Made by a program: the position numbers and the translations under genes | The notes under the pieces: model-generated | Told to the model about the DNA's origin: nothing | Database searches by the model: none | What the model saw: only the letters and a program-made list of their open reading frames with translations | Origin: Stenomitos rutilans HA7619-LM2 | GTDB taxonomy: Bacteria > Cyanobacteriota > Cyanobacteriia > Leptolyngbyales > Leptolyngbyaceae | Direction of reading: 5' to 3' | Assembly (NCBI GenBank): GCA_019358945.1 | Contig: JAHHIE010000013.1 | Coordinates: forward strand, 1-64,000 | Length of the DNA stretch: 64,000 nucleotides | Part shown: positions 1 through 64,000 of the stretch, piece by piece | Position numbering within the stretch: the first letter of the stretch is position 1 | Layout of the letters: every line of letters starts with the position of its first letter

Positions 1-67
1 ATACAGGGCGCAAGTACACTTGGCGGTTGAGGGCTTAGACGGTTCTCTCACAACTGGTTTCTGCGGG

Positions 68-676
68 CTACGAGACTATCCTAGAGTCACCACATTTCAC
101 TCTTTTTGTCAATGCGTAAGTTCTAAAGACTTTAGATGTGGCGTAGACTGGCTGTTCCGCCTGGTCAAGCTTGATGAAGACAAAATCGCTGCCATTGGTA
201 ATCAACCCAAAACAGGAACGATTGGCACTCGATAGCATATAGCTGAGAGCTTGAGGCAGTGCTTTTGTCAGGGAAAAGTCGCTCATTTTAGACTCTGTGA
301 CCAAGACCCAGAACCGCTCTAGCAGCATCAGCACATCGATCGCCCCTCGCACCACTACACCCGTTTCCTCATCGGTACTGGCAATGCTAATTTCAGCCTC
401 TGTCCGAATCCGAAAGGGCGCTTGATAGAATCCTGCCAGATCCAACAGCGGCGACAGAATTACCATTTTGACCGCACCTTCCAGTAAAGGCGGTTCTTTA
501 AGCAAACTATCAAAATTCGCTTTGACACGATCGAGCATCTGCTGCTCTTGAGGCGTAATGCTTTCAGCCGCTGTCTGCCATTCGTTGAAGAAGGCGCGAT
601 CGCCCGTAGCTGTTAACCCAAACTGACTTTCCAATGTCGCTAACGTGACCCGATTCGCCTGTAGCGTCTGCATCAC
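68..676 (-). CDS. Small PD-(D/E)XK-like protein (restriction subunit R-like)
   Basis: This 202-residue protein resembles the short cyanobacterial proteins often labelled 'restriction endonuclease subunit R' although they have no helicase. The N-terminal half is helical. In the middle a strand-rich segment reads GAIDVL, about ten residues, then VTESK, which fits the D...(D/E)xK spacing of the PD-(D/E)XK nuclease fold. No partner methylase or specificity gene is adjacent, so a full restriction system is not supported. The last ~25 residues (after ATSKVF) look unlike the family ending I remember and could reflect an old frameshift. It starts with two consecutive Met codons and either could be used. 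Function is inferred from the motif only. Confidence 0.6.
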   Translation of the reverse strand: MMQTLQANRVTLATLESQFGLTATGDRAFFNEWQTAAESITPQEQQMLDRVKANFDSLLKEPPLLEGAVKMVILSPLLDLAGFYQAPFRIRTEAEISIASTDEETGVVVRGAIDVLMLLERFWVLVTESKMSDFSLTKALPQALSYMLSSANRSCFGLITNGSDFVFIKLDQAEQPVYATSKVFRTYALTKRVKCGDSRIVS

Positions 677-703
677 AGCACCTCAAATTTTATAAACAGC
701 GAC

Positions 704-1024
704 TCAACCACCACAGTCGCCACCGTCACCAGCATTACTACAGTCGCTGCCCCAATCACTACTGCTGTTCCAGCTACCATCGCGGCTAGAACCTGAATTA
801 GAAGGTCGTATTGTTAGCCGATCGCCGCGATCGTAAAGGAACCTCTGAAATCGAAAAATTAATGCAAGTCCAAACGCTCCACATGAGTAAACGGCAGCGC
901 TCAACAGCAAGTCATTCAGCTTCAGTTCGCATCCCGTTATGACCGAAGTAACGACAGCCAATGGAAAACTAAGCAAAGCGATCCAGCCTGCCAGCTTAAC
1001 CCCCACAGTCGCCACCCCCACCAT
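704..1024 (-). pseudogene. Truncated tandem copy of the upstream Gly/Asp/Cys-tailed membrane protein
   Basis: The readable part (roughly positions 704-998) has two hydrophobic segments, then FLYDRG, then a Ser/Gly/Asp-rich tail ending GDGGDCGG. It aligns with the C-terminal half of the gene directly upstream: both have FLYDRG after the last hydrophobic stretch, and both tails end DCGG. The N-terminal half is missing. The frame runs upstream into the shadow of the neighbour's glycine tail, so no convincing own start exists; the Met at 1024 is only a formal choice. I read it as a remnant of tandem duplication, although translation by coupling to the upstream gene is possible. Confidence 0.5.
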
Positions 1025-1541
1025 CGCCCCCACAGTCGCCACCACCCCAACCACTATCACTCCAGTTGCCGCCGCCGCCGCTACCATCTTGACTACTAAC
1101 GTAAAAGCCAATGCCTCGGAACCCGCGATCGTAAAGAAAGGTTTGAGTCCGAAGAAGTAACGTTGGCACGATCGCTACTGCCAAAGCGATGAAAGCGTTT
1201 AGAAAGCTGATGCTACTTAATTTCGGGTTGTGGTCTTTCGTGAGAAAGCTCATAACCAGGAAAACAATACTTGCCACGAGTGAAAGGATTGTTATTACCT
1301 TAAGCCTGACGTTGGACAGCAATAATAAGCCTGCTACCAAGGGAAGTATGAGGAAAAAGCTCAAAACATCCGTTTGCGGGTTCGTTAACTTGCTGAACAC
1401 TGCCAAACCACCCGTCAACGCGGCGCAGACTAAGAGGGCAAATGCAGTACTCTTCCAATCTGGTTTAGGATTCGGTTGGGTATCTGAGTCCATACGGGTA
1501 AACCTGTCGAGTGTATTAGAGCTAATATGTTGCCGCTTCAA
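996..1541 (-). CDS. Membrane protein with Gly/Asp/Cys-rich C-terminal tail
   Basis: This 181-residue protein is of unknown function. After a polar N-terminus (about 1-30) come four hydrophobic segments (about 31-50, 59-77, 83-100 and 111-128), followed by a FLYDRGFRG motif and a tail of about 40 residues made mainly of Gly, Ser, Asp and Trp, ending in repeated GGDCGG. Tails of this kind occur on other uncharacterised bacterial membrane proteins with low-complexity Gly/Cys ends. The tail presumably lies on one side of the membrane as a flexible or metal-binding segment, but that is a guess. Its stop overlaps the frame of the truncated copy downstream, and its start lies 4 bases inside the end of the BrnA-like gene (ATGA-type overlap), so it may be co-transcribed with the toxin-antitoxin pair. 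Confidence 0.6.
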   Translation of the reverse strand: MKRQHISSNTLDRFTRMDSDTQPNPKPDWKSTAFALLVCAALTGGLAVFSKLTNPQTDVLSFFLILPLVAGLLLLSNVRLKVITILSLVASIVFLVMSFLTKDHNPKLSSISFLNAFIALAVAIVPTLLLRTQTFLYDRGFRGIGFYVSSQDGSGGGGNWSDSGWGGGDCGGDGGGGDCGG

Positions 1542-1801
1542 CTTGCTTTTAAAAGTTTCTCTTTCAACCAGGAATCTAAAAGCATCTCAACTGACACTTG
1601 TTGTTCTTTCGCAACCTCCAAGAGCTGATTCATTAAAGATCCATCCACTGAAACCAAGTAATGATTTCGTTTAATGTCAACATCAAAGGATGCTTCTTGT
1701 AAGGCACTGTCGTATTCACCCATATCGTGAGTCTCAAAGAACTCTACACGTTCTTCATTAGAATTAAACTGAGGTAACGTTTTAGCATTACTTTCTGACA
1801 T
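1538..1801 (-). CDS. brnA: BrnA-type (CopG-family) antitoxin
   Basis: The product is 87 residues from the Met at 1801; an upstream in-frame Met at 1837 would add 12 basic residues, but 1801 gives the usual family start (MSESN). The N-terminal part is acidic (VEFFETHDMGEYDSALQE), typical of the toxin-wrapping part of CopG-like antitoxins. The C-terminal part (VDIKRNHYLVSVDGSL then an amphipathic helix and EMLLDSWLKEKLL) has the ribbon-helix-helix layout. In this family the protein neutralises BrnT and represses the shared promoter. The start overlaps the end of the upstream BrnT-like toxin by 14 bases, the normal toxin-then-antitoxin order for brnTA. Both genes look intact. Confidence 0.75.
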   Translation of the reverse strand: MSESNAKTLPQFNSNEERVEFFETHDMGEYDSALQEASFDVDIKRNHYLVSVDGSLMNQLLEVAKEQQVSVEMLLDSWLKEKLLKAS

Positions 1802-2072
1802 ATAGTTTCTTCTCCTTCTTTTCCATATCTCTTGCACTTAAAATGAGAGCTTGAGCAAAGGGTTTATAAATAAACAGCACTGCTAAGTAACGTCCAGCAT
1901 CCGTTCGTCCTAAAGCAAGATATACGTCTTCTCCCTTGCGATCGCCCCTCTCCACAAAGCGAAATTTAGGCTTGTTGCTCAAAACCGCTTCTACTTCATC
2001 AGGCTCAACACGATGCTTGACCGCTAGCTTCTCTACAATTGCGTCTAACCAGATGATTTCCTCAATTCTCAC
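1788..2072 (-). CDS. brnT: BrnT-family ribonuclease toxin
   Basis: The 94-residue product fits the BrnT family (RelE-fold ribonuclease toxins). Visible features are the N-terminal EIIWLDAIVEKLAVKH segment, the helix PDEVEAVLSNKPKFRFVERG, then EDVYLALGRTDAGRYLAVLF, the strand pair common to BrnT proteins, and the C-terminal ILSARDMEKKEKKLY, which carries the conserved Ala-Arg-Asp-Met element. Family members cleave RNA and arrest growth unless bound by BrnA. It is the first gene of the pair, and the divergent DUF429 gene starts about 160 bases away. This is the only toxin-antitoxin pair in the window with both partners apparently intact. Confidence 0.75.
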   Translation of the reverse strand: MRIEEIIWLDAIVEKLAVKHRVEPDEVEAVLSNKPKFRFVERGDRKGEDVYLALGRTDAGRYLAVLFIYKPFAQALILSARDMEKKEKKLYVRK

Positions 2073-2230
2073 AACGCTAAATCCGCAGTCCGTAGCATCT
2101 TGATTTTAGTTTGTTGACTCAGCCTCGCTACAGTCTCATGCTAACAGGAGCCTTGAATCGGTTTGGTTACACCCCACAACCAGTTTGTAGCAGAACAAAC
2201 ACCGACCTTTATTCTCGCATAGACCTCTAA

Positions 2231-2953
2231 ATGAAATTTTTGGGCATCGACTTGGGCTGGAGTTCGGGGGCAAGCGGGTTGTGCTGTCTCGATTGGCAAG
2301 GTGGCAGACTGGAACTGGTTGATTTGCGGCGAGAGGATGCAACGGAAGACATTCTTGGCTGGGTCGATACCTGCGTAGCACCCGACGAATCTGGCATGAT
2401 TGCCGTTGATGCGCCCACGCTGATCCCCAATGCAACGGGAATGCGGTTGTGCGATCGCCTCACGCACAAGCACTTTGGGCGCTATCATGCGGGTGCCTAT
2501 CCTGCCAACTTGGGGTTGCCCTTTGCCGCGCGTACCGTTGCCTTTGGGTTGAGCCTGGAAGCAAAAGGCTTTCACCATGCGCCTGCGATCGCACCCAAAC
2601 AATCCGGTCGGCATCAGATTGAGGTGTTTCCCCACCCCGCGATCGTCCATCTCTTTGGGTTGGAGCAAATCTTGAAATACAAGAAGGGCAAATTGGCAGA
2701 ACGACGGATAGAACTGGCTCGGTTGCAGCAGTATATTTGCGATCGACTCCCCATCCTCGAACCCGCCTTGGATGTTAGTGAGAGCTTACCAACAGAAATG
2801 CCCCTCAAAGGCACCGCTCTAAAAGCCTTGGAAGACCAACTCGACAGCCTGATGTGTGCCTACATCGCCGCGCACTGGTGGTATTGGGGACTGGAGCGCA
2901 ACATGTTCCTCGGCAACCTCACCGAAGGCTACATCATCGTCCCAACGCCTTAA
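2231..2953 (+). CDS. DUF429 family protein
   Basis: The 240-residue protein belongs to the DUF429 family, which has an RNase H-like fold. It begins MKFLGIDLGWSS, a nucleotide-binding-like first strand with an acidic residue, and has a second acidic strand IAVDAPTLIPN near residue 57. The basic and aromatic middle contains RTVAFG and HPAIVHLFGL, and the C-terminal helix EDQLDSLMCAYIAAHWW is typical of the family. No reaction has been assigned with certainty. It is transcribed divergently from brnTA and appears to be a single-gene unit. The ATG at 2231 is the natural start because the first strand follows immediately. Confidence 0.75.
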   Translation: MKFLGIDLGWSSGASGLCCLDWQGGRLELVDLRREDATEDILGWVDTCVAPDESGMIAVDAPTLIPNATGMRLCDRLTHKHFGRYHAGAYPANLGLPFAARTVAFGLSLEAKGFHHAPAIAPKQSGRHQIEVFPHPAIVHLFGLEQILKYKKGKLAERRIELARLQQYICDRLPILEPALDVSESLPTEMPLKGTALKALEDQLDSLMCAYIAAHWWYWGLERNMFLGNLTEGYIIVPTP

Positions 2954-3081
2954 ACATGTGTCTCTCCAACGACTTTCAAGTCCTAGCCTTCAGCGTGGCA
3001 GAAGATGAATCACGCTAACGCAACCTACAGTTAGCACCTTTCGGGGGGCTTGGGGGAGTTAGGACCCCAAATGGCGGGGGA

Positions 3082-3100
3082 CCGGGGGGAAGTCCCCCGG
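3082..3100. terminator. G/C hairpin between convergent genes
   Basis: A 7-bp stem (CCGGGGG / CCCCCGG) with a 5-base loop sits between the ends of two convergent genes, inside a G-rich run (about 3040-3105) of the kind found as a dispersed intergenic repeat in cyanobacteria. There is no T-tract, so the terminator role is inferred from position only. Confidence 0.35.
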
Positions 3101-3158
3101 CACAACATTGCAACGAAGCCAATAAACTTATGCAAGCTTTAACATCGGCATCAGCCAC

Positions 3159-4325
3159 CTAAACCGGAGGCACCTGCGGCAACTTCGGATCTTGCTCCAA
3201 ATTGCCCATATTGGGAATATCCACATCGCCCGTTGTCAAAAAGCGGAAGGTTTCTTGATAGAGGCTTTGCCAGAAGCGGTTGCTCATATTCTGGCTGACC
3301 TCGGTGGGATCGACCATTGGATGCGGCACTAGGTCCAATGCGCGGTAGAGATAGTAGCGGTTGCCATCCTGCTCCGCGCCCGTTTCTTCGTAGAATGCCT
3401 GATTGGTCTTAATATCAGCCGCGTCCTCGTTTTCAGTCAGCACCATGAAAATGGGCACTTTTTTCAGCGAGTTCATTGAGGCTGGACTCATCACTACACT
3501 GCCACCAAAGCGATCGGCAGCCGTAAAACAGCCCACCGGAAAGAGAAGGTTTGGATCCCAGCCCATTTCCTTAATGTCGAGTGGGCCTGTGAGGTTGACG
3601 TACTGCCGCCGCTGTTCTCCATACACTCGTAGCAAGGGTGCATAAACCACGGCTTTCTTCACTCGATCGGGCGCTGCCGCCGCCAAAGCCAAGGCTGCCG
3701 CGCCACCCACCGACAGACCAATCGTATAAACTGCGCCAGGAATTGAAGCCACTTCTGCCAGCCGCTCTTTCGCGTTGGTTAAATACTCCAGATGCGAGGA
3801 GATGAAATACTCATCAAAGTCAGGATCATCGGATGTTTCGATCGACTTCACAATATCCAACAATCGCGGTTCGATTTTTACTAGACGGGCTACCAATGCG
3901 GCCTGCTGGACAGGATTAAGCTGTGCGCCTTCAGGATTACTGGAAAGATTGGCAAGAAACGTTTGTAGTACCGGGTCTTGCGCGGCTTTTTCCTTAAGCG
4001 GATTGGCAATCTCAGGCTTGAGGTCAACCTGCGGCCAGTTTTTGGCAGGCTGGGTCAGCGGATGCCCTGCGATCGACGGCTGATATACATTGAACCCATT
4101 ACGAAACAGGTAGTCTGCTAAGCGCGACATTTGATGCGGCTTCGCGCTGAACCCGTGAAACAGTAGTACAGTGCCAAGAATCGGCTGTCCGGGTTCGTGA
4201 AACAGGTAGTAAGGGTACGCCCCCTCACGCCGATCGGGGTTCATGTCGATGCTGTGAATATAGGCTGCGATCGCCTGTTTTGCCTGATCAAGTTGGGCTG
4301 CTGTTGGGGTTACAGTTAGCGTCAT
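3159..4325 (-). CDS. Alpha/beta hydrolase
   Basis: This is a serine hydrolase of the alpha/beta fold, 388 residues from the ATG at 4325; AGGAG lies 8 bases upstream of that ATG, which decides the start over a TTG two codons earlier. The oxyanion strand reads VLLFHGFSAKPHQM (about residue 52), the nucleophile elbow reads GLSVGG (about 200), and a late acidic loop followed by HPMVDP supplies the probable Asp and His. Between them is a helical cap of about 100 residues. Signal peptide and membrane segments are absent, so it should be cytosolic. The substrate is unknown. Only 18 bases separate it from the DUF924 gene upstream on the same strand, which suggests co-transcription. Confidence 0.75.
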   Translation of the reverse strand: MTLTVTPTAAQLDQAKQAIAAYIHSIDMNPDRREGAYPYYLFHEPGQPILGTVLLFHGFSAKPHQMSRLADYLFRNGFNVYQPSIAGHPLTQPAKNWPQVDLKPEIANPLKEKAAQDPVLQTFLANLSSNPEGAQLNPVQQAALVARLVKIEPRLLDIVKSIETSDDPDFDEYFISSHLEYLTNAKERLAEVASIPGAVYTIGLSVGGAAALALAAAAPDRVKKAVVYAPLLRVYGEQRRQYVNLTGPLDIKEMGWDPNLLFPVGCFTAADRFGGSVVMSPASMNSLKKVPIFMVLTENEDAADIKTNQAFYEETGAEQDGNRYYLYRALDLVPHPMVDPTEVSQNMSNRFWQSLYQETFRFLTTGDVDIPNMGNLEQDPKLPQVPPV

Positions 4326-4343
4326 GCACAATGCTCCTGGAGA

Positions 4344-4922
4344 CTAGAAGGATGAACCTGGTTGCTTCAAAAAGGCTTGTTCTGCTGGCGTAGACTCGCG
4401 ATCAAGGATCTGATTACGGTGCGGAAACCGTCCAAACTGCTCAATGACTGCTAGATGTTTGACGGCGTAGCTATAAGTACCACGCGCATCAGGATTATTC
4501 CGCAGAGGATAAAATAATTCAACCGCTTGACGCTGATGGTCTAAGTTTTCGCTATGTTCAAAGGGCATGTAGAAGAACCACCGCTGCACCACAGGCAAAG
4601 ACCGATCAAAGCCTGCTATCAAAGCCTTCTGCGCGATCGCTAGGGCACGATCGTCTGTCGCAAACGCTTGTGGGGCCCCTCGAAATATATTGCGGGGAAA
4701 CTGATCGAATAGCAAGACCAGCGCCAAGCATCCCTCAACCGTCTCTTGCCAAGCATCAAATGTACCTGCTACAGCTTGCTCATAGACCGATCGGAAGCGC
4801 AATTGCATCTCTCGATCAAACGCCGAATTTTTCTGAAACCAAACCTTACGCATGTTGCCAGAGCCTTGCTCCGTAGGCGATCGAGTAAACCAAAAGCGTA
4901 AGATGTCGTCCTGTTGAGACAT
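4344..4922 (-). CDS. DUF924 family protein
   Basis: This 192-residue protein of the DUF924 family is all-helical with a TPR-like fold. Diagnostic stretches are ILRFWF at the N-terminus, the KVWFQKN and FDREMQLRF region, LALVLLFDQFPRNIFRG in the middle, the FFYMPFEHSENLDHQ segment and the C-terminal IEQFGRFPHRNQILDRES. The length and start match the family. The biochemical role of the family is unknown. It is probably the first gene of a two-gene unit with the hydrolase downstream. Immediately before the start lies a purine-rich dispersed repeat, so its promoter must be within or beyond that repeat. Confidence 0.8.
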   Translation of the reverse strand: MSQQDDILRFWFTRSPTEQGSGNMRKVWFQKNSAFDREMQLRFRSVYEQAVAGTFDAWQETVEGCLALVLLFDQFPRNIFRGAPQAFATDDRALAIAQKALIAGFDRSLPVVQRWFFYMPFEHSENLDHQRQAVELFYPLRNNPDARGTYSYAVKHLAVIEQFGRFPHRNQILDRESTPAEQAFLKQPGSSF

Positions 4923-5010
4923 GGGAAGGGGCAGGGGAAGTAGGGGAGCAGGGGAAGTTTTGAGTTTTGAGTTGATTGAGTAGTCAGCGGTCAGCTATCA
5001 GCTTATATTC
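4923..5010. repeat. Purine-rich and TTTGAG-type dispersed repeat
   Basis: The stretch is built of GGGGAAG/GGGGCAG-like units followed by tandem GTTTTGA units and then CAGCGGTCAGCTATCAGC heptamer-type repeats. Similar strings recur near 31030-31130, 36430-36500, 48530-48545, 51510-51560 and 55415-55470 in this window. Confidence 0.6.
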
Positions 5011-5044
5011 TTTACCTTCTGCCTTTCTACACCCTTATACCAAA

Positions 5045-5108
5045 ATTCCCCGCTTGGAAAGGCAGCTTTGGCGATCGTGCGTCAGAGCTGCCTTTCCAAG
5101 CGGGGAAT
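5045..5108. repeat. Perfect 23-bp inverted repeat downstream of apcD
   Basis: The arms at 5045-5067 and 5086-5108 are exact reverse complements (beginning ATTCCCCGCTTGG) with an 18-base spacer that contains GCGATCG. Read on the minus strand it follows the apcD stop by about 55 bases, so it may end that transcript, but only a short AATTTTGG follows. The length and perfection also fit a mobile palindromic repeat. Confidence 0.7.
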
Positions 5109-5162
5109 CCAATCGATTATTCTCGAACCTGTTGTCTTAAGCTCAACTCAAGATCATTTAAC

Positions 5163-5648
5163 TCAAGACATTGCTTGAATGATGTAGTCAAAATACGGCG
5201 TTGCTTCAGCCGCATCGTCAGCCGAAAGCAGTTCCAAAGAAGCAGCTTTCAAGCAGCGAATCGCTTCTGCCATACCAGGCACCGGCACACCGAGAGCGTT
5301 ATACATTTCGCGTGCGCCAACGAGACCAATCTTTTCGATCGGCTCCTTGTCACCCGACAAAACGCCATACGTGACTAATCGCAAATACCAACCGTAGTCG
5401 CGCAGGCAAAGGGCGCGCTGTTTATCACCATAGGCATTGCCACCGGGAGCGATAAAATCTGGGCGCTTCTTCCAAAGCTGCTTGCTGGCTTCCTGAACAA
5501 TTTTTTTCTCATTTTCCGATAGCGCGGCAGCGATGCGGGTCCGCTGCTCACCTGTTTGAAAAAAGCCCTGCAAGCCCTGAAGTTCGCCCCAGGTGGGATA
5601 ACGCAGTTCATCGTCGGCTTGCAGAATGACTTGGCTAACTACACTCAT
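5163..5648 (-). CDS. apcD: Allophycocyanin alpha-B subunit ApcD
   Basis: The 161-residue phycobiliprotein is closest to ApcD, the far-red-shifted alpha-type subunit of the phycobilisome core that helps pass energy to photosystem I. The chromophore-binding cysteine is Cys81 in [10 protein letters not shown], preceded by [13 protein letters not shown], and the family signature [16 protein letters not shown] follows. The N-terminus [19 protein letters not shown] and the C-terminus [10 protein letters not shown] agree with ApcD rather than ApcA, which usually starts with MSIVTKSIVNADAE-like sequence. Length is standard. It stands alone, which is usual because apcD is often separate from apcABC. 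The 500 bases upstream should hold its promoter. Confidence 0.92.
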
Positions 5649-6151
5649 AATTATGGTTGTGTTTCTGCTGATATCTCTTTGTAGTGTACCGACTCAAGGG
5701 GACGAAGGGAAAGAGTGAAGAAAAATAGCTGAGCAGGGTTTTACAAAAGTTAACCTTTAAGCGATTGATCGCGCCCCTCTGACCATCTTTCTGTCTGACC
5801 AAGCCACGTCTCCTGCCACGCAAAACGCAAACACGACACCTGCATTTAACCTTAAAGCAGCAAGCCTTAAGTCTGAAACGGAGGCATCGTGCTGGTTGCC
5901 TGACACATCTATGTCAAACCCTTGATATCTCGTAAAACCCAAGTTTCTCCAGTACGGCAGGTCAAGGCTTTCAGCCAGTCAAGTCATGCTCAATCGAGCT
6001 TTTAGCGGTAGGTGACAGATTGCTTACAGAGCAAGGCTTTGAGGCACTTGTGTCAGGCAGTCAGGGCATCGTGTTTAGTCTATCCAAGTTTAAATCCAGG
6101 CTTAAAAGGCGAATGTCGAACTTCACCAGCACTCTACATTAGCGGAACAAA
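5649..6151. other. Intergenic region upstream of apcD
   Basis: I see no gene here. The part nearest 5649 should carry the apcD promoter, although no clear -35/-10 pair stands out. Two 11-base inverted copies (TGCCTGACACA at 5897-5907 and TGTGTCAGGCA at 6049-6059) enclose about 140 bases, which could mark a decayed small mobile element; support is weak. Confidence 0.3.
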
Positions 6152-7000
6152 TCAGGACGCGACCTGTTGCAGAACCCATTGAGGCTGGGCGACAGGTCGG
6201 TGCTGTAAAGGTGATGGGGCACTGACGGCATAGTTTTGCTGACGCAACTGGGGCGTGTGAACTGGTTGAGCATTCGCGTCTAGTGAACCGCGCAGCGTCT
6301 CAACCTGAGACATAATTTGCTTGAGTTGGTCTTGCAACTCTTGCAGCGTGATATTAGCAGCAGACGGCTTTGCGATCGACTGACCATCGTCGTTAGCAGA
6401 AACGGCCACATTAGAGCGGGCAAAGCTTAAAAAGGCTTGAGCGGCTGACAGGGTAGAAACCACCGATTGCACAGCAGCCTGAGTCGGTTCCGCATCGAGA
6501 ACCGATGAACTGGACTGGGTATGAGCTACAGGAGTCGAAGCAACAGGTACTTTCGTTGTCGCCACCATTGACTGAGTCTCGGTTGTCAAAGCATCCACGG
6601 CCGGGTTAGCAGATGTTTCATCTTGAAGAAAGAAATCAAGCCCCGATGTTTGCAGACGCTGCTCTGATAGCATTGCCGCCTGTAGATGCAGTTCTTTTTC
6701 TTCCAACGTCCGCTGTAAGTTGGAGAGCTTTGCTTCTACATGCTCCGATTTGCGAGAGGACTGTTGCCAACCTGCGATCGCAACCCCAGCAACCCCCATA
6801 CCAACGCTGAGAATACCGACAACTCCTACATAAGGTGCTGCCAGGTCTTTAATTGTTCCAGAGAAAACTGGCTCCTGGCCTAGTTGAATATCCACAGGTT
6901 CTGAACCAAAGATGGCTAGAGGCACCGTCAGTGAGGAGAATACTGCTCCAGCGAGTACAGTAGCGGGTAATACAGAGTGCTTCAGTGGAAAGACTGACAT
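6152..7000 (-). CDS. Hypothetical membrane-anchored coiled-coil protein
   Basis: I do not recognise a named family for this 282-residue protein. It has a hydrophobic N-terminal segment (about 11-31), a second one (about 52-78, with VGVVGILSVGMGVAGVAIAG), then a predicted coiled coil (about 82-117, SEHVEAKLSNLQRTLEEKE). A long Ala/Ser/Thr/Gln-rich low-complexity region follows, then another helical stretch (about 219-242, LQELQDQLKQIMSQVETLRG) and a Pro/Gln-rich end. The layout suggests an envelope-anchored protein with a flexible cytoplasmic or periplasmic arm. Similar proteins are common in filamentous cyanobacteria as hypotheticals. It appears monocistronic. Confidence 0.6.
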   Translation of the reverse strand: MSVFPLKHSVLPATVLAGAVFSSLTVPLAIFGSEPVDIQLGQEPVFSGTIKDLAAPYVGVVGILSVGMGVAGVAIAGWQQSSRKSEHVEAKLSNLQRTLEEKELHLQAAMLSEQRLQTSGLDFFLQDETSANPAVDALTTETQSMVATTKVPVASTPVAHTQSSSSVLDAEPTQAAVQSVVSTLSAAQAFLSFARSNVAVSANDDGQSIAKPSAANITLQELQDQLKQIMSQVETLRGSLDANAQPVHTPQLRQQNYAVSAPSPLQHRPVAQPQWVLQQVAS

Positions 7001-7285
7001 TCTAGGTAACCTCTAGTATGGAATGCGACGATAGGCGTTCAGGTTAAGACAATGGGTAGAACTTTGCACTACGAACCGTTTCATGACTTTAAGTTAGCCT
7101 TCGATAATTAGTGACGCTACCAATCAGCTCTACGCTTCTTCATGGCTTGAAAAAATCGATCGGTGGGTAAAGTTCACGTAAATCTACGAAACATTACGTA
7201 AGTACGGAAGTCTTTCTCAAGGCGAGGCTTAAAACACCCTTTGCTGAGCTTGAATGCTGTTCTCAAAGTACGGAGCGATCACTAG

Positions 7286-7429
7286 TCAGCGATCGCCATA
7301 CTGCGCCTGTTTGGTGGATGGATCAAACACCACAAGGAATGTTGCCTCTGGTTCCAACCGACGCAATGCTTGAGCAAACCCGTCTGCATCCGACTCGTGG
7401 ACAAATTGAGCGATTGTCACTCGCTGCAT
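7286..7429 (-). CDS. Small orphan ORF, possibly degenerate
   Basis: A 47-residue frame reads MQRVTIAQFVHESDADGF, continues as an amphipathic helix, and ends QAQYGDR. Its composition looks protein-like and is unlike a random frame. The same frame continues upstream past a TGA (about 7457) into another protein-like stretch (PFRRWGLLIRETSDLQQRD), so this may be the tail of a decayed larger gene. No family was recognised. Confidence 0.3.
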   Translation of the reverse strand: MQRVTIAQFVHESDADGFAQALRRLEPEATFLVVFDPSTKQAQYGDR

Positions 7430-7696
7430 GTTTGTAAGCAAGTGAACCACAGCTCATCGCGTGAGGCGATCGCCATAGGCCATAATTAGATGTCGATCGC
7501 GCTGTTGTAAATCGCTGGTTTCACGAATAAGTAGACCCCAACGCCGAAACGGTTGCTGATATCGTCAAAGCACTGCACATTCTCAGTCCCACTGCTGCTG
7601 AGACGTTTATCAACCTCTGTTTGGGCGATCTAATTTAAGATGAAAGCGAAGATGGGAGCGATCAAACCTTTACTACGCACATTGAAACTTCGCTGG

Positions 7697-7883
7697 TTAA
7701 GGCAAAAGTCTATTCTGCTCTTCGTAAGTCTTAACCAAAAGTTCCAGTATTTTCCGAGCGTTTTTAGTCGCTTCCTCGTAAGTATCACCGTGAGTATGGA
7801 CGTAAGGACCAAATTCAGGAAGCTCACAATGTATTTTCGATCTTCTCAGACCACTGAATCGAGATGCTGTAGCGAAGTTTCAT
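7697..7883 (-). pseudogene. Frameshifted HicB-family antitoxin remnant
   Basis: The start reads MKLRYSISIQWSE, the usual opening of HicB-like proteins. The expected next part is found only by changing frame twice: a base missing after WSE gives DRKYIVS, and a further shift gives LPEFGPYVHTHGDTYEEA and a helical end with stop at 7697. Both the Tyr-Ile-Val-Ser strand and the LPEFGPY motif are diagnostic of the family. No HicA toxin is visible nearby. Its ATG directly follows the TAG stop of the antitoxin upstream. The gene cannot make a full protein as read, unless a sequencing error is involved. Confidence 0.7.
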
Positions 7884-8213
7884 CTATTCGTGTTCTTGCT
7901 CTGCAACTGTCACCGTCAGCTTAAGTCCCAACTCATTGAGCCATTGCGATAGCCCATAGATTACGTCACTCCCCTGTTGAGACAGAATTTGATTTAGCTT
8001 CTGAGAGTGATGTTCAGCTTGTTCAGGAGATAATTTCGATCAACTTAAGGCTTCAGATACATTACTTAGTGCCAACTTAAGCAAACCAGGATCAGGGGTT
8101 TCTTCTTCTTCAAAGTGTGTTTCTAAATAGAGTGCCGCGTAGCTCTGAGCTTTAAGACGAGAAACAAGGTAATCGTGATAACTATCACTGGTTGGCGTTT
8201 TCACGTTCTTCAT
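7884..8213 (-). pseudogene. Addiction-module antitoxin interrupted by an in-frame TGA
   Basis: From the ATG at 8213 (MKNVKTPTSDSYHDYLVSRL) the frame reaches an in-frame TGA at 8040-8042 after 57 residues. Continuing through it in the same frame gives SKLSPEQAEHHSQ and then IYGLSQWLNELGLKLTV before the TAG at 7884. The joined product is about 109 residues. The RLK...YAALYLETH opening and the ...LNELGLKLTV ending match the antidote partners of HigB/RelE-like 'addiction module killer' proteins. The DNA-binding second half is lost unless the stop is read through. It overlaps the toxin remnant upstream by 29 bases, in the normal toxin-antitoxin order. Confidence 0.7.
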
Positions 8214-8520
8214 AATCTGCCCAGTATGCTTTCGCTTTACGAATATCGCGCTCTTGCGTCTTTTTAACTCCTCCATGAAGGAGTACAACAGTTAAGCCTT
8301 TCTGACCATAGTAAATTCTGTAGCCAGGACCACTATCAACCTTAAACTCAGAAACTCCTTCACCAAGAGGCTCAGAGTTATTATCAGTTAAAAGACCACG
8401 ACTAACTTTATCGATTGCCTTGTCAATGAGAGTCTGCGTCTTTTCACTTTTCAGCGAATTAAACCACTCATCAATCGGCGTTATACGACTGCTGACGGCA
8501 AGGTTCCTTATTAATGCAAT
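8185..8520 (-). pseudogene. RelE/HigB-like killer protein without a usable start
   Basis: The frame encodes PIDEWFNSLKSEKTQ near its start, then GEGVSEFKVDSGPGYRIYYG, then VVLLHGGVKKTQERDI and AKAYWADY. These are the hallmark segments of the putative addiction-module killer family (RelE fold; the Gly-Pro-Gly-Tyr-Arg and Gly-Gly-x-Lys motifs). The open frame begins just after a TGA at 8524, and no ATG, GTG or TTG occurs before the conserved part. The N-terminal strand that family members normally have also looks short. It is therefore probably dead, in keeping with the broken antitoxin that overlaps its end (stop at 8185). Confidence 0.65.
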
Positions 8521-8573
8521 GTGTCAACCCTTTTCGACATTAGGTAATGCCAATTTTGAGTTTCACAGAGCAA

Positions 8574-10304
8574 CTAAAACAAGAAGTAGCGTTGTGCCAT
8601 GGGTAGGACGGTAGCGGGTTCGCAGGTAAGGAGTTCTCCGTCAGCGCGGACTTCGTAGGTTTCGGGATCGACGTCCATCTTGGGTGTGGCGTCGTTAAGC
8701 TTCAGGTCTTTTTTCGTGAGCTTGCGAATGCCAGACACTGCGACGGCTTTCTTCTGCAAACCGAGTTGGTCAGGGATGCCTTTTTTAAGGGCAGTTTTGG
8801 AGACAAAGGTAAGAGAGGTTGCCGCGATCGCGCCGCCAAAGCTGGCAAACATGGGACGCATATGGATTGGCTGTGGGGTCGGAATGCTGGCGTTCGCATC
8901 GCCCATTTGTGCCCAACCAATTAAGCCACCTTTGATGACCACTTCGGGCTTCACGCCAAACATTGCGGGTCGCCACAGGCACAAATCTGCTAACTTTCCA
9001 ACTTCAACGGAACCGACGTGGGCAGCAATGCCGTGAGTGATGGCAGGATTGATCGTGTATTTGGCAATGTAGCGTTTGGCGCGGAAGTTGTCGTTGCGGT
9101 TGTGGGATTCAACGGTGCCTTCGGTGTGCGGAGCGAGCCAGCCACGATCGAACTTCATTTTGTGAGCGGTTTGCCAGGTGCGGATGATGACTTCGCCAAT
9201 GCGTCCCATTGCCTGCGAGTCGGACGACAACATGCTGAACGCGCCAATATCGTGCAGGATATCTTCAGCGGCGATCGTCTCACGGCGAATGCGGGACTCA
9301 GCAAAGGCTACATCCTCGGCGATTGCCGGATCAAGGTGATGGCAGACCATCAGCATATCCAGGTGTTCGTCGAGCGTGTTTTGGGTATAGGGACGAGTAG
9401 GGTTTGTGGAGGATGGCAGCACATTGAGTTCGCCACAGATTTTAATAATGTCGGGTGCATGTCCGCCGCCTGCGCCTTCGGTGTGATAGGTGTGGATGAC
9501 ACGATTTTTGAAGGCTGCGATCGTGTCTTCCACAAAGCCTGCTTCGTTTAGCGTATCGGTGTGGATGGCGACCTGCACATCGTAGTCATCGGCAACGCTC
9601 AGGCAGGTGTCGATCGCGGCAGGTGTAGTGCCCCAATCTTCGTGGAGCTTTAGCCCTATCACGCCTGCTTCTACCTGCTCGACCAAACCTCCGGGTTTCG
9701 CACTATTGCCTTTGCCCGTAAAGCCAATGTTGATAGGAAAGGCGTCTGCCGCTTGTAGCATCCGATAAATATTCCAGGGACCGGGAGTACAGGTGGTGGC
9801 GCTGGTGCCTGCGGCTGGGCCTGTACCGCCACCGACGAGCGTAGTAACACCGGACGCGATCGCCACTTCAATTTGTTGGGGGCAGATAAAGTGAATGTGG
9901 GTATCGATGCCGCCAGCCGTGAGAATCATCCCTTCGCCCGCGATCGCCTCGGTACCGGGGCCAATGATGATGTTTACATTGTCTTGAATGTGAGGATTGC
10001 CCGCTTTGCCGATCGCATGAATTTTGCCGCCCTTGAGGCCAATATCGGCTTTGACAATGCCCCACCAGTCGAGAATGAGCGCGTTGGTGATCACCGTATC
10101 AACGGCACCATCGGCATTGGTAATCGGTGACTGACCCATGCCTTCTCGAATGACTTTGCCGCCGCCGAATTTAACCTCATCGCCGTAGGTGGTGTAGTCC
10201 GCCTCGACTTCAATGATTAAATCCGTATCGGCCAAACGGACGCGATCGCCCACGGTAGGGCCATAGGTTTCCGCATAGGCGCGGCGGTTCATTCTGTAGC
10301 TCAT
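8574..10304 (-). CDS. ureC: Urease alpha subunit UreC
   Basis: This is the catalytic urease subunit, 576 residues, which hydrolyses urea to ammonia and carbamate with two nickel ions. The metal ligands are visible: His136 and His138 (GGIDTHIHF), the carbamylated Lys219 (GLKLHEDWG) with His221, the [12 protein letters not shown] histidines near 275, and the flap Cys near 321 (MVCHHLD). The C-terminus MAQRYFLF is standard. Length is slightly above the usual 568-572. The gene stands alone: the structural partners ureA and ureB are not upstream, and no accessory gene (ureD, E, F, G) is in the window, so those must lie elsewhere. A MITE-like element lies about 180 bases upstream. Confidence 0.96.
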
Positions 10305-10317
10305 GGTGACTCCTCAC

Positions 10318-10506
10318 TCAAATTCTCTGCCCCATTGGAAACCCTGCACAGTATTGATGATCACGACGACACACTGCTGTTGGGTCTTCAGCTTCATTAG
10401 AATACCGCTCTGCCAATGGCTTTCGAGTTAAATCTACGACAGAATCGACTATAAACTGTAGGTCAACCTCTAAATTGGTTAGCCAAGACTTACGCATTTT
10501 GACCAA
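10318..10506 (-). CDS. Short uncharacterised ORF before ureC
   Basis: A 62-residue frame ends 13 bases before the ureC start. It contains WLTNLEVDLQFIVDSVVDL and CRRDHQYCAG, which do not match any urease subunit I know. Its first codons fall within a MITE-like repeat. It may be a small gene or the tail of a gene cut by the repeat; coding status is uncertain. Confidence 0.25.
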   Translation of the reverse strand: MVKMRKSWLTNLEVDLQFIVDSVVDLTRKPLAERYSNEAEDPTAVCRRDHQYCAGFPMGQRI

Positions 10507-10583
10507 AACCTCGGAGGTTTGAGCGAGTACCTTTGGTGACGACGCCTGATGCTTGGTTAAAACCTCCGAGGTTTGCGCAAGTC
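10487..10583. mobile_element. MITE-like 97-bp element
   Basis: The ends are inverted copies of GACTTRCGCA (10487-10496 and 10574-10583). Inside them lie a second inverted pair, AAACCTCGGAGGTTT (10506-10520) and AAACCTCCGAGGTTT (10560-10574). The same inner core forms a hairpin at 58448-58480. Ends of the GACTTACGCA type are frequent in cyanobacterial MITEs from memory. No clear target duplication is visible. Confidence 0.5.
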
Positions 10584-10586
10584 CTA

Positions 10587-11192
10587 TTAGCTTGCTTTAC
10601 GGCAGGTTTCCTTCAGCACAGGTTGCCAGTCTTTTTTCACCGGATCAGATTGGTCATAGGTGGCTTCAAACGCGCGATCGCCCTTTTTCACGATCGTTTC
10701 TCGCAGTCCACTTCTCTGAGTGCCACGCACCACGCTGCCTTCCCAGATCCAACGTTCACCTGACCAACCATCAGAGAGCAGATTGATAAATTGACCGTCG
10801 CCTGTCAGAATGGTGCGCCCAAAGCGTTTGGTCAAGGTGTTGTACCCCAAGGTATCGTGCGTAATGGCAACGTTCTGCTTAGTGGCTGCTTGCCCTAAAA
10901 ACCAAAAGTTATTGAGTTTGCGCTTGATGCTCCACATAAAAGGCTCTGCGGACTTGTCAGCAGGGGCAACCGCTGGTCTGACTGCACACGACCACGTACC
11001 CTCAAAGTATTGCAGTTGCTCAAGTTGCGGATCGGGCTTGGGTAAAGCAGTGGCAGGTGGTTCAGCCGCGTGGACAGGAAGGCGCGCAACGGTAAGGGCG
11101 ATCGCACTGACATAGCTCACCAAGCGGACGAGATCACCGATTGTCAAACTAACTGTTCCCGCCTTAACGCAACCATTCGTTCTGTCGTTCAT
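10587..11192 (-). CDS. Secreted DUF1579-like protein
   Basis: The 201-residue protein has a signal peptide (hydrophobic stretch about 19-36, cleavage probably after VHA near residue 42), so it is exported. The mature part begins with Pro-rich sequence and then QYFEGTWSCAVRP. A strand-rich body follows with TLGYNTLTKRFGRTIL, DGWSGERWIWEGSV and FEATYDQSDP, resembling the DUF1579/lipocalin-like barrel proteins that begin with a 'GTW' motif. Two cysteines (in TWSC and the C-terminal TCRK) could pair. The ligand is unknown. Its stop lies just outside the MITE-like element before ureC. Confidence 0.6.
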   Translation of the reverse strand: MNDRTNGCVKAGTVSLTIGDLVRLVSYVSAIALTVARLPVHAAEPPATALPKPDPQLEQLQYFEGTWSCAVRPAVAPADKSAEPFMWSIKRKLNNFWFLGQAATKQNVAITHDTLGYNTLTKRFGRTILTGDGQFINLLSDGWSGERWIWEGSVVRGTQRSGLRETIVKKGDRAFEATYDQSDPVKKDWQPVLKETCRKAS

Positions 11193-11242
11193 TGGATCGT
11201 CTTAGCTAAATCTTGGTTCAGAGCTTCTACTCACGCTTTCTG

Positions 11243-11611
11243 CTATGGGGTCATGACGTGTTCTTGCAGAACTTCTAACGGTACTACGTTCAGTGTGGCT
11301 TCATGGGTTGCAGATAGGACGATCGGCGGAGCAACGCCTGCATCAAGGGCTTCTTTCCAGCGCGAAACGCACAAACACCACTGGTCACCAGGGTTTAAAC
11401 CTGGGAAGCTGTAGGCTGGAACGGGTGTACTCAAGTTATTTCCTCTGGCTTTTGTAAAGGCCAGAAACTCTTCGGTGACTTGAGCGCACACGACATGCGT
11501 ACCTGTATCTTGTGGCCCCGTTTCACATGCGCCATTCCGGTAAAAGCCAGTCATGGGATTGGTGCAGCAAAGCTCAAGTTTTTTTCCCAGCACATTCTTT
11601 GCGTCTGTCAT
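11243..11611 (-). CDS. DUF2237 family protein
   Basis: This 122-residue protein belongs to the DUF2237 family, small cytosolic proteins of unknown function. Family landmarks are KNVLGKKLELCCTNPMTGFYRNG at the start, HVVCAQVTEEFLAFTKARGNNLSTP in the middle, and GLNPGDQWCLCVSRW with APPIVLSATHEATL near the end. Several conserved cysteines (CC near 15, C near 42, WCLC near 79-81) suggest metal or redox use, but this is not established. The length is typical. Confidence 0.85.
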   Translation of the reverse strand: MTDAKNVLGKKLELCCTNPMTGFYRNGACETGPQDTGTHVVCAQVTEEFLAFTKARGNNLSTPVPAYSFPGLNPGDQWCLCVSRWKEALDAGVAPPIVLSATHEATLNVVPLEVLQEHVMTP

Positions 11612-11805
11612 GCCCTTGCTCCTGATGAATGGGTTCGCTACGTTGATCGTTAAAGTTAATGCCTGGAAGACGATCGCCTACCATTCTATAAGCCACCCAC
11701 TTTTGGTAGACCGACTCTGCCGTTTTTGATGCTGTTATTAGAGCCATATTTACATGATCGCACCCTTGATCTGCCCTTTTCAAATCGCTCCAGGATCTCC
11801 AATTT

Positions 11806-12321
11806 TCATAGCTTGGCAGGGGTTGATTCAAACGTAAGCTTTGACTGCTGCGGGTCAATTTGGGGTGCAAGTTCGTAAACATTACGATAGCCGTAATTGT
11901 ACAGCGCAATGTAGGTTGAGAGATTGAGCGCTGCTGCTGGAGCTTTTGTCGGAAAGGGTGCCTCAGCGTTGACGAAATTATTGTTGCAATAAATGAGAAT
12001 CCGCGTTGCTTTGTTGGGCAAGGTGCGTTTCAGGCTGTCTACCGTGATGTCTGGAAAACTCAGGTTGATCGCACCTTTGATATGCAAAAGATCATACTTT
12101 TCACGACTACGGGCATCCAGGACGATCGTACCTGGTTCACGGCTTATGCGAATGAAATCAGCTTCCGAAAGTCTGCGTGTAGCTCGATGCTTTGCAGCCT
12201 CAGACGAAACGCGAAGATACCCATCCATATCGATCGCTGGGTTTTCAGGAGGCTGGGGGGCAGCCAGGATGCCGTCTGAAAAAGCGACGCAAAAAAGGAG
12301 CGCGATGACGAGAGGTTTCAT
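11806..12321 (-). CDS. Exported rhodanese-domain protein
   Basis: From the Met at 12321 the product is 171 residues; a longer frame to 12363 adds 14 polar residues before the signal peptide and is less likely. The signal peptide reads KPLVIALLFCVAFSDG and ends before AAPQ. The rhodanese domain has the entry segment FIRISREPGTIVLDARS and the active-site loop ILIYCNNNF with the probable catalytic Cys, then an Asn/Ala-rich helix and YGYRNVYEL. A periplasmic sulfurtransferase or a thiosulfate/phosphate-sensing role would fit the family. The loop CNNNF differs from the classic CRxGxR form, so substrate choice is unclear. Confidence 0.75.
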   Translation of the reverse strand: MKPLVIALLFCVAFSDGILAAPQPPENPAIDMDGYLRVSSEAAKHRATRRLSEADFIRISREPGTIVLDARSREKYDLLHIKGAINLSFPDITVDSLKRTLPNKATRILIYCNNNFVNAEAPFPTKAPAAALNLSTYIALYNYGYRNVYELAPQIDPQQSKLTFESTPAKL

Positions 12322-12447
12322 AAAGTGACTTTGTTGAACAGGCGTTGACGAGGGCAAAGTCATTCAGCACCAAGAGGCAGAACTACTTCACTATTCCTGC
12401 TTCCTGGTGCTCAAATGTTTCTGCCGTTGTCTCAAAATAGCGCATGC

Positions 12448-15400
12448 TTACTGCACTTGCGTGAGCACTTTTTCAGTGATGGCTTCGGGGTTTGCTTCGG
12501 GGGAGTCTTTTTCAGAGGGTGGCACCAGTTGCCAGAACTTAGGTAGGTAGTCTGCCCAGTTCGCCAGGATGGTTTTGGCGTTTTGGCTACCCGTGCGATC
12601 GGCGTGCGCCTCAATCAACTCTTTCAACTGTTGCTCTCCGGCAGGTGCTGTCATGCGCTGGACTTTCACAATTTCAGGGTTAACTTTCGTGGGGAACGTG
12701 CCATCTTCGTCCAAAAAGTAGGCCAGACCGCCCGTCATGCCTGCACCCACGTTGCGTCCGGTATGACCCAGCACAACGATGATACCCCCCGTCATGTATT
12801 CGCAGCAGTGGTCGCCCGCCCCTTCGACGACGGCCTGTGCTTTGGAGTTGCGCACGGCGAAGCGTTCACCCGCCTGACCATAGGCAAAGAGCGTGCCACC
12901 CGTTGCGCCGTAAAGGCAGGTGTTGCCAATAATGACGTTTTCGGAGGGGTTGTAGGTGGCAGCAGCAGGCGGGACGATGACGATATCGCCCCCGTGTAAG
13001 CCTTTACCCACATAGTCGTTGGCCTCCCCTTCCAAATGGAGCGTCATGCCTGGAAGATTAAAGGCACCAAAGCTCTGACCCACGCTCCCTTTGACGTTCA
13101 GCGTAATGTGCCCACCAAAGCCGTTATTGCCGTATTGACGCGCGATCGCACCTGCCAAACGGGTGCCGATCGTCCGATCCGTGTTAACTACATCGATCGT
13201 TTTGGTCACGCTGGACTGGTTGGCGATCGCGGCCTGAATGTCTGGATCGCTCAAGAGTTGATCATCCAGCACAAAGCCGTTGCTGTGTACCGATTCATGT
13301 ACCAGCCAGGAGCGATCGTCCCGCGTATCGGGCAGTTGCGTCAGGCAATCGAGGTTCAAGCGTTGGGTTTTGGGAATGGTGACACCTTCCCGCACTTTCA
13401 AGAGGTCAGCGCGACCAATGATGTCATTCAAGGAGCGGTAGCCCAGCTTTGCCAGCAGCGATCGGGCTTCTTCGGCAATGAAAAAGAAGAAATTGACGAC
13501 CTGCTCTGGCATTCCAGGAAACCGTTTGCGTAGCTCATCGCGCTGGCTGGCAACCCCAACCGGGCAGTTGTTGGTATGGCAAATGCGGGCCATAATGCAG
13601 CCTTCGGCAATCATCGCAATGGAGCCAAAGCCAAACTCTTCACCGCCCATTAATGCTGCCATGACAACATCCCAACCCGTTTTAATGCCACCATCGACTC
13701 GTAGCAGCACTCGATCGCGCAGTTCGTTTTGCATCAGCGCCCGATGGACTTCTGTTAGCCCCAGTTCCCACGGACTCCCCGCGTGTTTGATCGAACTCAG
13801 CGGCGAGGCACCTGTACCGCCGTCGTGCCCCGAGATCTGAATAATGTCCGCATTAGCTTTGGCTACCCCAGCAGCGACTGTGCCAATTCCCACTTCTGCA
13901 ACGAGCTTGACCGAAACCTGCGCTTCAGGATTGATTTGGTGTAAGTCAAAGATGAGCTGTGCCAGATCCTCGATCGAGTAAATGTCGTGATGAGGCGGTG
14001 GCGAAATCAGGGTTACACCGGGCTTTGAGCGACGCAACATGGCAATATACGGACTCACCTTCGGTCCAGGAAGTTGTCCGCCTTCACCGGGTTTTGCACC
14101 CTGCGCCATCTTAATTTCAAGCTGTTTGGCGCTCATTAAATATTCGGGTGTCACGCCAAAGCGACCCGATGCCACTTGCTTGATGGCAGAATTCGCGGTG
14201 TCACCATTCCGCAAACCGTTGAGATGGGGAAACACGGGAGAATGCCCCTGGTTATCCACATCGCTCAACACCTGGAAGCGCGTCGGATCTTCGCCCCCTT
14301 CACCAGAGTTGGATTTGCCACCAATCCGGTTCATGGCGATCGCCAGCGTTTCGTGTGCCTCTCGTGACAACGCGCCTAACGACATGCCACCCGTACAAAA
14401 GCGTTGCACGATCGCACTCGCAGGCTCTACTTCGTCTAGCGGAATCGAGGGGCGATCGCTCTTCACATCCAGCAAATCTCGTAAGGCTGTCAACGGACGC
14501 TCTTCCAGATACTTCTGGTACAGCGTGTAGTGGTCATAGCTTTTGTCTGCAACGGCTTTGTGCAGATATTTCGCCATTTCGGGGCTGTTCATGTGATATT
14601 CGCCGCCGGGACGATAGTTGAAGAAGCCGTAGTTTTCCAGCTTCTTGCCGTGGAGTGCTGGAAACGCCCGCTGGTGAAACGAAACCACTTCTTGCGCCAA
14701 ATCTGCCACGCTCAAGCCGCCTAAGCGTGAGGCCGTGCCAGAAAAGCCGAGGTGTAGCAAATCGCCACCAATGCCGATCGCTTCAAAAATTTGGGCACCG
14801 TGGTAGCTGACCAGGAGCGAAATGCCCATCTTGGAGAGAATTTTGAGCAGTCCGTCTTCGATCGCCTTACGGAAGTTGCCCTGTGCGGCTGACAGGGTAA
14901 TCGCCTTGAGCTTGCCCCGCTCCATAAAGCTCTGGGTTTTGGGGTCAGTCCACCACTGACGCACCGTTTCTAACGCTAAGTACGGACAAGCGGCACTGGC
15001 TCCGTACCCAATGAGACACGCAAAATGATGGGTACTCCAACACTGAGCGGTATCGGCAATCAGCGAGGCTTTCATGCGTAAGCCCTGACGAATCAGATGA
15101 TGATGCACCGCTCCGATCGCCAGCAGCGGCGGAATGTAGGTATAGTCCTCACTGAGGCCGATATTCCCCGCGTGACCTGAGCGATCGCTCAAGATCAGAA
15201 TTTTCTTGCCTGCACGAACCGCTTCTGCGGCGTTTTGGCAAAGGGCCGTGACGGCTCGCTGCAACCCATCAGGCCCTTGCGAGAGTTCGAACAGCGTGGA
15301 AAGGTCAGCCGTTTCAAACCGAGAGTGACGAATCTGATCGAGTTCGGCATCGTTTAGAACAGGCGATTCCAGCTTGAGCAGATGGGCATACTTCGCACCC

Positions 15401-17106
15401 TCTTCAAGCAAATTGCCCCGTTCACCTAGTTGAATCGCTAGTGACATTACCAGCTTTTCTCGCAAGGGATCGATCGGTGGGTTTGTCACCTGAGCAAACC
15501 GCTGTTTGAAGTAGTCGTACAGCAGGCGCGGTTTTTCAGACAGCACCGCCAGCGGAATATCATCCCCCATACAGAAGGTCGGCTCCTTGCCCTGAGCGCC
15601 CATCTCCTGGATAATCATTTCTACGTCCTCTGCGGTGTAGCCAAAGGCTGTTTGATAGCGCAGCAAGTCCCCTTGTAGAATAGAGGGCACATTTTCAGCA
15701 AACGGCTCGTGCTTCAGGTCATAGCGATTTTGCTTGAGCCACTCACCGTAAGGCTTGGCGCTGGCAACCCGCTGCTTGATTTCCCAGTTTTTCTGAATTT
15801 CGTGCGTCTCCAGATCAACGGCAATCATCTGACCAGGCCCTAAACGCCCCTTCTCAATCACGTCTGCTTCGGGCAGATCGACCACGCCTGCTTCAGAAGC
15901 CACGACGATGTAGCCATCTCGCGTAATGCTGTAACGAGCGGGGCGCAACCCGTTGCGATCGAGCGTCGCACCCACTACCTTACCGTCACTAAATACCAAT
16001 AGCGCTGGCCCATCCCAGGGTTCCTGAATGCCGCTGTAGTATTCGTAGAAGTCAACAATTTCGGGATGATCGGCCAGATCCGGCTGATTTTGATAGGCTT
16101 CGGGCACCATGATCATCATTGCTTCTTGAGGGCTGCGACCCGATCGCACCAGCAGTTCAAACACGTTATCCAGGTTCGCAGAGTCGCTATTGTCGAGGTT
16201 AACGGCAGGCTTTAAGTCAATGAGGCGATCGCCCCAGCAAGAGTGCTCCAAATCGGCTTCCCGCGCCATCATCCAGTTGACGTTGCCCAACAGTGTATTG
16301 ATTTCGCCATTGTGCCCCAGCAAGCGCATAGGCTGTGCCAGAGGCCATTTGGGCAGCGTATTGGTGCTAAAGCGACGATGATAGACTGCAAACGTACTTT
16401 TGTATTCTGGTTGTTTGAAATCAAGGTAGAACTCACCCAGCACTGCCGATCGCACCATGCCTTTGTAGATGATCGTGCGGTTCGAGAATGAGCAGATATA
16501 GAGATCTGAAACCTCATCTTGCAGAGCAGAACCTTGAACCTCGGTAGGTGCCTTCGCATGAGCGCGTTTGCGGGTCAGGTAAAGCTGCCGTTCCAGCGCT
16601 TCACCCTCCAGCGACGATCGCACCAGCACCTGTTCAATCTGCGGTAAATTTTCGCGGGCTTGTCTGCCTAAAAGGTTCGGCAACGTCGGTACAACCCGCC
16701 AGCCAAGCACAGTCAGCCCTTCCTCTGCGGCAACCTGCTCAAAGACTCGACGGGCGACAACGGCAGCCTCTTCTTTTGCGGGTAGAAAGACCATGCCAAC
16801 CCCTACCTGCTTTCTGGGCGGCATCTCAAGCCCCTCATTTGTCAGCCACTGAACTAGAAGTTCCCAGGGAATAGCCGTCATTAACCCAGCCCCATCGCCT
16901 GAATCCTGATCGGCGCTACAGCCACCGCGATGCTCCAGACAGGCCAAGGCTGAGAGCGCTTTCTCAACGAGATCGTGACTTGTGCGACCCTGGCGATCGA
17001 CAATGAAGCCTACCCCACAGGCATCGCGTTCTTCTACTAACCAGCGCTGACCAGCATACCCACCTGTTTCCTGCTTTTGGTCTTGATTCACAGTTGTTCT
17101 ATCCAT
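12448..17106 (-). CDS. gltB: Glutamate synthase large subunit, probably ferredoxin-dependent
   Basis: This 1552-residue enzyme transfers the amide of glutamine to 2-oxoglutarate, the second half of the GS-GOGAT nitrogen route. The mature N-terminal Cys is Cys30 (ERDACGVGF), the class II amidotransferase nucleophile, so about 29 residues should be removed. After the amidotransferase come the central domain, the FMN-binding synthase domain ([18 protein letters not shown] and [16 protein letters not shown]), the 3Fe-4S cysteine cluster ([15 protein letters not shown]) and the C-terminal beta-helix with Gly repeats. No small subunit (gltD) is adjacent, and the context and length fit the ferredoxin type (glsF/gltS) of cyanobacteria. 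The choice between Fd- and NADH-type was not proven from the ferredoxin loop. Confidence 0.93.
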
Positions 17107-17502
17107 GAGATGGCTTGGTTCCGTTTGTTGATCAAAGGTGCGGTGTAACTGATTAGCGCTGAGCTAGCGCTTTCATTGCGAGTCCAAAGCTAAACCTTTG
17201 GGCAAATCCTCAAAGTGTGGAGAATGTCACCCTATTCTTTCAAAGGATTCAAAATCTGTATATGGGTTCACCTTAAGAGCTGAATGACATCCAACTCTCT
17301 CACGTTCTAAACTGCAATGCTCTTCACTGAAAGACTGAAGCACCGTCGATCGCTAGCAGTCTTTGAAACCCACGAGTGAATCTATTCTGATTCTACATAG
17401 AATCTATACGGTAAGGAGAACAGCCCCTTTGCCCACGTAGTTTGTGAAAGGTGCTCTAGATTGGTTTGCGGCTTTTAGCGGTTGGACTTCAGCGGTTGAA
17501 CA
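17107..17502. other. Divergent intergenic region upstream of glutamate synthase
   Basis: I see no gene. I looked for an NtcA site (GTA-N8-TAC) for the glutamate synthase gene and found no exact match. The right end passes into repeats. Confidence 0.3.
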
Positions 17503-17640
17503 TCAGCGGTCAGCCCGAAATTTAAAGCTAAAAGCTGAAAGCTAAGCCAAAATCATGCATCAGCGGTCAGCCTGGAATTTAAAGCTGAGAGCTGAAAGCT
17601 AAGCCAAAATCATGTTCACAAATCAAATAGGATCGCTATA
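17503..17640 (+). repeat. Tandem leader repeat, copy also found at 35.5 kb
   Basis: Two tandem copies of about 58 bases (17503-17560 and from 17561) share CAGCGGTCAGCC, ATTTAAAGCT and GCTGAAAGCTAAGCC. The second copy continues through CATGTTCACAAATCAAATAG to the start codon of the glycosidase gene. The same ~80-base block, with few changes, ends about 30 bases before pheA at 35485-35565. Confidence 0.85.
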
Positions 17641-19508
17641 TGAACAATTGGTTTAAACAATTTGAGTCTCCGATCGACGATCGCACGGGGCGATCACCGA
17701 TTAATTGCTGGTTCTCCCTTACCGCTAGTTTTCTTTGCGTCAGTTGGTTGAGCCAGCCAGGTGCAATGGTCATTGCCGCACCTCGTGATCAATCATCCCC
17801 AAGCCATCACAACCGTCTCAGTCAAGTGCCATCACTTCCTGTACAGAGTCAGACAGGCACTCAAATTCTATTGAACGGTCGCCCCTTAACTGCTGCCTGG
17901 ACACAATGGACTGCGGGTGGGCCACGCTTTGGCATCACAGACGCAGGACTTTCACAGGCGATCGGGGTTGAGTTACTCAACACAGCCGATGCTACCAGGC
18001 AACCTGTGCAGTGGTTTTCTGATCCCGTTGCCGCTCCACTGAATCTTGGTACACGGCTTACAGGGGCCTTACGATATCTAGACATCACCGATCTGGCGCA
18101 GCGATCAGGCTGGCAATTGCAACCCAACGGTGCCACCCTCCAGATCACTTCACCACCAGCAACCGTGACAGCCGTGCGGCAGGGCAGGCAACCCTGGGGC
18201 GATCGTCTCGTGCTTGAACTCGATCGCGCCACACCCTGGCAAGTCGATCAACAAGATCAGCAGGTTGTTTTGACGCTGGACGCTCAAGTTGCCGCTACGG
18301 TCTTACAAAGCTTTAAATCGGTTATGGGCAATCGGCTCAGCTCTATCAGTATCGAACCTGGTGCAAGCCAGTCGCGCCTTCGGCTGACGCTCTCCAGTGC
18401 TTTGCGTCCGCGCGCGTGGAGCCTACCCAACCCCAACCGACTCATTGTCGATATTCGTCCAGATACACTGGTTGATCGTGACATTCTTTGGGCACCAGGG
18501 CTTCGCTGGCGGACTCAAACACTCACCCTTGGAACCGCACGCTTTCCAGTCATCTGGCTAGCCGTTGATCCCCGACAACCTGGTATTAGTCTGAAACCGA
18601 TTCTGCCAAATCCTGGCACTCTTATCGGCACAGCCCCTCTACTGCGAACCGCTCAACAAGCTCAAGTCGCAGCCGCCATTAACGGTGGGTTTTTCAATCG
18701 TAATAATCAATTACCGCTCGGTGCTGTGCGGCTAGATGGACGCTGGCTCTCTGGTCCCATTTTGGGTCGTGGCGCGATCGCCTGGAATACCACAGGTGAC
18801 ACAAAGTTTGCCCGCCTCACCCTCCAGGAAACGATCGTGACTCCGAACGGACAGCGACTACCGCTTACCCATCTCAACAGTGCCTACGTTCAAGCGGGCA
18901 TCGCCCGGTATACCAGTGATTGGGGTAACAGCTATAGCCCCTTTACAGATAATGAAATTCTGGTTACGGTGCAAAATGACAAAGTGATTAACCAGCAGCC
19001 TGCGGGTAGTGCTGGCAGCAATGCTGTACCAGTTCCGGCAAATGGGTATCTGCTAGCCGTGCGATCGAATCGCAATGCCGCTACAGTGCTCACAGTCGGA
19101 ACAGGGTTGAAACTAGAAACGACTATTACACCACCCGAATTTAGCCGTTACGACCAAATCATTGGCGGTGGGCCGCTGCTGCTCCAAAACCGTCAGATCG
19201 TCTTAGATCCCAAAGCCGAACAATTTAGCAATGCCTTTGCGATTGAGAAAGCAAGCCGTAGCGCGATCGGGCAGACCGCTGATGGCAATCTCCTCATCGC
19301 TGCTGTACACACAAATTTAGACGGAACCGGAGCCACACTGACTGATATGGCTCAAATTATGCAGCAGTTAGGTGCTGTCAATGCGCTCAATCTCGATGGA
19401 GGTAGCTCTACCACGCTATATCTGGGCGGACAACTCCTCGATCGTCTACCTCGGACAGCAGCACGCGTTCATGACGGCATCGGCATCATCGTTCAACCAG
19501 GCCGTTAA
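17640..19508 (+). CDS. Exported phosphodiester glycosidase family protein with AMIN-like region
   Basis: The 622-residue protein has an N-terminal hydrophobic export segment (about 22-47, LTASFLCVSWLSQPGAMVIA) ending near AAP. Next comes a copper-amine-oxidase-N-like motif (ILLNGRPLTAAW), then an AMIN-like strand region (about 175-280; DRLVLELDRATPW, RLRLTLSSALRPRAW, RLIVDIRP) that usually binds envelope polysaccharide. The C-terminal half is the NAGPA-type phosphodiester glycosidase domain, with AAINGGFFN near 345 and NLDGGSSTTLY near 580. It probably acts on cell-wall or exopolysaccharide phosphodiester links in the periplasm. It starts immediately after the duplicated leader repeat, without an obvious Shine-Dalgarno sequence. 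Confidence 0.8.
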   Translation: MNNWFKQFESPIDDRTGRSPINCWFSLTASFLCVSWLSQPGAMVIAAPRDQSSPSHHNRLSQVPSLPVQSQTGTQILLNGRPLTAAWTQWTAGGPRFGITDAGLSQAIGVELLNTADATRQPVQWFSDPVAAPLNLGTRLTGALRYLDITDLAQRSGWQLQPNGATLQITSPPATVTAVRQGRQPWGDRLVLELDRATPWQVDQQDQQVVLTLDAQVAATVLQSFKSVMGNRLSSISIEPGASQSRLRLTLSSALRPRAWSLPNPNRLIVDIRPDTLVDRDILWAPGLRWRTQTLTLGTARFPVIWLAVDPRQPGISLKPILPNPGTLIGTAPLLRTAQQAQVAAAINGGFFNRNNQLPLGAVRLDGRWLSGPILGRGAIAWNTTGDTKFARLTLQETIVTPNGQRLPLTHLNSAYVQAGIARYTSDWGNSYSPFTDNEILVTVQNDKVINQQPAGSAGSNAVPVPANGYLLAVRSNRNAATVLTVGTGLKLETTITPPEFSRYDQIIGGGPLLLQNRQIVLDPKAEQFSNAFAIEKASRSAIGQTADGNLLIAAVHTNLDGTGATLTDMAQIMQQLGAVNALNLDGGSSTTLYLGGQLLDRLPRTAARVHDGIGIIVQPGR

Positions 19509-19813
19509 CCCTGCTGCTGTGAACGGTCTGGTAAAAGCAGTCTATTTTTATACCTTCACACATAAATTCTATAAAGATTACGTGTGTATTCAGTTAAGCC
19601 AATGAGATACAGGCTTAACAAGGTGGGGGAATTTGCTAGGGTTATCGTCGGAAGTATGTTGATGTCTGTCACCACTACACGCTTACTGTGCCTTTCCATA
19701 TCCAACTCTAAGCTTTGGTTCATAACTCCGTTTGGACAAAGGCACGGAAACTACGTCCCGCATTCAGCGTCTTGATTACTTCCAGTAGAACACCTCTTAA
19801 AGAGACAGCAATC

Positions 19814-20224
19814 ATGGTTCAATCCCAAGACCTCCAAACCTCTTCCCTGGTGCCTCTTGCCAGTACTCAAAAAATAGTTGCAGCCACAGAGTTAAGACCT
19901 TGGGGCGCTTTCACGATTTTGGAAGAAGGGCGAGGCTACAAGATTAAGCGTATTGAAGTAAAGCCTGGTCATCGCCTGAGCCTACAGATGCACCATCACC
20001 GCAGTGAACACTGGATTGTTGTCTCCGGAACAGCAAAAGTTGTCTGTGGCGATCAAGAACACGTTCTGAGCAGCAACCAATCTACCTACGTACCTCAATG
20101 CACGGCTCATCGGCTAGAAAACCCTGGTGTGATTCCCCTCGTCTTGATCGAAGTGCAGAATGGGGAGTATCTAGGAGAAGATGACATTGTGCGGTTTCAA
20201 GATGACTACGCTCGCGCCAAATAG
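19814..20224 (+). CDS. Cupin, mannose-6-phosphate isomerase-like
   Basis: The 136-residue single-cupin protein resembles the C-terminal half of bifunctional GDP-mannose pyrophosphorylase/phosphomannose isomerases (type II). The RPWGAFTILEEG entry, the metal-binding histidines in LQMHHHRSEHWIVVSGTAK and the second cupin motif PQCTAHRLENPG are all present, and the end IEVQNGEYLGEDDIVRFQDDY is typical. It may isomerise mannose 6-phosphate to fructose 6-phosphate for GDP-mannose supply. The ATG at 19814 matches the family start; earlier in-frame Met codons add unrelated sequence. Confidence 0.85.
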   Translation: MVQSQDLQTSSLVPLASTQKIVAATELRPWGAFTILEEGRGYKIKRIEVKPGHRLSLQMHHHRSEHWIVVSGTAKVVCGDQEHVLSSNQSTYVPQCTAHRLENPGVIPLVLIEVQNGEYLGEDDIVRFQDDYARAK

Positions 20225-20374
20225 CTCACGTACAGCGTTAGCTTAACCTGTGGCTTGTGTTAGCTTCAGTTCTTGTGTCTTCAAAGCTACTCAAAGCGCT
20301 TCACCTTAGCAATCCTATCGCCTCAGATTGCTGTAGGGTAAGTTCAGAGTAGCTTTCTTTTTTGACTTCCGGCG

Positions 20375-20713
20375 ATGATACACCTCAGCCAAGCTGCAAT
20401 TAGCGAGATTCTGCGCCTGAAAGCCAAGCGAAACAATCCCGAACTGTTGTTTCGCCTTGGCATCCAGCCAAGTGCCTGCTTATCGCTCTCCTACGTGATG
20501 ACCTTCGACATGGTTGTACATTCAAACGACGAGTTGTTTAGCTGTAGCGGGATTCAGGTTGTAATAGACGCTCACAGCCTTTCAGCCGTTACAGGTCTCA
20601 CATTAGACTACTCAGAAGACTTGATGGGGGGAGGCTTTCGCTTTCACAACCCAAACGCAATCCGAAGCTGTGGGTGCGGAAACGCCTTCTCTCTAGGCGA
20701 ACCAACCCCTTGA
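20375..20713 (+). CDS. A-type iron-sulfur carrier (HesB/IscA family)
   Basis: This 112-residue HesB/IscA/SufA-like protein has the three conserved cysteines: Cys35 (SACLSLSY) and the C-terminal pair Cys99 and Cys101 (SCGCGNAF). MIHLSQAAISEILRL at the N-terminus is standard. Such proteins carry a 2Fe-2S or 4Fe-4S cluster or iron to target apoproteins. The usual Gly before Cys35 is Ala here. It precedes the str operon in the same direction, but with about 140 bases and a separate promoter between, so it is probably its own unit. Confidence 0.85.
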   Translation: MIHLSQAAISEILRLKAKRNNPELLFRLGIQPSACLSLSYVMTFDMVVHSNDELFSCSGIQVVIDAHSLSAVTGLTLDYSEDLMGGGFRFHNPNAIRSCGCGNAFSLGEPTP

Positions 20714-20775
20714 ACGGCTTAAGCGTGTTACGCAAGCGCTCCCCTTTGCAGCTTGCACTTCAAATAAATCTTTGG

Positions 20776-20805
20776 TTGACATTCGCCAGAACTTGTCGGT
20801 ACTAT
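20776..20805 (+). promoter_or_regulatory. Promoter of the str operon
   Basis: TTGACA at 20776-20781 is followed by 18 bases and TACTAT at 20800-20805, a good sigma-70-type pair about 50 bases before the rpsL start. Confidence 0.6.
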
Positions 20806-20852
20806 TATAGTTTGTAAAAAGTTAGCTAACCGCACCGCACGCGTCTCGTACC

Positions 20853-21227
20853 ATGCCCACTATTCAGCAACTCATTCGCACTGAGCGTCAGAAAACGCAG
20901 AAGAAGACTAAATCCCCCGCTTTGAAGAGTTGCCCTCAACGCCGTGGTGTTTGCACGCGGGTCTATACAACCACACCCAAGAAGCCTAATTCAGCACTAC
21001 GCAAAGTGGCTAGGGTTCGATTAACGTCTGGTTACGAGGTTACCGCCTACATTCCAGGGATCGGCCATAACCTGCAAGAGCACTCTGTTGTGATGATTAG
21101 AGGTGGTCGCGTAAAGGATCTCCCAGGTGTGCGATATCATATTATCCGCGGTACCCTGGATACGGCTGGTGTTAAAGACCGCAAGCAGGGTCGCTCTAAG
21201 TATGGTGCAAAGCGTCCTAAGAAGTAG
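20853..21227 (+). CDS. rpsL: 30S ribosomal protein S12
   Basis: The 124-residue S12 protein is located at the decoding centre. It shows the expected [12 protein letters not shown] start, the [15 protein letters not shown] segment, the [18 protein letters not shown] loop with the lysine hit by streptomycin-resistance changes, and the second conserved loop [16 protein letters not shown]. It is the first gene of the str operon, followed by rpsG after 189 bases. Confidence 0.98.
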
Positions 21228-21416
21228 GTCAGGCTTTTCATACTTTTAATCGTCAACACGTTCCGCAACCTCGTTTTGCGTTTGGCGCAATCTCTGGTCT
21301 TAGTAGGCTTTTGTTAGTCTCCAATCGAGTGAGCACTCTGATTGGCTAGACCGTCAGTCCAAATTAATGCTTTATTGCAGCGCTAGTCCTTCACGTTTTA
21401 CTTTTCAAGGTCTACT

Positions 21417-21887
21417 ATGTCTCGTCGCACTTCCATTCAGAAACGCACTGTTCCCCCTGATCCGGTTCATAATTCTCGTCTGGTCAGCATGATGGTTCGA
21501 CGCATCATGCACCACGGTAAGAAGTCCGTTGCTTCACACATTATTTACGATGCGTTTGAAGCGATCGCACAACGTACGGGGGCTGATCCGATTGAGGTGT
21601 TTGAACGGGCTGTCAAGAATGCGACGCCTTTGGTAGAAGTGAAAGCGCGCCGTGTCGGGGGTGCTACCTATCAAGTGCCGATGGAAGTTCGGTCTGACCG
21701 TGGTACGGCGTTGGCACTGCGCTGGCTGATTCAATATTCGCGTCAGCGACCAGGACGTGCGATGGCGAGCAAGCTCGCCAATGAGTTGATGGATGCTGCC
21801 AATGAAACGGGCAGTGCTATCCGCAAGCGTGAAGAAACACATCGTATGGCTGAAGCCAACAAGGCATTCGCTCACTACCGCTACTAG
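21417..21887 (+). CDS. rpsG: 30S ribosomal protein S7
   Basis: The 156-residue S7 protein nucleates the 30S head by binding 16S rRNA. Motifs include the N-terminal [25 protein letters not shown], the [16 protein letters not shown] beta-hairpin region and the C-terminal [15 protein letters not shown]. Second gene of the str operon; fusA starts 105 bases after its stop. Length and sequence are normal for cyanobacteria. Confidence 0.98.
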
Positions 21888-21992
21888 GCTCTCTGTGCGG
21901 GAATCACCACCCTCAATTCCACTGAGAAAGTATAAAATCTTAATAGAAGCAGTGAAGCAATAGCGACTGCGGCAAAGACTAAGGAGGTAGTT

Positions 21993-24068
21993 GTGCCACG
22001 TACCGTTCCGATCGAGCGAGTCCGCAACATTGGGATCGCCGCTCACATTGATGCTGGCAAAACCACAACGACTGAACGGATTCTGTTTTATTCCGGTGTG
22101 GTTCATAAAATTGGAGAGGTTCACGAAGGAACCGCTACTACCGACTGGATGGCGCAAGAGCGGGAGCGTGGAATCACGATTACGGCTGCTGCGATCAGTA
22201 CGAGCTGGAAGGATCATCAAATCAACATTATTGATACGCCTGGGCACGTTGACTTCACGATCGAAGTCGAGCGTTCGATGCGCGTTTTGGATGGTGTCAT
22301 TGCTGTTTTCTGCTCGGTTGGCGGCGTGCAGCCACAATCGGAGACTGTTTGGCGGCAAGCTGATCGCTACAAGGTGCCTCGGATCGTGTTTGTGAACAAG
22401 ATGGATCGCACCGGAGCAAACTTTTACAAGGTTTACGGGCAAATTCGCGATCGTCTGCGTGCAAATGCCGTGCCGATTCAATTACCGATCGGCAGTGAAA
22501 ATGCTTTAAAAGGGATTGTTGACCTGGTGCGCATGCGTGCGTTCATTTACAACAACGACCTTGGAACCGATATTGAGGAGCTAGAGATTCCTGAAGAGAT
22601 GCAGGCTCTGGCGGCAGAGTATCGCTTAAAGCTTGTCGAGTCTGTGGCGGAAACGGATGACACCTTAACGGAAAAGTATCTGGAAGGCGAGGAATTAACT
22701 GAGGCTGAAATTAAAGCAGCTTTGCGTAAAGGAACCATTGATGGCGCGATCGTGCCGATGCTGTGTGGTTCTGCCTTTAAAAACAAAGGGGTACAACTGC
22801 TGCTAGACGCGGTGATTGACTATCTGCCTGCGCCGATCGATGTGCCGCCTATTCAAGGCCATTTAACCGATGGCACGGTGGCTGAACGTCATGCGGATGA
22901 TGAAGAACCGATGTCTGCTCTGGCCTTCAAAATCATGGCTGACCCTTACGGCCGCCTGACATTCATCCGGGTTTACTCCGGTGTGTTGAAGAAAGGCAGC
23001 TATGTGCTGAACTCCACGAAGGATAAGAAAGAGCGGGTGTCCCGTCTGATTATTCTCAAAGCAGACGATCGCATTGAAGTCGATGAAATGCGGGCGGGTG
23101 ATTTGGGTGCTGTGCTGGGTCTTAAGGACACCTTCACTGGCGATACCATTTGTGATGATCATGCACCGATCATCCTTGAATCGCTCTTTATCCCTGAACC
23201 AGTCATCTCAGTCGCGGTAGAACCCAAGACCAAGCAAGACATGGAGAAGCTTTCCAAAGCACTCCAGTCCTTATCCGAGGAAGATCCCACCTTTCGAGTC
23301 AACGTTGATCCCGAAACAAACCAAACGGTGATCGCTGGGATGGGCGAACTCCACCTGGAGATTCTCGTCGATCGGATGCTGCGGGAATTTAAGGTCGAAG
23401 CGAATGTCGGTGCCCCGCAGGTGGCGTACCGTGAAACGGTTCGTAAGCCAGTTAAGGCCGAAGGTAAGTTTGTACGCCAAAGTGGTGGGAAAGGGCAATA
23501 CGGTCACGTTGTGATCGAGCTAGAGCCTACTGAACCTGGTAGTGGCTTTGAATTTGTCTCGAAGATTGTCGGTGGTACTGTACCGAAAGAGTACATTGGT
23601 CCCGCAGAACAAGGGATGAAAGAAGCTTGCGAATCGGGCATCCTGGCTGGCTATCCTGTCATTGACCTGAAGGCGACTCTGGTTGATGGTTCGTATCATG
23701 ATGTCGATTCTTCTGAAATGGCGTTTAAGATTGCGGGTTCGATGGCAATCAAGAGCGCTGTGATGAAGGCTTCACCCGTTCTGCTAGAGCCTATGATGAA
23801 GGTTGAAGTTGAGGTTCCCGAAGACTTTTTGGGTCCTGTCATGGGCAATTTGATTTCGCGTCGAGGTCAGATTGAAGCACAAGGAGTCGAGCAGGGACTT
23901 GCCAAAGTGACCACAAAGGTTCCACTGGCAGAGATGTTTGGATATGCTACAGATATACGGTCAATGACGCAGGGTCGAGGCATATTCACAATGGAGTTTA
24001 GCCACTATGATGAGGTGCCTCGCAGTGTGGCTGAGACTATCATTGCTAAAAGTAAAGGGAACGCATAA
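21993..24068 (+). CDS. fusA: Elongation factor G
   Basis: The 691-residue translocation GTPase starts with GTG at 21993; GGAGG at 21983-21987 lies 5 bases before it. G motifs are visible: [15 protein letters not shown] (G1), DTPGHVDFT (G3) and VNKMDRTGA (G4). Switch region RGITITAAA and the domain IV segment [15 protein letters not shown] follow, and the C-terminus has the usual [15 protein letters not shown]. It promotes ribosome translocation and, with RRF, recycling. The tuf gene begins 23 bases after its stop, so these two are certainly co-transcribed. Confidence 0.98.
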
Positions 24069-24091
24069 TCAGGAAGAGGAATAAGTAACTC

Positions 24092-25321
24092 ATGGCACGT
24101 GCAAAGTTTGAACGGAATAAACCCCACGTCAACATTGGTACCATTGGTCACGTTGACCACGGTAAAACAACGCTGACGGCTGCAATTACAATGACTCTAT
24201 CGGCTTTGGGTCAGGCGGCTGCTAAAAAGTACGATGAAATCGATGCAGCACCCGAAGAAAAAGCGCGGGGCATCACGATTAATACGGCTCACGTTGAATA
24301 CGAGACAGCCGATCGTCACTATGCACACGTCGATTGCCCCGGACATGCTGACTACGTGAAGAACATGATCACGGGAGCCGCACAAATGGATGGTGGCATC
24401 CTGGTCGTGTCTGCTGCTGATGGTCCCATGCCTCAAACGCGTGAACACATCCTTCTGGCAAGACAGGTCGGCGTACCCCGCCTGGTGGTCTTCCTGAACA
24501 AGAAGGATATGGTAGACGACGACGAGCTTTTAGAACTGGTTGAACTGGAAGTACGCGAGCTACTAAGCTCCTATGATTTCCCTGGTGACGACATCCCAAT
24601 CGTGGCTGGTTCTGCGCTGCAAGCGTTAGAAGCCATGACTGCCAACCCCAAGACAAAGCGTGGCGAAAACGAGTGGGTTGACAAAATCTATGAATTGATG
24701 GACAACGTCGATTCCTACATCCCCACTCCAGAGCGTGACATTGACAAGCCCTTCTTGATGGCAGTGGAAGATGTCTTCTCGATTACGGGTCGAGGCACGG
24801 TGGCTACAGGCCGGATTGAGCGGGGCGAAGTCAAAGTTGGCGATACTGTTGAGCTGGTTGGTATCCGTGACACTCGTTCGACGACCGTGACGGGTATTGA
24901 AATGTTCAAGAAGAGCCTTGAGAAGGGGATGGCTGGCGACAATGCGGGTGTTTTGTTGCGCGGTCTACAAAAAGACGATATTGAGCGCGGCATGGTCATT
25001 GCTAAGCCAAAATCGATTACGCCTCACACCAAGTTTGAGTCTGAGGTGTACATCTTGAAGAAGGAAGAAGGTGGCCGTCACACTCCGTTTTTCCCTGGCT
25101 ACCGCCCTCAATTCTATGTGCGAACCACGGATGTGACGGGTACGATCAGCGACTTCACGACAGATGAAGGTGGCGAAGCCGAAATGGTGATGCCGGGTGA
25201 TCGCATCAAGATGACTGTTGAACTCATCAACCCGATCGCGATTGAGCAGGGCATGCGCTTTGCCATTCGTGAGGGTGGTCGTACCGTTGGTGCGGGTGTC
25301 GTCGCCAAAATTCTCAAATAA
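24092..25321 (+). CDS. tuf: Elongation factor Tu
   Basis: The 409-residue GTPase delivers aminoacyl-tRNA to the ribosome. Motifs: [13 protein letters not shown] (G1), [12 protein letters not shown] (switch I), [12 protein letters not shown] (G3), NKKD (G4) and the SALQALEAM loop (G5), followed by the two barrel domains and the C-terminal [15 protein letters not shown]. The cyanobacterial length of 409 includes the short insertion before domain II, which gives [20 protein letters not shown]. It lies between fusA and rpsJ; a heptamer-type repeat and a hairpin separate it from rpsJ. Confidence 0.98.
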
Positions 25322-25455
25322 TAGCTAGCAGCGGTCAGCTAGCAGCGGTCAGCCTTGTTTCTGCCTGCTGCTAGCTGACTGCCTGTTATCGAAACTCCAA
25401 AGACGACCATGATACGCTTTTAGCTACATTACTCTGATAGCTGTCAGCTATCGGT
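25321..25455. repeat. Heptamer-type repeats with hairpin between tuf and rpsJ
   Basis: Two direct copies of AGCTAGCAGCGGTC begin at 25323. An inverted pair TCAGCTAGCAGC (25335-25346) and GCTGCTAGCTGA (25367-25378) makes a 12-bp stem with a 20-base loop. More CAGCTATCGG-like units follow near 25445. This is the short tandem repeat (STRR) style seen in filamentous cyanobacteria. It could end or weaken transcription from tuf into rpsJ. Confidence 0.7.
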
Positions 25456-25490
25456 TAGGCAGTACCTTGACAATTTAGACTTAACTCCAA

Positions 25491-25808
25491 ATGGCAACTA
25501 TCCAGCAGCAAAAGATTCGGATTCGACTGAAAGCCTTTGATCGCCGTTTACTTGACACGTCGTGTGAAAAGATTGTTGATACGGCCAATCGGACGAATGC
25601 AACCGCGATCGGCCCCATTCCTCTTCCCACAAGGCGACGCATTTATTGCGTGCTTCGTTCGCCTCACGTCGATAAAGATTCCCGTGAGCATTTTGAAACC
25701 CGTACACACCAGCGGATTATCGACATTTATCAGCCTTCTTCAAAAACGATCGATGCATTGATGAAGCTGGATTTGCCTGCGGGTGTTGATATCGAAGTGA
25801 AGCTTTAG
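25491..25808 (+). CDS. rpsJ: 30S ribosomal protein S10
   Basis: The 105-residue S10 protein is located in the 30S head and also takes part in antitermination with NusB. It has the [14 protein letters not shown] start, [28 protein letters not shown] and the C-terminal [11 protein letters not shown]. In cyanobacteria rpsJ ends the str cluster, as here. A repeat with a hairpin separates it from tuf, so it may have an additional promoter in the 170-base gap. Confidence 0.97.
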
Positions 25809-26008
25809 AGGCGGTAGGGTAAGCAATGCTTACTCTGCCTTGGTTTACTAGTCGATTGCCACTAACTACGTACTCACACAAATCGACAAGTCTATTTCGA
25901 TCTTTTTTATACCTTAAAGGCATCAGCAAGAATCCCGCTACTGCTGCCCCGCTTCAATCTAGATACGGTACAGTAGGTGAAGAAGTACTGTCTCTGACTT
26001 GATAACTA

Positions 26009-26662
26009 ATGGCACCTTCTTCATCGATCGCGGTTCGAGAACTCCCTCTTTTTCCCTTGCCTGAAGTGGTTTTATTCCCAGGGCGGCCCCTACCACTCCA
26101 CATTTTTGAGTTTCGCTATCGAATCATGATGAATACGATCCTCGAAGGTGATCGTCGCTTTGGCGTTGTCATGTGGGATCAAGCTCAAGGTAAACCCGCT
26201 GCGATCGGCTGCTGCGCTGAAATTATTGAATTTCAGCGGTTGCCAGACGACCGCATGAAAGTTTTAACGCTAGGACAGCAACGTTTTCGTGTCCTAGAAT
26301 ATGTCCGCGAAAAGCCCTATCGGGTTGGCTTGGTTGAATGGATTGAAGACAACCCTCCCGAAGCTGATTTAGATCCATTAGCAAGCGATGTGTCGCAGTT
26401 GCTTCAAGATGTTGTTCGGCTTTCGGCAAAGCTCACCGGGCAAGAGATTGAACTGCCGGAAACCATGCCAGATTTACCGATCGAGCTATCTTACTGGATT
26501 GCCAGTAACCTCTACGGCGTAGCAGATGAGCAGCAAGCGCTTTTAGAATTACAGGATACTGCCGCTCGTTTAAACCGCGAAGCGGAGATTCTCACATCAA
26601 CACGTAACCATCTTGCAGCTAGAACAGTGCTAAAAGATACATTAGACGACACATCGCCTTGA
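26009..26662 (+). CDS. Lon N-terminal substrate-binding domain protein
   Basis: The 217-residue protein contains only the Lon-N (substrate-binding) domain, with no ATPase or protease part. The signature is ELPLFPLPEVVLFPGRPLPLHIFEFRYRIMM at the N-terminus, followed by GDRRFGVVMWD and LTLGQQRFRVLEYV. The C-terminal third is helical, ending in a coiled-coil-like ILTSTRNHLAAR stretch. Stand-alone Lon-N proteins are common in cyanobacteria, and their role is not settled. It is downstream of rpsJ by 200 bases. Confidence 0.88.
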   Translation: MAPSSSIAVRELPLFPLPEVVLFPGRPLPLHIFEFRYRIMMNTILEGDRRFGVVMWDQAQGKPAAIGCCAEIIEFQRLPDDRMKVLTLGQQRFRVLEYVREKPYRVGLVEWIEDNPPEADLDPLASDVSQLLQDVVRLSAKLTGQEIELPETMPDLPIELSYWIASNLYGVADEQQALLELQDTAARLNREAEILTSTRNHLAARTVLKDTLDDTSP

Positions 26663-26942
26663 ACAATGAACTGTAGGGTTCAAACTTCATCCGTCGCGTT
26701 CATTCCTTCTTGTTAATATGCGGTTGGCAATAGGTACTTCGATGCCTACAGCCAGCCGCATCATTGGTATTTTGATATATACTTGCGTGAAATTACTTAG
26801 CAAGAACTTTAAATAACTCAGGGTGGCACATAAAGTTTCCGCGAAATGACGGGTAACCACTGGGCATAACCGAGAATCCACGGCTATTGTTGGGTGCATG
26901 AGCTGAAAATTTTTGGTTACTACTCCCAGTTAAGGTTTTCTT

Positions 26943-27278
26943 ATGCAGAATGTCCTCGTTCGTCCTCAAACTGCGGTTATTCAACCCTCTGGCCCTCTTC
27001 ATTCTGGGAACGTGACTGCGTTTCAACAGCAATTAGATATGGCTGTCTTGTCAAATCAGCATTCTAGCCTGCTTGTTGATATGGGTCAGGTCGAATCGAT
27101 TGATAGTGCTGGTTTGATGGCACTGGTCTCTGCATTAAGCTTGGCTCAGCGACTGAACAAGCGCTTTAGTCTTTGCTCCATCTCACACTCTGTCCGCATT
27201 ATCTTTGAGTTAACTCAACTTGATCGTGTATTTGATATTTTGGAGGGACGGCACGCTGTTGATGAAGCGATCGCCTAA
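26943..27278 (+). CDS. STAS-domain anti-sigma factor antagonist-like protein
   Basis: The 111-residue single STAS domain resembles SpoIIAA/RsbV. The phosphorylatable residue is probably Ser55 in VESIDSAGLMALVSAL. The opening AVIQPSGPLHSGNVTAFQQQL and the end ELTQLDRVFDILEGRHAVDEA fit the family. Such proteins sequester anti-sigma kinases when unphosphorylated or serve in cyanobacterial two-component-like switches. No kinase or phosphatase partner is adjacent. A strong hairpin terminator follows. Confidence 0.85.
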   Translation: MQNVLVRPQTAVIQPSGPLHSGNVTAFQQQLDMAVLSNQHSSLLVDMGQVESIDSAGLMALVSALSLAQRLNKRFSLCSISHSVRIIFELTQLDRVFDILEGRHAVDEAIA

Positions 27279-27408
27279 TTAACTTAGCTTATAGCTTTGG
27301 CTAGCAGCCAAGACAGAGCCAACAGCTCAAATGCTGAGTTTGAGAAAGCTTTCGACTCGCTTCTGCCACACCTTACATAACGACGGCTATAAGTTCTGAC
27401 ATCTCTAT

Positions 27409-27457
27409 AACCAGCAGGAATGAGCAAATCTGGGTGCTCCTGCTGGTTTTGTTATTT
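27409..27457 (+). terminator. Rho-independent terminator after the STAS gene
   Basis: An exact 11-bp stem, AACCAGCAGGA (27409-27419) and TCCTGCTGGTT (27438-27448), is followed by TTGTTATTT. Good intrinsic terminator on the plus strand, 130 bases after the STAS stop. Confidence 0.8.
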
Positions 27458-27526
27458 GGAGTTGACGACATATCTTAACCAACGTTAAACGGCAATATTC
27501 TACAAAGCGGTAGTAAGGTTTGTGTC

Positions 27527-28072
27527 ATGATGCCAAAATTTGTCGAGCTTATCTGCTTGCCTAAGCGTCAGTGGAAGTCGCTAAGTACTGTACGTTTATT
27601 CTCAATCGTTGTAACACTTTGCTTGCCAGCATGCGATTCAAGTCATAAGGCAGAGCCAAATGCTATTGCTAACGTTTCTACTATGAGCCAGCGACAGGTA
27701 AATGAGTATACGACTTCGAGACAGTTCTCATCCTCCTTGAAGGGGCGCGCTGACTGCTATCGTTTTTACTCTAATCTTCAAATGGCTCGTGCGTTCAACT
27801 ACGCTATTCAGGATGAATGTGGTGGAAATTTGGGTGTAAGGATGTCTGCCTATGTGAGCGGTACACTTGTTATTCGTAATCGATATGGGGGACTATCTAG
27901 AATCATTACTATCGTCTGTGCTTCAGATGTCGGTAGGCTCAGAAAGGATATTGCTGATTCAGAAAATCCTCGTATTATTTCAAATGGTCGAGCCCAGTGT
28001 GCAGATGGCTGGTCGGAAATTAGTTACAAAACGATTGAAGTTGATAAAGTGGTAGAGGGAAGTCGGTCTTGA
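27527..28072 (+). CDS. Hypothetical lipoprotein
   Basis: No family was recognised for this 181-residue protein. The N-terminus has a basic region, a hydrophobic segment (STVRLFSIVVTLCLPAC) and a good lipobox with Cys36 (LPAC), so it should be a lipoprotein anchored in the envelope. The mature part contains four cysteines (in ADCYRF, DECGGN, IVCAS and AQCADG) that could form two disulfides. A strand pair (LGVRMSAYVSGTLVIRN) lies in the middle. The first ATG pair gives an unusually long pre-lipobox region (35 residues), so a later start is possible. It follows the terminator of the STAS gene and appears monocistronic. Confidence 0.55.
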   Translation: MMPKFVELICLPKRQWKSLSTVRLFSIVVTLCLPACDSSHKAEPNAIANVSTMSQRQVNEYTTSRQFSSSLKGRADCYRFYSNLQMARAFNYAIQDECGGNLGVRMSAYVSGTLVIRNRYGGLSRIITIVCASDVGRLRKDIADSENPRIISNGRAQCADGWSEISYKTIEVDKVVEGSRS

Positions 28073-28273
28073 CTCCAGTTGCCAATGAACAAGCTCGTAT
28101 AGGTTTCTGTACGATTGCTGATAAGGTTTCGGCTGGCAGTCAGCATGCAGCATACCAAGTCGCTGTACTGGAACGCCCAATCTGATGCATTGAGTGTGTA
28201 AGTTACCTGCGTCTGGCGAACCTGATTGTGATGCTACAACCCATTAGCGACTGAATGTTAGGAGAGAACGAAT

Positions 28274-31021
28274 GTGGCTGTAGCTGTTGAAGCGTTACTG
28301 ACTCCAGAAATTCTGAAGCCCGCTCGATATTTGGGCAACGAGTTGGGTGCCGTTCATAAGCCGTGGGAAACAACGTCTATTCGTTGGGTGCTGACGTATC
28401 CAGAAGTCTATGAAGTCGGTGCTTCTAATCTAGGGCACATTATCCTCTACAACATTTTGAATGCTCAGCCTCGTCAGTTGTGCGATCGAGCTTACCTACC
28501 TGCACCAGATCTGGCACTAAAGCTGCGGGAGACCCAAACACCGCTCTTTGCGGTTGAGTCACGCCGTTCTCTCATCGACTTTGACATTCTGGGCTTTAGT
28601 CTGAGCTATGAGCTTGGTGCAACTAATATCCTTGAAATGCTGACGCTGGCGAGTATTCCATTAACCTGGCGAGAGCGGCAGTCGGTAGAAAACCGCAGAG
28701 ACGCGGAGACGCGGAGTAGCGTTGCAGATGGTTCACACTTGGCGTTAAAGCAGCCAAGTCATAAGGCTTACCCGCTCATTTTTGCTGGGGGACAAACCGC
28801 AACGTCGAACCCGGAGCCTTACGCTGATTTTTTTGATTTCATTGCGTTGGGCGATGGGGAGGAATTGCTGCCAGAAATCGGCCTGGTTTTGGAGGAGGGA
28901 AAGGCTGCTGGTTTGAACCGAGAGGCACTTTTGCTGGATTTGGCTCAGATTCCCGGTGTGTACGTGCCTCAATTCTATGAGTCTGCGGCAGATGGCTCTG
29001 TGCAACCAGTTCGATCGGAGGTGCCTGCCCGTATTTTGCGACGAGTAGCCGATCCAATGCCAGCCTATGCAGTCGGTCTGGTGCCGTATGTGGAAACGGT
29101 GCACGATCGTCTGACCGTAGAAATCCGTCGAGGCTGCACGCGGGGTTGTCGCTTCTGCCAACCGGGGATGCTGACGCGGCCTGCACGGGATGTAGAGCCA
29201 GCAGCGGTCGTGGATGCGATCGAACAAGGTATGCGTGCAACCGGCTACAACGAGTTCTCACTACTGTCACTGAGTTGTTCAGACTATCTGGCGCTGCCTG
29301 CGGTGGGCTTGGAGATTAAAAACCGACTGAAGGACGAAAACATTTCACTCTTGTTGCCAAGCCAACGGGTCGATCGCTTTGATGAAAACATTGCCAATAT
29401 CCTCGGTGGTACTCGCCAATCTGGGCTAACGTTTGCGCCTGAAGCGGGAACTCAGCGCTTGCGGGACATTATTAACAAGGGCTTAACCAACGAGGAACTT
29501 TTGCAAGGAGTGAAAACGGCCTGGGAACAGGGCTGGGAGAAAGTCAAACTGTATTTTATGATTGGCCTTCCTGGTGAGACCGATGTTGATGTGGTAGGGA
29601 TTGCAGAAACTGTGCGCTGGTTGCAACAGGAATGCAGTACCAAAGGCCGAAAACGGCTGCACTTTAACCTCACGATTTCTAATTTCACACCGAAGCCTCA
29701 CACGCCCTTTCAATGGCATTCTGTCTCAACCGCAGAATTTGTACGCAAACAACGGTTGCTTCAAGAAGAGTTTCGTCGTCTGCGCGGTTTGAAGGTCAAT
29801 TTTACCGATGTCCGCATCTCGGCAATGGAAGATTTTGTGGGCAGAGGCGATCGTCGCCTGTCTTCAGTGATTCGGCGAGCCTGGGAACTGGGTGCTGGTA
29901 TGGATGCCTGGTGGGAAAGCCTGGATCGAGCCTTTGCTGCGTGGACGCAGGCGATCGCAGAATCTGGGCTGGATTGGAAGTATCGCCAAGTTGAGCAGGG
30001 TGAGTGGAATGTGTTTGGCAAGGATGAAAGGGATGAAATTGGAGGGATGAAAGATGAAAAGAACATTCATCCCTCATCCCTTATCCCTCATCCCTTTTTC
30101 GACGCTCCTCTCCCGTGGGATCATTTGGATACAGGTATTGATAAACAATGGCTGAAAGACGATTTGCAACGGGCGCTACAGGCCGCTACTGTGCCAGATT
30201 GCTCGTTTGACGGTTGCTCTCATTGTGGGGTCTGTAGCACCGAATTTGGACACAACGTCGTTGTAACGCCCCCGGCAATGCCACCGTTTGCAGGACATTT
30301 TGTTCCTAATCAGCAGCGTGTGCAGCGGTTGCGGGTATGGTTAGGGAAACAGGGCGAAATGGCGCTAGTGAGCCATCTTGATTTGATTCGCTTGTTCGAT
30401 CGCGTAGTGAGACGGGCCGCCTTGCCGATCGCGTTTACTGGAGGCTTTCATCCAGGGCCACGCATTATTCCTGCCAGTGCATTGCCGCTGGGCTGCACCA
30501 GTTCTGGCGAAATTGTTGATTTTGAGCTTACTCAACCAATGGAGTTAGCGGCTTTTTGGTCGAAACTCGAAGCGCAACTTCCGGCTGAAATCCCTGTCTA
30601 CCAAGTGGAATCAGTAGCGGTTAGTGCGCCTGCTGCCACCCAACTGCTAGAGCAGGCAGAGTACGTGATTACAGTTGGCATTGCAGACGATGAAACTAAG
30701 ACCGCTGCCCTACCTTCCCTACAGATCTGGCAACAATGGCTAGACGACATACAGAACACCGATGCCATCTGGTTTGAGCACACTACAAAGTCTGGTAAAA
30801 CGCAGACCATTAATCTACGCGATCGCCTGTTTAGCCTGTCGGTAGATGCACTCAAAGAGGAAGCCTCGATCGCCATTCGTTACATTGGCAGTCACCGCAA
30901 CGATGGCACGCTGCTACGTCCCGACCATGTTATTTATATGCTAGAGCAGTCGTCTGGACAAGAGTTGCAGTTATTGCATGTACATCGCGATCGTCTGATT
31001 TTGGCACCATTGGAGCATTAA
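28274..31021 (+). CDS. Two-part radical SAM protein (B12-binding-like; TIGR03960 with DUF2344 tail)
   Basis: The 915-residue protein starts with GTG after GGAGAG. The N-terminal third resembles a B12-binding radical SAM leader (YPEVYEVGASNLGHIILYNIL). The radical SAM cluster is CTRGCRFC, Cys288/292/295, followed by YFMIGLPGE near 420. The C-terminal ~230 residues are the DUF2344 type (MALVSHLDLIRLFDRVVRRA, FTGGFHPGPRI). It probably modifies rRNA or tRNA, but the substrate is unknown. Two stretches look foreign: about residues 137-150 (RRDAETRS) and 582-602 (DERDEIGGMKDEKN then IHPSSLIPHP); the DNA there matches dispersed repeat types, and the frame is kept. Confidence 0.85.
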   Translation: MAVAVEALLTPEILKPARYLGNELGAVHKPWETTSIRWVLTYPEVYEVGASNLGHIILYNILNAQPRQLCDRAYLPAPDLALKLRETQTPLFAVESRRSLIDFDILGFSLSYELGATNILEMLTLASIPLTWRERQSVENRRDAETRSSVADGSHLALKQPSHKAYPLIFAGGQTATSNPEPYADFFDFIALGDGEELLPEIGLVLEEGKAAGLNREALLLDLAQIPGVYVPQFYESAADGSVQPVRSEVPARILRRVADPMPAYAVGLVPYVETVHDRLTVEIRRGCTRGCRFCQPGMLTRPARDVEPAAVVDAIEQGMRATGYNEFSLLSLSCSDYLALPAVGLEIKNRLKDENISLLLPSQRVDRFDENIANILGGTRQSGLTFAPEAGTQRLRDIINKGLTNEELLQGVKTAWEQGWEKVKLYFMIGLPGETDVDVVGIAETVRWLQQECSTKGRKRLHFNLTISNFTPKPHTPFQWHSVSTAEFVRKQRLLQEEFRRLRGLKVNFTDVRISAMEDFVGRGDRRLSSVIRRAWELGAGMDAWWESLDRAFAAWTQAIAESGLDWKYRQVEQGEWNVFGKDERDEIGGMKDEKNIHPSSLIPHPFFDAPLPWDHLDTGIDKQWLKDDLQRALQAATVPDCSFDGCSHCGVCSTEFGHNVVVTPPAMPPFAGHFVPNQQRVQRLRVWLGKQGEMALVSHLDLIRLFDRVVRRAALPIAFTGGFHPGPRIIPASALPLGCTSSGEIVDFELTQPMELAAFWSKLEAQLPAEIPVYQVESVAVSAPAATQLLEQAEYVITVGIADDETKTAALPSLQIWQQWLDDIQNTDAIWFEHTTKSGKTQTINLRDRLFSLSVDALKEEASIAIRYIGSHRNDGTLLRPDHVIYMLEQSSGQELQLLHVHRDRLILAPLEH

Positions 31022-31135
31022 GGGAAGGCAGAGGGCAGAAGGCAGGAGGCAGGAAGAAGCAAAGGGTACGGGGGAAAGTCGGGGAAGCAGAGGAAGCTCA
31101 ACTCAAAACTCCCTACCCCTCACCCCTCTCCTCCC
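31022..31135. repeat. Purine-rich then pyrimidine-rich dispersed repeat
   Basis: GGCAGAGGGCAGAAGGCAGG-like units turn into GGGGAAGCAGAGGAAG, CTCAACTCAAAACTCC and then CCCCTCACCCCTC. Same repeat type as at 4923, 36430 and 49265 (inside era). Confidence 0.6.
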
Positions 31136-31187
31136 TGCTTTCAGGTATCGATTCTTCAATTTTAGTGGCAGAGAAATCTGTACACGC

Positions 31188-31548
31188 TATAATGCAACTC
31201 AACAGAGGCTGCTGCGGGTTGAAGACTCTTAGGAGTACCGCTCAGTGATCAGCACTTGGTGTTGGATGCAGCTTTCTTAGCCAGACTTCCCGTTCATTTT
31301 TTACAGAGCTTGATGCCTACTTACAAGAGAAGGTATCAGGTTAGTCTAATTGATCGTTACTTCAGTGGTCTTTGCCATAATTCACCATTCTGAGGCTGCT
31401 AGAGACGGCGTTGCCTCGGAGTCAGCGTCGCTTCGCAGTCACTGCGTCATTTTAGAGCTTATACACGACGCAGGGGCTTATCTGCACGAGCCGCGAGGGG
31501 ATGACGAACTGACCTCCTCCCGCAGCCGACAACTTTTGAGGAAATTGA
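31188..31548 (+). promoter_or_regulatory. Candidate promoter and long 5' leader of rne
   Basis: TATAAT at 31188-31193 is an exact -10 box, with only a poor -35 upstream. It would give a leader of about 350 bases before the RNase E start. Long rne leaders act in autoregulation in bacteria that have been studied; whether that happens here is inference. No ORF is convincing in it. The start region has GAGG 8 bases before the ATG. Confidence 0.45.
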
Positions 31549-33837
31549 ATGTCTAAGCAAATTGTTATCGCAGAGCAGCATCGGATTGCTGCGGTTTTTT
31601 CGGAAGATCAAATTCAAGAGCTTATTGTTGCGACGGGTAGCCATCAAGTAAGTGATGTCTATCTTGGTATTGTCGAAAACGTTTTACCTGGTATTGATGC
31701 GGCGTTTGTCAATATTGGTGACAGTGAACGTAACGGGTTTATCCACGTCACCGATTTAGGCCCGTTAAAACTACGCCGGATGGCTGGCTCGATCACTGAA
31801 TTGTTGGCTCCCCAGCAAAAAGTGCTGGTGCAGATTATGAAGGAGCCAACGGGGAATAAAGGGCCACGATTGACGGGCAACATTTCACTGCCAGGGCGTT
31901 ACTTGGTACTGATGCCTTATGGTAAAGGCGTCAATCTTTCTCGTCGCATCCGGAGTGAGAACGAGCGCAATCGGCTACGGGCGCTGGCAATTCTAGTGAA
32001 GCCCGAAGGCATGGGCATTGTGGTTCGCACCGAAGCAGAAAACATGCCTGAAGATGCCATTATTGAAGACTTGGAAGCGCTGCAAAAGCAATGGGAAATG
32101 GTCTTGCAAGAGGCAAAAACGACTCGCGCACCCGCCTTGTTGAATCGAGATGATGACTTTATTCAACGAGTGCTACGAGATGTATATAGCGCCGATGTGA
32201 ACCGCATTGTGGTGGACTCTCATACTGGGTTAAAACGGGTTCGGCAACAGCTAACGAATTGGGGTAGCGGTGAGCTACCACGGGGTGTCTTGATTGACCA
32301 CCATCGCGATCGCGCTCCCATCATGGAGTATTTCCGTATTAATGCAGCGATTCGTGAGGCACTGAAACCTCGAACTGATCTACCATCGGGCGGTTATGTG
32401 ATTATTGAGCGCACCGAAGCCTTGACGGTGATTGATGTCAACTCTGGCTCTTTTACCCGTTCCGCGACTGCGCGTGAAACCGTTCTCTGGACAAACTGCG
32501 AAGCCGCTACTGAAATTGCTCGCCAGCTTCGATTACGCAACATTGCAGGCATCATCGTGGTCGATTTTATCGACATGGATCAGCGCCGTGACCAACTGCA
32601 AGTGTTAGAACACTTCAACAAAGCTTTACGAGCAGACAAGTCACGCCCTCAGATTGCACAATTGACTGAACTTGGCCTGGTAGAGCTAACGCGCAAACGC
32701 CAGGGCAAGAATATCTACGAAATTTTTGGTCGCCCCTGCCCAACCTGCGGTGGCTTGGGTCATCTGGTTCATCTACCCGGTGAGAGTGAGACGGCAGAGG
32801 GAGACATTGTGGAACGTCCGGCTGCTGTGTCGCTGCGAGAATCACGCACGGGCGATCGCAGTGGTAGTGGACGGGGGCGTGGGCGAGATCTTGTCTTACC
32901 TAGCCCTTTAAGTGTGCCTGAGCAGACCTGGGAAGACCGTAGCGAAGACCTGGATGATACCGATGATATGCAAGAGCTTGGGCTGAATCATCCGAGCTAT
33001 CAAGAGCTTGGCGGCAATAATCGTCGCCGTCGCCGTCGTCGTCCCGGTGAGGATGGGCGCACAGAAGGCCGAGCAGATGGTCGGCTTGGCACGCCATCAT
33101 ATCCCAGCGCACCCATGCTCAAGCTTGACCCAGGCAATGATGGAGAACCCTCGCTAGCGACAGATATACCGTTCAGCGGTCGTTCCGATCGTCCAGAACG
33201 TCCAGCGCGGGGACGAAGCGGTCGGGGACGAAGCGGCCGCGACAACGGTGTGCCAGAATTACTGCCCAACCGGGATGGTGGATCTGCTAAAGAGTCGGGA
33301 GCCGCGCTCGATGCCACCTACGTGCAGGAAGGGACTCCAGAGGTTGGCTATCCCGAAGAGCGGCGTGGTCGATCGAGACGCGAATCATCACGACCACCGC
33401 AAGAGCCACCGGAAATCATTGCGGTCGAAATGACTCCAGAAGAGCAAGAAGTTTACGCATGGATGGGCATTTCGCCGCTAGTACTATCTAATCAGGAGGT
33501 GAAAAACCCTAAAGCTGCCGTTATCTCGGTGGTCTTACCGGGAGAAGCACCTGTTGCAATGGCAGAACCCGAACAAATGACGCTGGCAACCTCAGTAGAA
33601 CCAGTTCCAGTAGAACCAGTAGCGTTCTCGTCCAAACCGAAGCAACGGGTGGTCATTGAGCGCCCTGTGATTGACGAACTAGACCCTGCCCCTCCTCAGG
33701 TTCAACCAGACGTAGAAGAAGCGCTAAACCTAGAACCAGTTGCAGTAGAGGCATCAGACATCGATTCTGTTGATGCGAATGACACACCTGTGACTCGACG
33801 CCGTCGCCGTCGCTCTTCGGCAGCCACCTCTGATTAA
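31549..33837 (+). CDS. rne: Ribonuclease E/G
   Basis: This 762-residue endoribonuclease is the main RNA-decay and processing enzyme of cyanobacteria. The S1 domain covers about 35-115 (VSDVYLGIVENVLPGIDAAF, GFIHVTDL). Catalytic magnesium-binding aspartates lie in VIDVNSGSF and VVDFIDMD (about 300-345). The Zn-link CPTCGG has Cys397 and Cys400, used for dimer pairing. The C-terminal ~350 residues are disordered with Arg-rich and acidic blocks (RRRRRRPGEDG, RPARGRSGRGRSG) and end with the conserved basic patch RRRRRRSSAATSD, thought to bind PNPase in cyanobacteria. rnhB follows after 107 bases. Confidence 0.95.
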   Translation: MSKQIVIAEQHRIAAVFSEDQIQELIVATGSHQVSDVYLGIVENVLPGIDAAFVNIGDSERNGFIHVTDLGPLKLRRMAGSITELLAPQQKVLVQIMKEPTGNKGPRLTGNISLPGRYLVLMPYGKGVNLSRRIRSENERNRLRALAILVKPEGMGIVVRTEAENMPEDAIIEDLEALQKQWEMVLQEAKTTRAPALLNRDDDFIQRVLRDVYSADVNRIVVDSHTGLKRVRQQLTNWGSGELPRGVLIDHHRDRAPIMEYFRINAAIREALKPRTDLPSGGYVIIERTEALTVIDVNSGSFTRSATARETVLWTNCEAATEIARQLRLRNIAGIIVVDFIDMDQRRDQLQVLEHFNKALRADKSRPQIAQLTELGLVELTRKRQGKNIYEIFGRPCPTCGGLGHLVHLPGESETAEGDIVERPAAVSLRESRTGDRSGSGRGRGRDLVLPSPLSVPEQTWEDRSEDLDDTDDMQELGLNHPSYQELGGNNRRRRRRRPGEDGRTEGRADGRLGTPSYPSAPMLKLDPGNDGEPSLATDIPFSGRSDRPERPARGRSGRGRSGRDNGVPELLPNRDGGSAKESGAALDATYVQEGTPEVGYPEERRGRSRRESSRPPQEPPEIIAVEMTPEEQEVYAWMGISPLVLSNQEVKNPKAAVISVVLPGEAPVAMAEPEQMTLATSVEPVPVEPVAFSSKPKQRVVIERPVIDELDPAPPQVQPDVEEALNLEPVAVEASDIDSVDANDTPVTRRRRRRSSAATSD

Positions 33838-33944
33838 TGCTGATTAAGCGTCTACTGAAGGCGATGAGATGAGCGTGATAAGAGGCTAGCGCTTTGTCCC
33901 AAGCATTCATTTCAAATTGCAGGATAAGCGCCATCTTGTAGGGA

Positions 33945-34637
33945 ATGGAACAGCTACAGATTGATTGTGCTATGAAACGCGTCTGCCAACTTCAGATACA
34001 GCAGCTAGAACTCTCTAACGAATTGCAGACGTGCTCTTCGACGATCATGGCAGGTGTGGATGAAGTCGGGCGAGGGGCGCTGTTTGGACCTGTTGTTGCG
34101 GCTGCGGTCATTCTATCGCCTGAAACTGCAGCTAGTCTTGCTGAAGCGGGAGTGACTGATAGCAAGCTATTGTCCGCAGAGCGACGGCTTGTGTTGGCTC
34201 AGCAAATTCTAGCCAGTGCGGTGGCTGCTCAAGTGCGCTATGCCTCTGTTTGGGAAATCGATCGCTTAAACATTCTGCAAGCCTCGCTCTTAGCGATGAA
34301 ACGGGCTGTACTCAAGTTATCCGTTGTACCAGAGTTGTGTCTAGTCGATGGGAACCAGCGCATTCCAGGTTTAACTATCCCGCAGCAAACGCTGGTGAAA
34401 GGAGACCAACGATCGCTGGCGATCGCGTCTGCCAGCATTCTTGCCAAGGTTTGGCGCGATCAATTAATCACTCGGCTGGCAATCAAGTATCCCCATTACG
34501 ATCTAGCAGCCAACAAAGGCTACGGCACAACAGCCCATCGGGCAGCGCTGCACGTACATGGCCTATCACGCTGGCATCGCCGCTCCTTTAGCCCGTGTCG
34601 TCTAGCCGCAAAGCTAGGAGACGAACCGCTGCTGTGA
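33945..34637 (+). CDS. rnhB: Ribonuclease HII
   Basis: The 230-residue enzyme removes ribonucleotides from DNA-RNA hybrids. The catalytic acids are Asp39 and Glu40 in MAGVDEVGRGALFGP, a further Asp in CLVDGNQRIPG (about 135) and one in IASASILAKVWRDQL (about 170). NKGYGTTAHRAAL is the conserved C-terminal motif. About 35 residues precede the first motif; starts at Met10 or Met35 are also possible. rnhB directly after rne is the common cyanobacterial order. Confidence 0.93.
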   Translation: MEQLQIDCAMKRVCQLQIQQLELSNELQTCSSTIMAGVDEVGRGALFGPVVAAAVILSPETAASLAEAGVTDSKLLSAERRLVLAQQILASAVAAQVRYASVWEIDRLNILQASLLAMKRAVLKLSVVPELCLVDGNQRIPGLTIPQQTLVKGDQRSLAIASASILAKVWRDQLITRLAIKYPHYDLAANKGYGTTAHRAALHVHGLSRWHRRSFSPCRLAAKLGDEPLL

Positions 34638-34698
34638 ATAGCTCAATCTTCCATATAGCCTTTCTCCTAGCCAGTTTCTACACCGGGCAAGTTCCACA

Positions 34699-35283
34699 TT
34701 ATGCAAGTGGGCTATGGGTAGGTAAGACAGAGGCAGGTGCAACTGGAACTGCTGGTGTTGAAACAGCCCAGGCTTCGTAATCCGCCAATAAGTGATGCAT
34801 CAAGCGTTGTTTAACAGTCAACAGAACACTTTTTAATAAACCGTTTGTTGTGGCTTCAAGGATTGGCTTCGGCGTAAACGCGATCGGGGGTGGTACATCG
34901 ACCTGCACTTCCAGATCCACCCTGCCTTTAAGAACCGCTGCCCCGTTGCTTTGATGCGGTTGAAGTTTGCCCACTAGGCTGAGCTTAAACCGCTGATTAA
35001 TATAGTCAACTCCTCGAATTTCACACCCAGTTGACTGCACGTGGACTGTCCCATCGCACTCTGCCCAAACACGCAGATCCACGATCGGCTGGATAGTCAG
35101 CATCATAAAATTGAGCGGACGCATTTTGAGGCGAAAGCGTTCATCACCCAATAGCTCAATTTGACTTGAAGCGGCTAAAGCACTCACTACCCGTTGAGGC
35201 TGGCGGAGATAGTGTTGAATGGGAATCGGTTGTTTTGAAACCACCATTTCAACCGTCTGAAAGGCAGTGAAGCGACTATACAT
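34699..35283 (-). CDS. DUF1997 family protein
   Basis: The 194-residue protein belongs to DUF1997, a family found mainly in cyanobacteria and plants. The characteristic parts are an SRPBCC/START-like strand pattern: VEMVVSKQPIPIQHYLRQPQRVV at the start, RFRLKMRPLNFMMLTIQPIVDLRVW and CEIRGVDYINQRFKLSLVGKLQPH in the middle, and the helix LLKSVLLTVKQRLMHHLLADYEAWA near the end. It may bind a lipid or pigment, but this is unproven. It is convergent with rnhB and divergent from pheA. Confidence 0.8.
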   Translation of the reverse strand: MYSRFTAFQTVEMVVSKQPIPIQHYLRQPQRVVSALAASSQIELLGDERFRLKMRPLNFMMLTIQPIVDLRVWAECDGTVHVQSTGCEIRGVDYINQRFKLSLVGKLQPHQSNGAAVLKGRVDLEVQVDVPPPIAFTPKPILEATTNGLLKSVLLTVKQRLMHHLLADYEAWAVSTPAVPVAPASVLPTHSPLA

Positions 35284-35484
35284 GGGTGAGCAACCTAAAA
35301 ATAGGCAGGAGATTTAGATTTCGGTATTCTTTCTAATCTTAAACAAATGTGAAGGAAGTTTTCACATCTTTTTCAGTAGATACACGTTACGTCTTATGAC
35401 AGATCATTCTTGCAGAATTCTGGCTCACAAAGCTTGTTTATCTGAGAATAATGAGAAGAATTGTTGCTGTCAGCGGTTAGCGGT

Positions 35485-35565
35485 CAGCCGTCAGCCTGGA
35501 ATTTAAAGCTGAAAGCTGAAAGCTAACCCAGAAGCATGTTCACAAATCAAATAGGATCACTATTA
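35485..35565 (+). repeat. Second copy of the leader repeat, upstream of pheA
   Basis: This block is nearly identical to 17561-17640, running through CAGCCTGGAATTTAAAGCTG, GCTGAAAGCTAACCC and CATGTTCACAAATCAAATAG. In this copy a short frame (ATG TTG AGT TTC AGG CTG TAA) follows directly at 35565, just before the pheA Shine-Dalgarno sequence. Confidence 0.85.
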
Positions 35566-35597
35566 TGTTGAGTTTCAGGCTGTAAGGAGTAAGCGCT

Positions 35598-36452
35598 TTG
35601 ACAGTATTGATCGCCCATTTAGGTCCCTCTGGCACCCATACCGAAGCCGCCGCCCTCCAATATGCCGCCTGGTTTACTCAAACCAGTGGTCAAACAACCC
35701 AGTTGCGTCCCTATCCCAGCATTGCGCTGTCTTTACGTGCCGTTGCTGAAGGAGACGTGACTGTTGCCGTTGTGCCAGTCGAAAACTCTACCGAAGGCAG
35801 CGTTGCCATGACGTTGGATGGCTTGTGGCAGATTGGTAGTCTACAAATTCAGTCAGCGTTGGTTTTACCCATTCGACATGCGCTTTTGTCTTACGCCATC
35901 ACCACCGAAACGATCGAGACGGTTTACTCTCATCCGCAGGCGTTAGCTCAATGTCAGGGTTGGCTCGAAACCTTTTTGCCTAACGCCAAGTTGATTCCCA
36001 TTAATTCGACTACTGAAGCGCTGCAATATCTGGCAGAAGACCCCACGATCGCAGCAATTTCTTCCCAACGTGCCGCTCAACTCTACAACTTACCGACTTT
36101 GAGCGAGGCAATCAATGACAACCCCGATAACAGCACCCGCTTCTGGGTTCTCAGCCAGCAACCGTCTCCTGGCGGTCACCACACATCTCTAGCCTTCACC
36201 GTGCATGATCTACCCGGCTCTTTAGTCAAACCACTGCAAGTTTTTGCCAGTCGGGGGATGAATCTGAGCCATATTGAATCTCGCCCCGCTAAGCGATCGC
36301 TCGGTGACTACATGTTTTTTATTGATTTGGAAGCCGATGCCCGTACACCTGCGGTACAAGAGACCTTAGCAGAACTCGCTGAAAGTACCGAAACGCTGAA
36401 AGTGTTTGGTAGCTATGACGTTTTGCTAACGGAGGAGAGGGGTGAGGAGTGA
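35598..36452 (+). CDS. pheA: Prephenate dehydratase
   Basis: This 284-residue enzyme converts prephenate to phenylpyruvate for phenylalanine synthesis. It starts with TTG at 35598; AAGGAG 8 bases before supports that. The catalytic domain includes VIVPVEN-like PVENSTEGSVAMTLD (about 60) and TRFWVLSQQ at its end (the conserved Thr-Arg-Phe). The C-terminal ACT domain has LPGSLVKPLQVFASRGMNLSHIESRPAKRS, with the Glu-Ser-Arg-Pro phenylalanine-binding motif, so feedback inhibition is expected. There is no chorismate mutase domain. The last few codons (EERGEE) come from a GGAGAGGGGTGAGGAG-type repeat, so the natural C-terminus was probably replaced. Confidence 0.93.
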   Translation: MTVLIAHLGPSGTHTEAAALQYAAWFTQTSGQTTQLRPYPSIALSLRAVAEGDVTVAVVPVENSTEGSVAMTLDGLWQIGSLQIQSALVLPIRHALLSYAITTETIETVYSHPQALAQCQGWLETFLPNAKLIPINSTTEALQYLAEDPTIAAISSQRAAQLYNLPTLSEAINDNPDNSTRFWVLSQQPSPGGHHTSLAFTVHDLPGSLVKPLQVFASRGMNLSHIESRPAKRSLGDYMFFIDLEADARTPAVQETLAELAESTETLKVFGSYDVLLTEERGEE

Positions 36453-36469
36453 GGAGGCAGGGGAGAGAG

Positions 36470-37378
36470 TTAGGAGTTTTGAGTTAAGAGTTTTGAGTTG
36501 TCAGTAACGCCTAAAAACTCTCGCACCAGTTGAAGGTAGGTTGGAGCATCTTCCAGCATGGGAAAATGCGCTGTATCGGGAATGACCACGTATTGAATGC
36601 GATCGTTTAGCGCCGCGGCTTGCCGTCCCATTGTGGCAGGGATGATAATGTCACGATCGCCCGAAATCAGTAGCGTTGGCACCGTCAGGCGTGCAAATTC
36701 TTGAGGCATGACTTCTGTTGCTTTCTTGCTGACACAGGTAAAAATGGTGCCTAAAGCCGCATCATAGTCTGCCATGAGAAAATCATTCAGGAACGAGCGG
36801 CTGATGGCTCCAGGTAAGGAGCGGTGCAGAAAGCGCTGCATGAAGAGCCGATCGACAAACGGCAGCCCATAAAGCCAGCGAGGACGAAACTTGACCACGT
36901 AGCCGCCAAATTTGTAGAAGGCGTTAAATGCTTTCTCGTCGTAAGCAAAAATGCCGCTACAGGTGAGGATGGCACGATCGACGCGATCGGCATACAGGTT
37001 TAAAAAGAATGTAGCGACCGACGCGCCCATTGAGTGAGCGTTTAGAAACACACGCTGCAACCCAAGCGCATCTAGAAGACCTGCAAGATCATCAGCGTAG
37101 CCTTCTAGTTCGTAGCTCAACTCAGCCGCCGTTTCCGGTGGGTCAGACAGAGGCGGTGCTTCATGGGTGTTAGAGCGCGATCGCCCAAAGCCGCGCATGT
37201 CGTAGAGAAGGCAGTCGAAGCGATCGCACAATGCTTTAGCCGTACTTTCCCAGTAGCGGGCAGAACCACCCCACCCATGTACAAAAACCAGAACGGGCTT
37301 GCCAGAAGGTTCGGCACTTCCCGACGCTGTAATCCATTCGTAGTAATGATTAAAGCCGCGAACGTTAACGTAAGGCAT
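36470..37378 (-). CDS. Alpha/beta hydrolase
   Basis: The 302-residue enzyme has the alpha/beta hydrolase fold. HGWGGSARYW (about 34) is the oxyanion region, NAHSMGASVATFFL (about 115) the nucleophile elbow, GDRDIIIP the acid region and DTAHFPMLEDAP the catalytic His region. A cap domain of about 75 residues lies between. It is cytosolic; the substrate is unknown. The final residues (TDNSKLLTQNS) are encoded by TTTTGAGTT-type repeats that it shares with the end of pheA, which converges on it with a gap of only 17 bases. Confidence 0.82.
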   Translation of the reverse strand: MPYVNVRGFNHYYEWITASGSAEPSGKPVLVFVHGWGGSARYWESTAKALCDRFDCLLYDMRGFGRSRSNTHEAPPLSDPPETAAELSYELEGYADDLAGLLDALGLQRVFLNAHSMGASVATFFLNLYADRVDRAILTCSGIFAYDEKAFNAFYKFGGYVVKFRPRWLYGLPFVDRLFMQRFLHRSLPGAISRSFLNDFLMADYDAALGTIFTCVSKKATEVMPQEFARLTVPTLLISGDRDIIIPATMGRQAAALNDRIQYVVIPDTAHFPMLEDAPTYLQLVREFLGVTDNSKLLTQNS

Positions 37379-37406
37379 TTCTAAGCAGAATAATTAGCGC
37401 TACTTA

Positions 37407-37601
37407 CTACGCGCCGGTACTCCAGGTGAAAAGAGCGTATGCATCCGTTGTTTGTGCAAACAGTTCAAGGTCATTCCGATCACGTCTGATTGCTACCGCC
37501 TCGACCAATTCATCAATCACAGAGCGCTGATAACCAATTTCTTCGGGAACAGGCTTGTCCATCCTCGAAAACACTCCAATACGTGCCTGGATTTCGCACA
37601 T
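37407..37601 (-). CDS. Small orphan ORF
   Basis: This 64-residue frame has a plausible protein composition (PVPEEIGYQRSVIDELVEAV then TTDAYALFTWSTG). No family was recognised. The sequence just upstream reads as protein in another frame (VQILDVPLDVRNPGTYWSVF), so the N-terminal part may have been lost by frameshift. It belongs to a run of small unknown genes between the hydrolase and clpX, a layout often seen for immunity or toxin-antitoxin genes. Confidence 0.4.
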   Translation of the reverse strand: MCEIQARIGVFSRMDKPVPEEIGYQRSVIDELVEAVAIRRDRNDLELFAQTTDAYALFTWSTGA

Positions 37602-37641
37602 CTAGAGGTACATCCAGAATTTGTACACCTCGCCTGCACGC

Positions 37642-38031
37642 CTAATGCTTACCGCTTCTAACATCCTTGATCGCATCGACAATCCCACGAGTAATCCGAG
37701 ATATTTCTTCATGCCATTCATCTTCACTGCACGGCGTGAATACTGCTGCATCTCCGTAACCACCGTTAGCGGCAAATGACTAGAGAAACATTGTCAAGCA
37801 AGAAGCGCCTAACTCAAACTCCTCTACCTGTTCTAAGTAACATCGCCAGAGACATACAAAGGCATGTAGCTCATCCTGGCAGTCACTATGTGCGATCCAA
37901 CGGAATTGAGCATCACACCAAAACTCATCAAACGTACCGAACCAGAGAGTATGAACACGTGGTCTAGATGCTTCCAACCGTTGCCTTACCTCATCCGATC
38001 GGGCTTGTAGTTTTGAAAGAGAAAGAGGCAT
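37642..38031 (-). pseudogene. Unknown small gene interrupted by an in-frame TAG
   Basis: From the ATG at 38031 the frame gives 83 residues (MPLSLSKLQARSDEVRQRL, an aromatic-rich middle with WFGTFDEFWCDAQFRW, and EFELGASCLTMFL) and then a TAG at 37780. The same frame continues with SFAANGGYGDAAVFTPCSED, EWHEEISRITRGIVDAIKDV and a final TAG at 37642, all strongly protein-like. A single CAG-to-TAG change would explain the interruption; alternatively these are two adjacent small genes. Function unknown. Confidence 0.45.
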
Positions 38032-38158
38032 TCAGCTTGTAAGAGTAACAGTAGTGCCACCGAGGGGCGACATTCATCGGCTGCAAATAGCCTTTCAATC
38101 CTAGCCGAACGCTTCTAGCAGTCCGGTGCAATGAAGGGTTGAGGGGCGGTGAACGAAA

Positions 38159-38515
38159 CTAGGCTTCACCATATTCCTGCTTAAGGTTCTCGTAGTAACG
38201 CCGCTGTTCTTTAGCCACAAAATCAGGATCTCGTCTCTCTTTGCGTATAGGTGGGGTTACTTCATCTGATTCAACAACACGGATTTTGATTGTATCTCCT
38301 ATCTTGAGAGAACGTTTTACCCAATCTAAATATTCATAGTCGTGCTTCCCATGATGAATAAGCCCGCCAGCTGATAGACAAAGGTCATCATCTTTATTAT
38401 CTTCATCTTCTGGATCTGCTGCTCTATAAGACAAAATAGCTGTAAGTACTCTAACCTCATCAAAACCAGCAATAATTCTTGGTTCGTTGTTGATGATGAC
38501 TTCAAAGCGGAGCAT
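38159..38515 (-). CDS. Hypothetical protein, small-orphan cluster
   Basis: The 118-residue protein starts MLRFEVIINNEPRIIAGFDE and contains an acidic loop (ADPEDEDNKDDDLCLSAGG), then DYEYLDWVKRSLKIGDTIKI with a beta strand and a charged helical end. The layout of small strands, an acidic loop and a helix is like some immunity or stress proteins, but I cannot name a family. It is the first of the small genes between clpX and the alpha/beta hydrolase. It looks intact. Confidence 0.6.
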   Translation of the reverse strand: MLRFEVIINNEPRIIAGFDEVRVLTAILSYRAADPEDEDNKDDDLCLSAGGLIHHGKHDYEYLDWVKRSLKIGDTIKIRVVESDEVTPPIRKERRDPDFVAKEQRRYYENLKQEYGEA

Positions 38516-38647
38516 TCTGTTCTCCTAGACAAGGATTGTAGTCATGCTGGAATTTCCATACAACTATTGCAGCACCAAAACTGGCTATTTCACAGATAAC
38601 CTTCAAGTACTGCTCAAGCAAATGACTGAAAGCAGCCCAACTAGCAA

Positions 38648-39994
38648 CTAGGCAGATTCAGGTTTTGGTAACGATGAGGGATGGATGATGAGTTCGGCGG
38701 TCGATCGCTTCTCAACCATTTCGCGGGTGATGCTACAGCGAGTCACATCTTTACGCGAAGGCAGCTCGTACATCACATCTAACATCAGTTCTTCGACAAT
38801 GCTACGGAGGGCACGAGCGCCTGTTTTGCGGCGGTAGGCTTCCTGGGCGATCGCGCGGATTGCGTCTTGCCGGAACTCTAGCGCCACATTGTCCATCTTC
38901 AAGAGCTTTTGGTACTGCTTCACCAAGGCATTGCGTGGTTCGGTCAGAATCGCCGTCAAAGCATCCTCATCTAGAGGATTGACAACCGCCATCACGGGCA
39001 CACGGCCAATGAATTCAGGAATCATGCCAAACTTAACCAGGTCATCTGGCTCCATGTGGCGCAACACGTCTGCGGTTCGTTTTTCCTTCGGCTGTGCTTC
39101 GCCCGGTTGAATAAAGCCCATCGACTTCTTTCCAATGCGCTGCTCCACCGCTTTGTCTAGCCCAACAAAGGCACCACCGCAAATAAAGAGAATATTGCTC
39201 GTATCAATCTGAATGCAGTCCTGGTAAGGGTGCTTACGGCCTCCTTGAGGGGGCACATTGGCAACCGTACCTTCTAGCATCTTTAGTAGCGCTTGCTGCA
39301 CCCCTTCACCCGATACATCGCGTGTAATGGAGGGATTTTCGCTCTTCCGCGCAATCTTGTCGATTTCATCAATGTAGATAATGCCGCGTTGGGCTTCTTC
39401 GACATCCAGATCGGCCACTTGCAGCAGGCGCAAAAGGATGTTTTCCACATCCTCACCCACATACCCCGCTTCGGTCAGTGTGGTTGCATCGGCAACGGCA
39501 AAGGGTACGTCCAGAATCTCTGCCAGAGTTTGCGCCAGCAGCGTTTTGCCACAACCTGTGGGGCCAATGAGAAGAATGTTGGACTTTTGTAGCTCAACGG
39601 GATCTTCTGCCTGCGCCTTCCCATTGCTTTTGGACTGAGTAAAGCTCAGACGCTTGTAGTGGTTGTAAACCGCAACTGAGAGTACCTTTTTGGCATCATC
39701 TTGCCCAATGACATGCTCATCCAGGTACTTTTTAATCTCTCTTGGCTTTGGGATCTGATTAAGGGAGAGATTGGCAGACCGCGCCTTGCGCTTTTCAGGC
39801 GATTGCTCACGGCGCGGCACAGGTTGTGGAGCGGCGGCACTGGAGTCAAACAGCTCTTCATCCAGAATTTCGTTGCAGAGGTCAACACATTCATCACAAA
39901 TGTAAACTCCCGGTCCGGCTATCAGCTTACGAACCTGCTCCTGCGATTTTCCACAAAAGGAACATTTGAGATGGGAGTCGTACTTGTTAGGCAT
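38648..39994 (-). CDS. clpX: ATP-dependent Clp protease ATP-binding subunit ClpX
   Basis: This 448-residue AAA+ unfoldase feeds proteins to ClpP. The N-terminal zinc domain has CSFCGKSQ and [10 protein letters not shown] (four cysteines). Walker A is [18 protein letters not shown] (about 137), Walker [12 protein letters not shown], and IGF-type ClpP-binding residues should be in the [10 protein letters not shown] region. Sensor 2 lies in [12 protein letters not shown]. It starts 9 bases after the clpP stop, so the two are translated from one message with tig upstream. Confidence 0.97.
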
Positions 39995-40003
39995 ATCTAC
40001 CTC

Positions 40004-40696
40004 TTAGTGAACGGCGGCAACAGCCTCTCCCGCTTTAGGAAGATTTTGTCTGGAAATAACCTGATCAACCAGTCCGTAGTCTTTTGCTTCGGCAGCGGAC
40101 ATAAAAAAGTCGCGTTCTGTGTCTATTTCTACCCGCTCCAACGGCTGCCCTGTATGGTGAGCCAGCAGTTCGCTCAGCTTGCGCTTATGGTAGAGAATTT
40201 CTTTGGCCTGAATTTCGATGTCAACGGCTTGCCCCTGTGCACCCCCAAGGGGTTGGTGAATCATGATGCGGGAGTTAGGGAGAGACATGCGCTTGCCCTG
40301 TGCTCCTGCCGCTAGTAGAAATGCGCCCATGCTAGCAGCTAAACCAAAGCAGATGGTCACTACATCAGAGCGTACTTGCTGCATGGTGTCGTAAATTGCC
40401 ATGCCTGCGGTGACAGAACCACCAGGAGAGTTGATATAAAGCTGAATATCCTTTTCAGGCTCCTCAGCTTCGAGAAACAGCAGTTGAGCCACGATCGAAT
40501 CCGAAACCATGTCGTCGATCGCAGTACCCAGAAACACGATGCGCTCTCTCAGCAGTCGAGAGTAGATGTCGAACGCACGATCACCTCGACCTGACTGTTC
40601 GACCACCATCGGTACGACGTTACCGGGGTCTATCGAGGTGACATCCAGGGAGTTGAAGCTGCTGATGGCGTAGTTAGGAGAGCGAGATACAAACAT
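40004..40696 (-). CDS. clpP: ATP-dependent Clp protease proteolytic subunit ClpP
   Basis: The 230-residue serine protease subunit has catalytic Ser in [15 protein letters not shown], His in [11 protein letters not shown], and Asp in the [18 protein letters not shown] region. The [20 protein letters not shown] strand-turn is the substrate groove. The N-terminal ~25 residues ([19 protein letters not shown]) are a short extension. Cyanobacteria have several ClpP/ClpR copies; the linkage to clpX and tig marks this as the ClpX partner, usually called clpP2. It lies 209 bases after tig. Confidence 0.96.
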
Positions 40697-40905
40697 AGTC
40701 GGTATTGCCTGAAATCACTGTAAACCGGATTCGCAAGTTAGCGCGAGTGCCTCATGCGTAAAATCGCAGCATCTATTCAAACATTATGCCTCAACTAACC
40801 AAGGACTTGTAGGCACCCAGGCGAAATGCTCTGCTATTGTAGCCTTGGTGTTTCAAGGCGTAACGCATTCTATTCAGAGAATAGACAAAATGTTATTTCA
40901 AAATA

Positions 40906-42525
40906 TCATTCAATGTCAGAGGATTCTGCTTTGGCCTTCGCTTTACGGGCCTTTTTAGGCTTTTCGGCTTCGATCGCGTCGGGTATTGCTTGGCTGTCGG
41001 TTTCAGCGCCCACGACTTCAGGAACAGTTGGTGCTTCAGGCGCATCTTCATCCGGTGCTTCAACGACTGATGATGTCACATCAACGGTAGCAGTAGCGGC
41101 TTCGAGATCGCTCGTGGCTGCTTCAATAAACCCTTCGTCCTCTAATGACGCTTCAAGCGCCTCCTCTTCTTCGGGTGTTGCCAGCGTTCCTTCAGGGACA
41201 AGCTCAATCGTGGAGTGTTCGATCAGCCAGTTGACAATCTTTTCCTTCAGCAAATCCTCGGCAACAACTGCTTGTAAGCGATCGGGATCAATATCTCGAT
41301 CGCCCAGTTCTTTAAGCAGTTCGGTTGCTTTGGCGGTAACTTCTGCTGATTCAACTTTGAGCGATTCGCGTTTGGCAACTTCGCCCAAGGCTAAAGTCCG
41401 TTTGATGCGATCGAGCGCTTCTGGGCGCGAGCGCTCCTTCAGCATGGGAATGGTGTCCTGGTTGAACAACCGCTTCACATCAATGCCCTGGTTTTGAAGC
41501 TGCATCGCGGTCTGATTCAAAAGATAGCTGAGTTCCCGTTCCACCAACGTTTCTGGCAGATCGACCTCAATGTGTTTCAGCAACTCATCCAGAATGGCCT
41601 GCTCTTTGTTGGCCGTTGTTTTGGTTTCGGCTTCTTCGGTGTAACGGGTTTCAAGAGACGATCGCAACTCTGCCAGCGTTTCAAACTCGCTAACTTCTTG
41701 AGCAAAATCATCGTCAAGGGCAGGCAGTTCTTTTTCCTTAATTTCTTTAAGCGTGATGGTAAAGCGGGCCGATCGACCCGCCAACGTCTCTTGCGGGTAG
41801 TCTTCAGGGAAGGGAATCGGCAGATCCTTGGTTTCACCGGGGTTCATACCCACAATGCCGTCAATGAACCCTTCGATAAATTTGCCTTCGGTTAGTTCTA
41901 CCTGAAAATCTTCGGCCTCACCACCCGGAAAGGGTTCGGGTTCAGTGTCAGGCTCATCGCTGAGAAGCACACCTTTATAGTCAACGATCGTGACATCGCC
42001 CAACTGAGCCGCACGCCCTTCTACAGGAATGAGGGTCGCGGTTTGCTCCTGATACTGTTGCAGCACCTTGTCCACCTGCTCCAAGTCTGGCTTGATTTCT
42101 TCGGCCTGAAGCTGAAACTCGGTGTACTGAGCAAGGGTAACTTCGGGCTGCACGTCTACCGAGGCGGAGAAGGTGAGGGCTGCTCCCGGCACAAACTGGC
42201 TCACCAGATCTTCAAACGACGATCGCAACTGGTAGTTGCCCAACGCATCGATCTTTTCTTGTTCAATCGCCTGTTTCAGCGTTTCGTCAATCAGTTCTTC
42301 GAGAGCAGTCGCCTTAAGCTGCACCGAGCCAAAGCGCTGGATAAGTACCTGGCGTGGCACTTTGCCTTTGCGAAACCCAGGAATATTGGCAGAGCGGGTA
42401 AATTTTTGGATGACCTGCTCGTAAGCCTTTTGAGACATTTCCGGCGTAATTTCAATTTCCAAGCCAATTTGGCTGGCGGGAAGTTTTTCCTGGGTAACTT
42501 TCATCGGTATATTTGCTACAGACAA
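40906..42525 (-). CDS. tig: Trigger factor
   Basis: The 539-residue ribosome-bound chaperone has the N-terminal ribosome-binding signature (IPGFRKGKVPRQVL, about 50), the central FKBP-type prolyl isomerase domain (LGDVTIVDYKGVLL, FIDGIVGMNPGETKDLPIPF) and the helical C-terminal chaperone arms. The tail from about residue 450 is an Asp/Glu/Ala-rich extension ending KKARKAKAKAESSDIE, longer than the E. coli protein (432) but found in cyanobacteria. The order tig-clpP-clpX is the standard one and couples nascent-chain folding with quality control. Confidence 0.95.
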   Translation of the reverse strand: MSVANIPMKVTQEKLPASQIGLEIEITPEMSQKAYEQVIQKFTRSANIPGFRKGKVPRQVLIQRFGSVQLKATALEELIDETLKQAIEQEKIDALGNYQLRSSFEDLVSQFVPGAALTFSASVDVQPEVTLAQYTEFQLQAEEIKPDLEQVDKVLQQYQEQTATLIPVEGRAAQLGDVTIVDYKGVLLSDEPDTEPEPFPGGEAEDFQVELTEGKFIEGFIDGIVGMNPGETKDLPIPFPEDYPQETLAGRSARFTITLKEIKEKELPALDDDFAQEVSEFETLAELRSSLETRYTEEAETKTTANKEQAILDELLKHIEVDLPETLVERELSYLLNQTAMQLQNQGIDVKRLFNQDTIPMLKERSRPEALDRIKRTLALGEVAKRESLKVESAEVTAKATELLKELGDRDIDPDRLQAVVAEDLLKEKIVNWLIEHSTIELVPEGTLATPEEEEALEASLEDEGFIEAATSDLEAATATVDVTSSVVEAPDEDAPEAPTVPEVVGAETDSQAIPDAIEAEKPKKARKAKAKAESSDIE

Positions 42526-42919
42526 TTACTTTTAGTGGGCCGCTAGCTTTACTCTACTGGGTTGCTAGCGTGACATGTCGCGCAGGAGGCACAAAGTCAC
42601 TCAACGTCACACAAACAATCGAAATAGGCGATCGCACTCACTGCATCGCCGCAGTAGATCATCGTAACTGATCCTGCTCCAGAATTGCTTACTTAGTCTA
42701 AGTGAATCTTAAAAGTGGAACCACAATTGGATTTACGAAAAATTTCGTTAGAATGCTGAAACTCCCTGAAGGCGTATGCTGGAATGATGTCGTTTCGCGC
42801 GCCTGACGCTCTACTATTCTGTATACGTTGTTTTTTGTACATTTATGAACGTCTTTATGTCCTAACAATCAGGAACAGGCTTAGAGACAGTCGTTTTTAT
42901 ATTTTTGGAGGAAATTCCA
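42526..42919. other. Divergent promoter region between tig and asd
   Basis: No gene is visible. It should hold divergent promoters for the tig-clpP-clpX and asd-dapA units. One HIP1 site (GCGATCGC) lies near 42629. I could not pick a convincing -35/-10 pair. Confidence 0.4.
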
Positions 42920-43960
42920 TTGGTTCATCCTTATCGGGTCGCCATTTTAGGAGCGACGGGTGCAGTTGGTACCGAGCTTTTGTCACTGCTGGAACAGCGG
43001 GATTTTCCGATCGCCGACTTGAAGTTGCTGGCATCGGCGCGATCGGTCGGTCAAACGCTCTCGTTTAAGGGTGAACCGTTGCCCCTTGACGCCGTGGATG
43101 ACAAGAGCTTCAAAAATGTCGATCTGGTGCTAGCTTCAGCGGGTGCGTCTGTCTCCAAGACCTGGGTGAAAACGGCGATCGCGTCTGGAGCGGTGTTTAT
43201 TGACAATTCTAGCGCCTTTCGAATGGACCCAACCGTACCGCTGGTAGTGCCAGAAGTGAACCCTCAAGCCGCTGCCACCCACCGGGGACTCATTGCCAAT
43301 CCCAACTGCACGACGATTTTGATGGCCGTTGCGGTGTATCCTCTCCACCAAGTGCAGCCTATTAAACGCATCGTGGCTGCTACGTATCAATCTGCCAGTG
43401 GTGCAGGTGCGCGGGCAATGGAAGAGGTTAAAACGCAAACGCAGGCAATCTTGCAAGGGCAGGAACCCGTTGCAGAGCTTTTCCCCTACCCGCTGGCCTT
43501 CAACCTGTTTCCGCACAACTCCACTCTTAACGCTCAGGGGTATTGTGAAGAAGAAATGAAGATGGTGAACGAAACGCGCAAGATTTTTGGTGCCCCTGAT
43601 TTACGGGTAACAGCCACCTGTATACGGGTTCCCGTACTGCGGGCACACTCAGAAGCGCTTAACCTGGAATTTGACGAACCGTTTGATGTGGCACAAGCAC
43701 GCGCCCTCTTAGGTCAAGCTCCGGGTATAACGTTAGTGGAAGATTGGCAAGCAAATTACTTCCCCATGCCGATCGATGCTAGTGGCAAAGACAATGTGCT
43801 AGTTGGACGTATCCGTCAGGATCTTTCCCATCCATCCGGCCTGGAACTTTGGCTGTGTGGCGATCAGATTCGTAAGGGTGCTGCGCTCAATGCTGTGCAA
43901 ATTGCCGAACTGTTGGCGCAACAGAATCTCATTCAGCCCTCGGTCGCGCTTGCAAATTAG
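42920..43960 (+). CDS. asd: Aspartate-semialdehyde dehydrogenase
   Basis: The 346-residue enzyme reduces aspartyl phosphate to the semialdehyde, leading to lysine, threonine, methionine and diaminopimelate. I chose TTG at 42920 because GGAGG (42907-42911) lies 8 bases upstream; an earlier TTG at 42905 would overlap the Shine-Dalgarno sequence. The NADP fold begins RVAILGATGAVGTELL. The catalytic Cys130 is in LIANPNCTTILM, and the catalytic His is in CIRVPVLRAHSEAL. dapA follows after 117 bases, so this is a lysine-branch unit. Confidence 0.95.
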   Translation: MVHPYRVAILGATGAVGTELLSLLEQRDFPIADLKLLASARSVGQTLSFKGEPLPLDAVDDKSFKNVDLVLASAGASVSKTWVKTAIASGAVFIDNSSAFRMDPTVPLVVPEVNPQAAATHRGLIANPNCTTILMAVAVYPLHQVQPIKRIVAATYQSASGAGARAMEEVKTQTQAILQGQEPVAELFPYPLAFNLFPHNSTLNAQGYCEEEMKMVNETRKIFGAPDLRVTATCIRVPVLRAHSEALNLEFDEPFDVAQARALLGQAPGITLVEDWQANYFPMPIDASGKDNVLVGRIRQDLSHPSGLELWLCGDQIRKGAALNAVQIAELLAQQNLIQPSVALAN

Positions 43961-44077
43961 AGCCGTTAGCGATTAGCTATTAAGCAGTACTCGTCATGTG
44001 GACTGGAGACTGCTTCTAATTAGCAATGAAGCGACGTAGCTAGCAACCAACAACTAACAACCAACAACTGTATTCGT

Positions 44078-44962
44078 GTGGTGAATTTTGGACGTGTTTT
44101 AACTGCAATGGTCACGCCGTTTAAGGACGACGGCAATGTTGATTTTGCGATCGCAGCCAAGCTTGCCTCTCATCTCGCCGCCAACGGCACAGACACGCTG
44201 GTCGTCTGCGGCACAACAGGCGAATCGCCCACCCTAACCTGGGATGAAGAGTACGAGCTTTTTCAGGTCGTGCAGCATGCAATCGCGGGCAAGGCAAAAA
44301 TTATTGCAGGCACTGGGTCAAACTCGACGCGAGAGGCGATCGCAGCGACCCAAAAAGCAGCTAAACTAGGGGTAGATGGTTCTTTGCAAGTCGTCCCCTA
44401 CTACAACAAGCCACCACAGGAAGGGCTTTACCAGCATTTCAAGGCGATCGCAGAAGCTGAGCCAGATCTGCCAATGGTGCTTTACAACATTCCTGGGCGT
44501 ACTGGGCAGAATATGCAACCCGAAACCATTGCTCGTCTGGCTGCCATTCGTAATATTGTGGCAGTTAAGGAATCAACGGGTAATCTTGATCAAGCAAGTG
44601 AGATTCAACGTTTGACACCTCCTGAATTTGCACTCTACTCTGGAGATGACTCTATGACCCTGCCGCTGCTAGCGATCGGTGGAATTGGGGTTGTCAGTGT
44701 CGCTAGTCATTTGGTTGGCCCGCAGCTTCAACAAATGGTTCATGCCTTTGAGTCAGGCCAGCATCAACTCGCTACCAAGATCCACCTTGAGCTTTTTCCA
44801 CTCTTTAAAGCCTTGTTTACGACCGCGAATCCTATTCCTGTGAAGGCAGCCCTGCGGTTGCAAGGTTGGCAAGTCGGCTCTACCCGACTTCCACTGGTAG
44901 ATGCTTCAGCTGATTTGACAGCAGTTTTAAAGCCAGTAATGACCCACTTATCGTTGCTTTAA
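44078..44962 (+). CDS. dapA: 4-hydroxy-tetrahydrodipicolinate synthase
   Basis: The 294-residue aldolase condenses pyruvate with aspartate semialdehyde. The Schiff-base Lys164 is in [13 protein letters not shown], the catalytic Tyr136 in [11 protein letters not shown], and the Thr pair in [14 protein letters not shown] (about 42-53). Two successive GTG codons (44078 and 44081) can start it. It directly follows asd, whose product it consumes. The intergenic stretch before it contains CAACCAACAACTAACAACC-type repeats (44044-44070) that leave little room for a ribosome-binding site. Confidence 0.95.
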
Positions 44963-45336
44963 GCGCCTGCGGCTCCCTCTCCTTATCGCTACAAAGTTTC
45001 TAGACAACTGAATACGTTTACGACCCGCACTCACCGTTGTGCTAGAGGCATTCAACTGACTGGCGATCGACCGTGCTTGTTGATTGATCGAGTCTTCGCA
45101 CGGTTGTTGCTTTGGTAGGCTCTACGCTCAGATACTTTGACGCTTGACGTAAACAGCTTTTCCAAAAAACGTACAACTGGCTCACCACGGATGCATCGCT
45201 GGCTGCACGATTTTCAACCCTTAAGGCTTTCCTCAATGACCCACTCTTCAACTAAGTAGTTCTCAAGCAACCAAACTTTCAACCAAACAAGCTTTCAAGC
45301 AACCAATTTTCTTTACTCTGTACACGTTCGATAAGG
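44963..45336. other. Intergenic region between dapA and rnj
   Basis: No convincing gene. The last ~90 bases contain repeated CAAGCAACCAA and CAACCAAAC units (about 45265-45310), like those before dapA, ahead of the rnj start. Confidence 0.35.
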
Positions 45337-47106
45337 ATGCCCATGACTCAAAACAACTCTTCACCCGCGCTGAAAATCATTCCCCTCGGTGGTTTGCATG
45401 AAATCGGCAAAAACACCTGCGTCTTTGAGATTAACGACGAAATTATGTTGCTCGACGCAGGTCTTGCATTCCCAACAGATGGGATGCATGGGGTGAATAT
45501 CGTCCTGCCAGATATGACCTATCTGCGGGAAAACCGCCATAAAATTAAGGGCATGATTGTCACGCATGGTCACGAAGACCACATCGGCGGCATTGCCTTT
45601 CATCTCAAACAATTTGACATTCCCGTCATCTATGGCCCTCGTCTGGCGATGGCGTTACTTAAGGATAAACTGAGTGAGGCAGGTGTCACGAAGCGCACTG
45701 AACTTCGCACGGTTGGCCCACGTGAAACCGTCCGGGTTGGTAAGTCCTTTTTTGTAGAGTTCATCCGCAATACGCACTCGATGGCCGATAGCTTTACAGT
45801 TGCCATTCGCACCCCTGTAGGGGTTGTCATTCATACGGGTGATTTTAAATTTGACCATACGCCCGTTGATGGCGAGTATTTTGACTTTCAACGCTTGGCA
45901 GAATATGGCGAAAAGGGCGTGCAGTGCCTCATTAGCGATTCGACAAACTCTGAAGTGCCAGGTACAACCCCTTCAGAACGAGCGGTGTATCCAAACCTTG
46001 ATCGCATCTTTGGGCAGGCACAAGGGCGCTTACTGGTGACCACCTTTGCCTCATCGGTACACCGGATCAATATGATTCTGGAACTAGCGAAAAAGCATGG
46101 TCGGGTGGTGTCGGTGGTGGGGCGATCGATGCTTAACCTGATTGCTCATGCGCGAAATCTGGGTTACATCAAATGTGACGACAACTTGTTTCAACCGCTT
46201 AATGTGCTTCAAAAGCTCTCTGATGAGCATGTGCTGATTCTGACAACAGGTTCTCAAGGCGAACCCATGTCGGCAATGACCCGCATTGCCAACGGCGAAC
46301 ATCGTCAAATTAAAGTGCGGGAAGGCGATACGGTAGTCTTCTCGGCTAATCCGATTCCTGGCAACACGATCGCGGTGGTGAACACGATCGACAAGCTCAT
46401 GATGAAGGGTGCCAAGGTCATTTACGGGAAAGAGCAGGGTATCCATGTCTCCGGTCATGGCTGTCAGGAAGACCAAAAGCTGATGATTGGTCTGACCCGC
46501 CCTAAATTCTTCTTGCCCGTGCACGGTGAACACCGGATGCTGGTCAAGCATGCTCAAACGGCTCAAAGCGTGGGGGTTCCGGCAGAAAACATGGTCATTA
46601 TCGACAACGGCGATGTGATCGAACTGACGGAAACCAGGATGCGCGTTGCTGGCAAGGTACCCTCCGGTATTGAATTGGTCGATACCTCCCGCTCTGGTGT
46701 TGTGAACAACAAAGTGCTGAAAGAGCGCCAGCAGTTGGCGGGGGACGGCGTTGTAACGGTAGCCGCGGCGATCGGTTGGACAGGAGCGCTGATGGCGAAA
46801 CCCCAAATACATTTGAGCGGTGTGGTGACATCACTGGAGCGATCGAAGCTTCAAGCCAGCATCGAAACTGCCATTGGCATTACCCTGCGCGATCGGTGGA
46901 ATGAGTTTGCTCGTCCCTTGGGCAACGAAGGGCAGCTTGAGATTGATTGGGTCGGGCTACAAACACAAATTGACCGTGAGATTCAGCGGACGTTGCGGCG
47001 TGAACTGCAAAGCAATCCGATGCTGGTGTTTTTGATGCAAAACCAAGAAGAGCCGCCCGTAAGAGATGTTAGCCGTGAGCGCCGAACGACTGCGATCGCC
47101 TCTTAG
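45337..47106 (+). CDS. rnj: Ribonuclease J
   Basis: The 589-residue metallo-beta-lactamase RNase has endo- and 5'-exonuclease activity in RNA turnover. The metal-binding motif is VTHGHEDHIGG (about 72-82), later ligands are in RNTHSMADS and VIHTGDFKFDH (about 165), and the beta-CASP motif includes FASSVHRINMI and TTGSQGEP. HVSGHGCQED and PVHGEHRML follow. The second ATG (45343), six bases after AAGG, may be the true start. In cyanobacteria it complements RNase E, also encoded in this window. It has its own terminator downstream. Confidence 0.94.
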   Translation: MPMTQNNSSPALKIIPLGGLHEIGKNTCVFEINDEIMLLDAGLAFPTDGMHGVNIVLPDMTYLRENRHKIKGMIVTHGHEDHIGGIAFHLKQFDIPVIYGPRLAMALLKDKLSEAGVTKRTELRTVGPRETVRVGKSFFVEFIRNTHSMADSFTVAIRTPVGVVIHTGDFKFDHTPVDGEYFDFQRLAEYGEKGVQCLISDSTNSEVPGTTPSERAVYPNLDRIFGQAQGRLLVTTFASSVHRINMILELAKKHGRVVSVVGRSMLNLIAHARNLGYIKCDDNLFQPLNVLQKLSDEHVLILTTGSQGEPMSAMTRIANGEHRQIKVREGDTVVFSANPIPGNTIAVVNTIDKLMMKGAKVIYGKEQGIHVSGHGCQEDQKLMIGLTRPKFFLPVHGEHRMLVKHAQTAQSVGVPAENMVIIDNGDVIELTETRMRVAGKVPSGIELVDTSRSGVVNNKVLKERQQLAGDGVVTVAAAIGWTGALMAKPQIHLSGVVTSLERSKLQASIETAIGITLRDRWNEFARPLGNEGQLEIDWVGLQTQIDREIQRTLRRELQSNPMLVFLMQNQEEPPVRDVSRERRTTAIAS

Positions 47107-47144
47107 TCTGCTCAGAGCCTGAAGCTCAAACTTCAAACCCAAAA

Positions 47145-47192
47145 AGCAAGCGGGCCATTCTAATAGGGATGGCCCGCTTGCTGTGTTAAAAG
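47145..47192 (+). terminator. Hairpin terminator after rnj
   Basis: A perfect 14-bp stem, AGCAAGCGGGCCAT (47145-47158) and ATGGCCCGCTTGCT (47169-47182), has a 10-base loop and lies 39 bases after the rnj stop. The T-tract is weak (GTGTTAAAAG). Confidence 0.7.
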
Positions 47193-47249
47193 TGATGGTT
47201 CGCTAAGGATCGTGGATTGAATCACTTCGACAGTGAGATGTTCTGTAGA

Positions 47250-47269
47250 GGGCGCACGGCCGTGCGCCC
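47250..47269. repeat. 20-bp perfect palindrome
   Basis: GGGCGCACGG followed by CCGTGCGCCC, exact. Palindromes of this wording are a widespread dispersed repeat in cyanobacterial genomes, from memory. Confidence 0.7.
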
Positions 47270-47312
47270 GTACCTCAAGATCACACTTTAATTAATTCTC
47301 GTTCCTAAGGCC

Positions 47313-47516
47313 TCAAACAAGCACGCGATCGCCCCGCCGTTCGCGCGATTCTTGCCGTACAGAGCCAGACATCGCGGCCTGTTGTAGCTGCATAAACGCC
47401 TTTAGGTCGTTAGCATCATACTTCGTTCGCAAAAGCTGGCGCAGTTGGTTCTCTGCCTGAATCGTCAGGCAACCAGTGGCGAAGGCATGTTGGACGATTT
47501 CACGAATCAGCATCAT
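47313..47516 (-). CDS. Small hypothetical protein
   Basis: The 67-residue protein is helical and basic: MMLIREIVQHAFATGCLTIQ, AENQLRQLLRTKYDANDLKA, then FMQLQQAAMSG and a charged tail. Short proteins of this kind with a 'LRxLLRxKY' helix are frequent in cyanobacteria, but no function is known to me. It is convergent with rnj and separated from it by the terminator and a palindrome. Confidence 0.55.
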   Translation of the reverse strand: MMLIREIVQHAFATGCLTIQAENQLRQLLRTKYDANDLKAFMQLQQAAMSGSVRQESRERRGDRVLV

Positions 47517-47830
47517 GGTAGGACCTTGCGTTTACCGACAGTAGAGAGATAAGCAAATCACAGGGGGCTAAAGTTACTTATCACCAGAGAGCAATCAAAG
47601 AATGTCATTGCAGCAGGGAACAGATTTATTTGCGTAGAGCCAATAATATAAAGTTTTTCTAAAAAGATCCTGTTAACCAGGTAACAAAACTGTAGGTTGA
47701 TCAAATCAGCGGCTGAGGCAATAACCTCAAGAATTACATTACCTTGGCAAGAGTTCCTTTAAGTACTCCTAAAGAAAGACCCAGATCATTCTCTAAGAAG
47801 ACTGTTGACTGCTAACGTATGTGATCCACG
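47517..47830. other. Intergenic region between a small gene and surE
   Basis: Nothing recognisable. It is AT-rich around 47640-47690 (AATAATATAAAG), which could include the promoter for the small gene on the minus strand. Confidence 0.25.
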
Positions 47831-48517
47831 TCAAAGCATGATGCGCGTGATGGCAATACGGCCAGAAAAGCACACATCCACATCACTATTTGCATCGCGT
47901 CGTCTTTTGGCATACTCCCCTGCGTAATAGAAGTATTCACCCTCTACTCGGTAATTTCCGGGTAACGGCTGAGTACAGGGGGAACAAAAAACGATTTCTG
48001 GCATCGGTACGCCCGAAACCAGATGGGGAAGATTGACGTTCCAAAACGTTCCAGGTTCCCAGGTACGATCGAACAGGGTTTGCAACACATAAGTGGTTAA
48101 TTGGGTCGCAAGCTCCCAGTCGATCGCGCGCCCGCCTTGGCGGTAATGGGAAAGCGCAATGCCAGGAAGTCGGTAAAACGCCGCTTCCCGCACGGCTGCG
48201 ACCGTGCCGGAGATATAGACATCTGAGCCTAGATTACCGCCAGCATTGATGCCAGAGAGTATCCAACGAGCCTCTGGAGCCAGGTAATTGAGTGCAATCC
48301 GCACACAATCGGCGGGTGTTCCCCCGATCGCATATTCCGTTGGCGATCGCGGCTGCACATGCACTGGCTTTGTAGTAGTCACTTGATGACCACAGCCAGA
48401 ATGGGGAGCTTGAGGTGCAACAATCATCGCTTTTGTGTCAAATTGGCTCACCGCTTGTAGCAAAGCTTGAATGCCTGGCGCATCAATGCCATCGTCGTTG
48501 GTCAAAATGAAGGTCAT
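47831..48517 (-). CDS. surE: 5'/3'-nucleotidase SurE
   Basis: The 228-residue SurE family phosphatase dephosphorylates nucleoside monophosphates and similar compounds. It starts MTFILTNDDGIDAPGIQAL, with the metal-binding Asp-Asp pair (NDDG) at 7-10. SGCGHQVT (the conserved serine loop), GTPADCVRIAL and SGINAGGNLGSDVYISGTVAAVREA (Asn ligand) are all present. Length is slightly short (usual 250-260), mainly at the C-terminus. It appears monocistronic. Confidence 0.93.
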   Translation of the reverse strand: MTFILTNDDGIDAPGIQALLQAVSQFDTKAMIVAPQAPHSGCGHQVTTTKPVHVQPRSPTEYAIGGTPADCVRIALNYLAPEARWILSGINAGGNLGSDVYISGTVAAVREAAFYRLPGIALSHYRQGGRAIDWELATQLTTYVLQTLFDRTWEPGTFWNVNLPHLVSGVPMPEIVFCSPCTQPLPGNYRVEGEYFYYAGEYAKRRRDANSDVDVCFSGRIAITRIML

Positions 48518-48826
48518 AAGAGTAATACCAGTTTTGAGTTTTGAGTTTGAGTGACGAGCCTACGCATCGTTGGTTGAAGTGCCCCATCTGTAGCTCAATG
48601 AGAGGGACTTGGTATAAGAGTCGGTTTAGTGGTCTTCAAGTCAATCACAGTTTCATTGAGACGAGTACTGAATTTAGGGTGCAAGGCATACAAACAAAAC
48701 TGGTTGTCATGTGAGTGCTGGCGGTTGAGCGTTCGTGCGTAGACTTAAAGTGATCACATGAATGATTAGAAGTGATCAATAGATAAACCGTGCGTTACGC
48801 ATAAAAAGGAATCGCTGAGGGACTGC
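48518..48826. other. Intergenic region between surE and era
   Basis: Divergent spacer. GTTTTGAGTTTTGAGTTTGA repeats near 48533 belong to the same dispersed type as at 4956 and 36470. No gene is seen; the promoters for surE and era should be here. Confidence 0.3.
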
Positions 48827-49888
48827 ATGAGTGAGTTTAACAACAATGAGCAAGCAGACGGCTATGGACTCATTCCCGCCTCTCCACCTGGCTTCCGCTC
48901 AGGCTTTGTGGGTATTATCGGTCGCCCAAATGTGGGCAAATCTACCCTCATGAATTATTTGGTGGGGCAGAAAATCGCTATCACATCGCCGATCGCGCAA
49001 ACAACGCGCAATCGGCTGCGGGGCATTCTGACCACGCCAACTGCCCAACTCATCTTTGTTGATACACCCGGTATTCACAAGCCCCATCACGAATTAGGCA
49101 AGGTGCTTGTTAAGAATGCGCAGGTTGCCATTCAGTCAGTGGATGTTTTGCTGTTCGTCGTTGATGGCTCGGTGGCAGCGGGTGGGGGCGATCGCTTCAT
49201 TGCCAACTTGCTCACCCATTGTCAAACACCCGTTATTTTAGGCATCAATAAGGCGGATCAGCAGGCTGGGCTGGGGGAGGCCGGGGAGGCCAGGGAAGCA
49301 GGGGAGGCAGAGGAAGCAGAGGGAGACGCACCCCTCACTCCACACTCCACACTCCACACTCCACACTCCACATCCCACATCCCACATCCCCTCGATCGCA
49401 CCTACCACGAACTTGCTACTAGTCAGCAATGGCAGGTTGCTAAGTTTTCAGCACTGACTGGAGACGGCGTAGAGGCGCTACAGGAGCAACTTATTCAGTC
49501 TTTGGAACCAGGGCCTTACTACTACCCACCCGATCTAGTTACGGATCAGCCAGAGCGGTTCATTATGGGAGAACTGATTCGAGAGCAGGTGCTGTTGTTG
49601 ACTCGTGAGGAAGTACCGCACTCAACGGCGATCGGCATTGATCGCGTGGAAGAAGAGCCAGCTATTACCCGCATTCTGGCGACTATTTATATTGAGCGTC
49701 CGTCCCAAAAAGGCATTCTTATTGGTAAGGGAGGCGAAATGCTTAAAGCGATCGGATCTGCTGCGCGTCAACAAATTCAGAAGCTAGTGGCAGGCAAGGT
49801 CTACCTGGAGTTGTTTGTTAAAGTGCAGCCTAAATGGCGACAGTCCAGCGCTCGGCTCGCTGAATTAGGATATCGGGTAGAAGAATAG
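48827..49888 (+). CDS. era: GTPase Era with an in-frame repeat insertion
   Basis: Era is the essential GTPase that assists 30S maturation by binding the 3' end of 16S rRNA. The protein has 353 residues instead of about 300. G1 is GRPNVGKSTLMNYLVG, G3 DTPG, G4 NKAD (141-144) and G5 SALTG. The C-terminal KH domain shows KGILIGKGGEMLKAIGSAARQQI. Between G4 and G5 lie about 42 extra residues (about 147-188), an EAGEAxEAGEA block followed by a TPHSTLHTPHSTSH block, encoded by repeat DNA. About 20 residues also precede the G-domain at the N-terminus. The insert sits in a surface loop next to the nucleotide site, so the protein may still work. Confidence 0.93.
   Translation: MSEFNNNEQADGYGLIPASPPGFRSGFVGIIGRPNVGKSTLMNYLVGQKIAITSPIAQTTRNRLRGILTTPTAQLIFVDTPGIHKPHHELGKVLVKNAQVAIQSVDVLLFVVDGSVAAGGGDRFIANLLTHCQTPVILGINKADQQAGLGEAGEAREAGEAEEAEGDAPLTPHSTLHTPHSTSHIPHPLDRTYHELATSQQWQVAKFSALTGDGVEALQEQLIQSLEPGPYYYPPDLVTDQPERFIMGELIREQVLLLTREEVPHSTAIGIDRVEEEPAITRILATIYIERPSQKGILIGKGGEMLKAIGSAARQQIQKLVAGKVYLELFVKVQPKWRQSSARLAELGYRVEE
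49265..49390 (+). repeat. Low-complexity repeat inserted in era
   Basis: Purine-rich units (GGGGGAGGCC, GGGGAGGCAGAGGAAGCAG) are followed by CACTCCACACTCCACACTCC and CATCCCACATCCC. The length of 126 bases keeps the frame. The same purine-rich to pyrimidine-rich layout occurs between genes at 31022-31135. Confidence 0.8.
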
Positions 49889-49912
49889 AACAGCCAATGG
49901 ATGTGTCAGAAC

Positions 49913-50269
49913 TCAACCAATGCCGAGTTGCTTTAGGGCAGTCGCACGCGCTCGTTCGGATAGCTTATCTAATAAAATATGCTCAGAGTCGTCAATCAGC
50001 TCTTCTTTTTGCATCAGTTCAATCATCGTTTGGTGGAGCAAGGCTTCTACTTTTGCCCCTTGTTCCGCCAGCCAAAAGTGAGTTTCAGCATCTTGGGGAA
50101 ACTGTTCGATACAGGTCATGGTGTAGTTACGAAATGTTCTAACCTGACGCAAAAGTCGGGCCAGGTAGCCAGGGCATTCACAGGCAACAACTTCTGCGGC
50201 TCGACAAATTTCGACAAGCGCCTCGTCAGAAACATCAGAGATTTTAATCGTTTGCTTGGTGTCAGTCAT
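49913..50269 (-). CDS. Hypothetical helical protein
   Basis: No family was recognised for this 118-residue, mainly helical protein. It starts MTDTKQTIKISDVSDEALVE, has two cysteines close together in VVACECPGYLARLL and one in MTCIEQFP, and ends with acidic then basic helices (IDDSEHILLDKLSERARATA). There is no signal peptide or membrane segment. It is convergent with era (24-base gap). The composition and clean start suggest a real gene. Confidence 0.6.
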   Translation of the reverse strand: MTDTKQTIKISDVSDEALVEICRAAEVVACECPGYLARLLRQVRTFRNYTMTCIEQFPQDAETHFWLAEQGAKVEALLHQTMIELMQKEELIDDSEHILLDKLSERARATALKQLGIG

Positions 50270-50506
50270 TGTGGAGGTTCATTGGGATCATTGTCTATTC
50301 AACCCGAATGGGTCTTAAAGCTATCAGAGTCAGAAGGAGTATTTTTTTTTGCTTAAGCCTGTAAATTTAATCACATCAGCAAAACATACTCTCACTAGAC
50401 TCACGGCTATTGCCTCAACGTAAAAAACAGAGGCTTCATTTTACTTTACATGTAGTTTTTGACCTGTATTACACGTGCAAGACGATCGTTGTTTGGGAGG
50501 GGCTTT

Positions 50507-51505
50507 GTGAAAGCGGCTTTAATGACTGCTGCTGGAGACCCTAGTGTCTTACAGATCGGTGAGTTGCCAGAGCCAACGCTACAGCAAGAAACGGAATTGC
50601 TCGTGCGGTTAAAGGCTGCTGGCGTGAATCCAATTGATACCAAGTTACGTCAGCGTGGCACATTCTTCCCTGATCGCTTGCCCACGATTTTAGGCTGCGA
50701 TGGGGCAGGCATTGTCGAAGCAGTCGGCGCAGCGGTGCATCAGTTCCAACCCGGAGATGAGGTGTATTTCTGCAATGGCGGGTTGGGTGGGCACCCCGGC
50801 AATTATGCGGAGTGGGCGATCGTCGATGCCCGTTTTGCCGCTCGTAAGCCAGCAACAATGAGTTTTGCCGAAGCGGCTGCGGCACCGTTGGTATTGATTA
50901 CGGCTTGGGAAGCGCTGTACGATCGGGTAGCCCTGCAAGCGGAACAACGTATTTTCATCCATGCAGGGGCTGGCGGCGTTGGGCATGTGGCCCTTCAGCT
51001 TGCAAAATTGCGTGGTGCTGAGATTTGTACGACCGTCAGTACGGAGGAGAAAGCACTTTTTGCTAGAAATTTAGGGGCGAGTCAGGTCTTTTTCTACCAA
51101 GATACAAACGTTGTGCAGGCCGTGATGCACTGGACGCACGGGCAGGGTGTGGATGTGACGTTTGATACGGTGGGTGGCGCAGCTCTGGGCCAATCGTTCG
51201 CTGCAACGAAGGTTTACGGTGATATTGTGACTATTCTAGAGGCCGACCCAGCAACGAACTGGAAAATGGCTCGTTCCCGCAATCAACGGGTAAGTTTTGA
51301 ACTGCTGCTGCTGCCAATGCTGCAAGGGCTGGAGGCGGAACGACAGCGGCAGGCTCACATTCTGCAACAGTGTGCAGAGTTAATCGATGCGGGTCAACTG
51401 ACGCTGCACATCAGCCAAACGTTTCCTTTAAGTGAGGTGGCAGCGGCGCATCGATCGCTCGAAGCGGGTTCGACAATGGGGAAGCTCGTTTTGGTGATGG
51501 CTTAG
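50507..51505 (+). CDS. Zinc-type alcohol dehydrogenase-like / quinone oxidoreductase
   Basis: The 332-residue protein belongs to the medium-chain dehydrogenase/reductase superfamily, quinone-oxidoreductase branch. I set the start at GTG 50507, preceded by GGGAGG at 6 bases and giving the family opening MKAALMTAAGDPSVL; an earlier TTG frame adds 16 unrelated residues. LLVRLKAAGVNPIDTKLRQRG and the NADP-binding HAGAGGVGHVALQLAKLRGA loop are diagnostic. The structural and catalytic zinc cysteines of alcohol dehydrogenases are absent, so an NADPH-dependent quinone or enone reductase is likely. Confidence 0.85.
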   Translation: MKAALMTAAGDPSVLQIGELPEPTLQQETELLVRLKAAGVNPIDTKLRQRGTFFPDRLPTILGCDGAGIVEAVGAAVHQFQPGDEVYFCNGGLGGHPGNYAEWAIVDARFAARKPATMSFAEAAAAPLVLITAWEALYDRVALQAEQRIFIHAGAGGVGHVALQLAKLRGAEICTTVSTEEKALFARNLGASQVFFYQDTNVVQAVMHWTHGQGVDVTFDTVGGAALGQSFAATKVYGDIVTILEADPATNWKMARSRNQRVSFELLLLPMLQGLEAERQRQAHILQQCAELIDAGQLTLHISQTFPLSEVAAAHRSLEAGSTMGKLVLVMA

Positions 51506-51819
51506 ACAGGAACAGGGAATAGGGGACAAAGAGAAAAGGGAAAAGGGAAAGGGGAGACTGGAGCGATCGGTGCGTGGGCAGAAGATACAGAGCGAGTGGG
51601 CTGACCTTGATTGCTGATGCCAGACAGGGCAGGGAAGCAATGTCAATTCAGGTTTCCGTCCTGATGGTTGGGCAAAGTACCGTATTGGGTAGTAGTTCTT
51701 GTGCCTTGTTGATTGTTCACGCATGAACCCTGCTGTTTGCCTCTCATGATCATTGCTGGCTGCGAAGGGTCTCGATCGCGCAGCCAGGTTACTTACCTCC
51801 CAATACTGGTCTAAGTTTT
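51506..51819. other. Intergenic region with purine-rich repeat
   Basis: About 51506-51560 is a GGGAATAGGGGACAAAGAG / AAAAGGGAAAAGGG-type repeat. The rest should contain the promoter of the SLH protein gene. No gene is seen. Confidence 0.35.
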
Positions 51820-52908
51820 ATGCGTATCTCTACGGCAACCACGCTTGTGTGTAGCTCTCTTGCTACTGTGGCGTTCTATCAAGGCTTTGTAGCACTTTTT
51901 CCTCATCTTGCACATCCTGATGATGCAGATTCTCAGTCAAAGCAGGATGGTACTAAAACAGAGGCCGAAAAGACAGCCAAGCCTGCGATCGTCGCACCTG
52001 AGTCTATGCCAGCCGTAAGCATTGATGCTGGGGCGAAGGTACCCACTCAAGCAGAACCAGCGGTGGCTCAACGTCAGGCGGTAGCGCTGAGAAAGCTACC
52101 GAAGGTCAACCTGCCACCAACGCTGCGCTCGATGCGCTCAACAATGGCTGAGCGTGCAGGGGAGGTTTCTACACAAATGCCAAGTAGCGTTGCCTTGCCG
52201 GAAACCATGTCTACTGGTGACACCGATTTTGGGGCTAGCCGGGAAGTCTCTTCGATCACCGCACCTGTCGCCGCTCTCACTGATGTGAAAGGGCATTGGG
52301 CAGAAGGATACATTGAGTCGCTAGCAGTCAAGGGAATTGTGCGAGGGTTTGTCGATGGCAAGTTTCACCCGGATGAACCTGTGACATCGGGGCAGTTCAC
52401 CATGATGGTGGAGAAAGCCTTCCAGGTTGCGCCCATTACCTATGGTGATCTACAGCGGCTTAAGGGCGATCGACCCACGCGTGCCGATGCTGCTGCTTTG
52501 ATTTACAACACCCTCGCGAAAGCTGGCCCATCGCCTGTCGCAACGGCTGTACAAATTAGTGGTGCAGTGCCTCGCCCTGGCATTTATGCCGTTCCCAGCA
52601 GTAGCGCAACGTCACGTCCAACGGTTGGTTTGCCCACGGTTTCACAGGCAATCCAGCAAGCGGGTGGTGCTTTAACGGGGGCTGATCTGCGTCAGGTGCA
52701 AATTCATCGAGTGAACGATGTCACCGAACGCCAGGTGATCAATGTGGATGTGGCACACGCGCTGCAAACAGGCGATCGCAATCAAGACCCCGTTTTGCAC
52801 CAGGGCGATAAGCTCTTTATCCCAGCAGCGACTGCAACCACTAGCGAAGTCACCAGTCCATTACCAAAACCAGCACACTCGATTAGTCTGGCTGAGCCTT
52901 CTAAGTAA
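51820..52908 (+). CDS. SLH plus SLBB domain envelope protein
   Basis: The 362-residue exported protein begins with a signal-like segment (TTLVCSSLATVAFYQGFVAL). After a low-complexity Ala/Pro/Thr linker comes one S-layer-homology unit (about 155-215: LTDVKGHWAEGYIESLAVKG, DGKFHPDEPVTSGQFTMMVEK). After it lies an SLBB-like unit (about 245-340: VQISGAVPRPGIYAVP, TVSQAIQQAGG, DKLFIPAAT), the fold found in polysaccharide export proteins and other glycan-binding proteins. Cyanobacterial SLH proteins anchor to peptidoglycan-linked polymer. A role in surface polysaccharide attachment is inferred. It is convergent with the EI24 gene. Confidence 0.7.
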   Translation: MRISTATTLVCSSLATVAFYQGFVALFPHLAHPDDADSQSKQDGTKTEAEKTAKPAIVAPESMPAVSIDAGAKVPTQAEPAVAQRQAVALRKLPKVNLPPTLRSMRSTMAERAGEVSTQMPSSVALPETMSTGDTDFGASREVSSITAPVAALTDVKGHWAEGYIESLAVKGIVRGFVDGKFHPDEPVTSGQFTMMVEKAFQVAPITYGDLQRLKGDRPTRADAAALIYNTLAKAGPSPVATAVQISGAVPRPGIYAVPSSSATSRPTVGLPTVSQAIQQAGGALTGADLRQVQIHRVNDVTERQVINVDVAHALQTGDRNQDPVLHQGDKLFIPAATATTSEVTSPLPKPAHSISLAEPSK

Positions 52909-52929
52909 ATAGCGATCGATGCGTGTTGC

Positions 52930-53835
52930 TCATGCTCTTTCATCGCGTTGCTCTGCCGTTTCAGCACTGCTCTGGGTTACGGGCAAGTAGGGCAACACGC
53001 GATCGCTACTAAACAGCGTTCCAGCAACCACGCAAACAGGCACGGCGATTAAGCTGACAAACGGTATGCTTACCAATACCAGGCACGCCCAGCTAAAGGT
53101 GGCACTGGCGGGTAGCGATCGAGCAAACAGCCCTAATTTCTGGCGAAAGCGAAAGCGACGGCGTTCTAACGGCGCATCGAGAAAGTCTAGCCCAACTAAC
53201 AGTGCAGCCAGTGCGGCTCCCCCAACGCTGGCGATCGTCGTGCCCAGTGGTGGCAAGAAATTCAGCATCAACAACGGCACCCCAATCACCACCAGCAACA
53301 GCAGCTTTTTAAGCTGAAAGGTGACGGCCCGCCAAATGTCTTGCAGCGCCCGGCTCAAACTGGGTGAACCAACGGGGATCTCTCCTCCCCGTAGTCGTTC
53401 GGTTTGTTCTGCCAGGTTGCCATACCAGGGCGCACCCAAAATGGCACCAAACTGTACCAGCAGTAATCCTGTAATGACGAAAAGCGCGATCGCCATGAGA
53501 AACCGCAGCACGTCGTCCAGAAACGTTGCGCCTGTGGGTAGCCAGGTCAAAAGACGAGAAGCCCAGGGTGGCAACGTCGCAACCCATTGCGCGAGCCAGG
53601 TTGGCACACCCGAAGCCCATTGATCAATGCCTCGCCAGCCAGGAAGCAGTAGCCCAACATAAAGGGCTGCCCCAACCACAAGGTTGACCAGAATGGGAAT
53701 CACCACCCCACCCCACAGGCGAGAATGCTGATAAATAAACAGCAACGCCTGGAGCGGGTAAGTTGCTCCGGTAACAACGCCAACGGGCAACGCTCCAACG
53801 CGATGGAGGATCTCAGAATCTGGCTCTTCTGTCAT
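52930..53835 (-). CDS. EI24 domain membrane protein (CysZ-like)
   Basis: This 301-residue polytopic membrane protein fits the EI24/CysZ family. It has about six hydrophobic segments: 41-63 (VVIPILVNLVVGAALYVGLL), 110-132 (FLMAIALFVITGLLLVQFG), 175-217 (two segments) and 240-270. The PVGVVTGATYPLQALLFIYQHSRLW opening and the ALQDIWRAVTFQLKKLLLLVVIGVPLLMLNFLPPLGT middle are typical. CysZ takes up sulfate in enterobacteria; whether this one does is unknown, and no cys gene is adjacent. The C-terminal end is polar. Confidence 0.8.
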   Translation of the reverse strand: MTEEPDSEILHRVGALPVGVVTGATYPLQALLFIYQHSRLWGGVVIPILVNLVVGAALYVGLLLPGWRGIDQWASGVPTWLAQWVATLPPWASRLLTWLPTGATFLDDVLRFLMAIALFVITGLLLVQFGAILGAPWYGNLAEQTERLRGGEIPVGSPSLSRALQDIWRAVTFQLKKLLLLVVIGVPLLMLNFLPPLGTTIASVGGAALAALLVGLDFLDAPLERRRFRFRQKLGLFARSLPASATFSWACLVLVSIPFVSLIAVPVCVVAGTLFSSDRVLPYLPVTQSSAETAEQRDERA

Positions 53836-54072
53836 GGTATTTCTGCAAACGTTTCATTGAGGCTAACTGGGAATGGCAACGATCGCCATTGCGATCTCGG
53901 TTAGAACAGAGCGCAATGGCATCTAGATAAAGTGGATAACCCACTTCCAGTTTGCCAGAGTGCCGCTAGAAAGCTGGGTTCTATAGATTTAGTGTGGTCT
54001 CTCTCTACAGAAACATGGCAAGCAGAAGCAGTCTTCTCTAAGATGTGCGAACAGGTTCAGCAAAAATGCAAT

Positions 54073-54103
54073 TTGTCAATTGCTTGTAACTGTTGTTTAT
54101 ATT
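54073..54103 (+). promoter_or_regulatory. Candidate promoter of the small membrane protein gene
   Basis: TTGTCA (54073-54078), 19 bases, TATATT (54098-54103), about 25 bases before the ATG at 54129. Confidence 0.4.
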
Positions 54104-54128
54104 CGCACCTCTCTATTCAGGCTCTCTC

Positions 54129-54383
54129 ATGAACAACAAGCAGGAGATTCAATCGACTCCGGTTTTAGGAGATTTACGGCAAGGCATCTGGTTACTGGGT
54201 ACTTCTTTTTGGGTGTTTGGCATCCTCGATCGCAGCCTTGCCTCCTTCTCAGATGGTTATCTTTCTGCCATCGATATCGTGCAGTTGCTGACGGCATCAT
54301 TCTTCTTTGTGAGCTGGCTTTTGCTCAAGCCAGCCAGTCAAGTACCAGCCAGCCAGACAAAGGTCAGCGAAAGCAGCGATTAA
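54129..54383 (+). CDS. Small two-segment membrane protein
   Basis: The 84-residue protein starts at the ATG at 54129 (MNNKQEIQSTPVLGDLRQG). It has two hydrophobic segments (about 20-38, GIWLLGTSFWVFGILD, and about 47-68, IDIVQLLTASFFFVSWLLL) and a polar Ser-rich end. No family was recognised with certainty; small proteins of this outline are widespread in cyanobacteria. It is convergent with the permease gene at 54421. Confidence 0.55.
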   Translation: MNNKQEIQSTPVLGDLRQGIWLLGTSFWVFGILDRSLASFSDGYLSAIDIVQLLTASFFFVSWLLLKPASQVPASQTKVSESSD

Positions 54384-54420
54384 CCATTTGGGGCACAGTG
54401 AGTCAGCGACTGTCCTTTTA

Positions 54421-55413
54421 CTAATCCTGTTCAAACACCCGACCCAGGGCGGCTGGCGGAGTGCTATGAATTGTCTGGGTTGCCGCTCGGCTCAAAGCTG
54501 GCGGTAACCGTTTTAATAGTCTCTCCAACCATTCGCTAGATGTCAGCACCAAAAATAGAATCATCAGCACAAACGGCGCGACGGTCAGCACTTGTGTGGG
54601 AACGTCGGGTACAGCACTTTGAGCAATGCTAGCAACTGATTGCAAAATGCCGAAGAAGTAGCAGCTTAGTGCCACGCGCAGCGGATTCCAACCGCCAAAG
54701 ATGACGATCGCCAGTGCAATCCATCCATACCCCCCTGTATGGCGATGGCTCCACCCCGCTTTAAAGTCTAAGGCAAACGCCGCACCAGCGATTCCCATCA
54801 AGGCCCCACCAAATGTAGTGTAAAAGTAGCGCATCAAAATAACATTGGTGCCTCTTGCAAAGGCCGCAGCAGGCTGTTCGCCGATCGCCTGCAACATTAA
54901 CCCTGCGCGAGTACGGTAAAAGTACACCCAGGCCAGCACAATTAACCCAAAGCTGGCATACACCAGCAAATCGCTTTGAAATAGTAGTTTGCCAACAAAG
55001 GGAATATCTTGCAGGAATGGCAAGTTTAAATTAGGAACCGTTGGGCCAGGGATGCGCACAAAGGTGTTGCCCAAAAACGACGAAAGATCAGCACACAGCA
55101 ATGCCAGCACAAACCCGATCGCCACCTGAGACTGTTTTAACGTCAGCGCACTAAACGCCACAATCAGCGCGATCGCCGCCCCTACCAGTGCCGCACTTGC
55201 AAAGCCCAACAGCAAACTGGGCGTGTCACCTAACCCTTCAGTTGTTTTCGCCACCGCAAACCCAGTCATCGCCGCCAGCATAATCGTCCCTTCGGCTGAC
55301 AGATTGATGACACCTCCGCGCTCTGTAATCGTTTCGCCAATGCAGGCAAAGACGAGCGGTGTAGCAGTAGCGATCGCGGTGGCGAGGATAGCAATAATTT
55401 GAGCAGTATCCAT
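54421..55413 (-). CDS. BMP-type ABC transporter permease 2
   Basis: The 330-residue integral membrane permease belongs to the branched-chain/BMP (nucleoside) family, like NupQ/TsgC. The ITERGGVINLSAEGTIMLAA motif at about 31-50 is diagnostic of this permease type. It has about 9-10 hydrophobic segments and the conserved ATPase-contact region AVGEQPAAAFARG-like (IGEQPAAAFARGTNVIL). It is the last gene of the importer operon. Normally it follows permease 1 directly; here about 980 bases with toxin-antitoxin remnants separate them, plus a GGGGAAGG-type repeat (55415-55470) just before its start. Confidence 0.9.
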   Translation of the reverse strand: MDTAQIIAILATAIATATPLVFACIGETITERGGVINLSAEGTIMLAAMTGFAVAKTTEGLGDTPSLLLGFASAALVGAAIALIVAFSALTLKQSQVAIGFVLALLCADLSSFLGNTFVRIPGPTVPNLNLPFLQDIPFVGKLLFQSDLLVYASFGLIVLAWVYFYRTRAGLMLQAIGEQPAAAFARGTNVILMRYFYTTFGGALMGIAGAAFALDFKAGWSHRHTGGYGWIALAIVIFGGWNPLRVALSCYFFGILQSVASIAQSAVPDVPTQVLTVAPFVLMILFLVLTSSEWLERLLKRLPPALSRAATQTIHSTPPAALGRVFEQD

Positions 55414-55471
55414 AGGTGAAGGGGAAGGGAATAGGAAGCAGGGGAAGCAGCGGGGGAAGGGGAGCTACCCA

Positions 55472-55729
55472 TTAATTAATCTGCATCAACACCGTCCCAC
55501 AGTTGAGAAAGCGGTAGCCGCTCCCTGCCTTTGCTTGCTGAAGCGCTCTTCGCAGACTTGCTTTTACCGACTCAACGGGTGTGTCATCAGGATCATTTTC
55601 TGCGCCCTCCGACGACTCCGGGAACAAAACGATGACACGCACACGAGTCTGAGCCGCCCTTGGAAGCGGCTCATCTAGAGACAAATTTCCCTCTTCATCA
55701 ATCTTGCCTGTGACTTCAACCGCTTTCAT
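55472..55729 (-). pseudogene. Antitoxin gene with a C-terminal frameshift
   Basis: From the Met at 55729 the product begins MKAVEVTGKIDEEGNLSLDE, then RVRVIVLFPESSE, and ESVKASLRRALQQAKAG. This matches the antitoxins that pair with RelE/ParE toxins in cyanobacteria. After QQAKAG the reading frame gives an atypical end (SGYRFLNCGTVLMQIN), while a neighbouring frame of the same bases gives RLPLSQLWDGVDAD with stop at 55476, which is the expected family ending. A one-base change near 55550 therefore altered the toxin-binding C-terminus. The gene lies downstream of the broken toxin rather than upstream as is usual. Confidence 0.7.
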
Positions 55730-55829
55730 CGGTTCATCCTCAATCCGCCTAGAACTCAAGGATAACTGACCTTAACAAGCAATTCTCAGGATTTTGATCA
55801 AGGCGTTTTAGAATAGCCAAACCTGTATC

Positions 55830-56278
55830 CTATCCAGTGCCATAAAATTCATTCAAGATAGTGCGAATCTCATTCACATTAATACCATCTCTGTCTGATT
55901 TTGAGTAGATCGTTAAGAGCAGTACGTTTATAGGCGATTCAACTTGATAGATAGCGATCCTATTTGGATTGTGAGAAAGGATTCCACTGGAATCCTTTCT
56001 CACAAAGCCTCTCAATCTCACAAATGATTTAGGATTGCTAGATTAGGCGATAATCAGCGCTTTTACCTTTCTGGATATTGCTGTTCCGAACTCTGACCTT
56101 GAAGATGAGGTAGCCGTCACCGATCCCGGAGAGACGATCGCCGACAAAGTTTTTAATCTTTAACTCATCAATCACAGGCTGACTATCAGCACGGATACTA
56201 CGATAGCGCTTTGACGAGATCCGCAACTCCTGCTGAAACTCAGGAGTAAGCTCGATTTGAATTTCAGGCTAGAGTCCT
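55830..56278 (-). pseudogene. RelE/ParE-type toxin split by an 87-bp MITE
   Basis: The upstream half (to 56038) reads PEIQIELTPEFQQELRISSK, then GDGYLIFKVRVRNSNIQKGK and SADYRLI. The downstream half (from about 55948) reads IYQVESPINVLLLTIYSKSD and NEIRTILNEFYG, with stop at 55830. Removing 55953-56039 and one copy of the flanking AGAT restores YRLIYQVES without a break, a classic RelE/ParE toxin core. The start is also damaged: a TAG stands where an ATG before PEIQ is expected. The toxin cannot be made. Confidence 0.8.
55953..56039. mobile_element. 87-bp MITE in a toxin gene
   Basis: The element starts AGCGATCCTATTTGGATTGT and ends as the inverted form of AGCAATCCTAAATCATTTGT; the 24-base terminal repeats match at 18 positions. 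It is flanked by AGAT on both sides (55949-55952 and 56040-56043), or TAGAT if the boundary is moved by one base. Inside is a 14-bp hairpin (TGAGAAAGGATTCC with its complement, 3-base loop). It has no coding capacity, so it was moved by a transposase encoded elsewhere. Confidence 0.85.
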
Positions 56279-56391
56279 GAGCTTTATTCCTTACTTCCCA
56301 TTCTCTTTCTGCCTATATCCTTCCATCTGCAAATGCGTCACAATGTCGGACTCTATTGTGGCTCTTCACTCTTTCCAGATTCATCCTTGCA

Positions 56392-57474
56392 CTAAGGCTT
56401 CACGCCCAACTGCTCTGTCGGCGATAGCACTTGAGGTTGAGGCGTACCAGAACTGGTATCGGCGGGTTTGCGATCGCTCAGCCCACGACCGAGCAGCACA
56501 AACAGCACTAGCATGCCCTGAATGACACCTGCGAGAGACGATTCCAGGTTGAGGGAGAGGGGCAGTTGCAGACTACCGATATTGAGTGCGCTGAAGAAGA
56601 AGGCAACAGGCAGAATCAACCAGGCGTTGAAGCCAACCAGCATGGCGATTAGCAGTGCTAGAAAGCCGAGATTACTGGAAATGCTGGGAATCAGCCGATG
56701 GAAGACGGCCAGTACCTGTAAGGCTCCAGCAATACCTGCAAAGGCACCGCAGATACCAAAGGCACTGAGCAGTTGGCGAACCGAGGGAATGCCCAAAATG
56801 TAGGACGCTCTCAGGTTTTGTCCTACGGCACGAAGCTGTAAGCCGAAGTAAGTCCCGCGCATAACGACCATCGTGATGGCAAGCACTGCGATCGCGATCA
56901 GCAATGAAACGGGGCTGGCTTCTGTGTTGCCGATCGTCGGTAGCCAGAGCGATTCACTAAACTGCTCGGTACCACTCATGGAGGCGACCCCTTCGCGTTT
57001 CCACGGGCCGAAGATCAGGTACAGCGCGAGTCCCTGTGCGGCAAAGTTGAGTCCCAAGCCCGCAAAAATTTCGTTGATGCGACCGTAGACGTTCAAAATG
57101 CCCGCTAGCAGCCCCCACAGCAAGCCGCCGCCTGCACCAACGACGATCGTCAGCAATATCACCAGAGGAGCCGGAAGCAAATCCTGTAACAAGCGCATAC
57201 TCGCCGTTGCCGCGATCGCCCCTGCCACAATCTGCCCTTCAATGCCCAGGTTGTACAGCCCAGCCGTAAACGTGAACAGCAAACCACAGGTACACAGCAG
57301 CAAAGGAGCCAACGTGGCAATCACCCGCGCGAATTGATCAGTTGTGCCAAAGGCACCCGACCACATACTGCTAACAACCTGCACTGGAGACGCGCCCACC
57401 AGCGCAATCATGATGGCAATCAAGATCAGCGAAAGGACAACTGAGCCAAGCTGGTAGTAGAGCGTTTTAGACAT
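56392..57474 (-). CDS. BMP-type ABC transporter permease 1
   Basis: The 360-residue membrane permease of the BMP/nucleoside family (NupP/TsgB-like) starts at the Met at 57474 (MSKTLYYQLGSVVLSLIL); an earlier Met at 57498 adds 8 residues. It has about nine hydrophobic segments. The diagnostic stretch is TFTAGLYNLGIEGQIVAGAIAA, and the ATPase-contact loop reads LRAVGQNLRASYILG. The C-terminus is polar (SGTPQPQVLSPTEQLGV). It pairs with permease 2 to form the channel. The ATPase gene lies about 1.86 kb upstream instead of adjacent. Confidence 0.9.
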   Translation of the reverse strand: MSKTLYYQLGSVVLSLILIAIMIALVGASPVQVVSSMWSGAFGTTDQFARVIATLAPLLLCTCGLLFTFTAGLYNLGIEGQIVAGAIAATASMRLLQDLLPAPLVILLTIVVGAGGGLLWGLLAGILNVYGRINEIFAGLGLNFAAQGLALYLIFGPWKREGVASMSGTEQFSESLWLPTIGNTEASPVSLLIAIAVLAITMVVMRGTYFGLQLRAVGQNLRASYILGIPSVRQLLSAFGICGAFAGIAGALQVLAVFHRLIPSISSNLGFLALLIAMLVGFNAWLILPVAFFFSALNIGSLQLPLSLNLESSLAGVIQGMLVLFVLLGRGLSDRKPADTSSGTPQPQVLSPTEQLGVKP

Positions 57475-57736
57475 CAATGACTCATGGGTGCCACGCAACG
57501 ACTGTAGAAGTAAGCACGATCGGTTTAATTTAGTGGTTCTACTCGATCTTAGATGTGTAAGATTCTACCGTCTTGGCACCATTACATAATTCATTGCTCC
57601 GTAGACCTGACCATGCTTAAGCAGAAACGATCGAAACAAGAACATGATTAGTAGGACAGGCGATCACACAGCTTACTGCCAGGTTTCGCTGCGGCTAATG
57701 GTTGATAGAGAAGCGCTTGACAGTGTTCAATCCAAT

Positions 57737-57865
57737 CTATGGCGAGAGGGGCGATCGCGCTGTCCGTTTCACTTGGGTGGCATGACGATGGGGATTTCCT
57801 GGTTTCGCGGCTTTGCTCAATAGTGCAACCAGTACACCCGTATCCAACAAAATCTGTGGTTTCAT
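57737..57865 (-). pseudogene. Truncated PIN-domain toxin
   Basis: The frame starts MKPQILLDTGVLVALLSK, the first strand and helix of a PIN (VapC-like) ribonuclease with its first catalytic Asp. It ends after 42 residues, with an unrelated tail, where family members have about 130. The remaining three acidic residues are missing. Its ATG overlaps the TGA of the chimeric ORF upstream (ATGA), the usual antitoxin-toxin coupling. Confidence 0.75.
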
Positions 57866-58395
57866 GACTTGCCAAAGTCTTTCATGTAGCTCTTATTGGT
57901 GGATAGGTCAGGCGGTAATCCTTCCAAACAACCAATTAAGTCTCCAGCAACGTTAAGGAACGACATGGATTCATCTGTCATTTCAGGTTGCTCAGAAGAG
58001 AGATCTGAGGTTTCATCAATCACCAACACTACCTTAAACGTTCCAGTAGGTAAATCTTTGGGTAACTGGATTTTGAGTTCTTTGGTGGATGTAATCGAAT
58101 CCTGCCCGTTGTGCGGAATCCCATGCCCACTGAAAAAGAACCAGAAGTTGTCGCCATCCTTCATGAATGATGCTGCAAAGATTTGTCGCAAGACTCGCAG
58201 CAGATTCGCTCGAAACGGTTCCGTCGCTTTACCGCCAACGGGGGGCGAATCATCGGTAAACAAAAAGGTGCGATCGAATATGGCTTCTTGCATCAAAAAA
58301 CTGTGCATCGCTTCTGCATCCCGCTTGGCGTAGTTCAGCGGTTGTAAGAAGCGGTATTGATTAATGCCAATAACGATCGCCCAATTGCTTGCCAT
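57862..58395 (-). CDS. Chimeric ORF: orthocaspase N-terminus fused to a PIN-antitoxin C-terminus
   Basis: The 177-residue ORF has two parts. Residues 1-~100 are the p20 start of a caspase-like peptidase (C14): WAIVIGINQYRFLQPLNYAK, AEAMHSFL, and the catalytic His91 in FWFFFSGHGIP. The strand with the catalytic Cys (usually ...DAC) is absent. Residues ~104-177 begin TKELKIQLPKDLPTGTFKVV and end LEGLPPDLSTNKSYMKDFGK, the pattern of cyanobacterial antitoxins that precede PIN toxins. The stop overlaps the start of the PIN remnant by ATGA. The simplest reading is a deletion that joined a caspase gene to a nearby antitoxin gene. It cannot be an active caspase; whether it is expressed is unknown. 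Confidence 0.7.
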   Translation of the reverse strand: MASNWAIVIGINQYRFLQPLNYAKRDAEAMHSFLMQEAIFDRTFLFTDDSPPVGGKATEPFRANLLRVLRQIFAASFMKDGDNFWFFFSGHGIPHNGQDSITSTKELKIQLPKDLPTGTFKVVLVIDETSDLSSEQPEMTDESMSFLNVAGDLIGCLEGLPPDLSTNKSYMKDFGKS

Positions 58396-58447
58396 CTCAT
58401 TCGTTGGAATTGTGAGGAAATAACGTCACGATTGCTTTCGAGGTTTT

Positions 58448-58480
58448 AGACCTCCGAGGTTTCCGAAACCTCGGAGGTCT
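58448..58480. repeat. 15-bp hairpin repeat between the caspase-associated genes
   Basis: AGACCTCCGAGGTTT (58448-58462) and AAACCTCGGAGGTCT (58466-58480) are exact complements with a 3-base loop. The core AACCTCGGAGGT is shared with the MITE-like element before ureC (10506-10574). Confidence 0.7.
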
Positions 58481-58490
58481 TAGTAGCTGA

Positions 58491-58889
58491 TTAAGTTTTG
58501 GCATCTGATCGCTTGAATTTGAGCTTGATCGCTCCTTTCCCAGCCGCTTTGCCGCCTGCCACTAATTTAACTTCCCCTTCCCCGCTGATTTCTACGGATA
58601 GCTCCACCTCATCTAGCTTCATGCCCGATTCTGCATCAATCTGCTGATCGACTTGCTTGAATAAGCGCCCAACCAGTTGCAAAAACTGATTCATGTTTTG
58701 CTCTAGCTGTGAGACAGGCAACCGGACCTCCTTCAGGCTGGCGATGCGTTTACGGACTTCTTCGCTCCAGCCTCGTTGACCGTCGATCGGTGCAAGAGCT
58801 TCCTCGGTTTCATCCGTTACAAGCAGAATATAATCTTCCGGCATAAATTGCGTGAGCTGAGAGATTAATCCGATAATAGCCTCCAGCAC
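58491..58889 (-). CDS. Caspase-associated small protein (Pepco-like)
   Basis: The 132-residue protein starts MLEAIIGLISQLTQFMPEDY, has SEEVRKRIASLKEVRLPVSQ and a helix (EQNMNQFLQLVGRLFKQVDQ), and ends in two beta strands (LDEVELSVEISGEGEVKL, then KGAIKLKFKR). From memory this layout is that of the small 'peptidase co-occurring' (Pepco) proteins found next to caspase and trypsin genes in bacterial conflict systems; I could not verify the name. It lies directly upstream of the broken caspase on the same strand, about 95 bases apart, which supports the link. It appears intact, while its partner is not. Confidence 0.6.
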   Translation of the reverse strand: MLEAIIGLISQLTQFMPEDYILLVTDETEEALAPIDGQRGWSEEVRKRIASLKEVRLPVSQLEQNMNQFLQLVGRLFKQVDQQIDAESGMKLDEVELSVEISGEGEVKLVAGGKAAGKGAIKLKFKRSDAKT

Positions 58890-59336
58890 GTTAATGCGGT
58901 GTCTTACTGTTGCGTTAGCAGTTCTTGTTTCTGCAAACGCTGTACCTACTTCTGCATGAACTGTGGTTACTTACGCTCAAGTTGTTCCTACTTCCACTCA
59001 AGCAGAAGTAAGGAATGATGAAGCTGCAGTGACTAACGCTAAAGCTGTAGTGACTAACGTTAAAGCGATGATAAAGATCGCTCTTTCGAGCTTTACACCC
59101 AGAGCTTTGGATGCGCCCCATGGCCGCTGAGAACGATGACGCGATCGCTGTGCTGCGTATACATCAACCTGCAAACTTTAGATGAGCAATAATCGGTAAC
59201 TCCAACAAGTTTGCACTAAACAAACGCTTTGAGAAGAACAAAATTTCTAAATTTTCTACTTCACTCGAAGTTGGGTTCAATCGTGCGATGACGTCTTCGC
59301 CCAGTTCTTCAGACTCTTGCTCACAGGTGTTTAAAA
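58890..59336. other. Intergenic region with short tandem repeats
   Basis: About 58955-59070 contains repeats of a ~21-base unit (GCAGTGACTAACGCTAAAGC and GTAGTGACTAACGTTAAAGC, then more degenerate TCAAG/GAAGTA units). No gene is convincing; frames through it are low-complexity Ser/Asn-rich or Ala/Val-rich. The ATPase gene's stop lies at its end. Confidence 0.4.
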
Positions 59337-60830
59337 TTAGGTACTGACAGAGAGTTCTTGGGGTCGATCGCCCAGCCGTCCGCCAATCATTTGTCCCAGG
59401 CGATCGACGGTCAACTCTGTGGCATCAATGGGTTCGGAAACCGCGTCACCGCTGAAGACGATGATGCGATCGCTGTATTGCATAATTTCGTCCAAATCAG
59501 ACGAGGTGAAGATAATGGCAGTGCCGCCTTCACAACGGGCAATGAGCTGTTGCCAGACCCACAGCACCGATTCGATGTCTAACCCGCGAGTGGGATGTTC
59601 CATGAGCAGGAGGTTGAGCGGCACGGGGAGGAGGGCAAGCTGGGTGCGCTGTTGATTGCCGCCTGAAAGCCGTTCGACGTGGGTTTGGGGTTTACCGCGA
59701 ATGTTGAAGAGGGCGATCGCGCGCAGGGTTTTTTCTAAGGTGCCTTTCCAATCGACAAACCAGCCTCTGGGCGGGGTACGTAGGGCAACGTGTTCGTGAA
59801 TAGATAAGCCTCGGATTAACCCATCCCGGAGGCGATCAGCGGGTGAATAGCCAATTCCGGCACGCAAATAATCGCGGTAGGGCTTGGCGGTCATATCAAC
59901 CCTATGAACGTGGAAGCTGCCTGCCGATGCCTTAAGCAGTCCCGCGCAGAACAAGAGCAGAAGCTGCTGTCCACTGCCTTCCAGCCCTGCCAGTCCAATG
60001 ACTTCGCCTTGCTGTATGGTGAAATCAGGCATCGTAAGGCTGAGGCGATCGGTCCTGAGGCGAATTTGCTGAAACTCAACGGCGACGGTCTCATGACGAG
60101 TGCTTGGCTTGGCAGGTGGTGCCAGTTCACGCCCAAACATCAGTTCGACCAACGTTTCGTCAGGGCAAGGAATTTCCAGATCACCAACTACCTGCCCCTG
60201 GCGCATGATGGTGACGCGATCGCACAGTTCGTCTACGTCTTCCAGCTTGTGGGAGACAAAAATGACCGATTTTCCTTGCGATGCCAGTAGCTTTGCGGCG
60301 GCAAACAGTTCATCTTTCTGGGAGGCCGAAATGCCTGTCGTCGGTTCATCTAAAATCAGTGTTTTCACCCCTAATGACAGCAGGCGCAAGATCTCAAGCT
60401 GTTGGCGTTCGCCTACGGTGAGATTGCTAACCTTTTCGTTGGCGTTGAGGGCAAAGTTAAACTGCACTGCCAGTTGCCGAAACTCTCGAAACGCCTGCCG
60501 TCTCCTGGTAAAGAGACTGCCCGACTTGCCCACCAAAAAGTTATCCAGTACCGACAGTGGCGGAAAATCCAGCGGATCTTGGTGCAACATCCCAATACCA
60601 GCGGCGATCGCGTCGGCGGGCGTTTTCACCTCAACGGGCTTGCCGTCGAGTAGAAGCGTGCCGCGATCGCGGGTAATAAAGCCGCTGAGAACCTTCACCA
60701 AAGTGCTTTTTCCGGCCCCATTCTCACCCAGTAGCCCGTGAATGCTGCCTGCTTCTACCGTTAGCGAAACAGCATCGTTTGCTTGTACAGGCCCAAACCG
60801 TTTGCAGATATTTTTCAGCTCAACTTTCAT
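59337..60830 (-). CDS. BMP-type ABC transporter ATP-binding protein (two ATPase domains)
   Basis: The 497-residue double ABC ATPase is of the NupO/RbsA type, counted from the Met at 60830 (MKVELKNICKRFGPVQAND); an earlier Met at 60872 adds 14 residues. Domain 1 has Walker A GENGAGKST (35-43), signature LTVGERQQLEIL and Walker B LILDEPTTGIS. Domain 2 begins near residue 250 and has a degenerate Walker A (GLEGSGQQLLLLF), the usual condition in this family, with signature LSGGNQQRTQLA and MEHPTRGLD. It starts 90 bases after the binding-protein gene and powers uptake through the two permeases. Confidence 0.92.
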   Translation of the reverse strand: MKVELKNICKRFGPVQANDAVSLTVEAGSIHGLLGENGAGKSTLVKVLSGFITRDRGTLLLDGKPVEVKTPADAIAAGIGMLHQDPLDFPPLSVLDNFLVGKSGSLFTRRRQAFREFRQLAVQFNFALNANEKVSNLTVGERQQLEILRLLSLGVKTLILDEPTTGISASQKDELFAAAKLLASQGKSVIFVSHKLEDVDELCDRVTIMRQGQVVGDLEIPCPDETLVELMFGRELAPPAKPSTRHETVAVEFQQIRLRTDRLSLTMPDFTIQQGEVIGLAGLEGSGQQLLLLFCAGLLKASAGSFHVHRVDMTAKPYRDYLRAGIGYSPADRLRDGLIRGLSIHEHVALRTPPRGWFVDWKGTLEKTLRAIALFNIRGKPQTHVERLSGGNQQRTQLALLPVPLNLLLMEHPTRGLDIESVLWVWQQLIARCEGGTAIIFTSSDLDEIMQYSDRIIVFSGDAVSEPIDATELTVDRLGQMIGGRLGDRPQELSVST

Positions 60831-60920
60831 GACAGGGAGGGGAATGGGGAACTCGAAACAGATGAGGCTCAAGGTTCAAAGTACGTCGCTTGAACCTTGA
60901 GCTTCCATACTTTAGCCCGT

Positions 60921-62144
60921 CTACTTACTCGATCCCTCCATCCCTGCTAGCAGTTGTGGCATGTACCAGATTTGTTGATCGGTTGCGGTTTCCCCAGCTT
61001 TGACAAACTCGGTTTTACCATCCTGAAACTTGATTGACCCTTTGTAAAGGTTGATGCTGCCGTCTCCAAGCCCTTTGATAAAAGTGTCGATGTACTGTTT
61101 GTTGTCGCCCAGCGCACTACCAGGCAAAAAGCCAATCATTGACGTTTCAGAACTGTTGATGTCTTTCCAATCTGGCCCTAACCAGACAAATTCGCTGCTC
61201 AGCTTGCCATCGACAGCCTTTTTGACTGCATCAGTATATGGCAGTCCCCAGTTGTAGTAGGGTACACCCAGGCACACATCAGGCGCGAGATTACAGCCAG
61301 TTTTCAAGTCATAGTGGACATACTTGACTTTTTTGCCAGCCGCTGCCGCTTTTTTGGTTTCAGTCGCCGCTTCAGGCGTGTCGATACCCGACATCACCAC
61401 ATCATAACCACCGTTAAAGTAGTCATTGACCACTTTAGTGGGATCGAGTGTGACACCAGGAATGTTGAACCAGAAGCCGATCCAGGTCACTTTAAACTTC
61501 AGATCGGCTGGCTTCTTTTTAAGATAGTTTTCCCAGCAGTACTTTGCGCCTAGATAAGCAGCCGACACATAGCGACGGGTCTCATCATTAATCAAAGGCC
61601 CCAGGTAGCCAATTTTGCCCGTCTGAGTGCCCAGTGCAGCGGCGCAACCGGCCATCATTTTGCCGTATTCCATCCGACCCATAATGTTGCTGAGGTTCGG
61701 TTGATTTTTGAAGTTCTTGCCTTCTTTCCAGGCGTAGTCTCCAGAGGCGTGAATGACGCTCACATCAGGATGCTTTTTGGCGGTTTCGAGTGCATCGTCT
61801 TTGAAGTCATCGGAGTTAAAAATGACGAGTTTCGCACCTTTCCCAATGAGTTCATCGGCTACCTGAGTACCTTTCACGTTTGGACGATCGGCAGGATTGA
61901 CCTTATCCACATAGTCAAATTTGACCCCAGATACATTCTTGAGAGCGGTTTGTATCCCTTCATACTGCGCCTGGTTCCAACCACCGTCATCTTTAGGGCC
62001 AACGATGACCATACCAACTGTGTATGCCTTACCGCTTGCCTGCGCTGAAGGTGAACTGGAGGCAGACGGAGAGGCCGTGGGAGCGGGGCTACTACACGCG
62101 CCGACGAGGACACTTAAGGCGGCAACGTGCCAAAAACGGTGCAT
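60921..62144 (-). CDS. BMP family ABC transporter substrate-binding lipoprotein
   Basis: The product is 407 residues from the Met at 62144 (MHRFWHVAALSVLVGAC), which gives a normal lipoprotein signal with the lipobox Cys17; the longest frame, to 62231, adds 29 residues. A Ser/Pro/Ala linker follows. The mature protein has the BMP family pattern: TVGMVIVGPKDDGGWNQAQY, KLVIFNSDDFKDDA, NIMGRMEYGKMMAGCAAA and VNDYFNGGYDVVMSG. This family binds nucleosides, purines or related compounds outside the membrane. It is first in the operon. The ligand cannot be told from sequence. Confidence 0.9.
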   Translation of the reverse strand: MHRFWHVAALSVLVGACSSPAPTASPSASSSPSAQASGKAYTVGMVIVGPKDDGGWNQAQYEGIQTALKNVSGVKFDYVDKVNPADRPNVKGTQVADELIGKGAKLVIFNSDDFKDDALETAKKHPDVSVIHASGDYAWKEGKNFKNQPNLSNIMGRMEYGKMMAGCAAALGTQTGKIGYLGPLINDETRRYVSAAYLGAKYCWENYLKKKPADLKFKVTWIGFWFNIPGVTLDPTKVVNDYFNGGYDVVMSGIDTPEAATETKKAAAAGKKVKYVHYDLKTGCNLAPDVCLGVPYYNWGLPYTDAVKKAVDGKLSSEFVWLGPDWKDINSSETSMIGFLPGSALGDNKQYIDTFIKGLGDGSINLYKGSIKFQDGKTEFVKAGETATDQQIWYMPQLLAGMEGSSK

Positions 62145-62231
62145 TACAGTAAGGGTGCGATCGAAAAGGCTGATGTTACGTGCAATTGGTCGATTCATAC
62201 GTTTAACGGACTTTAGCTGATCAGGGGTCAT

Positions 62232-62538
62232 GATTTACCGCTCTATGCTTGAGGATTTCGATACACGGCTAGTTTGACGAGTTAGACTCGCACTTTCGGT
62301 GGGAGCGAACCACTAGAGACGTTGACTAAGGCGAAACGCTGACATCTGAATACGGCGGCGGACTGTCTACACAGATGCTCAACGATCGCAGCTTCGCTTT
62401 CCAATTAAGGCGATCGCTTCTTTCAGAAATGTATAATCGATTACTTTTAGCCGAATGCGCCTTGCAACCGATCGCGTTGCAGTAGCAAGGTTGCTTTAGC
62501 TCACGCTTGTAAGTTTGATGGGTTGCGGTGCTATTGAG
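62232..62538. other. Leader region of the importer operon
   Basis: No gene is seen. On the minus strand this is the promoter and leader of the binding-protein gene. I looked for a purine-riboswitch core and did not find one. HIP1-like sites occur near 62410. Confidence 0.3.
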
Positions 62539-63012
62539 TCACAGGGTACGCATGACGTCACGCAGGTTATCTTGCCCGATCGCGCGCAAACAGGCTTGAC
62601 GACTCGCTTGGGCTGTATACGTAAGCTGAATTGCCAAATAGCTAGATGGTTTATAACGCAAACGTTCTGACCATTCGATCGCCACAATACCCGGTTTCAC
62701 TTCAGTTCCGTTCCAGTAGGTCTCCGGGTAAAGCGCGGCGGCGGCTGTTGCGTCCAAACGATACAAATCAAAGTGGTAAAGCGGTACTCGCCCATCTAAA
62801 TATTCATTGATTAATGTGAATGTGGGACTGTCGATCGCCTCTTGAATTCCCAGTCCTTCACCAATCCCCTGCACCAGCGTCGTTTTGCCACTGCCCAGAT
62901 CCCCTTCTAGCAAAAGCGTACTTTCCGCTGGCAACAAACGACCCAGCCTCACGCCGAGCGATCGTGTGGCGGCTGCATCCGGCAGAAAAATGGTTTTCGC
63001 ATGATCACGCAT
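62539..63012 (-). CDS. tsaE: tRNA threonylcarbamoyladenosine biosynthesis ATPase TsaE
   Basis: The 157-residue P-loop protein is required with TsaB, TsaC and TsaD for the t6A37 modification of ANN-decoding tRNAs. Walker A is LLEGDLGSGKTTLVQGIGEGL (GDLGSGKTT at 37-45), followed by IDSPTFTLINEYLDGRVPLYHFDLYRLD, which holds the conserved Thr and the His-Phe-Asp-Leu-Tyr-Arg motif, and IVAIEWSER. Length and order are standard. It is transcribed like the importer operon but separated from it by 300 bases. Confidence 0.95.
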   Translation of the reverse strand: MRDHAKTIFLPDAAATRSLGVRLGRLLPAESTLLLEGDLGSGKTTLVQGIGEGLGIQEAIDSPTFTLINEYLDGRVPLYHFDLYRLDATAAAALYPETYWNGTEVKPGIVAIEWSERLRYKPSSYLAIQLTYTAQASRQACLRAIGQDNLRDVMRTL

Positions 63013-63159
63013 TGCCTAAGCTCAAGTTGGAAGGTCGTAGAGATAAAAAGGCTCATTGAACAAATGGCTCGCCTCCATTCACCGCTCAATGCTTCGGGCG
63101 TAGGGCCAAAAGCGATCGTGAAGAAAGCTGGCTCAAGATTCAAGGTCCATCGACTTTTT

Positions 63160-64000
63160 TCATGACTTGCAGCTCATCACGTCAAATTGAGTATCGCCGT
63201 TCGCCACTGTAAGTCCCCAATGGGTAAGCGTAGAGCGTCCTGAAACCTGTGGAACATTGGTGCGGAATGATTTTGCGACGGTACAGCGCGCAGCGGCGGT
63301 TGGATAGTTCTTCTTCAACCGTTCAAATTCTATTGGTCGTAGCACCAGCCACTCTGGTTGCAATCGGTTAATCATGGCATCCAGAGAACGGTGCTCTGGT
63401 GGCAGTTGCTTTAAAGCTTGCAGCGCTGTTGGAGAGGTCAAGCCCGGAAAGTCGTACAGCTTCGCGCGTGAGTAGTAGCCCACGTAGCCTGCCGATTCGG
63501 AAACAACGGCTTCTCCATGCGGCACGACCTGACCCAGATACTCACCCAGCGGTTTCCTAACATGGTTTTCGATCTGTTGCACCTGCGCTTGAATGGGGAA
63601 GGAAAACGGGATGTGGACTGCAAAAAGGATGGCTAGTGTCACCGCTAACAAATTAGACCCTGCCACAGAGAGCCTTTGTAACCGATGAAGCCCAGCAGCA
63701 GCAAACAGAACAACCAACGCCATGAAGGGGATCACATACCAGGAAAAGTAGTCGTTCCCAACCCAGGCAAAGTAGTAGATGGTAAAAATCACGACATAGG
63801 CGATCGCCACCCACAAACCCCTGACCTTACGAGTTGACCATATCCCTAAGAGCGCCAGCGACAGGATCAGCACGGCAACGGCAGCAAGAATCGGCTGAGG
63901 AATGGGGGTACTCAAGACGAAATGAGCATCCACAAAGGGAGCAAAGAATTTCCAGCTTCCCGCATGGACAACAGTCAACTGGACACTAAACCATGTGAGC
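63160..64000 (-). CDS. Membrane protein, C-terminal part of a glycosyltransferase-39-like protein (runs off the window)
   Basis: At least 280 residues are readable, and the frame stays open to the window edge, so the start is outside. The readable part has four or five hydrophobic segments (IPQPILAAVAVLILSLALLG, LWVAIAYVVIFTIYYFAWVG, FSWYVIPFMALVVLFAAAG and LLAVTLAILFAVHI). A soluble C-terminal domain of about 130 residues follows (PHGEAVVSESAGYVGYYSRA, LYDFPGLTSPTALQALKQLP, RLQPEWLVLRPIEFERLKKN). This is the layout of GT39/PMT-like or ArnT-like lipid-linked glycosyltransferases, whose active residues would lie in the missing part. Assignment is tentative. Confidence 0.6.
   Translation of the reverse strand, partial: LTWFSVQLTVVHAGSWKFFAPFVDAHFVLSTPIPQPILAAVAVLILSLALLGIWSTRKVRGLWVAIAYVVIFTIYYFAWVGNDYFSWYVIPFMALVVLFAAAGLHRLQRLSVAGSNLLAVTLAILFAVHIPFSFPIQAQVQQIENHVRKPLGEYLGQVVPHGEAVVSESAGYVGYYSRAKLYDFPGLTSPTALQALKQLPPEHRSLDAMINRLQPEWLVLRPIEFERLKKNYPTAAARCTVAKSFRTNVPQVSGRSTLTHWGLTVANGDTQFDVMSCKS

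Follow-up and report, generated by a model that had tools for sequence, protein, structure and literature searches.

An 80-base block before two unrelated genes of Stenomitos rutilans is very probably the right part of an IS630-type mini-transposon

Introduction

In a stretch of 64,000 nucleotides from the cyanobacterium Stenomitos rutilans HA7619-LM2 (contig JAHHIE010000013.1, positions 1 to 64,000; hereafter the window), nearly the same block of about 80 bases stands before two unrelated genes, one encoding a phosphodiester glycosidase and the other being pheA. This arrangement raises the question of whether the block ties the two genes to one control, as a common promoter or translation signal, or whether it is a mobile repeat that prefers gene starts, both of which had been put forward in the original prediction.

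Results

The block is a real repeat that abuts one gene and lies upstream of the other

A repeat search of the window identified a three-member family on the forward strand: taking 17560-17639 as the reference, the copy at 35484-35563 was 93% identical over 80 nt and the one at 17503-17582 was 69% identical. The predicted repeat of about 80 bases at two unrelated genes is thus present, and so is the predicted tandem duplication of its first part at 17.5 kb, an incomplete copy (17503-17559; match to a sequence model of the repeat at 17502-17557, model positions 7-75) that lacks the 3' end and its terminal repeat. The last 22 nt of the block had three matches in the window at up to 3 mismatches, the third at 55951-55972 on the minus strand, and none in 100 dinucleotide shuffles.

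As anticipated, the block directly abuts the glycosidase gene (17640..19508, forward strand; NAGPA and AMIN domains by domain search), since it ends at 17639 and the ATG occupies 17640-17642. The second block is indeed upstream of pheA, but not adjacent to it as had been thought: the frame from the ATG directly behind it (35565) runs for 6 codons before a stop, and 34 nt separate the block from the gene, because the pheA frame opens at TTG 35598 and the six congeners compared align from there. This gene (35598..36452, forward strand) encodes a prephenate dehydratase with PDT and ACT domains, its TTG start standing behind its own AAGGAG at 35584-35589.

The block belongs to a family of MITEs with IS630-type ends

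Searching the S. rutilans genome with the 23-nt end of the block, CACAAATCAAATAGGATNNCTAT, at up to 3 mismatches gave 33 places (18 forward and 15 reverse), against 0 for a reversed control; 29 of the 58 genomes searched, S. rutilans included, contained matches, and the reversed control matched once (in G056). Two kinds of element, which we call type A and type B, carry this kind of end. The type-A element, a palindrome of 91 nt (ATAGCAGTCCTAAATCATTTGTGAG...CTCACAATCCAAATAGGATCGCTAT), was found at 11 of 30 fetched S. rutilans loci (leaving aside L026, which is the opposite end of the L015 element); a left end lies 68 nt upstream at all 11, and the flanks read T-element-A at 10 of them. One palindromic type-A MITE of 91 nt lies in the window at 55951-56041 on the minus strand, as identified by tail search, locus comparison and folding, and its left flank deviates from the T/A rule.

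In type B, a left end resembling TATAGCAGTCCTAAAGCATTCGTGAAAAGC is followed by a core of the heptads CAGCGGT and AGCTGAA, and the tail of the block forms the right end. The MITE to which the shared block belongs has IS630-type ends, TATAGCAGTCC...GGATCGCTATA. The left end was present in 9 of 13 copies examined outside the window, 7 of these 13 having been chosen since their left end had already been seen, and the elements measured 140-177 bp. A sequence-only model of type B gave at least 60 matches in the S. rutilans genome, many of which were heptads lacking the tail, and at least 92, 54, 18, 2, 1 and 1 matches in the congeners G002, G001, G003, G005, G006 and G004, respectively; all of these are lower bounds because 150 candidates were scored per genome, out of about 3600 in S. 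rutilans. The family is therefore both short and multicopy by its 33 end places, its model matches and its nine copies of 140-177 bp, and it has terminal inverted repeats at the 11 type-A loci and in 9 of the 13 type-B copies. Its ends read TATAGC...GCTATA, such that a duplicated TA is indistinguishable from a longer end; at the corresponding point before pheA, congeners carry TTGCTATGG.

One might instead regard the heptads as the actual repeat and the transposon end as a chance neighbour, since heptads (CAGCGGTCAGC) stand without any end at 25329-25354 and many model matches are partial. We consider this very improbable, given that the order of heptads, spacer and end is kept in all 13 aligned type-B copies and that an inverted left end lies beyond the heptads in 9 of the 13 copies outside the window. 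Altogether, we are highly confident that what looked like an 80-base leader belongs to a non-autonomous mini-transposon (MITE) with ends of the IS630/Tc1-mariner type, of which it represents the right-hand part, and the reading of the block as a mobile repeat is borne out by the 33 end places and by its absence from both sites in the congeners compared.

The two window copies appear truncated on their left side

At the glycosidase, the right part of a type-B MITE occupies 17560..17640 on the forward strand (model match 82.7 bits), with the right terminal repeat CACAAATCAAATAGGATCGCTAT and the target TA/T at the ATG junction in 17617..17641, the latter located by sequence and by the genome-wide end search. 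Upstream of pheA, it occupies 35471..35563 on the same strand (model match 35478-35563, 83.9 bits) with its right terminal repeat CACAAATCAAATAGGATCACTAT at 35541..35563. The nearest approach to a left end at these two copies had 10 and 9 mismatches out of 28, compared to 0-6 in the nine copies that have one. Local alignments of the two loci to six intact left arms scored 18 and 21; of 300 random segments taken from the window, 97 and 31 did as well. The alignments are thus no better than chance, and we claim no left-arm remnant. Since both copies are without a recognisable left end, neither is a complete MITE; lacking paired terminal repeats, they are best described as truncated derivatives, and both appear to have lost their left arm.

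An IS630-type transposase is the likely engine of the family

The edge of contig C47 of the S. rutilans assembly (fragment L028) contains a 60-aa open frame, NDPKQNPIEDIWLQAK..., read from the DNA, which runs into CACAACTCATTTAGGATCGCTATA. This fragment corresponds to an IS630-type C-terminus and shares 86% and 85% identity with proteins from G017 and G019, two genomes with complete elements of about 1.1 kb that have paired ATAGCAATCC-type ends flanked by T. The same kind of end is thus common to the MITE and to insertion sequences, namely the S. rutilans fragment and the complete elements L104, L105, L118 and L119 of relatives. A complete relative in G055 matched the IS630 family transposase model NF033545 of NCBIfam with 168.5 bits (cut-off 100) and displayed DDE_3 and HTH_33 domains; the G019 copy, which is in two frames, scored 65.8 and 83.4 bits, under the cut-off, and the 60-aa fragment alone had no match to this family or to domain profiles. 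The S. rutilans assembly yielded no complete element with such ends: the DNA of the fragment matched only itself, and the fetched stretches of the 11 S. rutilans DDE_3 loci had no paired ends, with only two single matches at 3 mismatches each. Judging from these sequences, an IS630 transposase of the C47-fragment type is likely to have been the engine of the MITE family.

At the glycosidase gene, the element end may have replaced the native start region

The block was absent from the glycosidase locus of all five congeners compared (G001, G002, G003, G005 and G006). The S. rutilans sequence follows that of G006 up to 17435 and rejoins it at 17639 (TATGAAC), without homology over 17436-17638; in place of 224 nt in G006 it has 203 nt, in which 17503-17638 is repeat and 17436..17502 is lineage-specific DNA on the same strand with no recognisable left arm, including heptads of the CAGCGGTT type at 17476-17502 that belong to the heptad repeat family. 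In G006, G005 and G003, the glycosidase frame continues five codons further upstream to a GTG (V-L-K-R-A, V-I-R-R-A and V-I-R-R-D, respectively), G002 has an ATG nearby in place of the GTG, and G001 is alignable only from further inside the gene. Congener alignments of these predicted starts indicate that the GTG was probably the older start of the glycosidase. The event that brought the element would then also have deleted the 224 nt upstream region, as found in its G006 version, including this probable GTG start. With these 224 nt gone, the ATG at the TA of GC-TATG would have taken over as initiation codon, with the element end probably also providing the ribosome site (AGGATCGCTATATG; putative AGGA at 17629..17632, forward strand, 7 nt before ATG 17640).

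No promoter-like site was detected in the glycosidase block, the sole such site lying outside it at 17284-17313 (1.1 in shuffles), and the tandem copies folded no better than shuffles (z -0.8).

At the pheA gene, the element stands between conserved upstream DNA and an intact native start

The block was also missing at pheA in all six congeners compared. In G001, G002, G004, G005 and G006, the alignment runs through the insertion point (TTGCTATGGTGAG-like) with no insert; G003 is also without the block, its upstream region being too diverged for a good alignment. The S. rutilans sequence breaks off at TTGCT on the left of the block and is taken up again on its right with TATGTTGAG, one T beyond the plain TA rule. 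The element would set the AAGGAG of pheA apart from a conserved upstream region. It may also offer a putative promoter, TTCACA-16-TATTAT, made of the element end and the bases next to it (35539..35566, forward strand), which matches the consensus at 10 of 12 positions and ranks first among four sites in 421 bases (0.5 in shuffles). The heptad core of this copy (35475..35528, forward strand) is hairpin-capable, with a z of -4.2 when folded as a DNA strand.

For both proteins, dN/dS between S. rutilans and G006 was low and inside the spread of other pairs, these values also spanning the time before insertion: the glycosidase had 0.109 (0.087-0.136 in the other pairs) and pheA had 0.076 (0.061-0.102 in the others, with one pair saturated). 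Unique amino-acid changes numbered 11 on the S. rutilans branch versus 16 in G006 for the glycosidase, and 7 versus 4 for pheA.

A common control of the two genes is not supported

Could the block nevertheless be a shared regulatory leader, whether a promoter, a riboswitch or a protein site, that puts the glycosidase and pheA under one control? The two copies do lie on the same strand and on the same side of both genes with 93% identity, and the pheA copy has both the hairpin and the promoter-like site matching at 10 of 12 positions. However, 33 places in the genome carry the end, the glycosidase copy has neither a promoter-like site nor a significant fold (z -0.8), and the distance to the start codon differs between the genes, being 0 nt in one case and 34 nt in the other. 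The block is not kept at the orthologous loci either, being absent from the six congeners at pheA and the five at the glycosidase, and it had no Rfam match at gathering score that would indicate a known structured RNA. We thus consider a shared leader of this kind extremely improbable, and the idea of one control over two unrelated genes found no support: the end does have Shine-Dalgarno-like and promoter-like letters, but their arrangement differs between the genes. Any control would thus be local and different at each of the two genes; such effects on expression are what we infer from the sequence of the element ends at both genes. The sole Rfam match in the window was RF02514 (5_ureB_sRNA) at 9863-10153 on the forward strand, with 114.7 bits for a gathering score of 40.

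Preference of the right ends for gene starts is weak at most

The mobile repeat had also been suspected of preferring gene starts. In the S. rutilans genome, 15 of 23 right ends faced a gene start within 120 nt, where 9.9 were expected from the same intergenic regions if a 55-nt left arm is assumed (P 0.008, uncorrected although several gene-start tests were made). These 23 right ends are the 25 model matches of at least 39.5 bits, out of the 60 obtained, minus L142 and L146, which are without a right end. Among random intergenic TA sites in 464 kb of the same genome, 25% face a start within 120 nt; at any distance, 16 of the 23 right ends faced a start, versus 58% of random intergenic TA. Type A served as a comparison group, with 3 of 9 loci (9 of the 11 being used) within 120 nt of a start. 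Gene starts came from home-made calls with a simple hexamer model, and the two gene callers used were unlike in training set, threshold and rules, such that some rows changed between them.

In 3 of the 23 cases, the junction fell at the start codon itself: at the glycosidase, at a gene for an 84-aa protein and at a response regulator gene. The 84-aa protein has the same start in all 7 searched genomes of the genus, the element being in the S. rutilans genome only. The response-regulator junction may be old or have a different origin, because similar heptads and GCTAATCGC precede the ATG in four congeners as well; in these four (L276, L278, L279 and L281), GATAATAATAGCTGAAAGCTGATG...GCTAATCGC is kept within about 60 bases upstream of the ATG.

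A wider sample comprised 79 junctions in which the end is followed by TATG; 6 came from 42 genomes of the order and 73 from a genome contig collection, the two sets having at least two loci in common and some junctions being homologous. The junction of G002 agrees over 40 bases with that of a Tildeniella nuda record (L198 in L235; Oculatellaceae), and 25 residues read from it are identical in the two, although a longer comparison at guessed coordinates gave no match. Fifteen of the 79 fell at called gene starts, compared to 98 of 764 intergenic TATG controls (12.8%) taken from the 73 loci and to 77 of 440 (17.5%) from the S. rutilans genome. An ORF of at least 100 aa followed 14 of the 79 junctions, versus 18.7% and 26.4% of first-start intergenic TATG. 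An apparent 2.4-fold enrichment at start codons (14 of 79 versus 7.3% of 1186 first-start TATG, a loose control) disappeared against the intergenic controls and was discarded. The preference for gene starts is thus weak at most in the S. rutilans genome, and the wider sample gives no clear excess. Five of the 73 contig stretches with the end followed by TATG (L208, L223, L226, L246 and L272) are filed under Competibacteraceae, Gracilibacteria, Proteobacteria, Helicobacteraceae and Chloroflexales, respectively, which may reflect chance, transfer or contamination.

These numbers bear on a more ambitious view, in which the right end would be an exapted, ready-made initiation cassette (AGGA, seven bases and TA/TG, with a TTCACA-16-TATA promoter skeleton) whose insertions replace native starts without silencing the gene, gene-facing copies being kept because they drive those genes. 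The AGGA placed 7 nt before TA/TG, the three junctions at start codons and the 15 of 23 right ends near starts speak for it. The wider sample speaks against it with both its called starts and its ORFs, as do orientation taken alone (16 of 23 versus 58%) and the possibility that one of the three start-codon junctions is old and unrelated to the end. We therefore regard such a cassette as unlikely, and prefer to see the two blocks as truncated MITE derivatives.

Discussion

The shared control suspected for these two genes is explained here as transposon debris that arrived after the split from the congeners compared. By their sequence, the two blocks are best assigned to a family of MITEs with IS630-type ends, as truncated members of it. 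Among the papers searched, the end sequence AGGATTGCTATA had a sole match, to one unrelated by its title.

MITEs with promoter activity are already known (Correia and others; PMC10969869), as are cyanobacterial MITEs (PMC3542288). According to the former review, the Correia elements of Neisseria are MITEs located upstream of genes, and their promoter activity was found by experiment (PMC10969869); the present MITE shares with them the location and a promoter-like sequence, but the latter is known by consensus matches only. ISY100, an IS630/Tc1-mariner element of Synechocystis PCC 6803, is described as having imperfect inverted ends of 24 bp and inserting almost exclusively at TA, which it duplicates (PMC2170065). 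The present MITE resembles it by its short imperfect inverted ends and its apparent insertion at TA, the ends being likened by description rather than by sequence. ISY100 is however 947 bp long and encodes its own transposase, whereas the present MITE is non-coding and measures 140-177 bp; mini-elements with 30 bp of each ISY100 end are reported to transpose (PMC2170065). In Anabaena sp. 90, MITEs of 77-541 bp are reported, 132 of 147 being intergenic; that genome has no insertion sequence with matching ends, and the MITEs are of type II (PMC3542288). Both families are cyanobacterial, but in S. rutilans an IS630-type fragment with a matching end does exist.

Nezha, attributed to Zhou et al. 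2008, is reportedly another non-autonomous cyanobacterial MITE, to which the present element may be likened by description and not by end sequence.

The glycosidase offers a concrete case in which a transposon end appears to have replaced a start region, probably including the ribosome site, while the protein still looks constrained. Mobile DNA remodelling gene starts is an ordinary phenomenon, of which this is a neat example, and it is also a warning for annotation, as ends of this sort can be mistaken for promoters or leaders when cyanobacterial genomes are annotated.

Other repeats were seen elsewhere in the window: overlapping 9-base units of the GGAAGCAGG type at 49276-49331, and an inverted repeat at 5045-5108 with 29-nt arms that are 93% complementary and separated by 6 nt.
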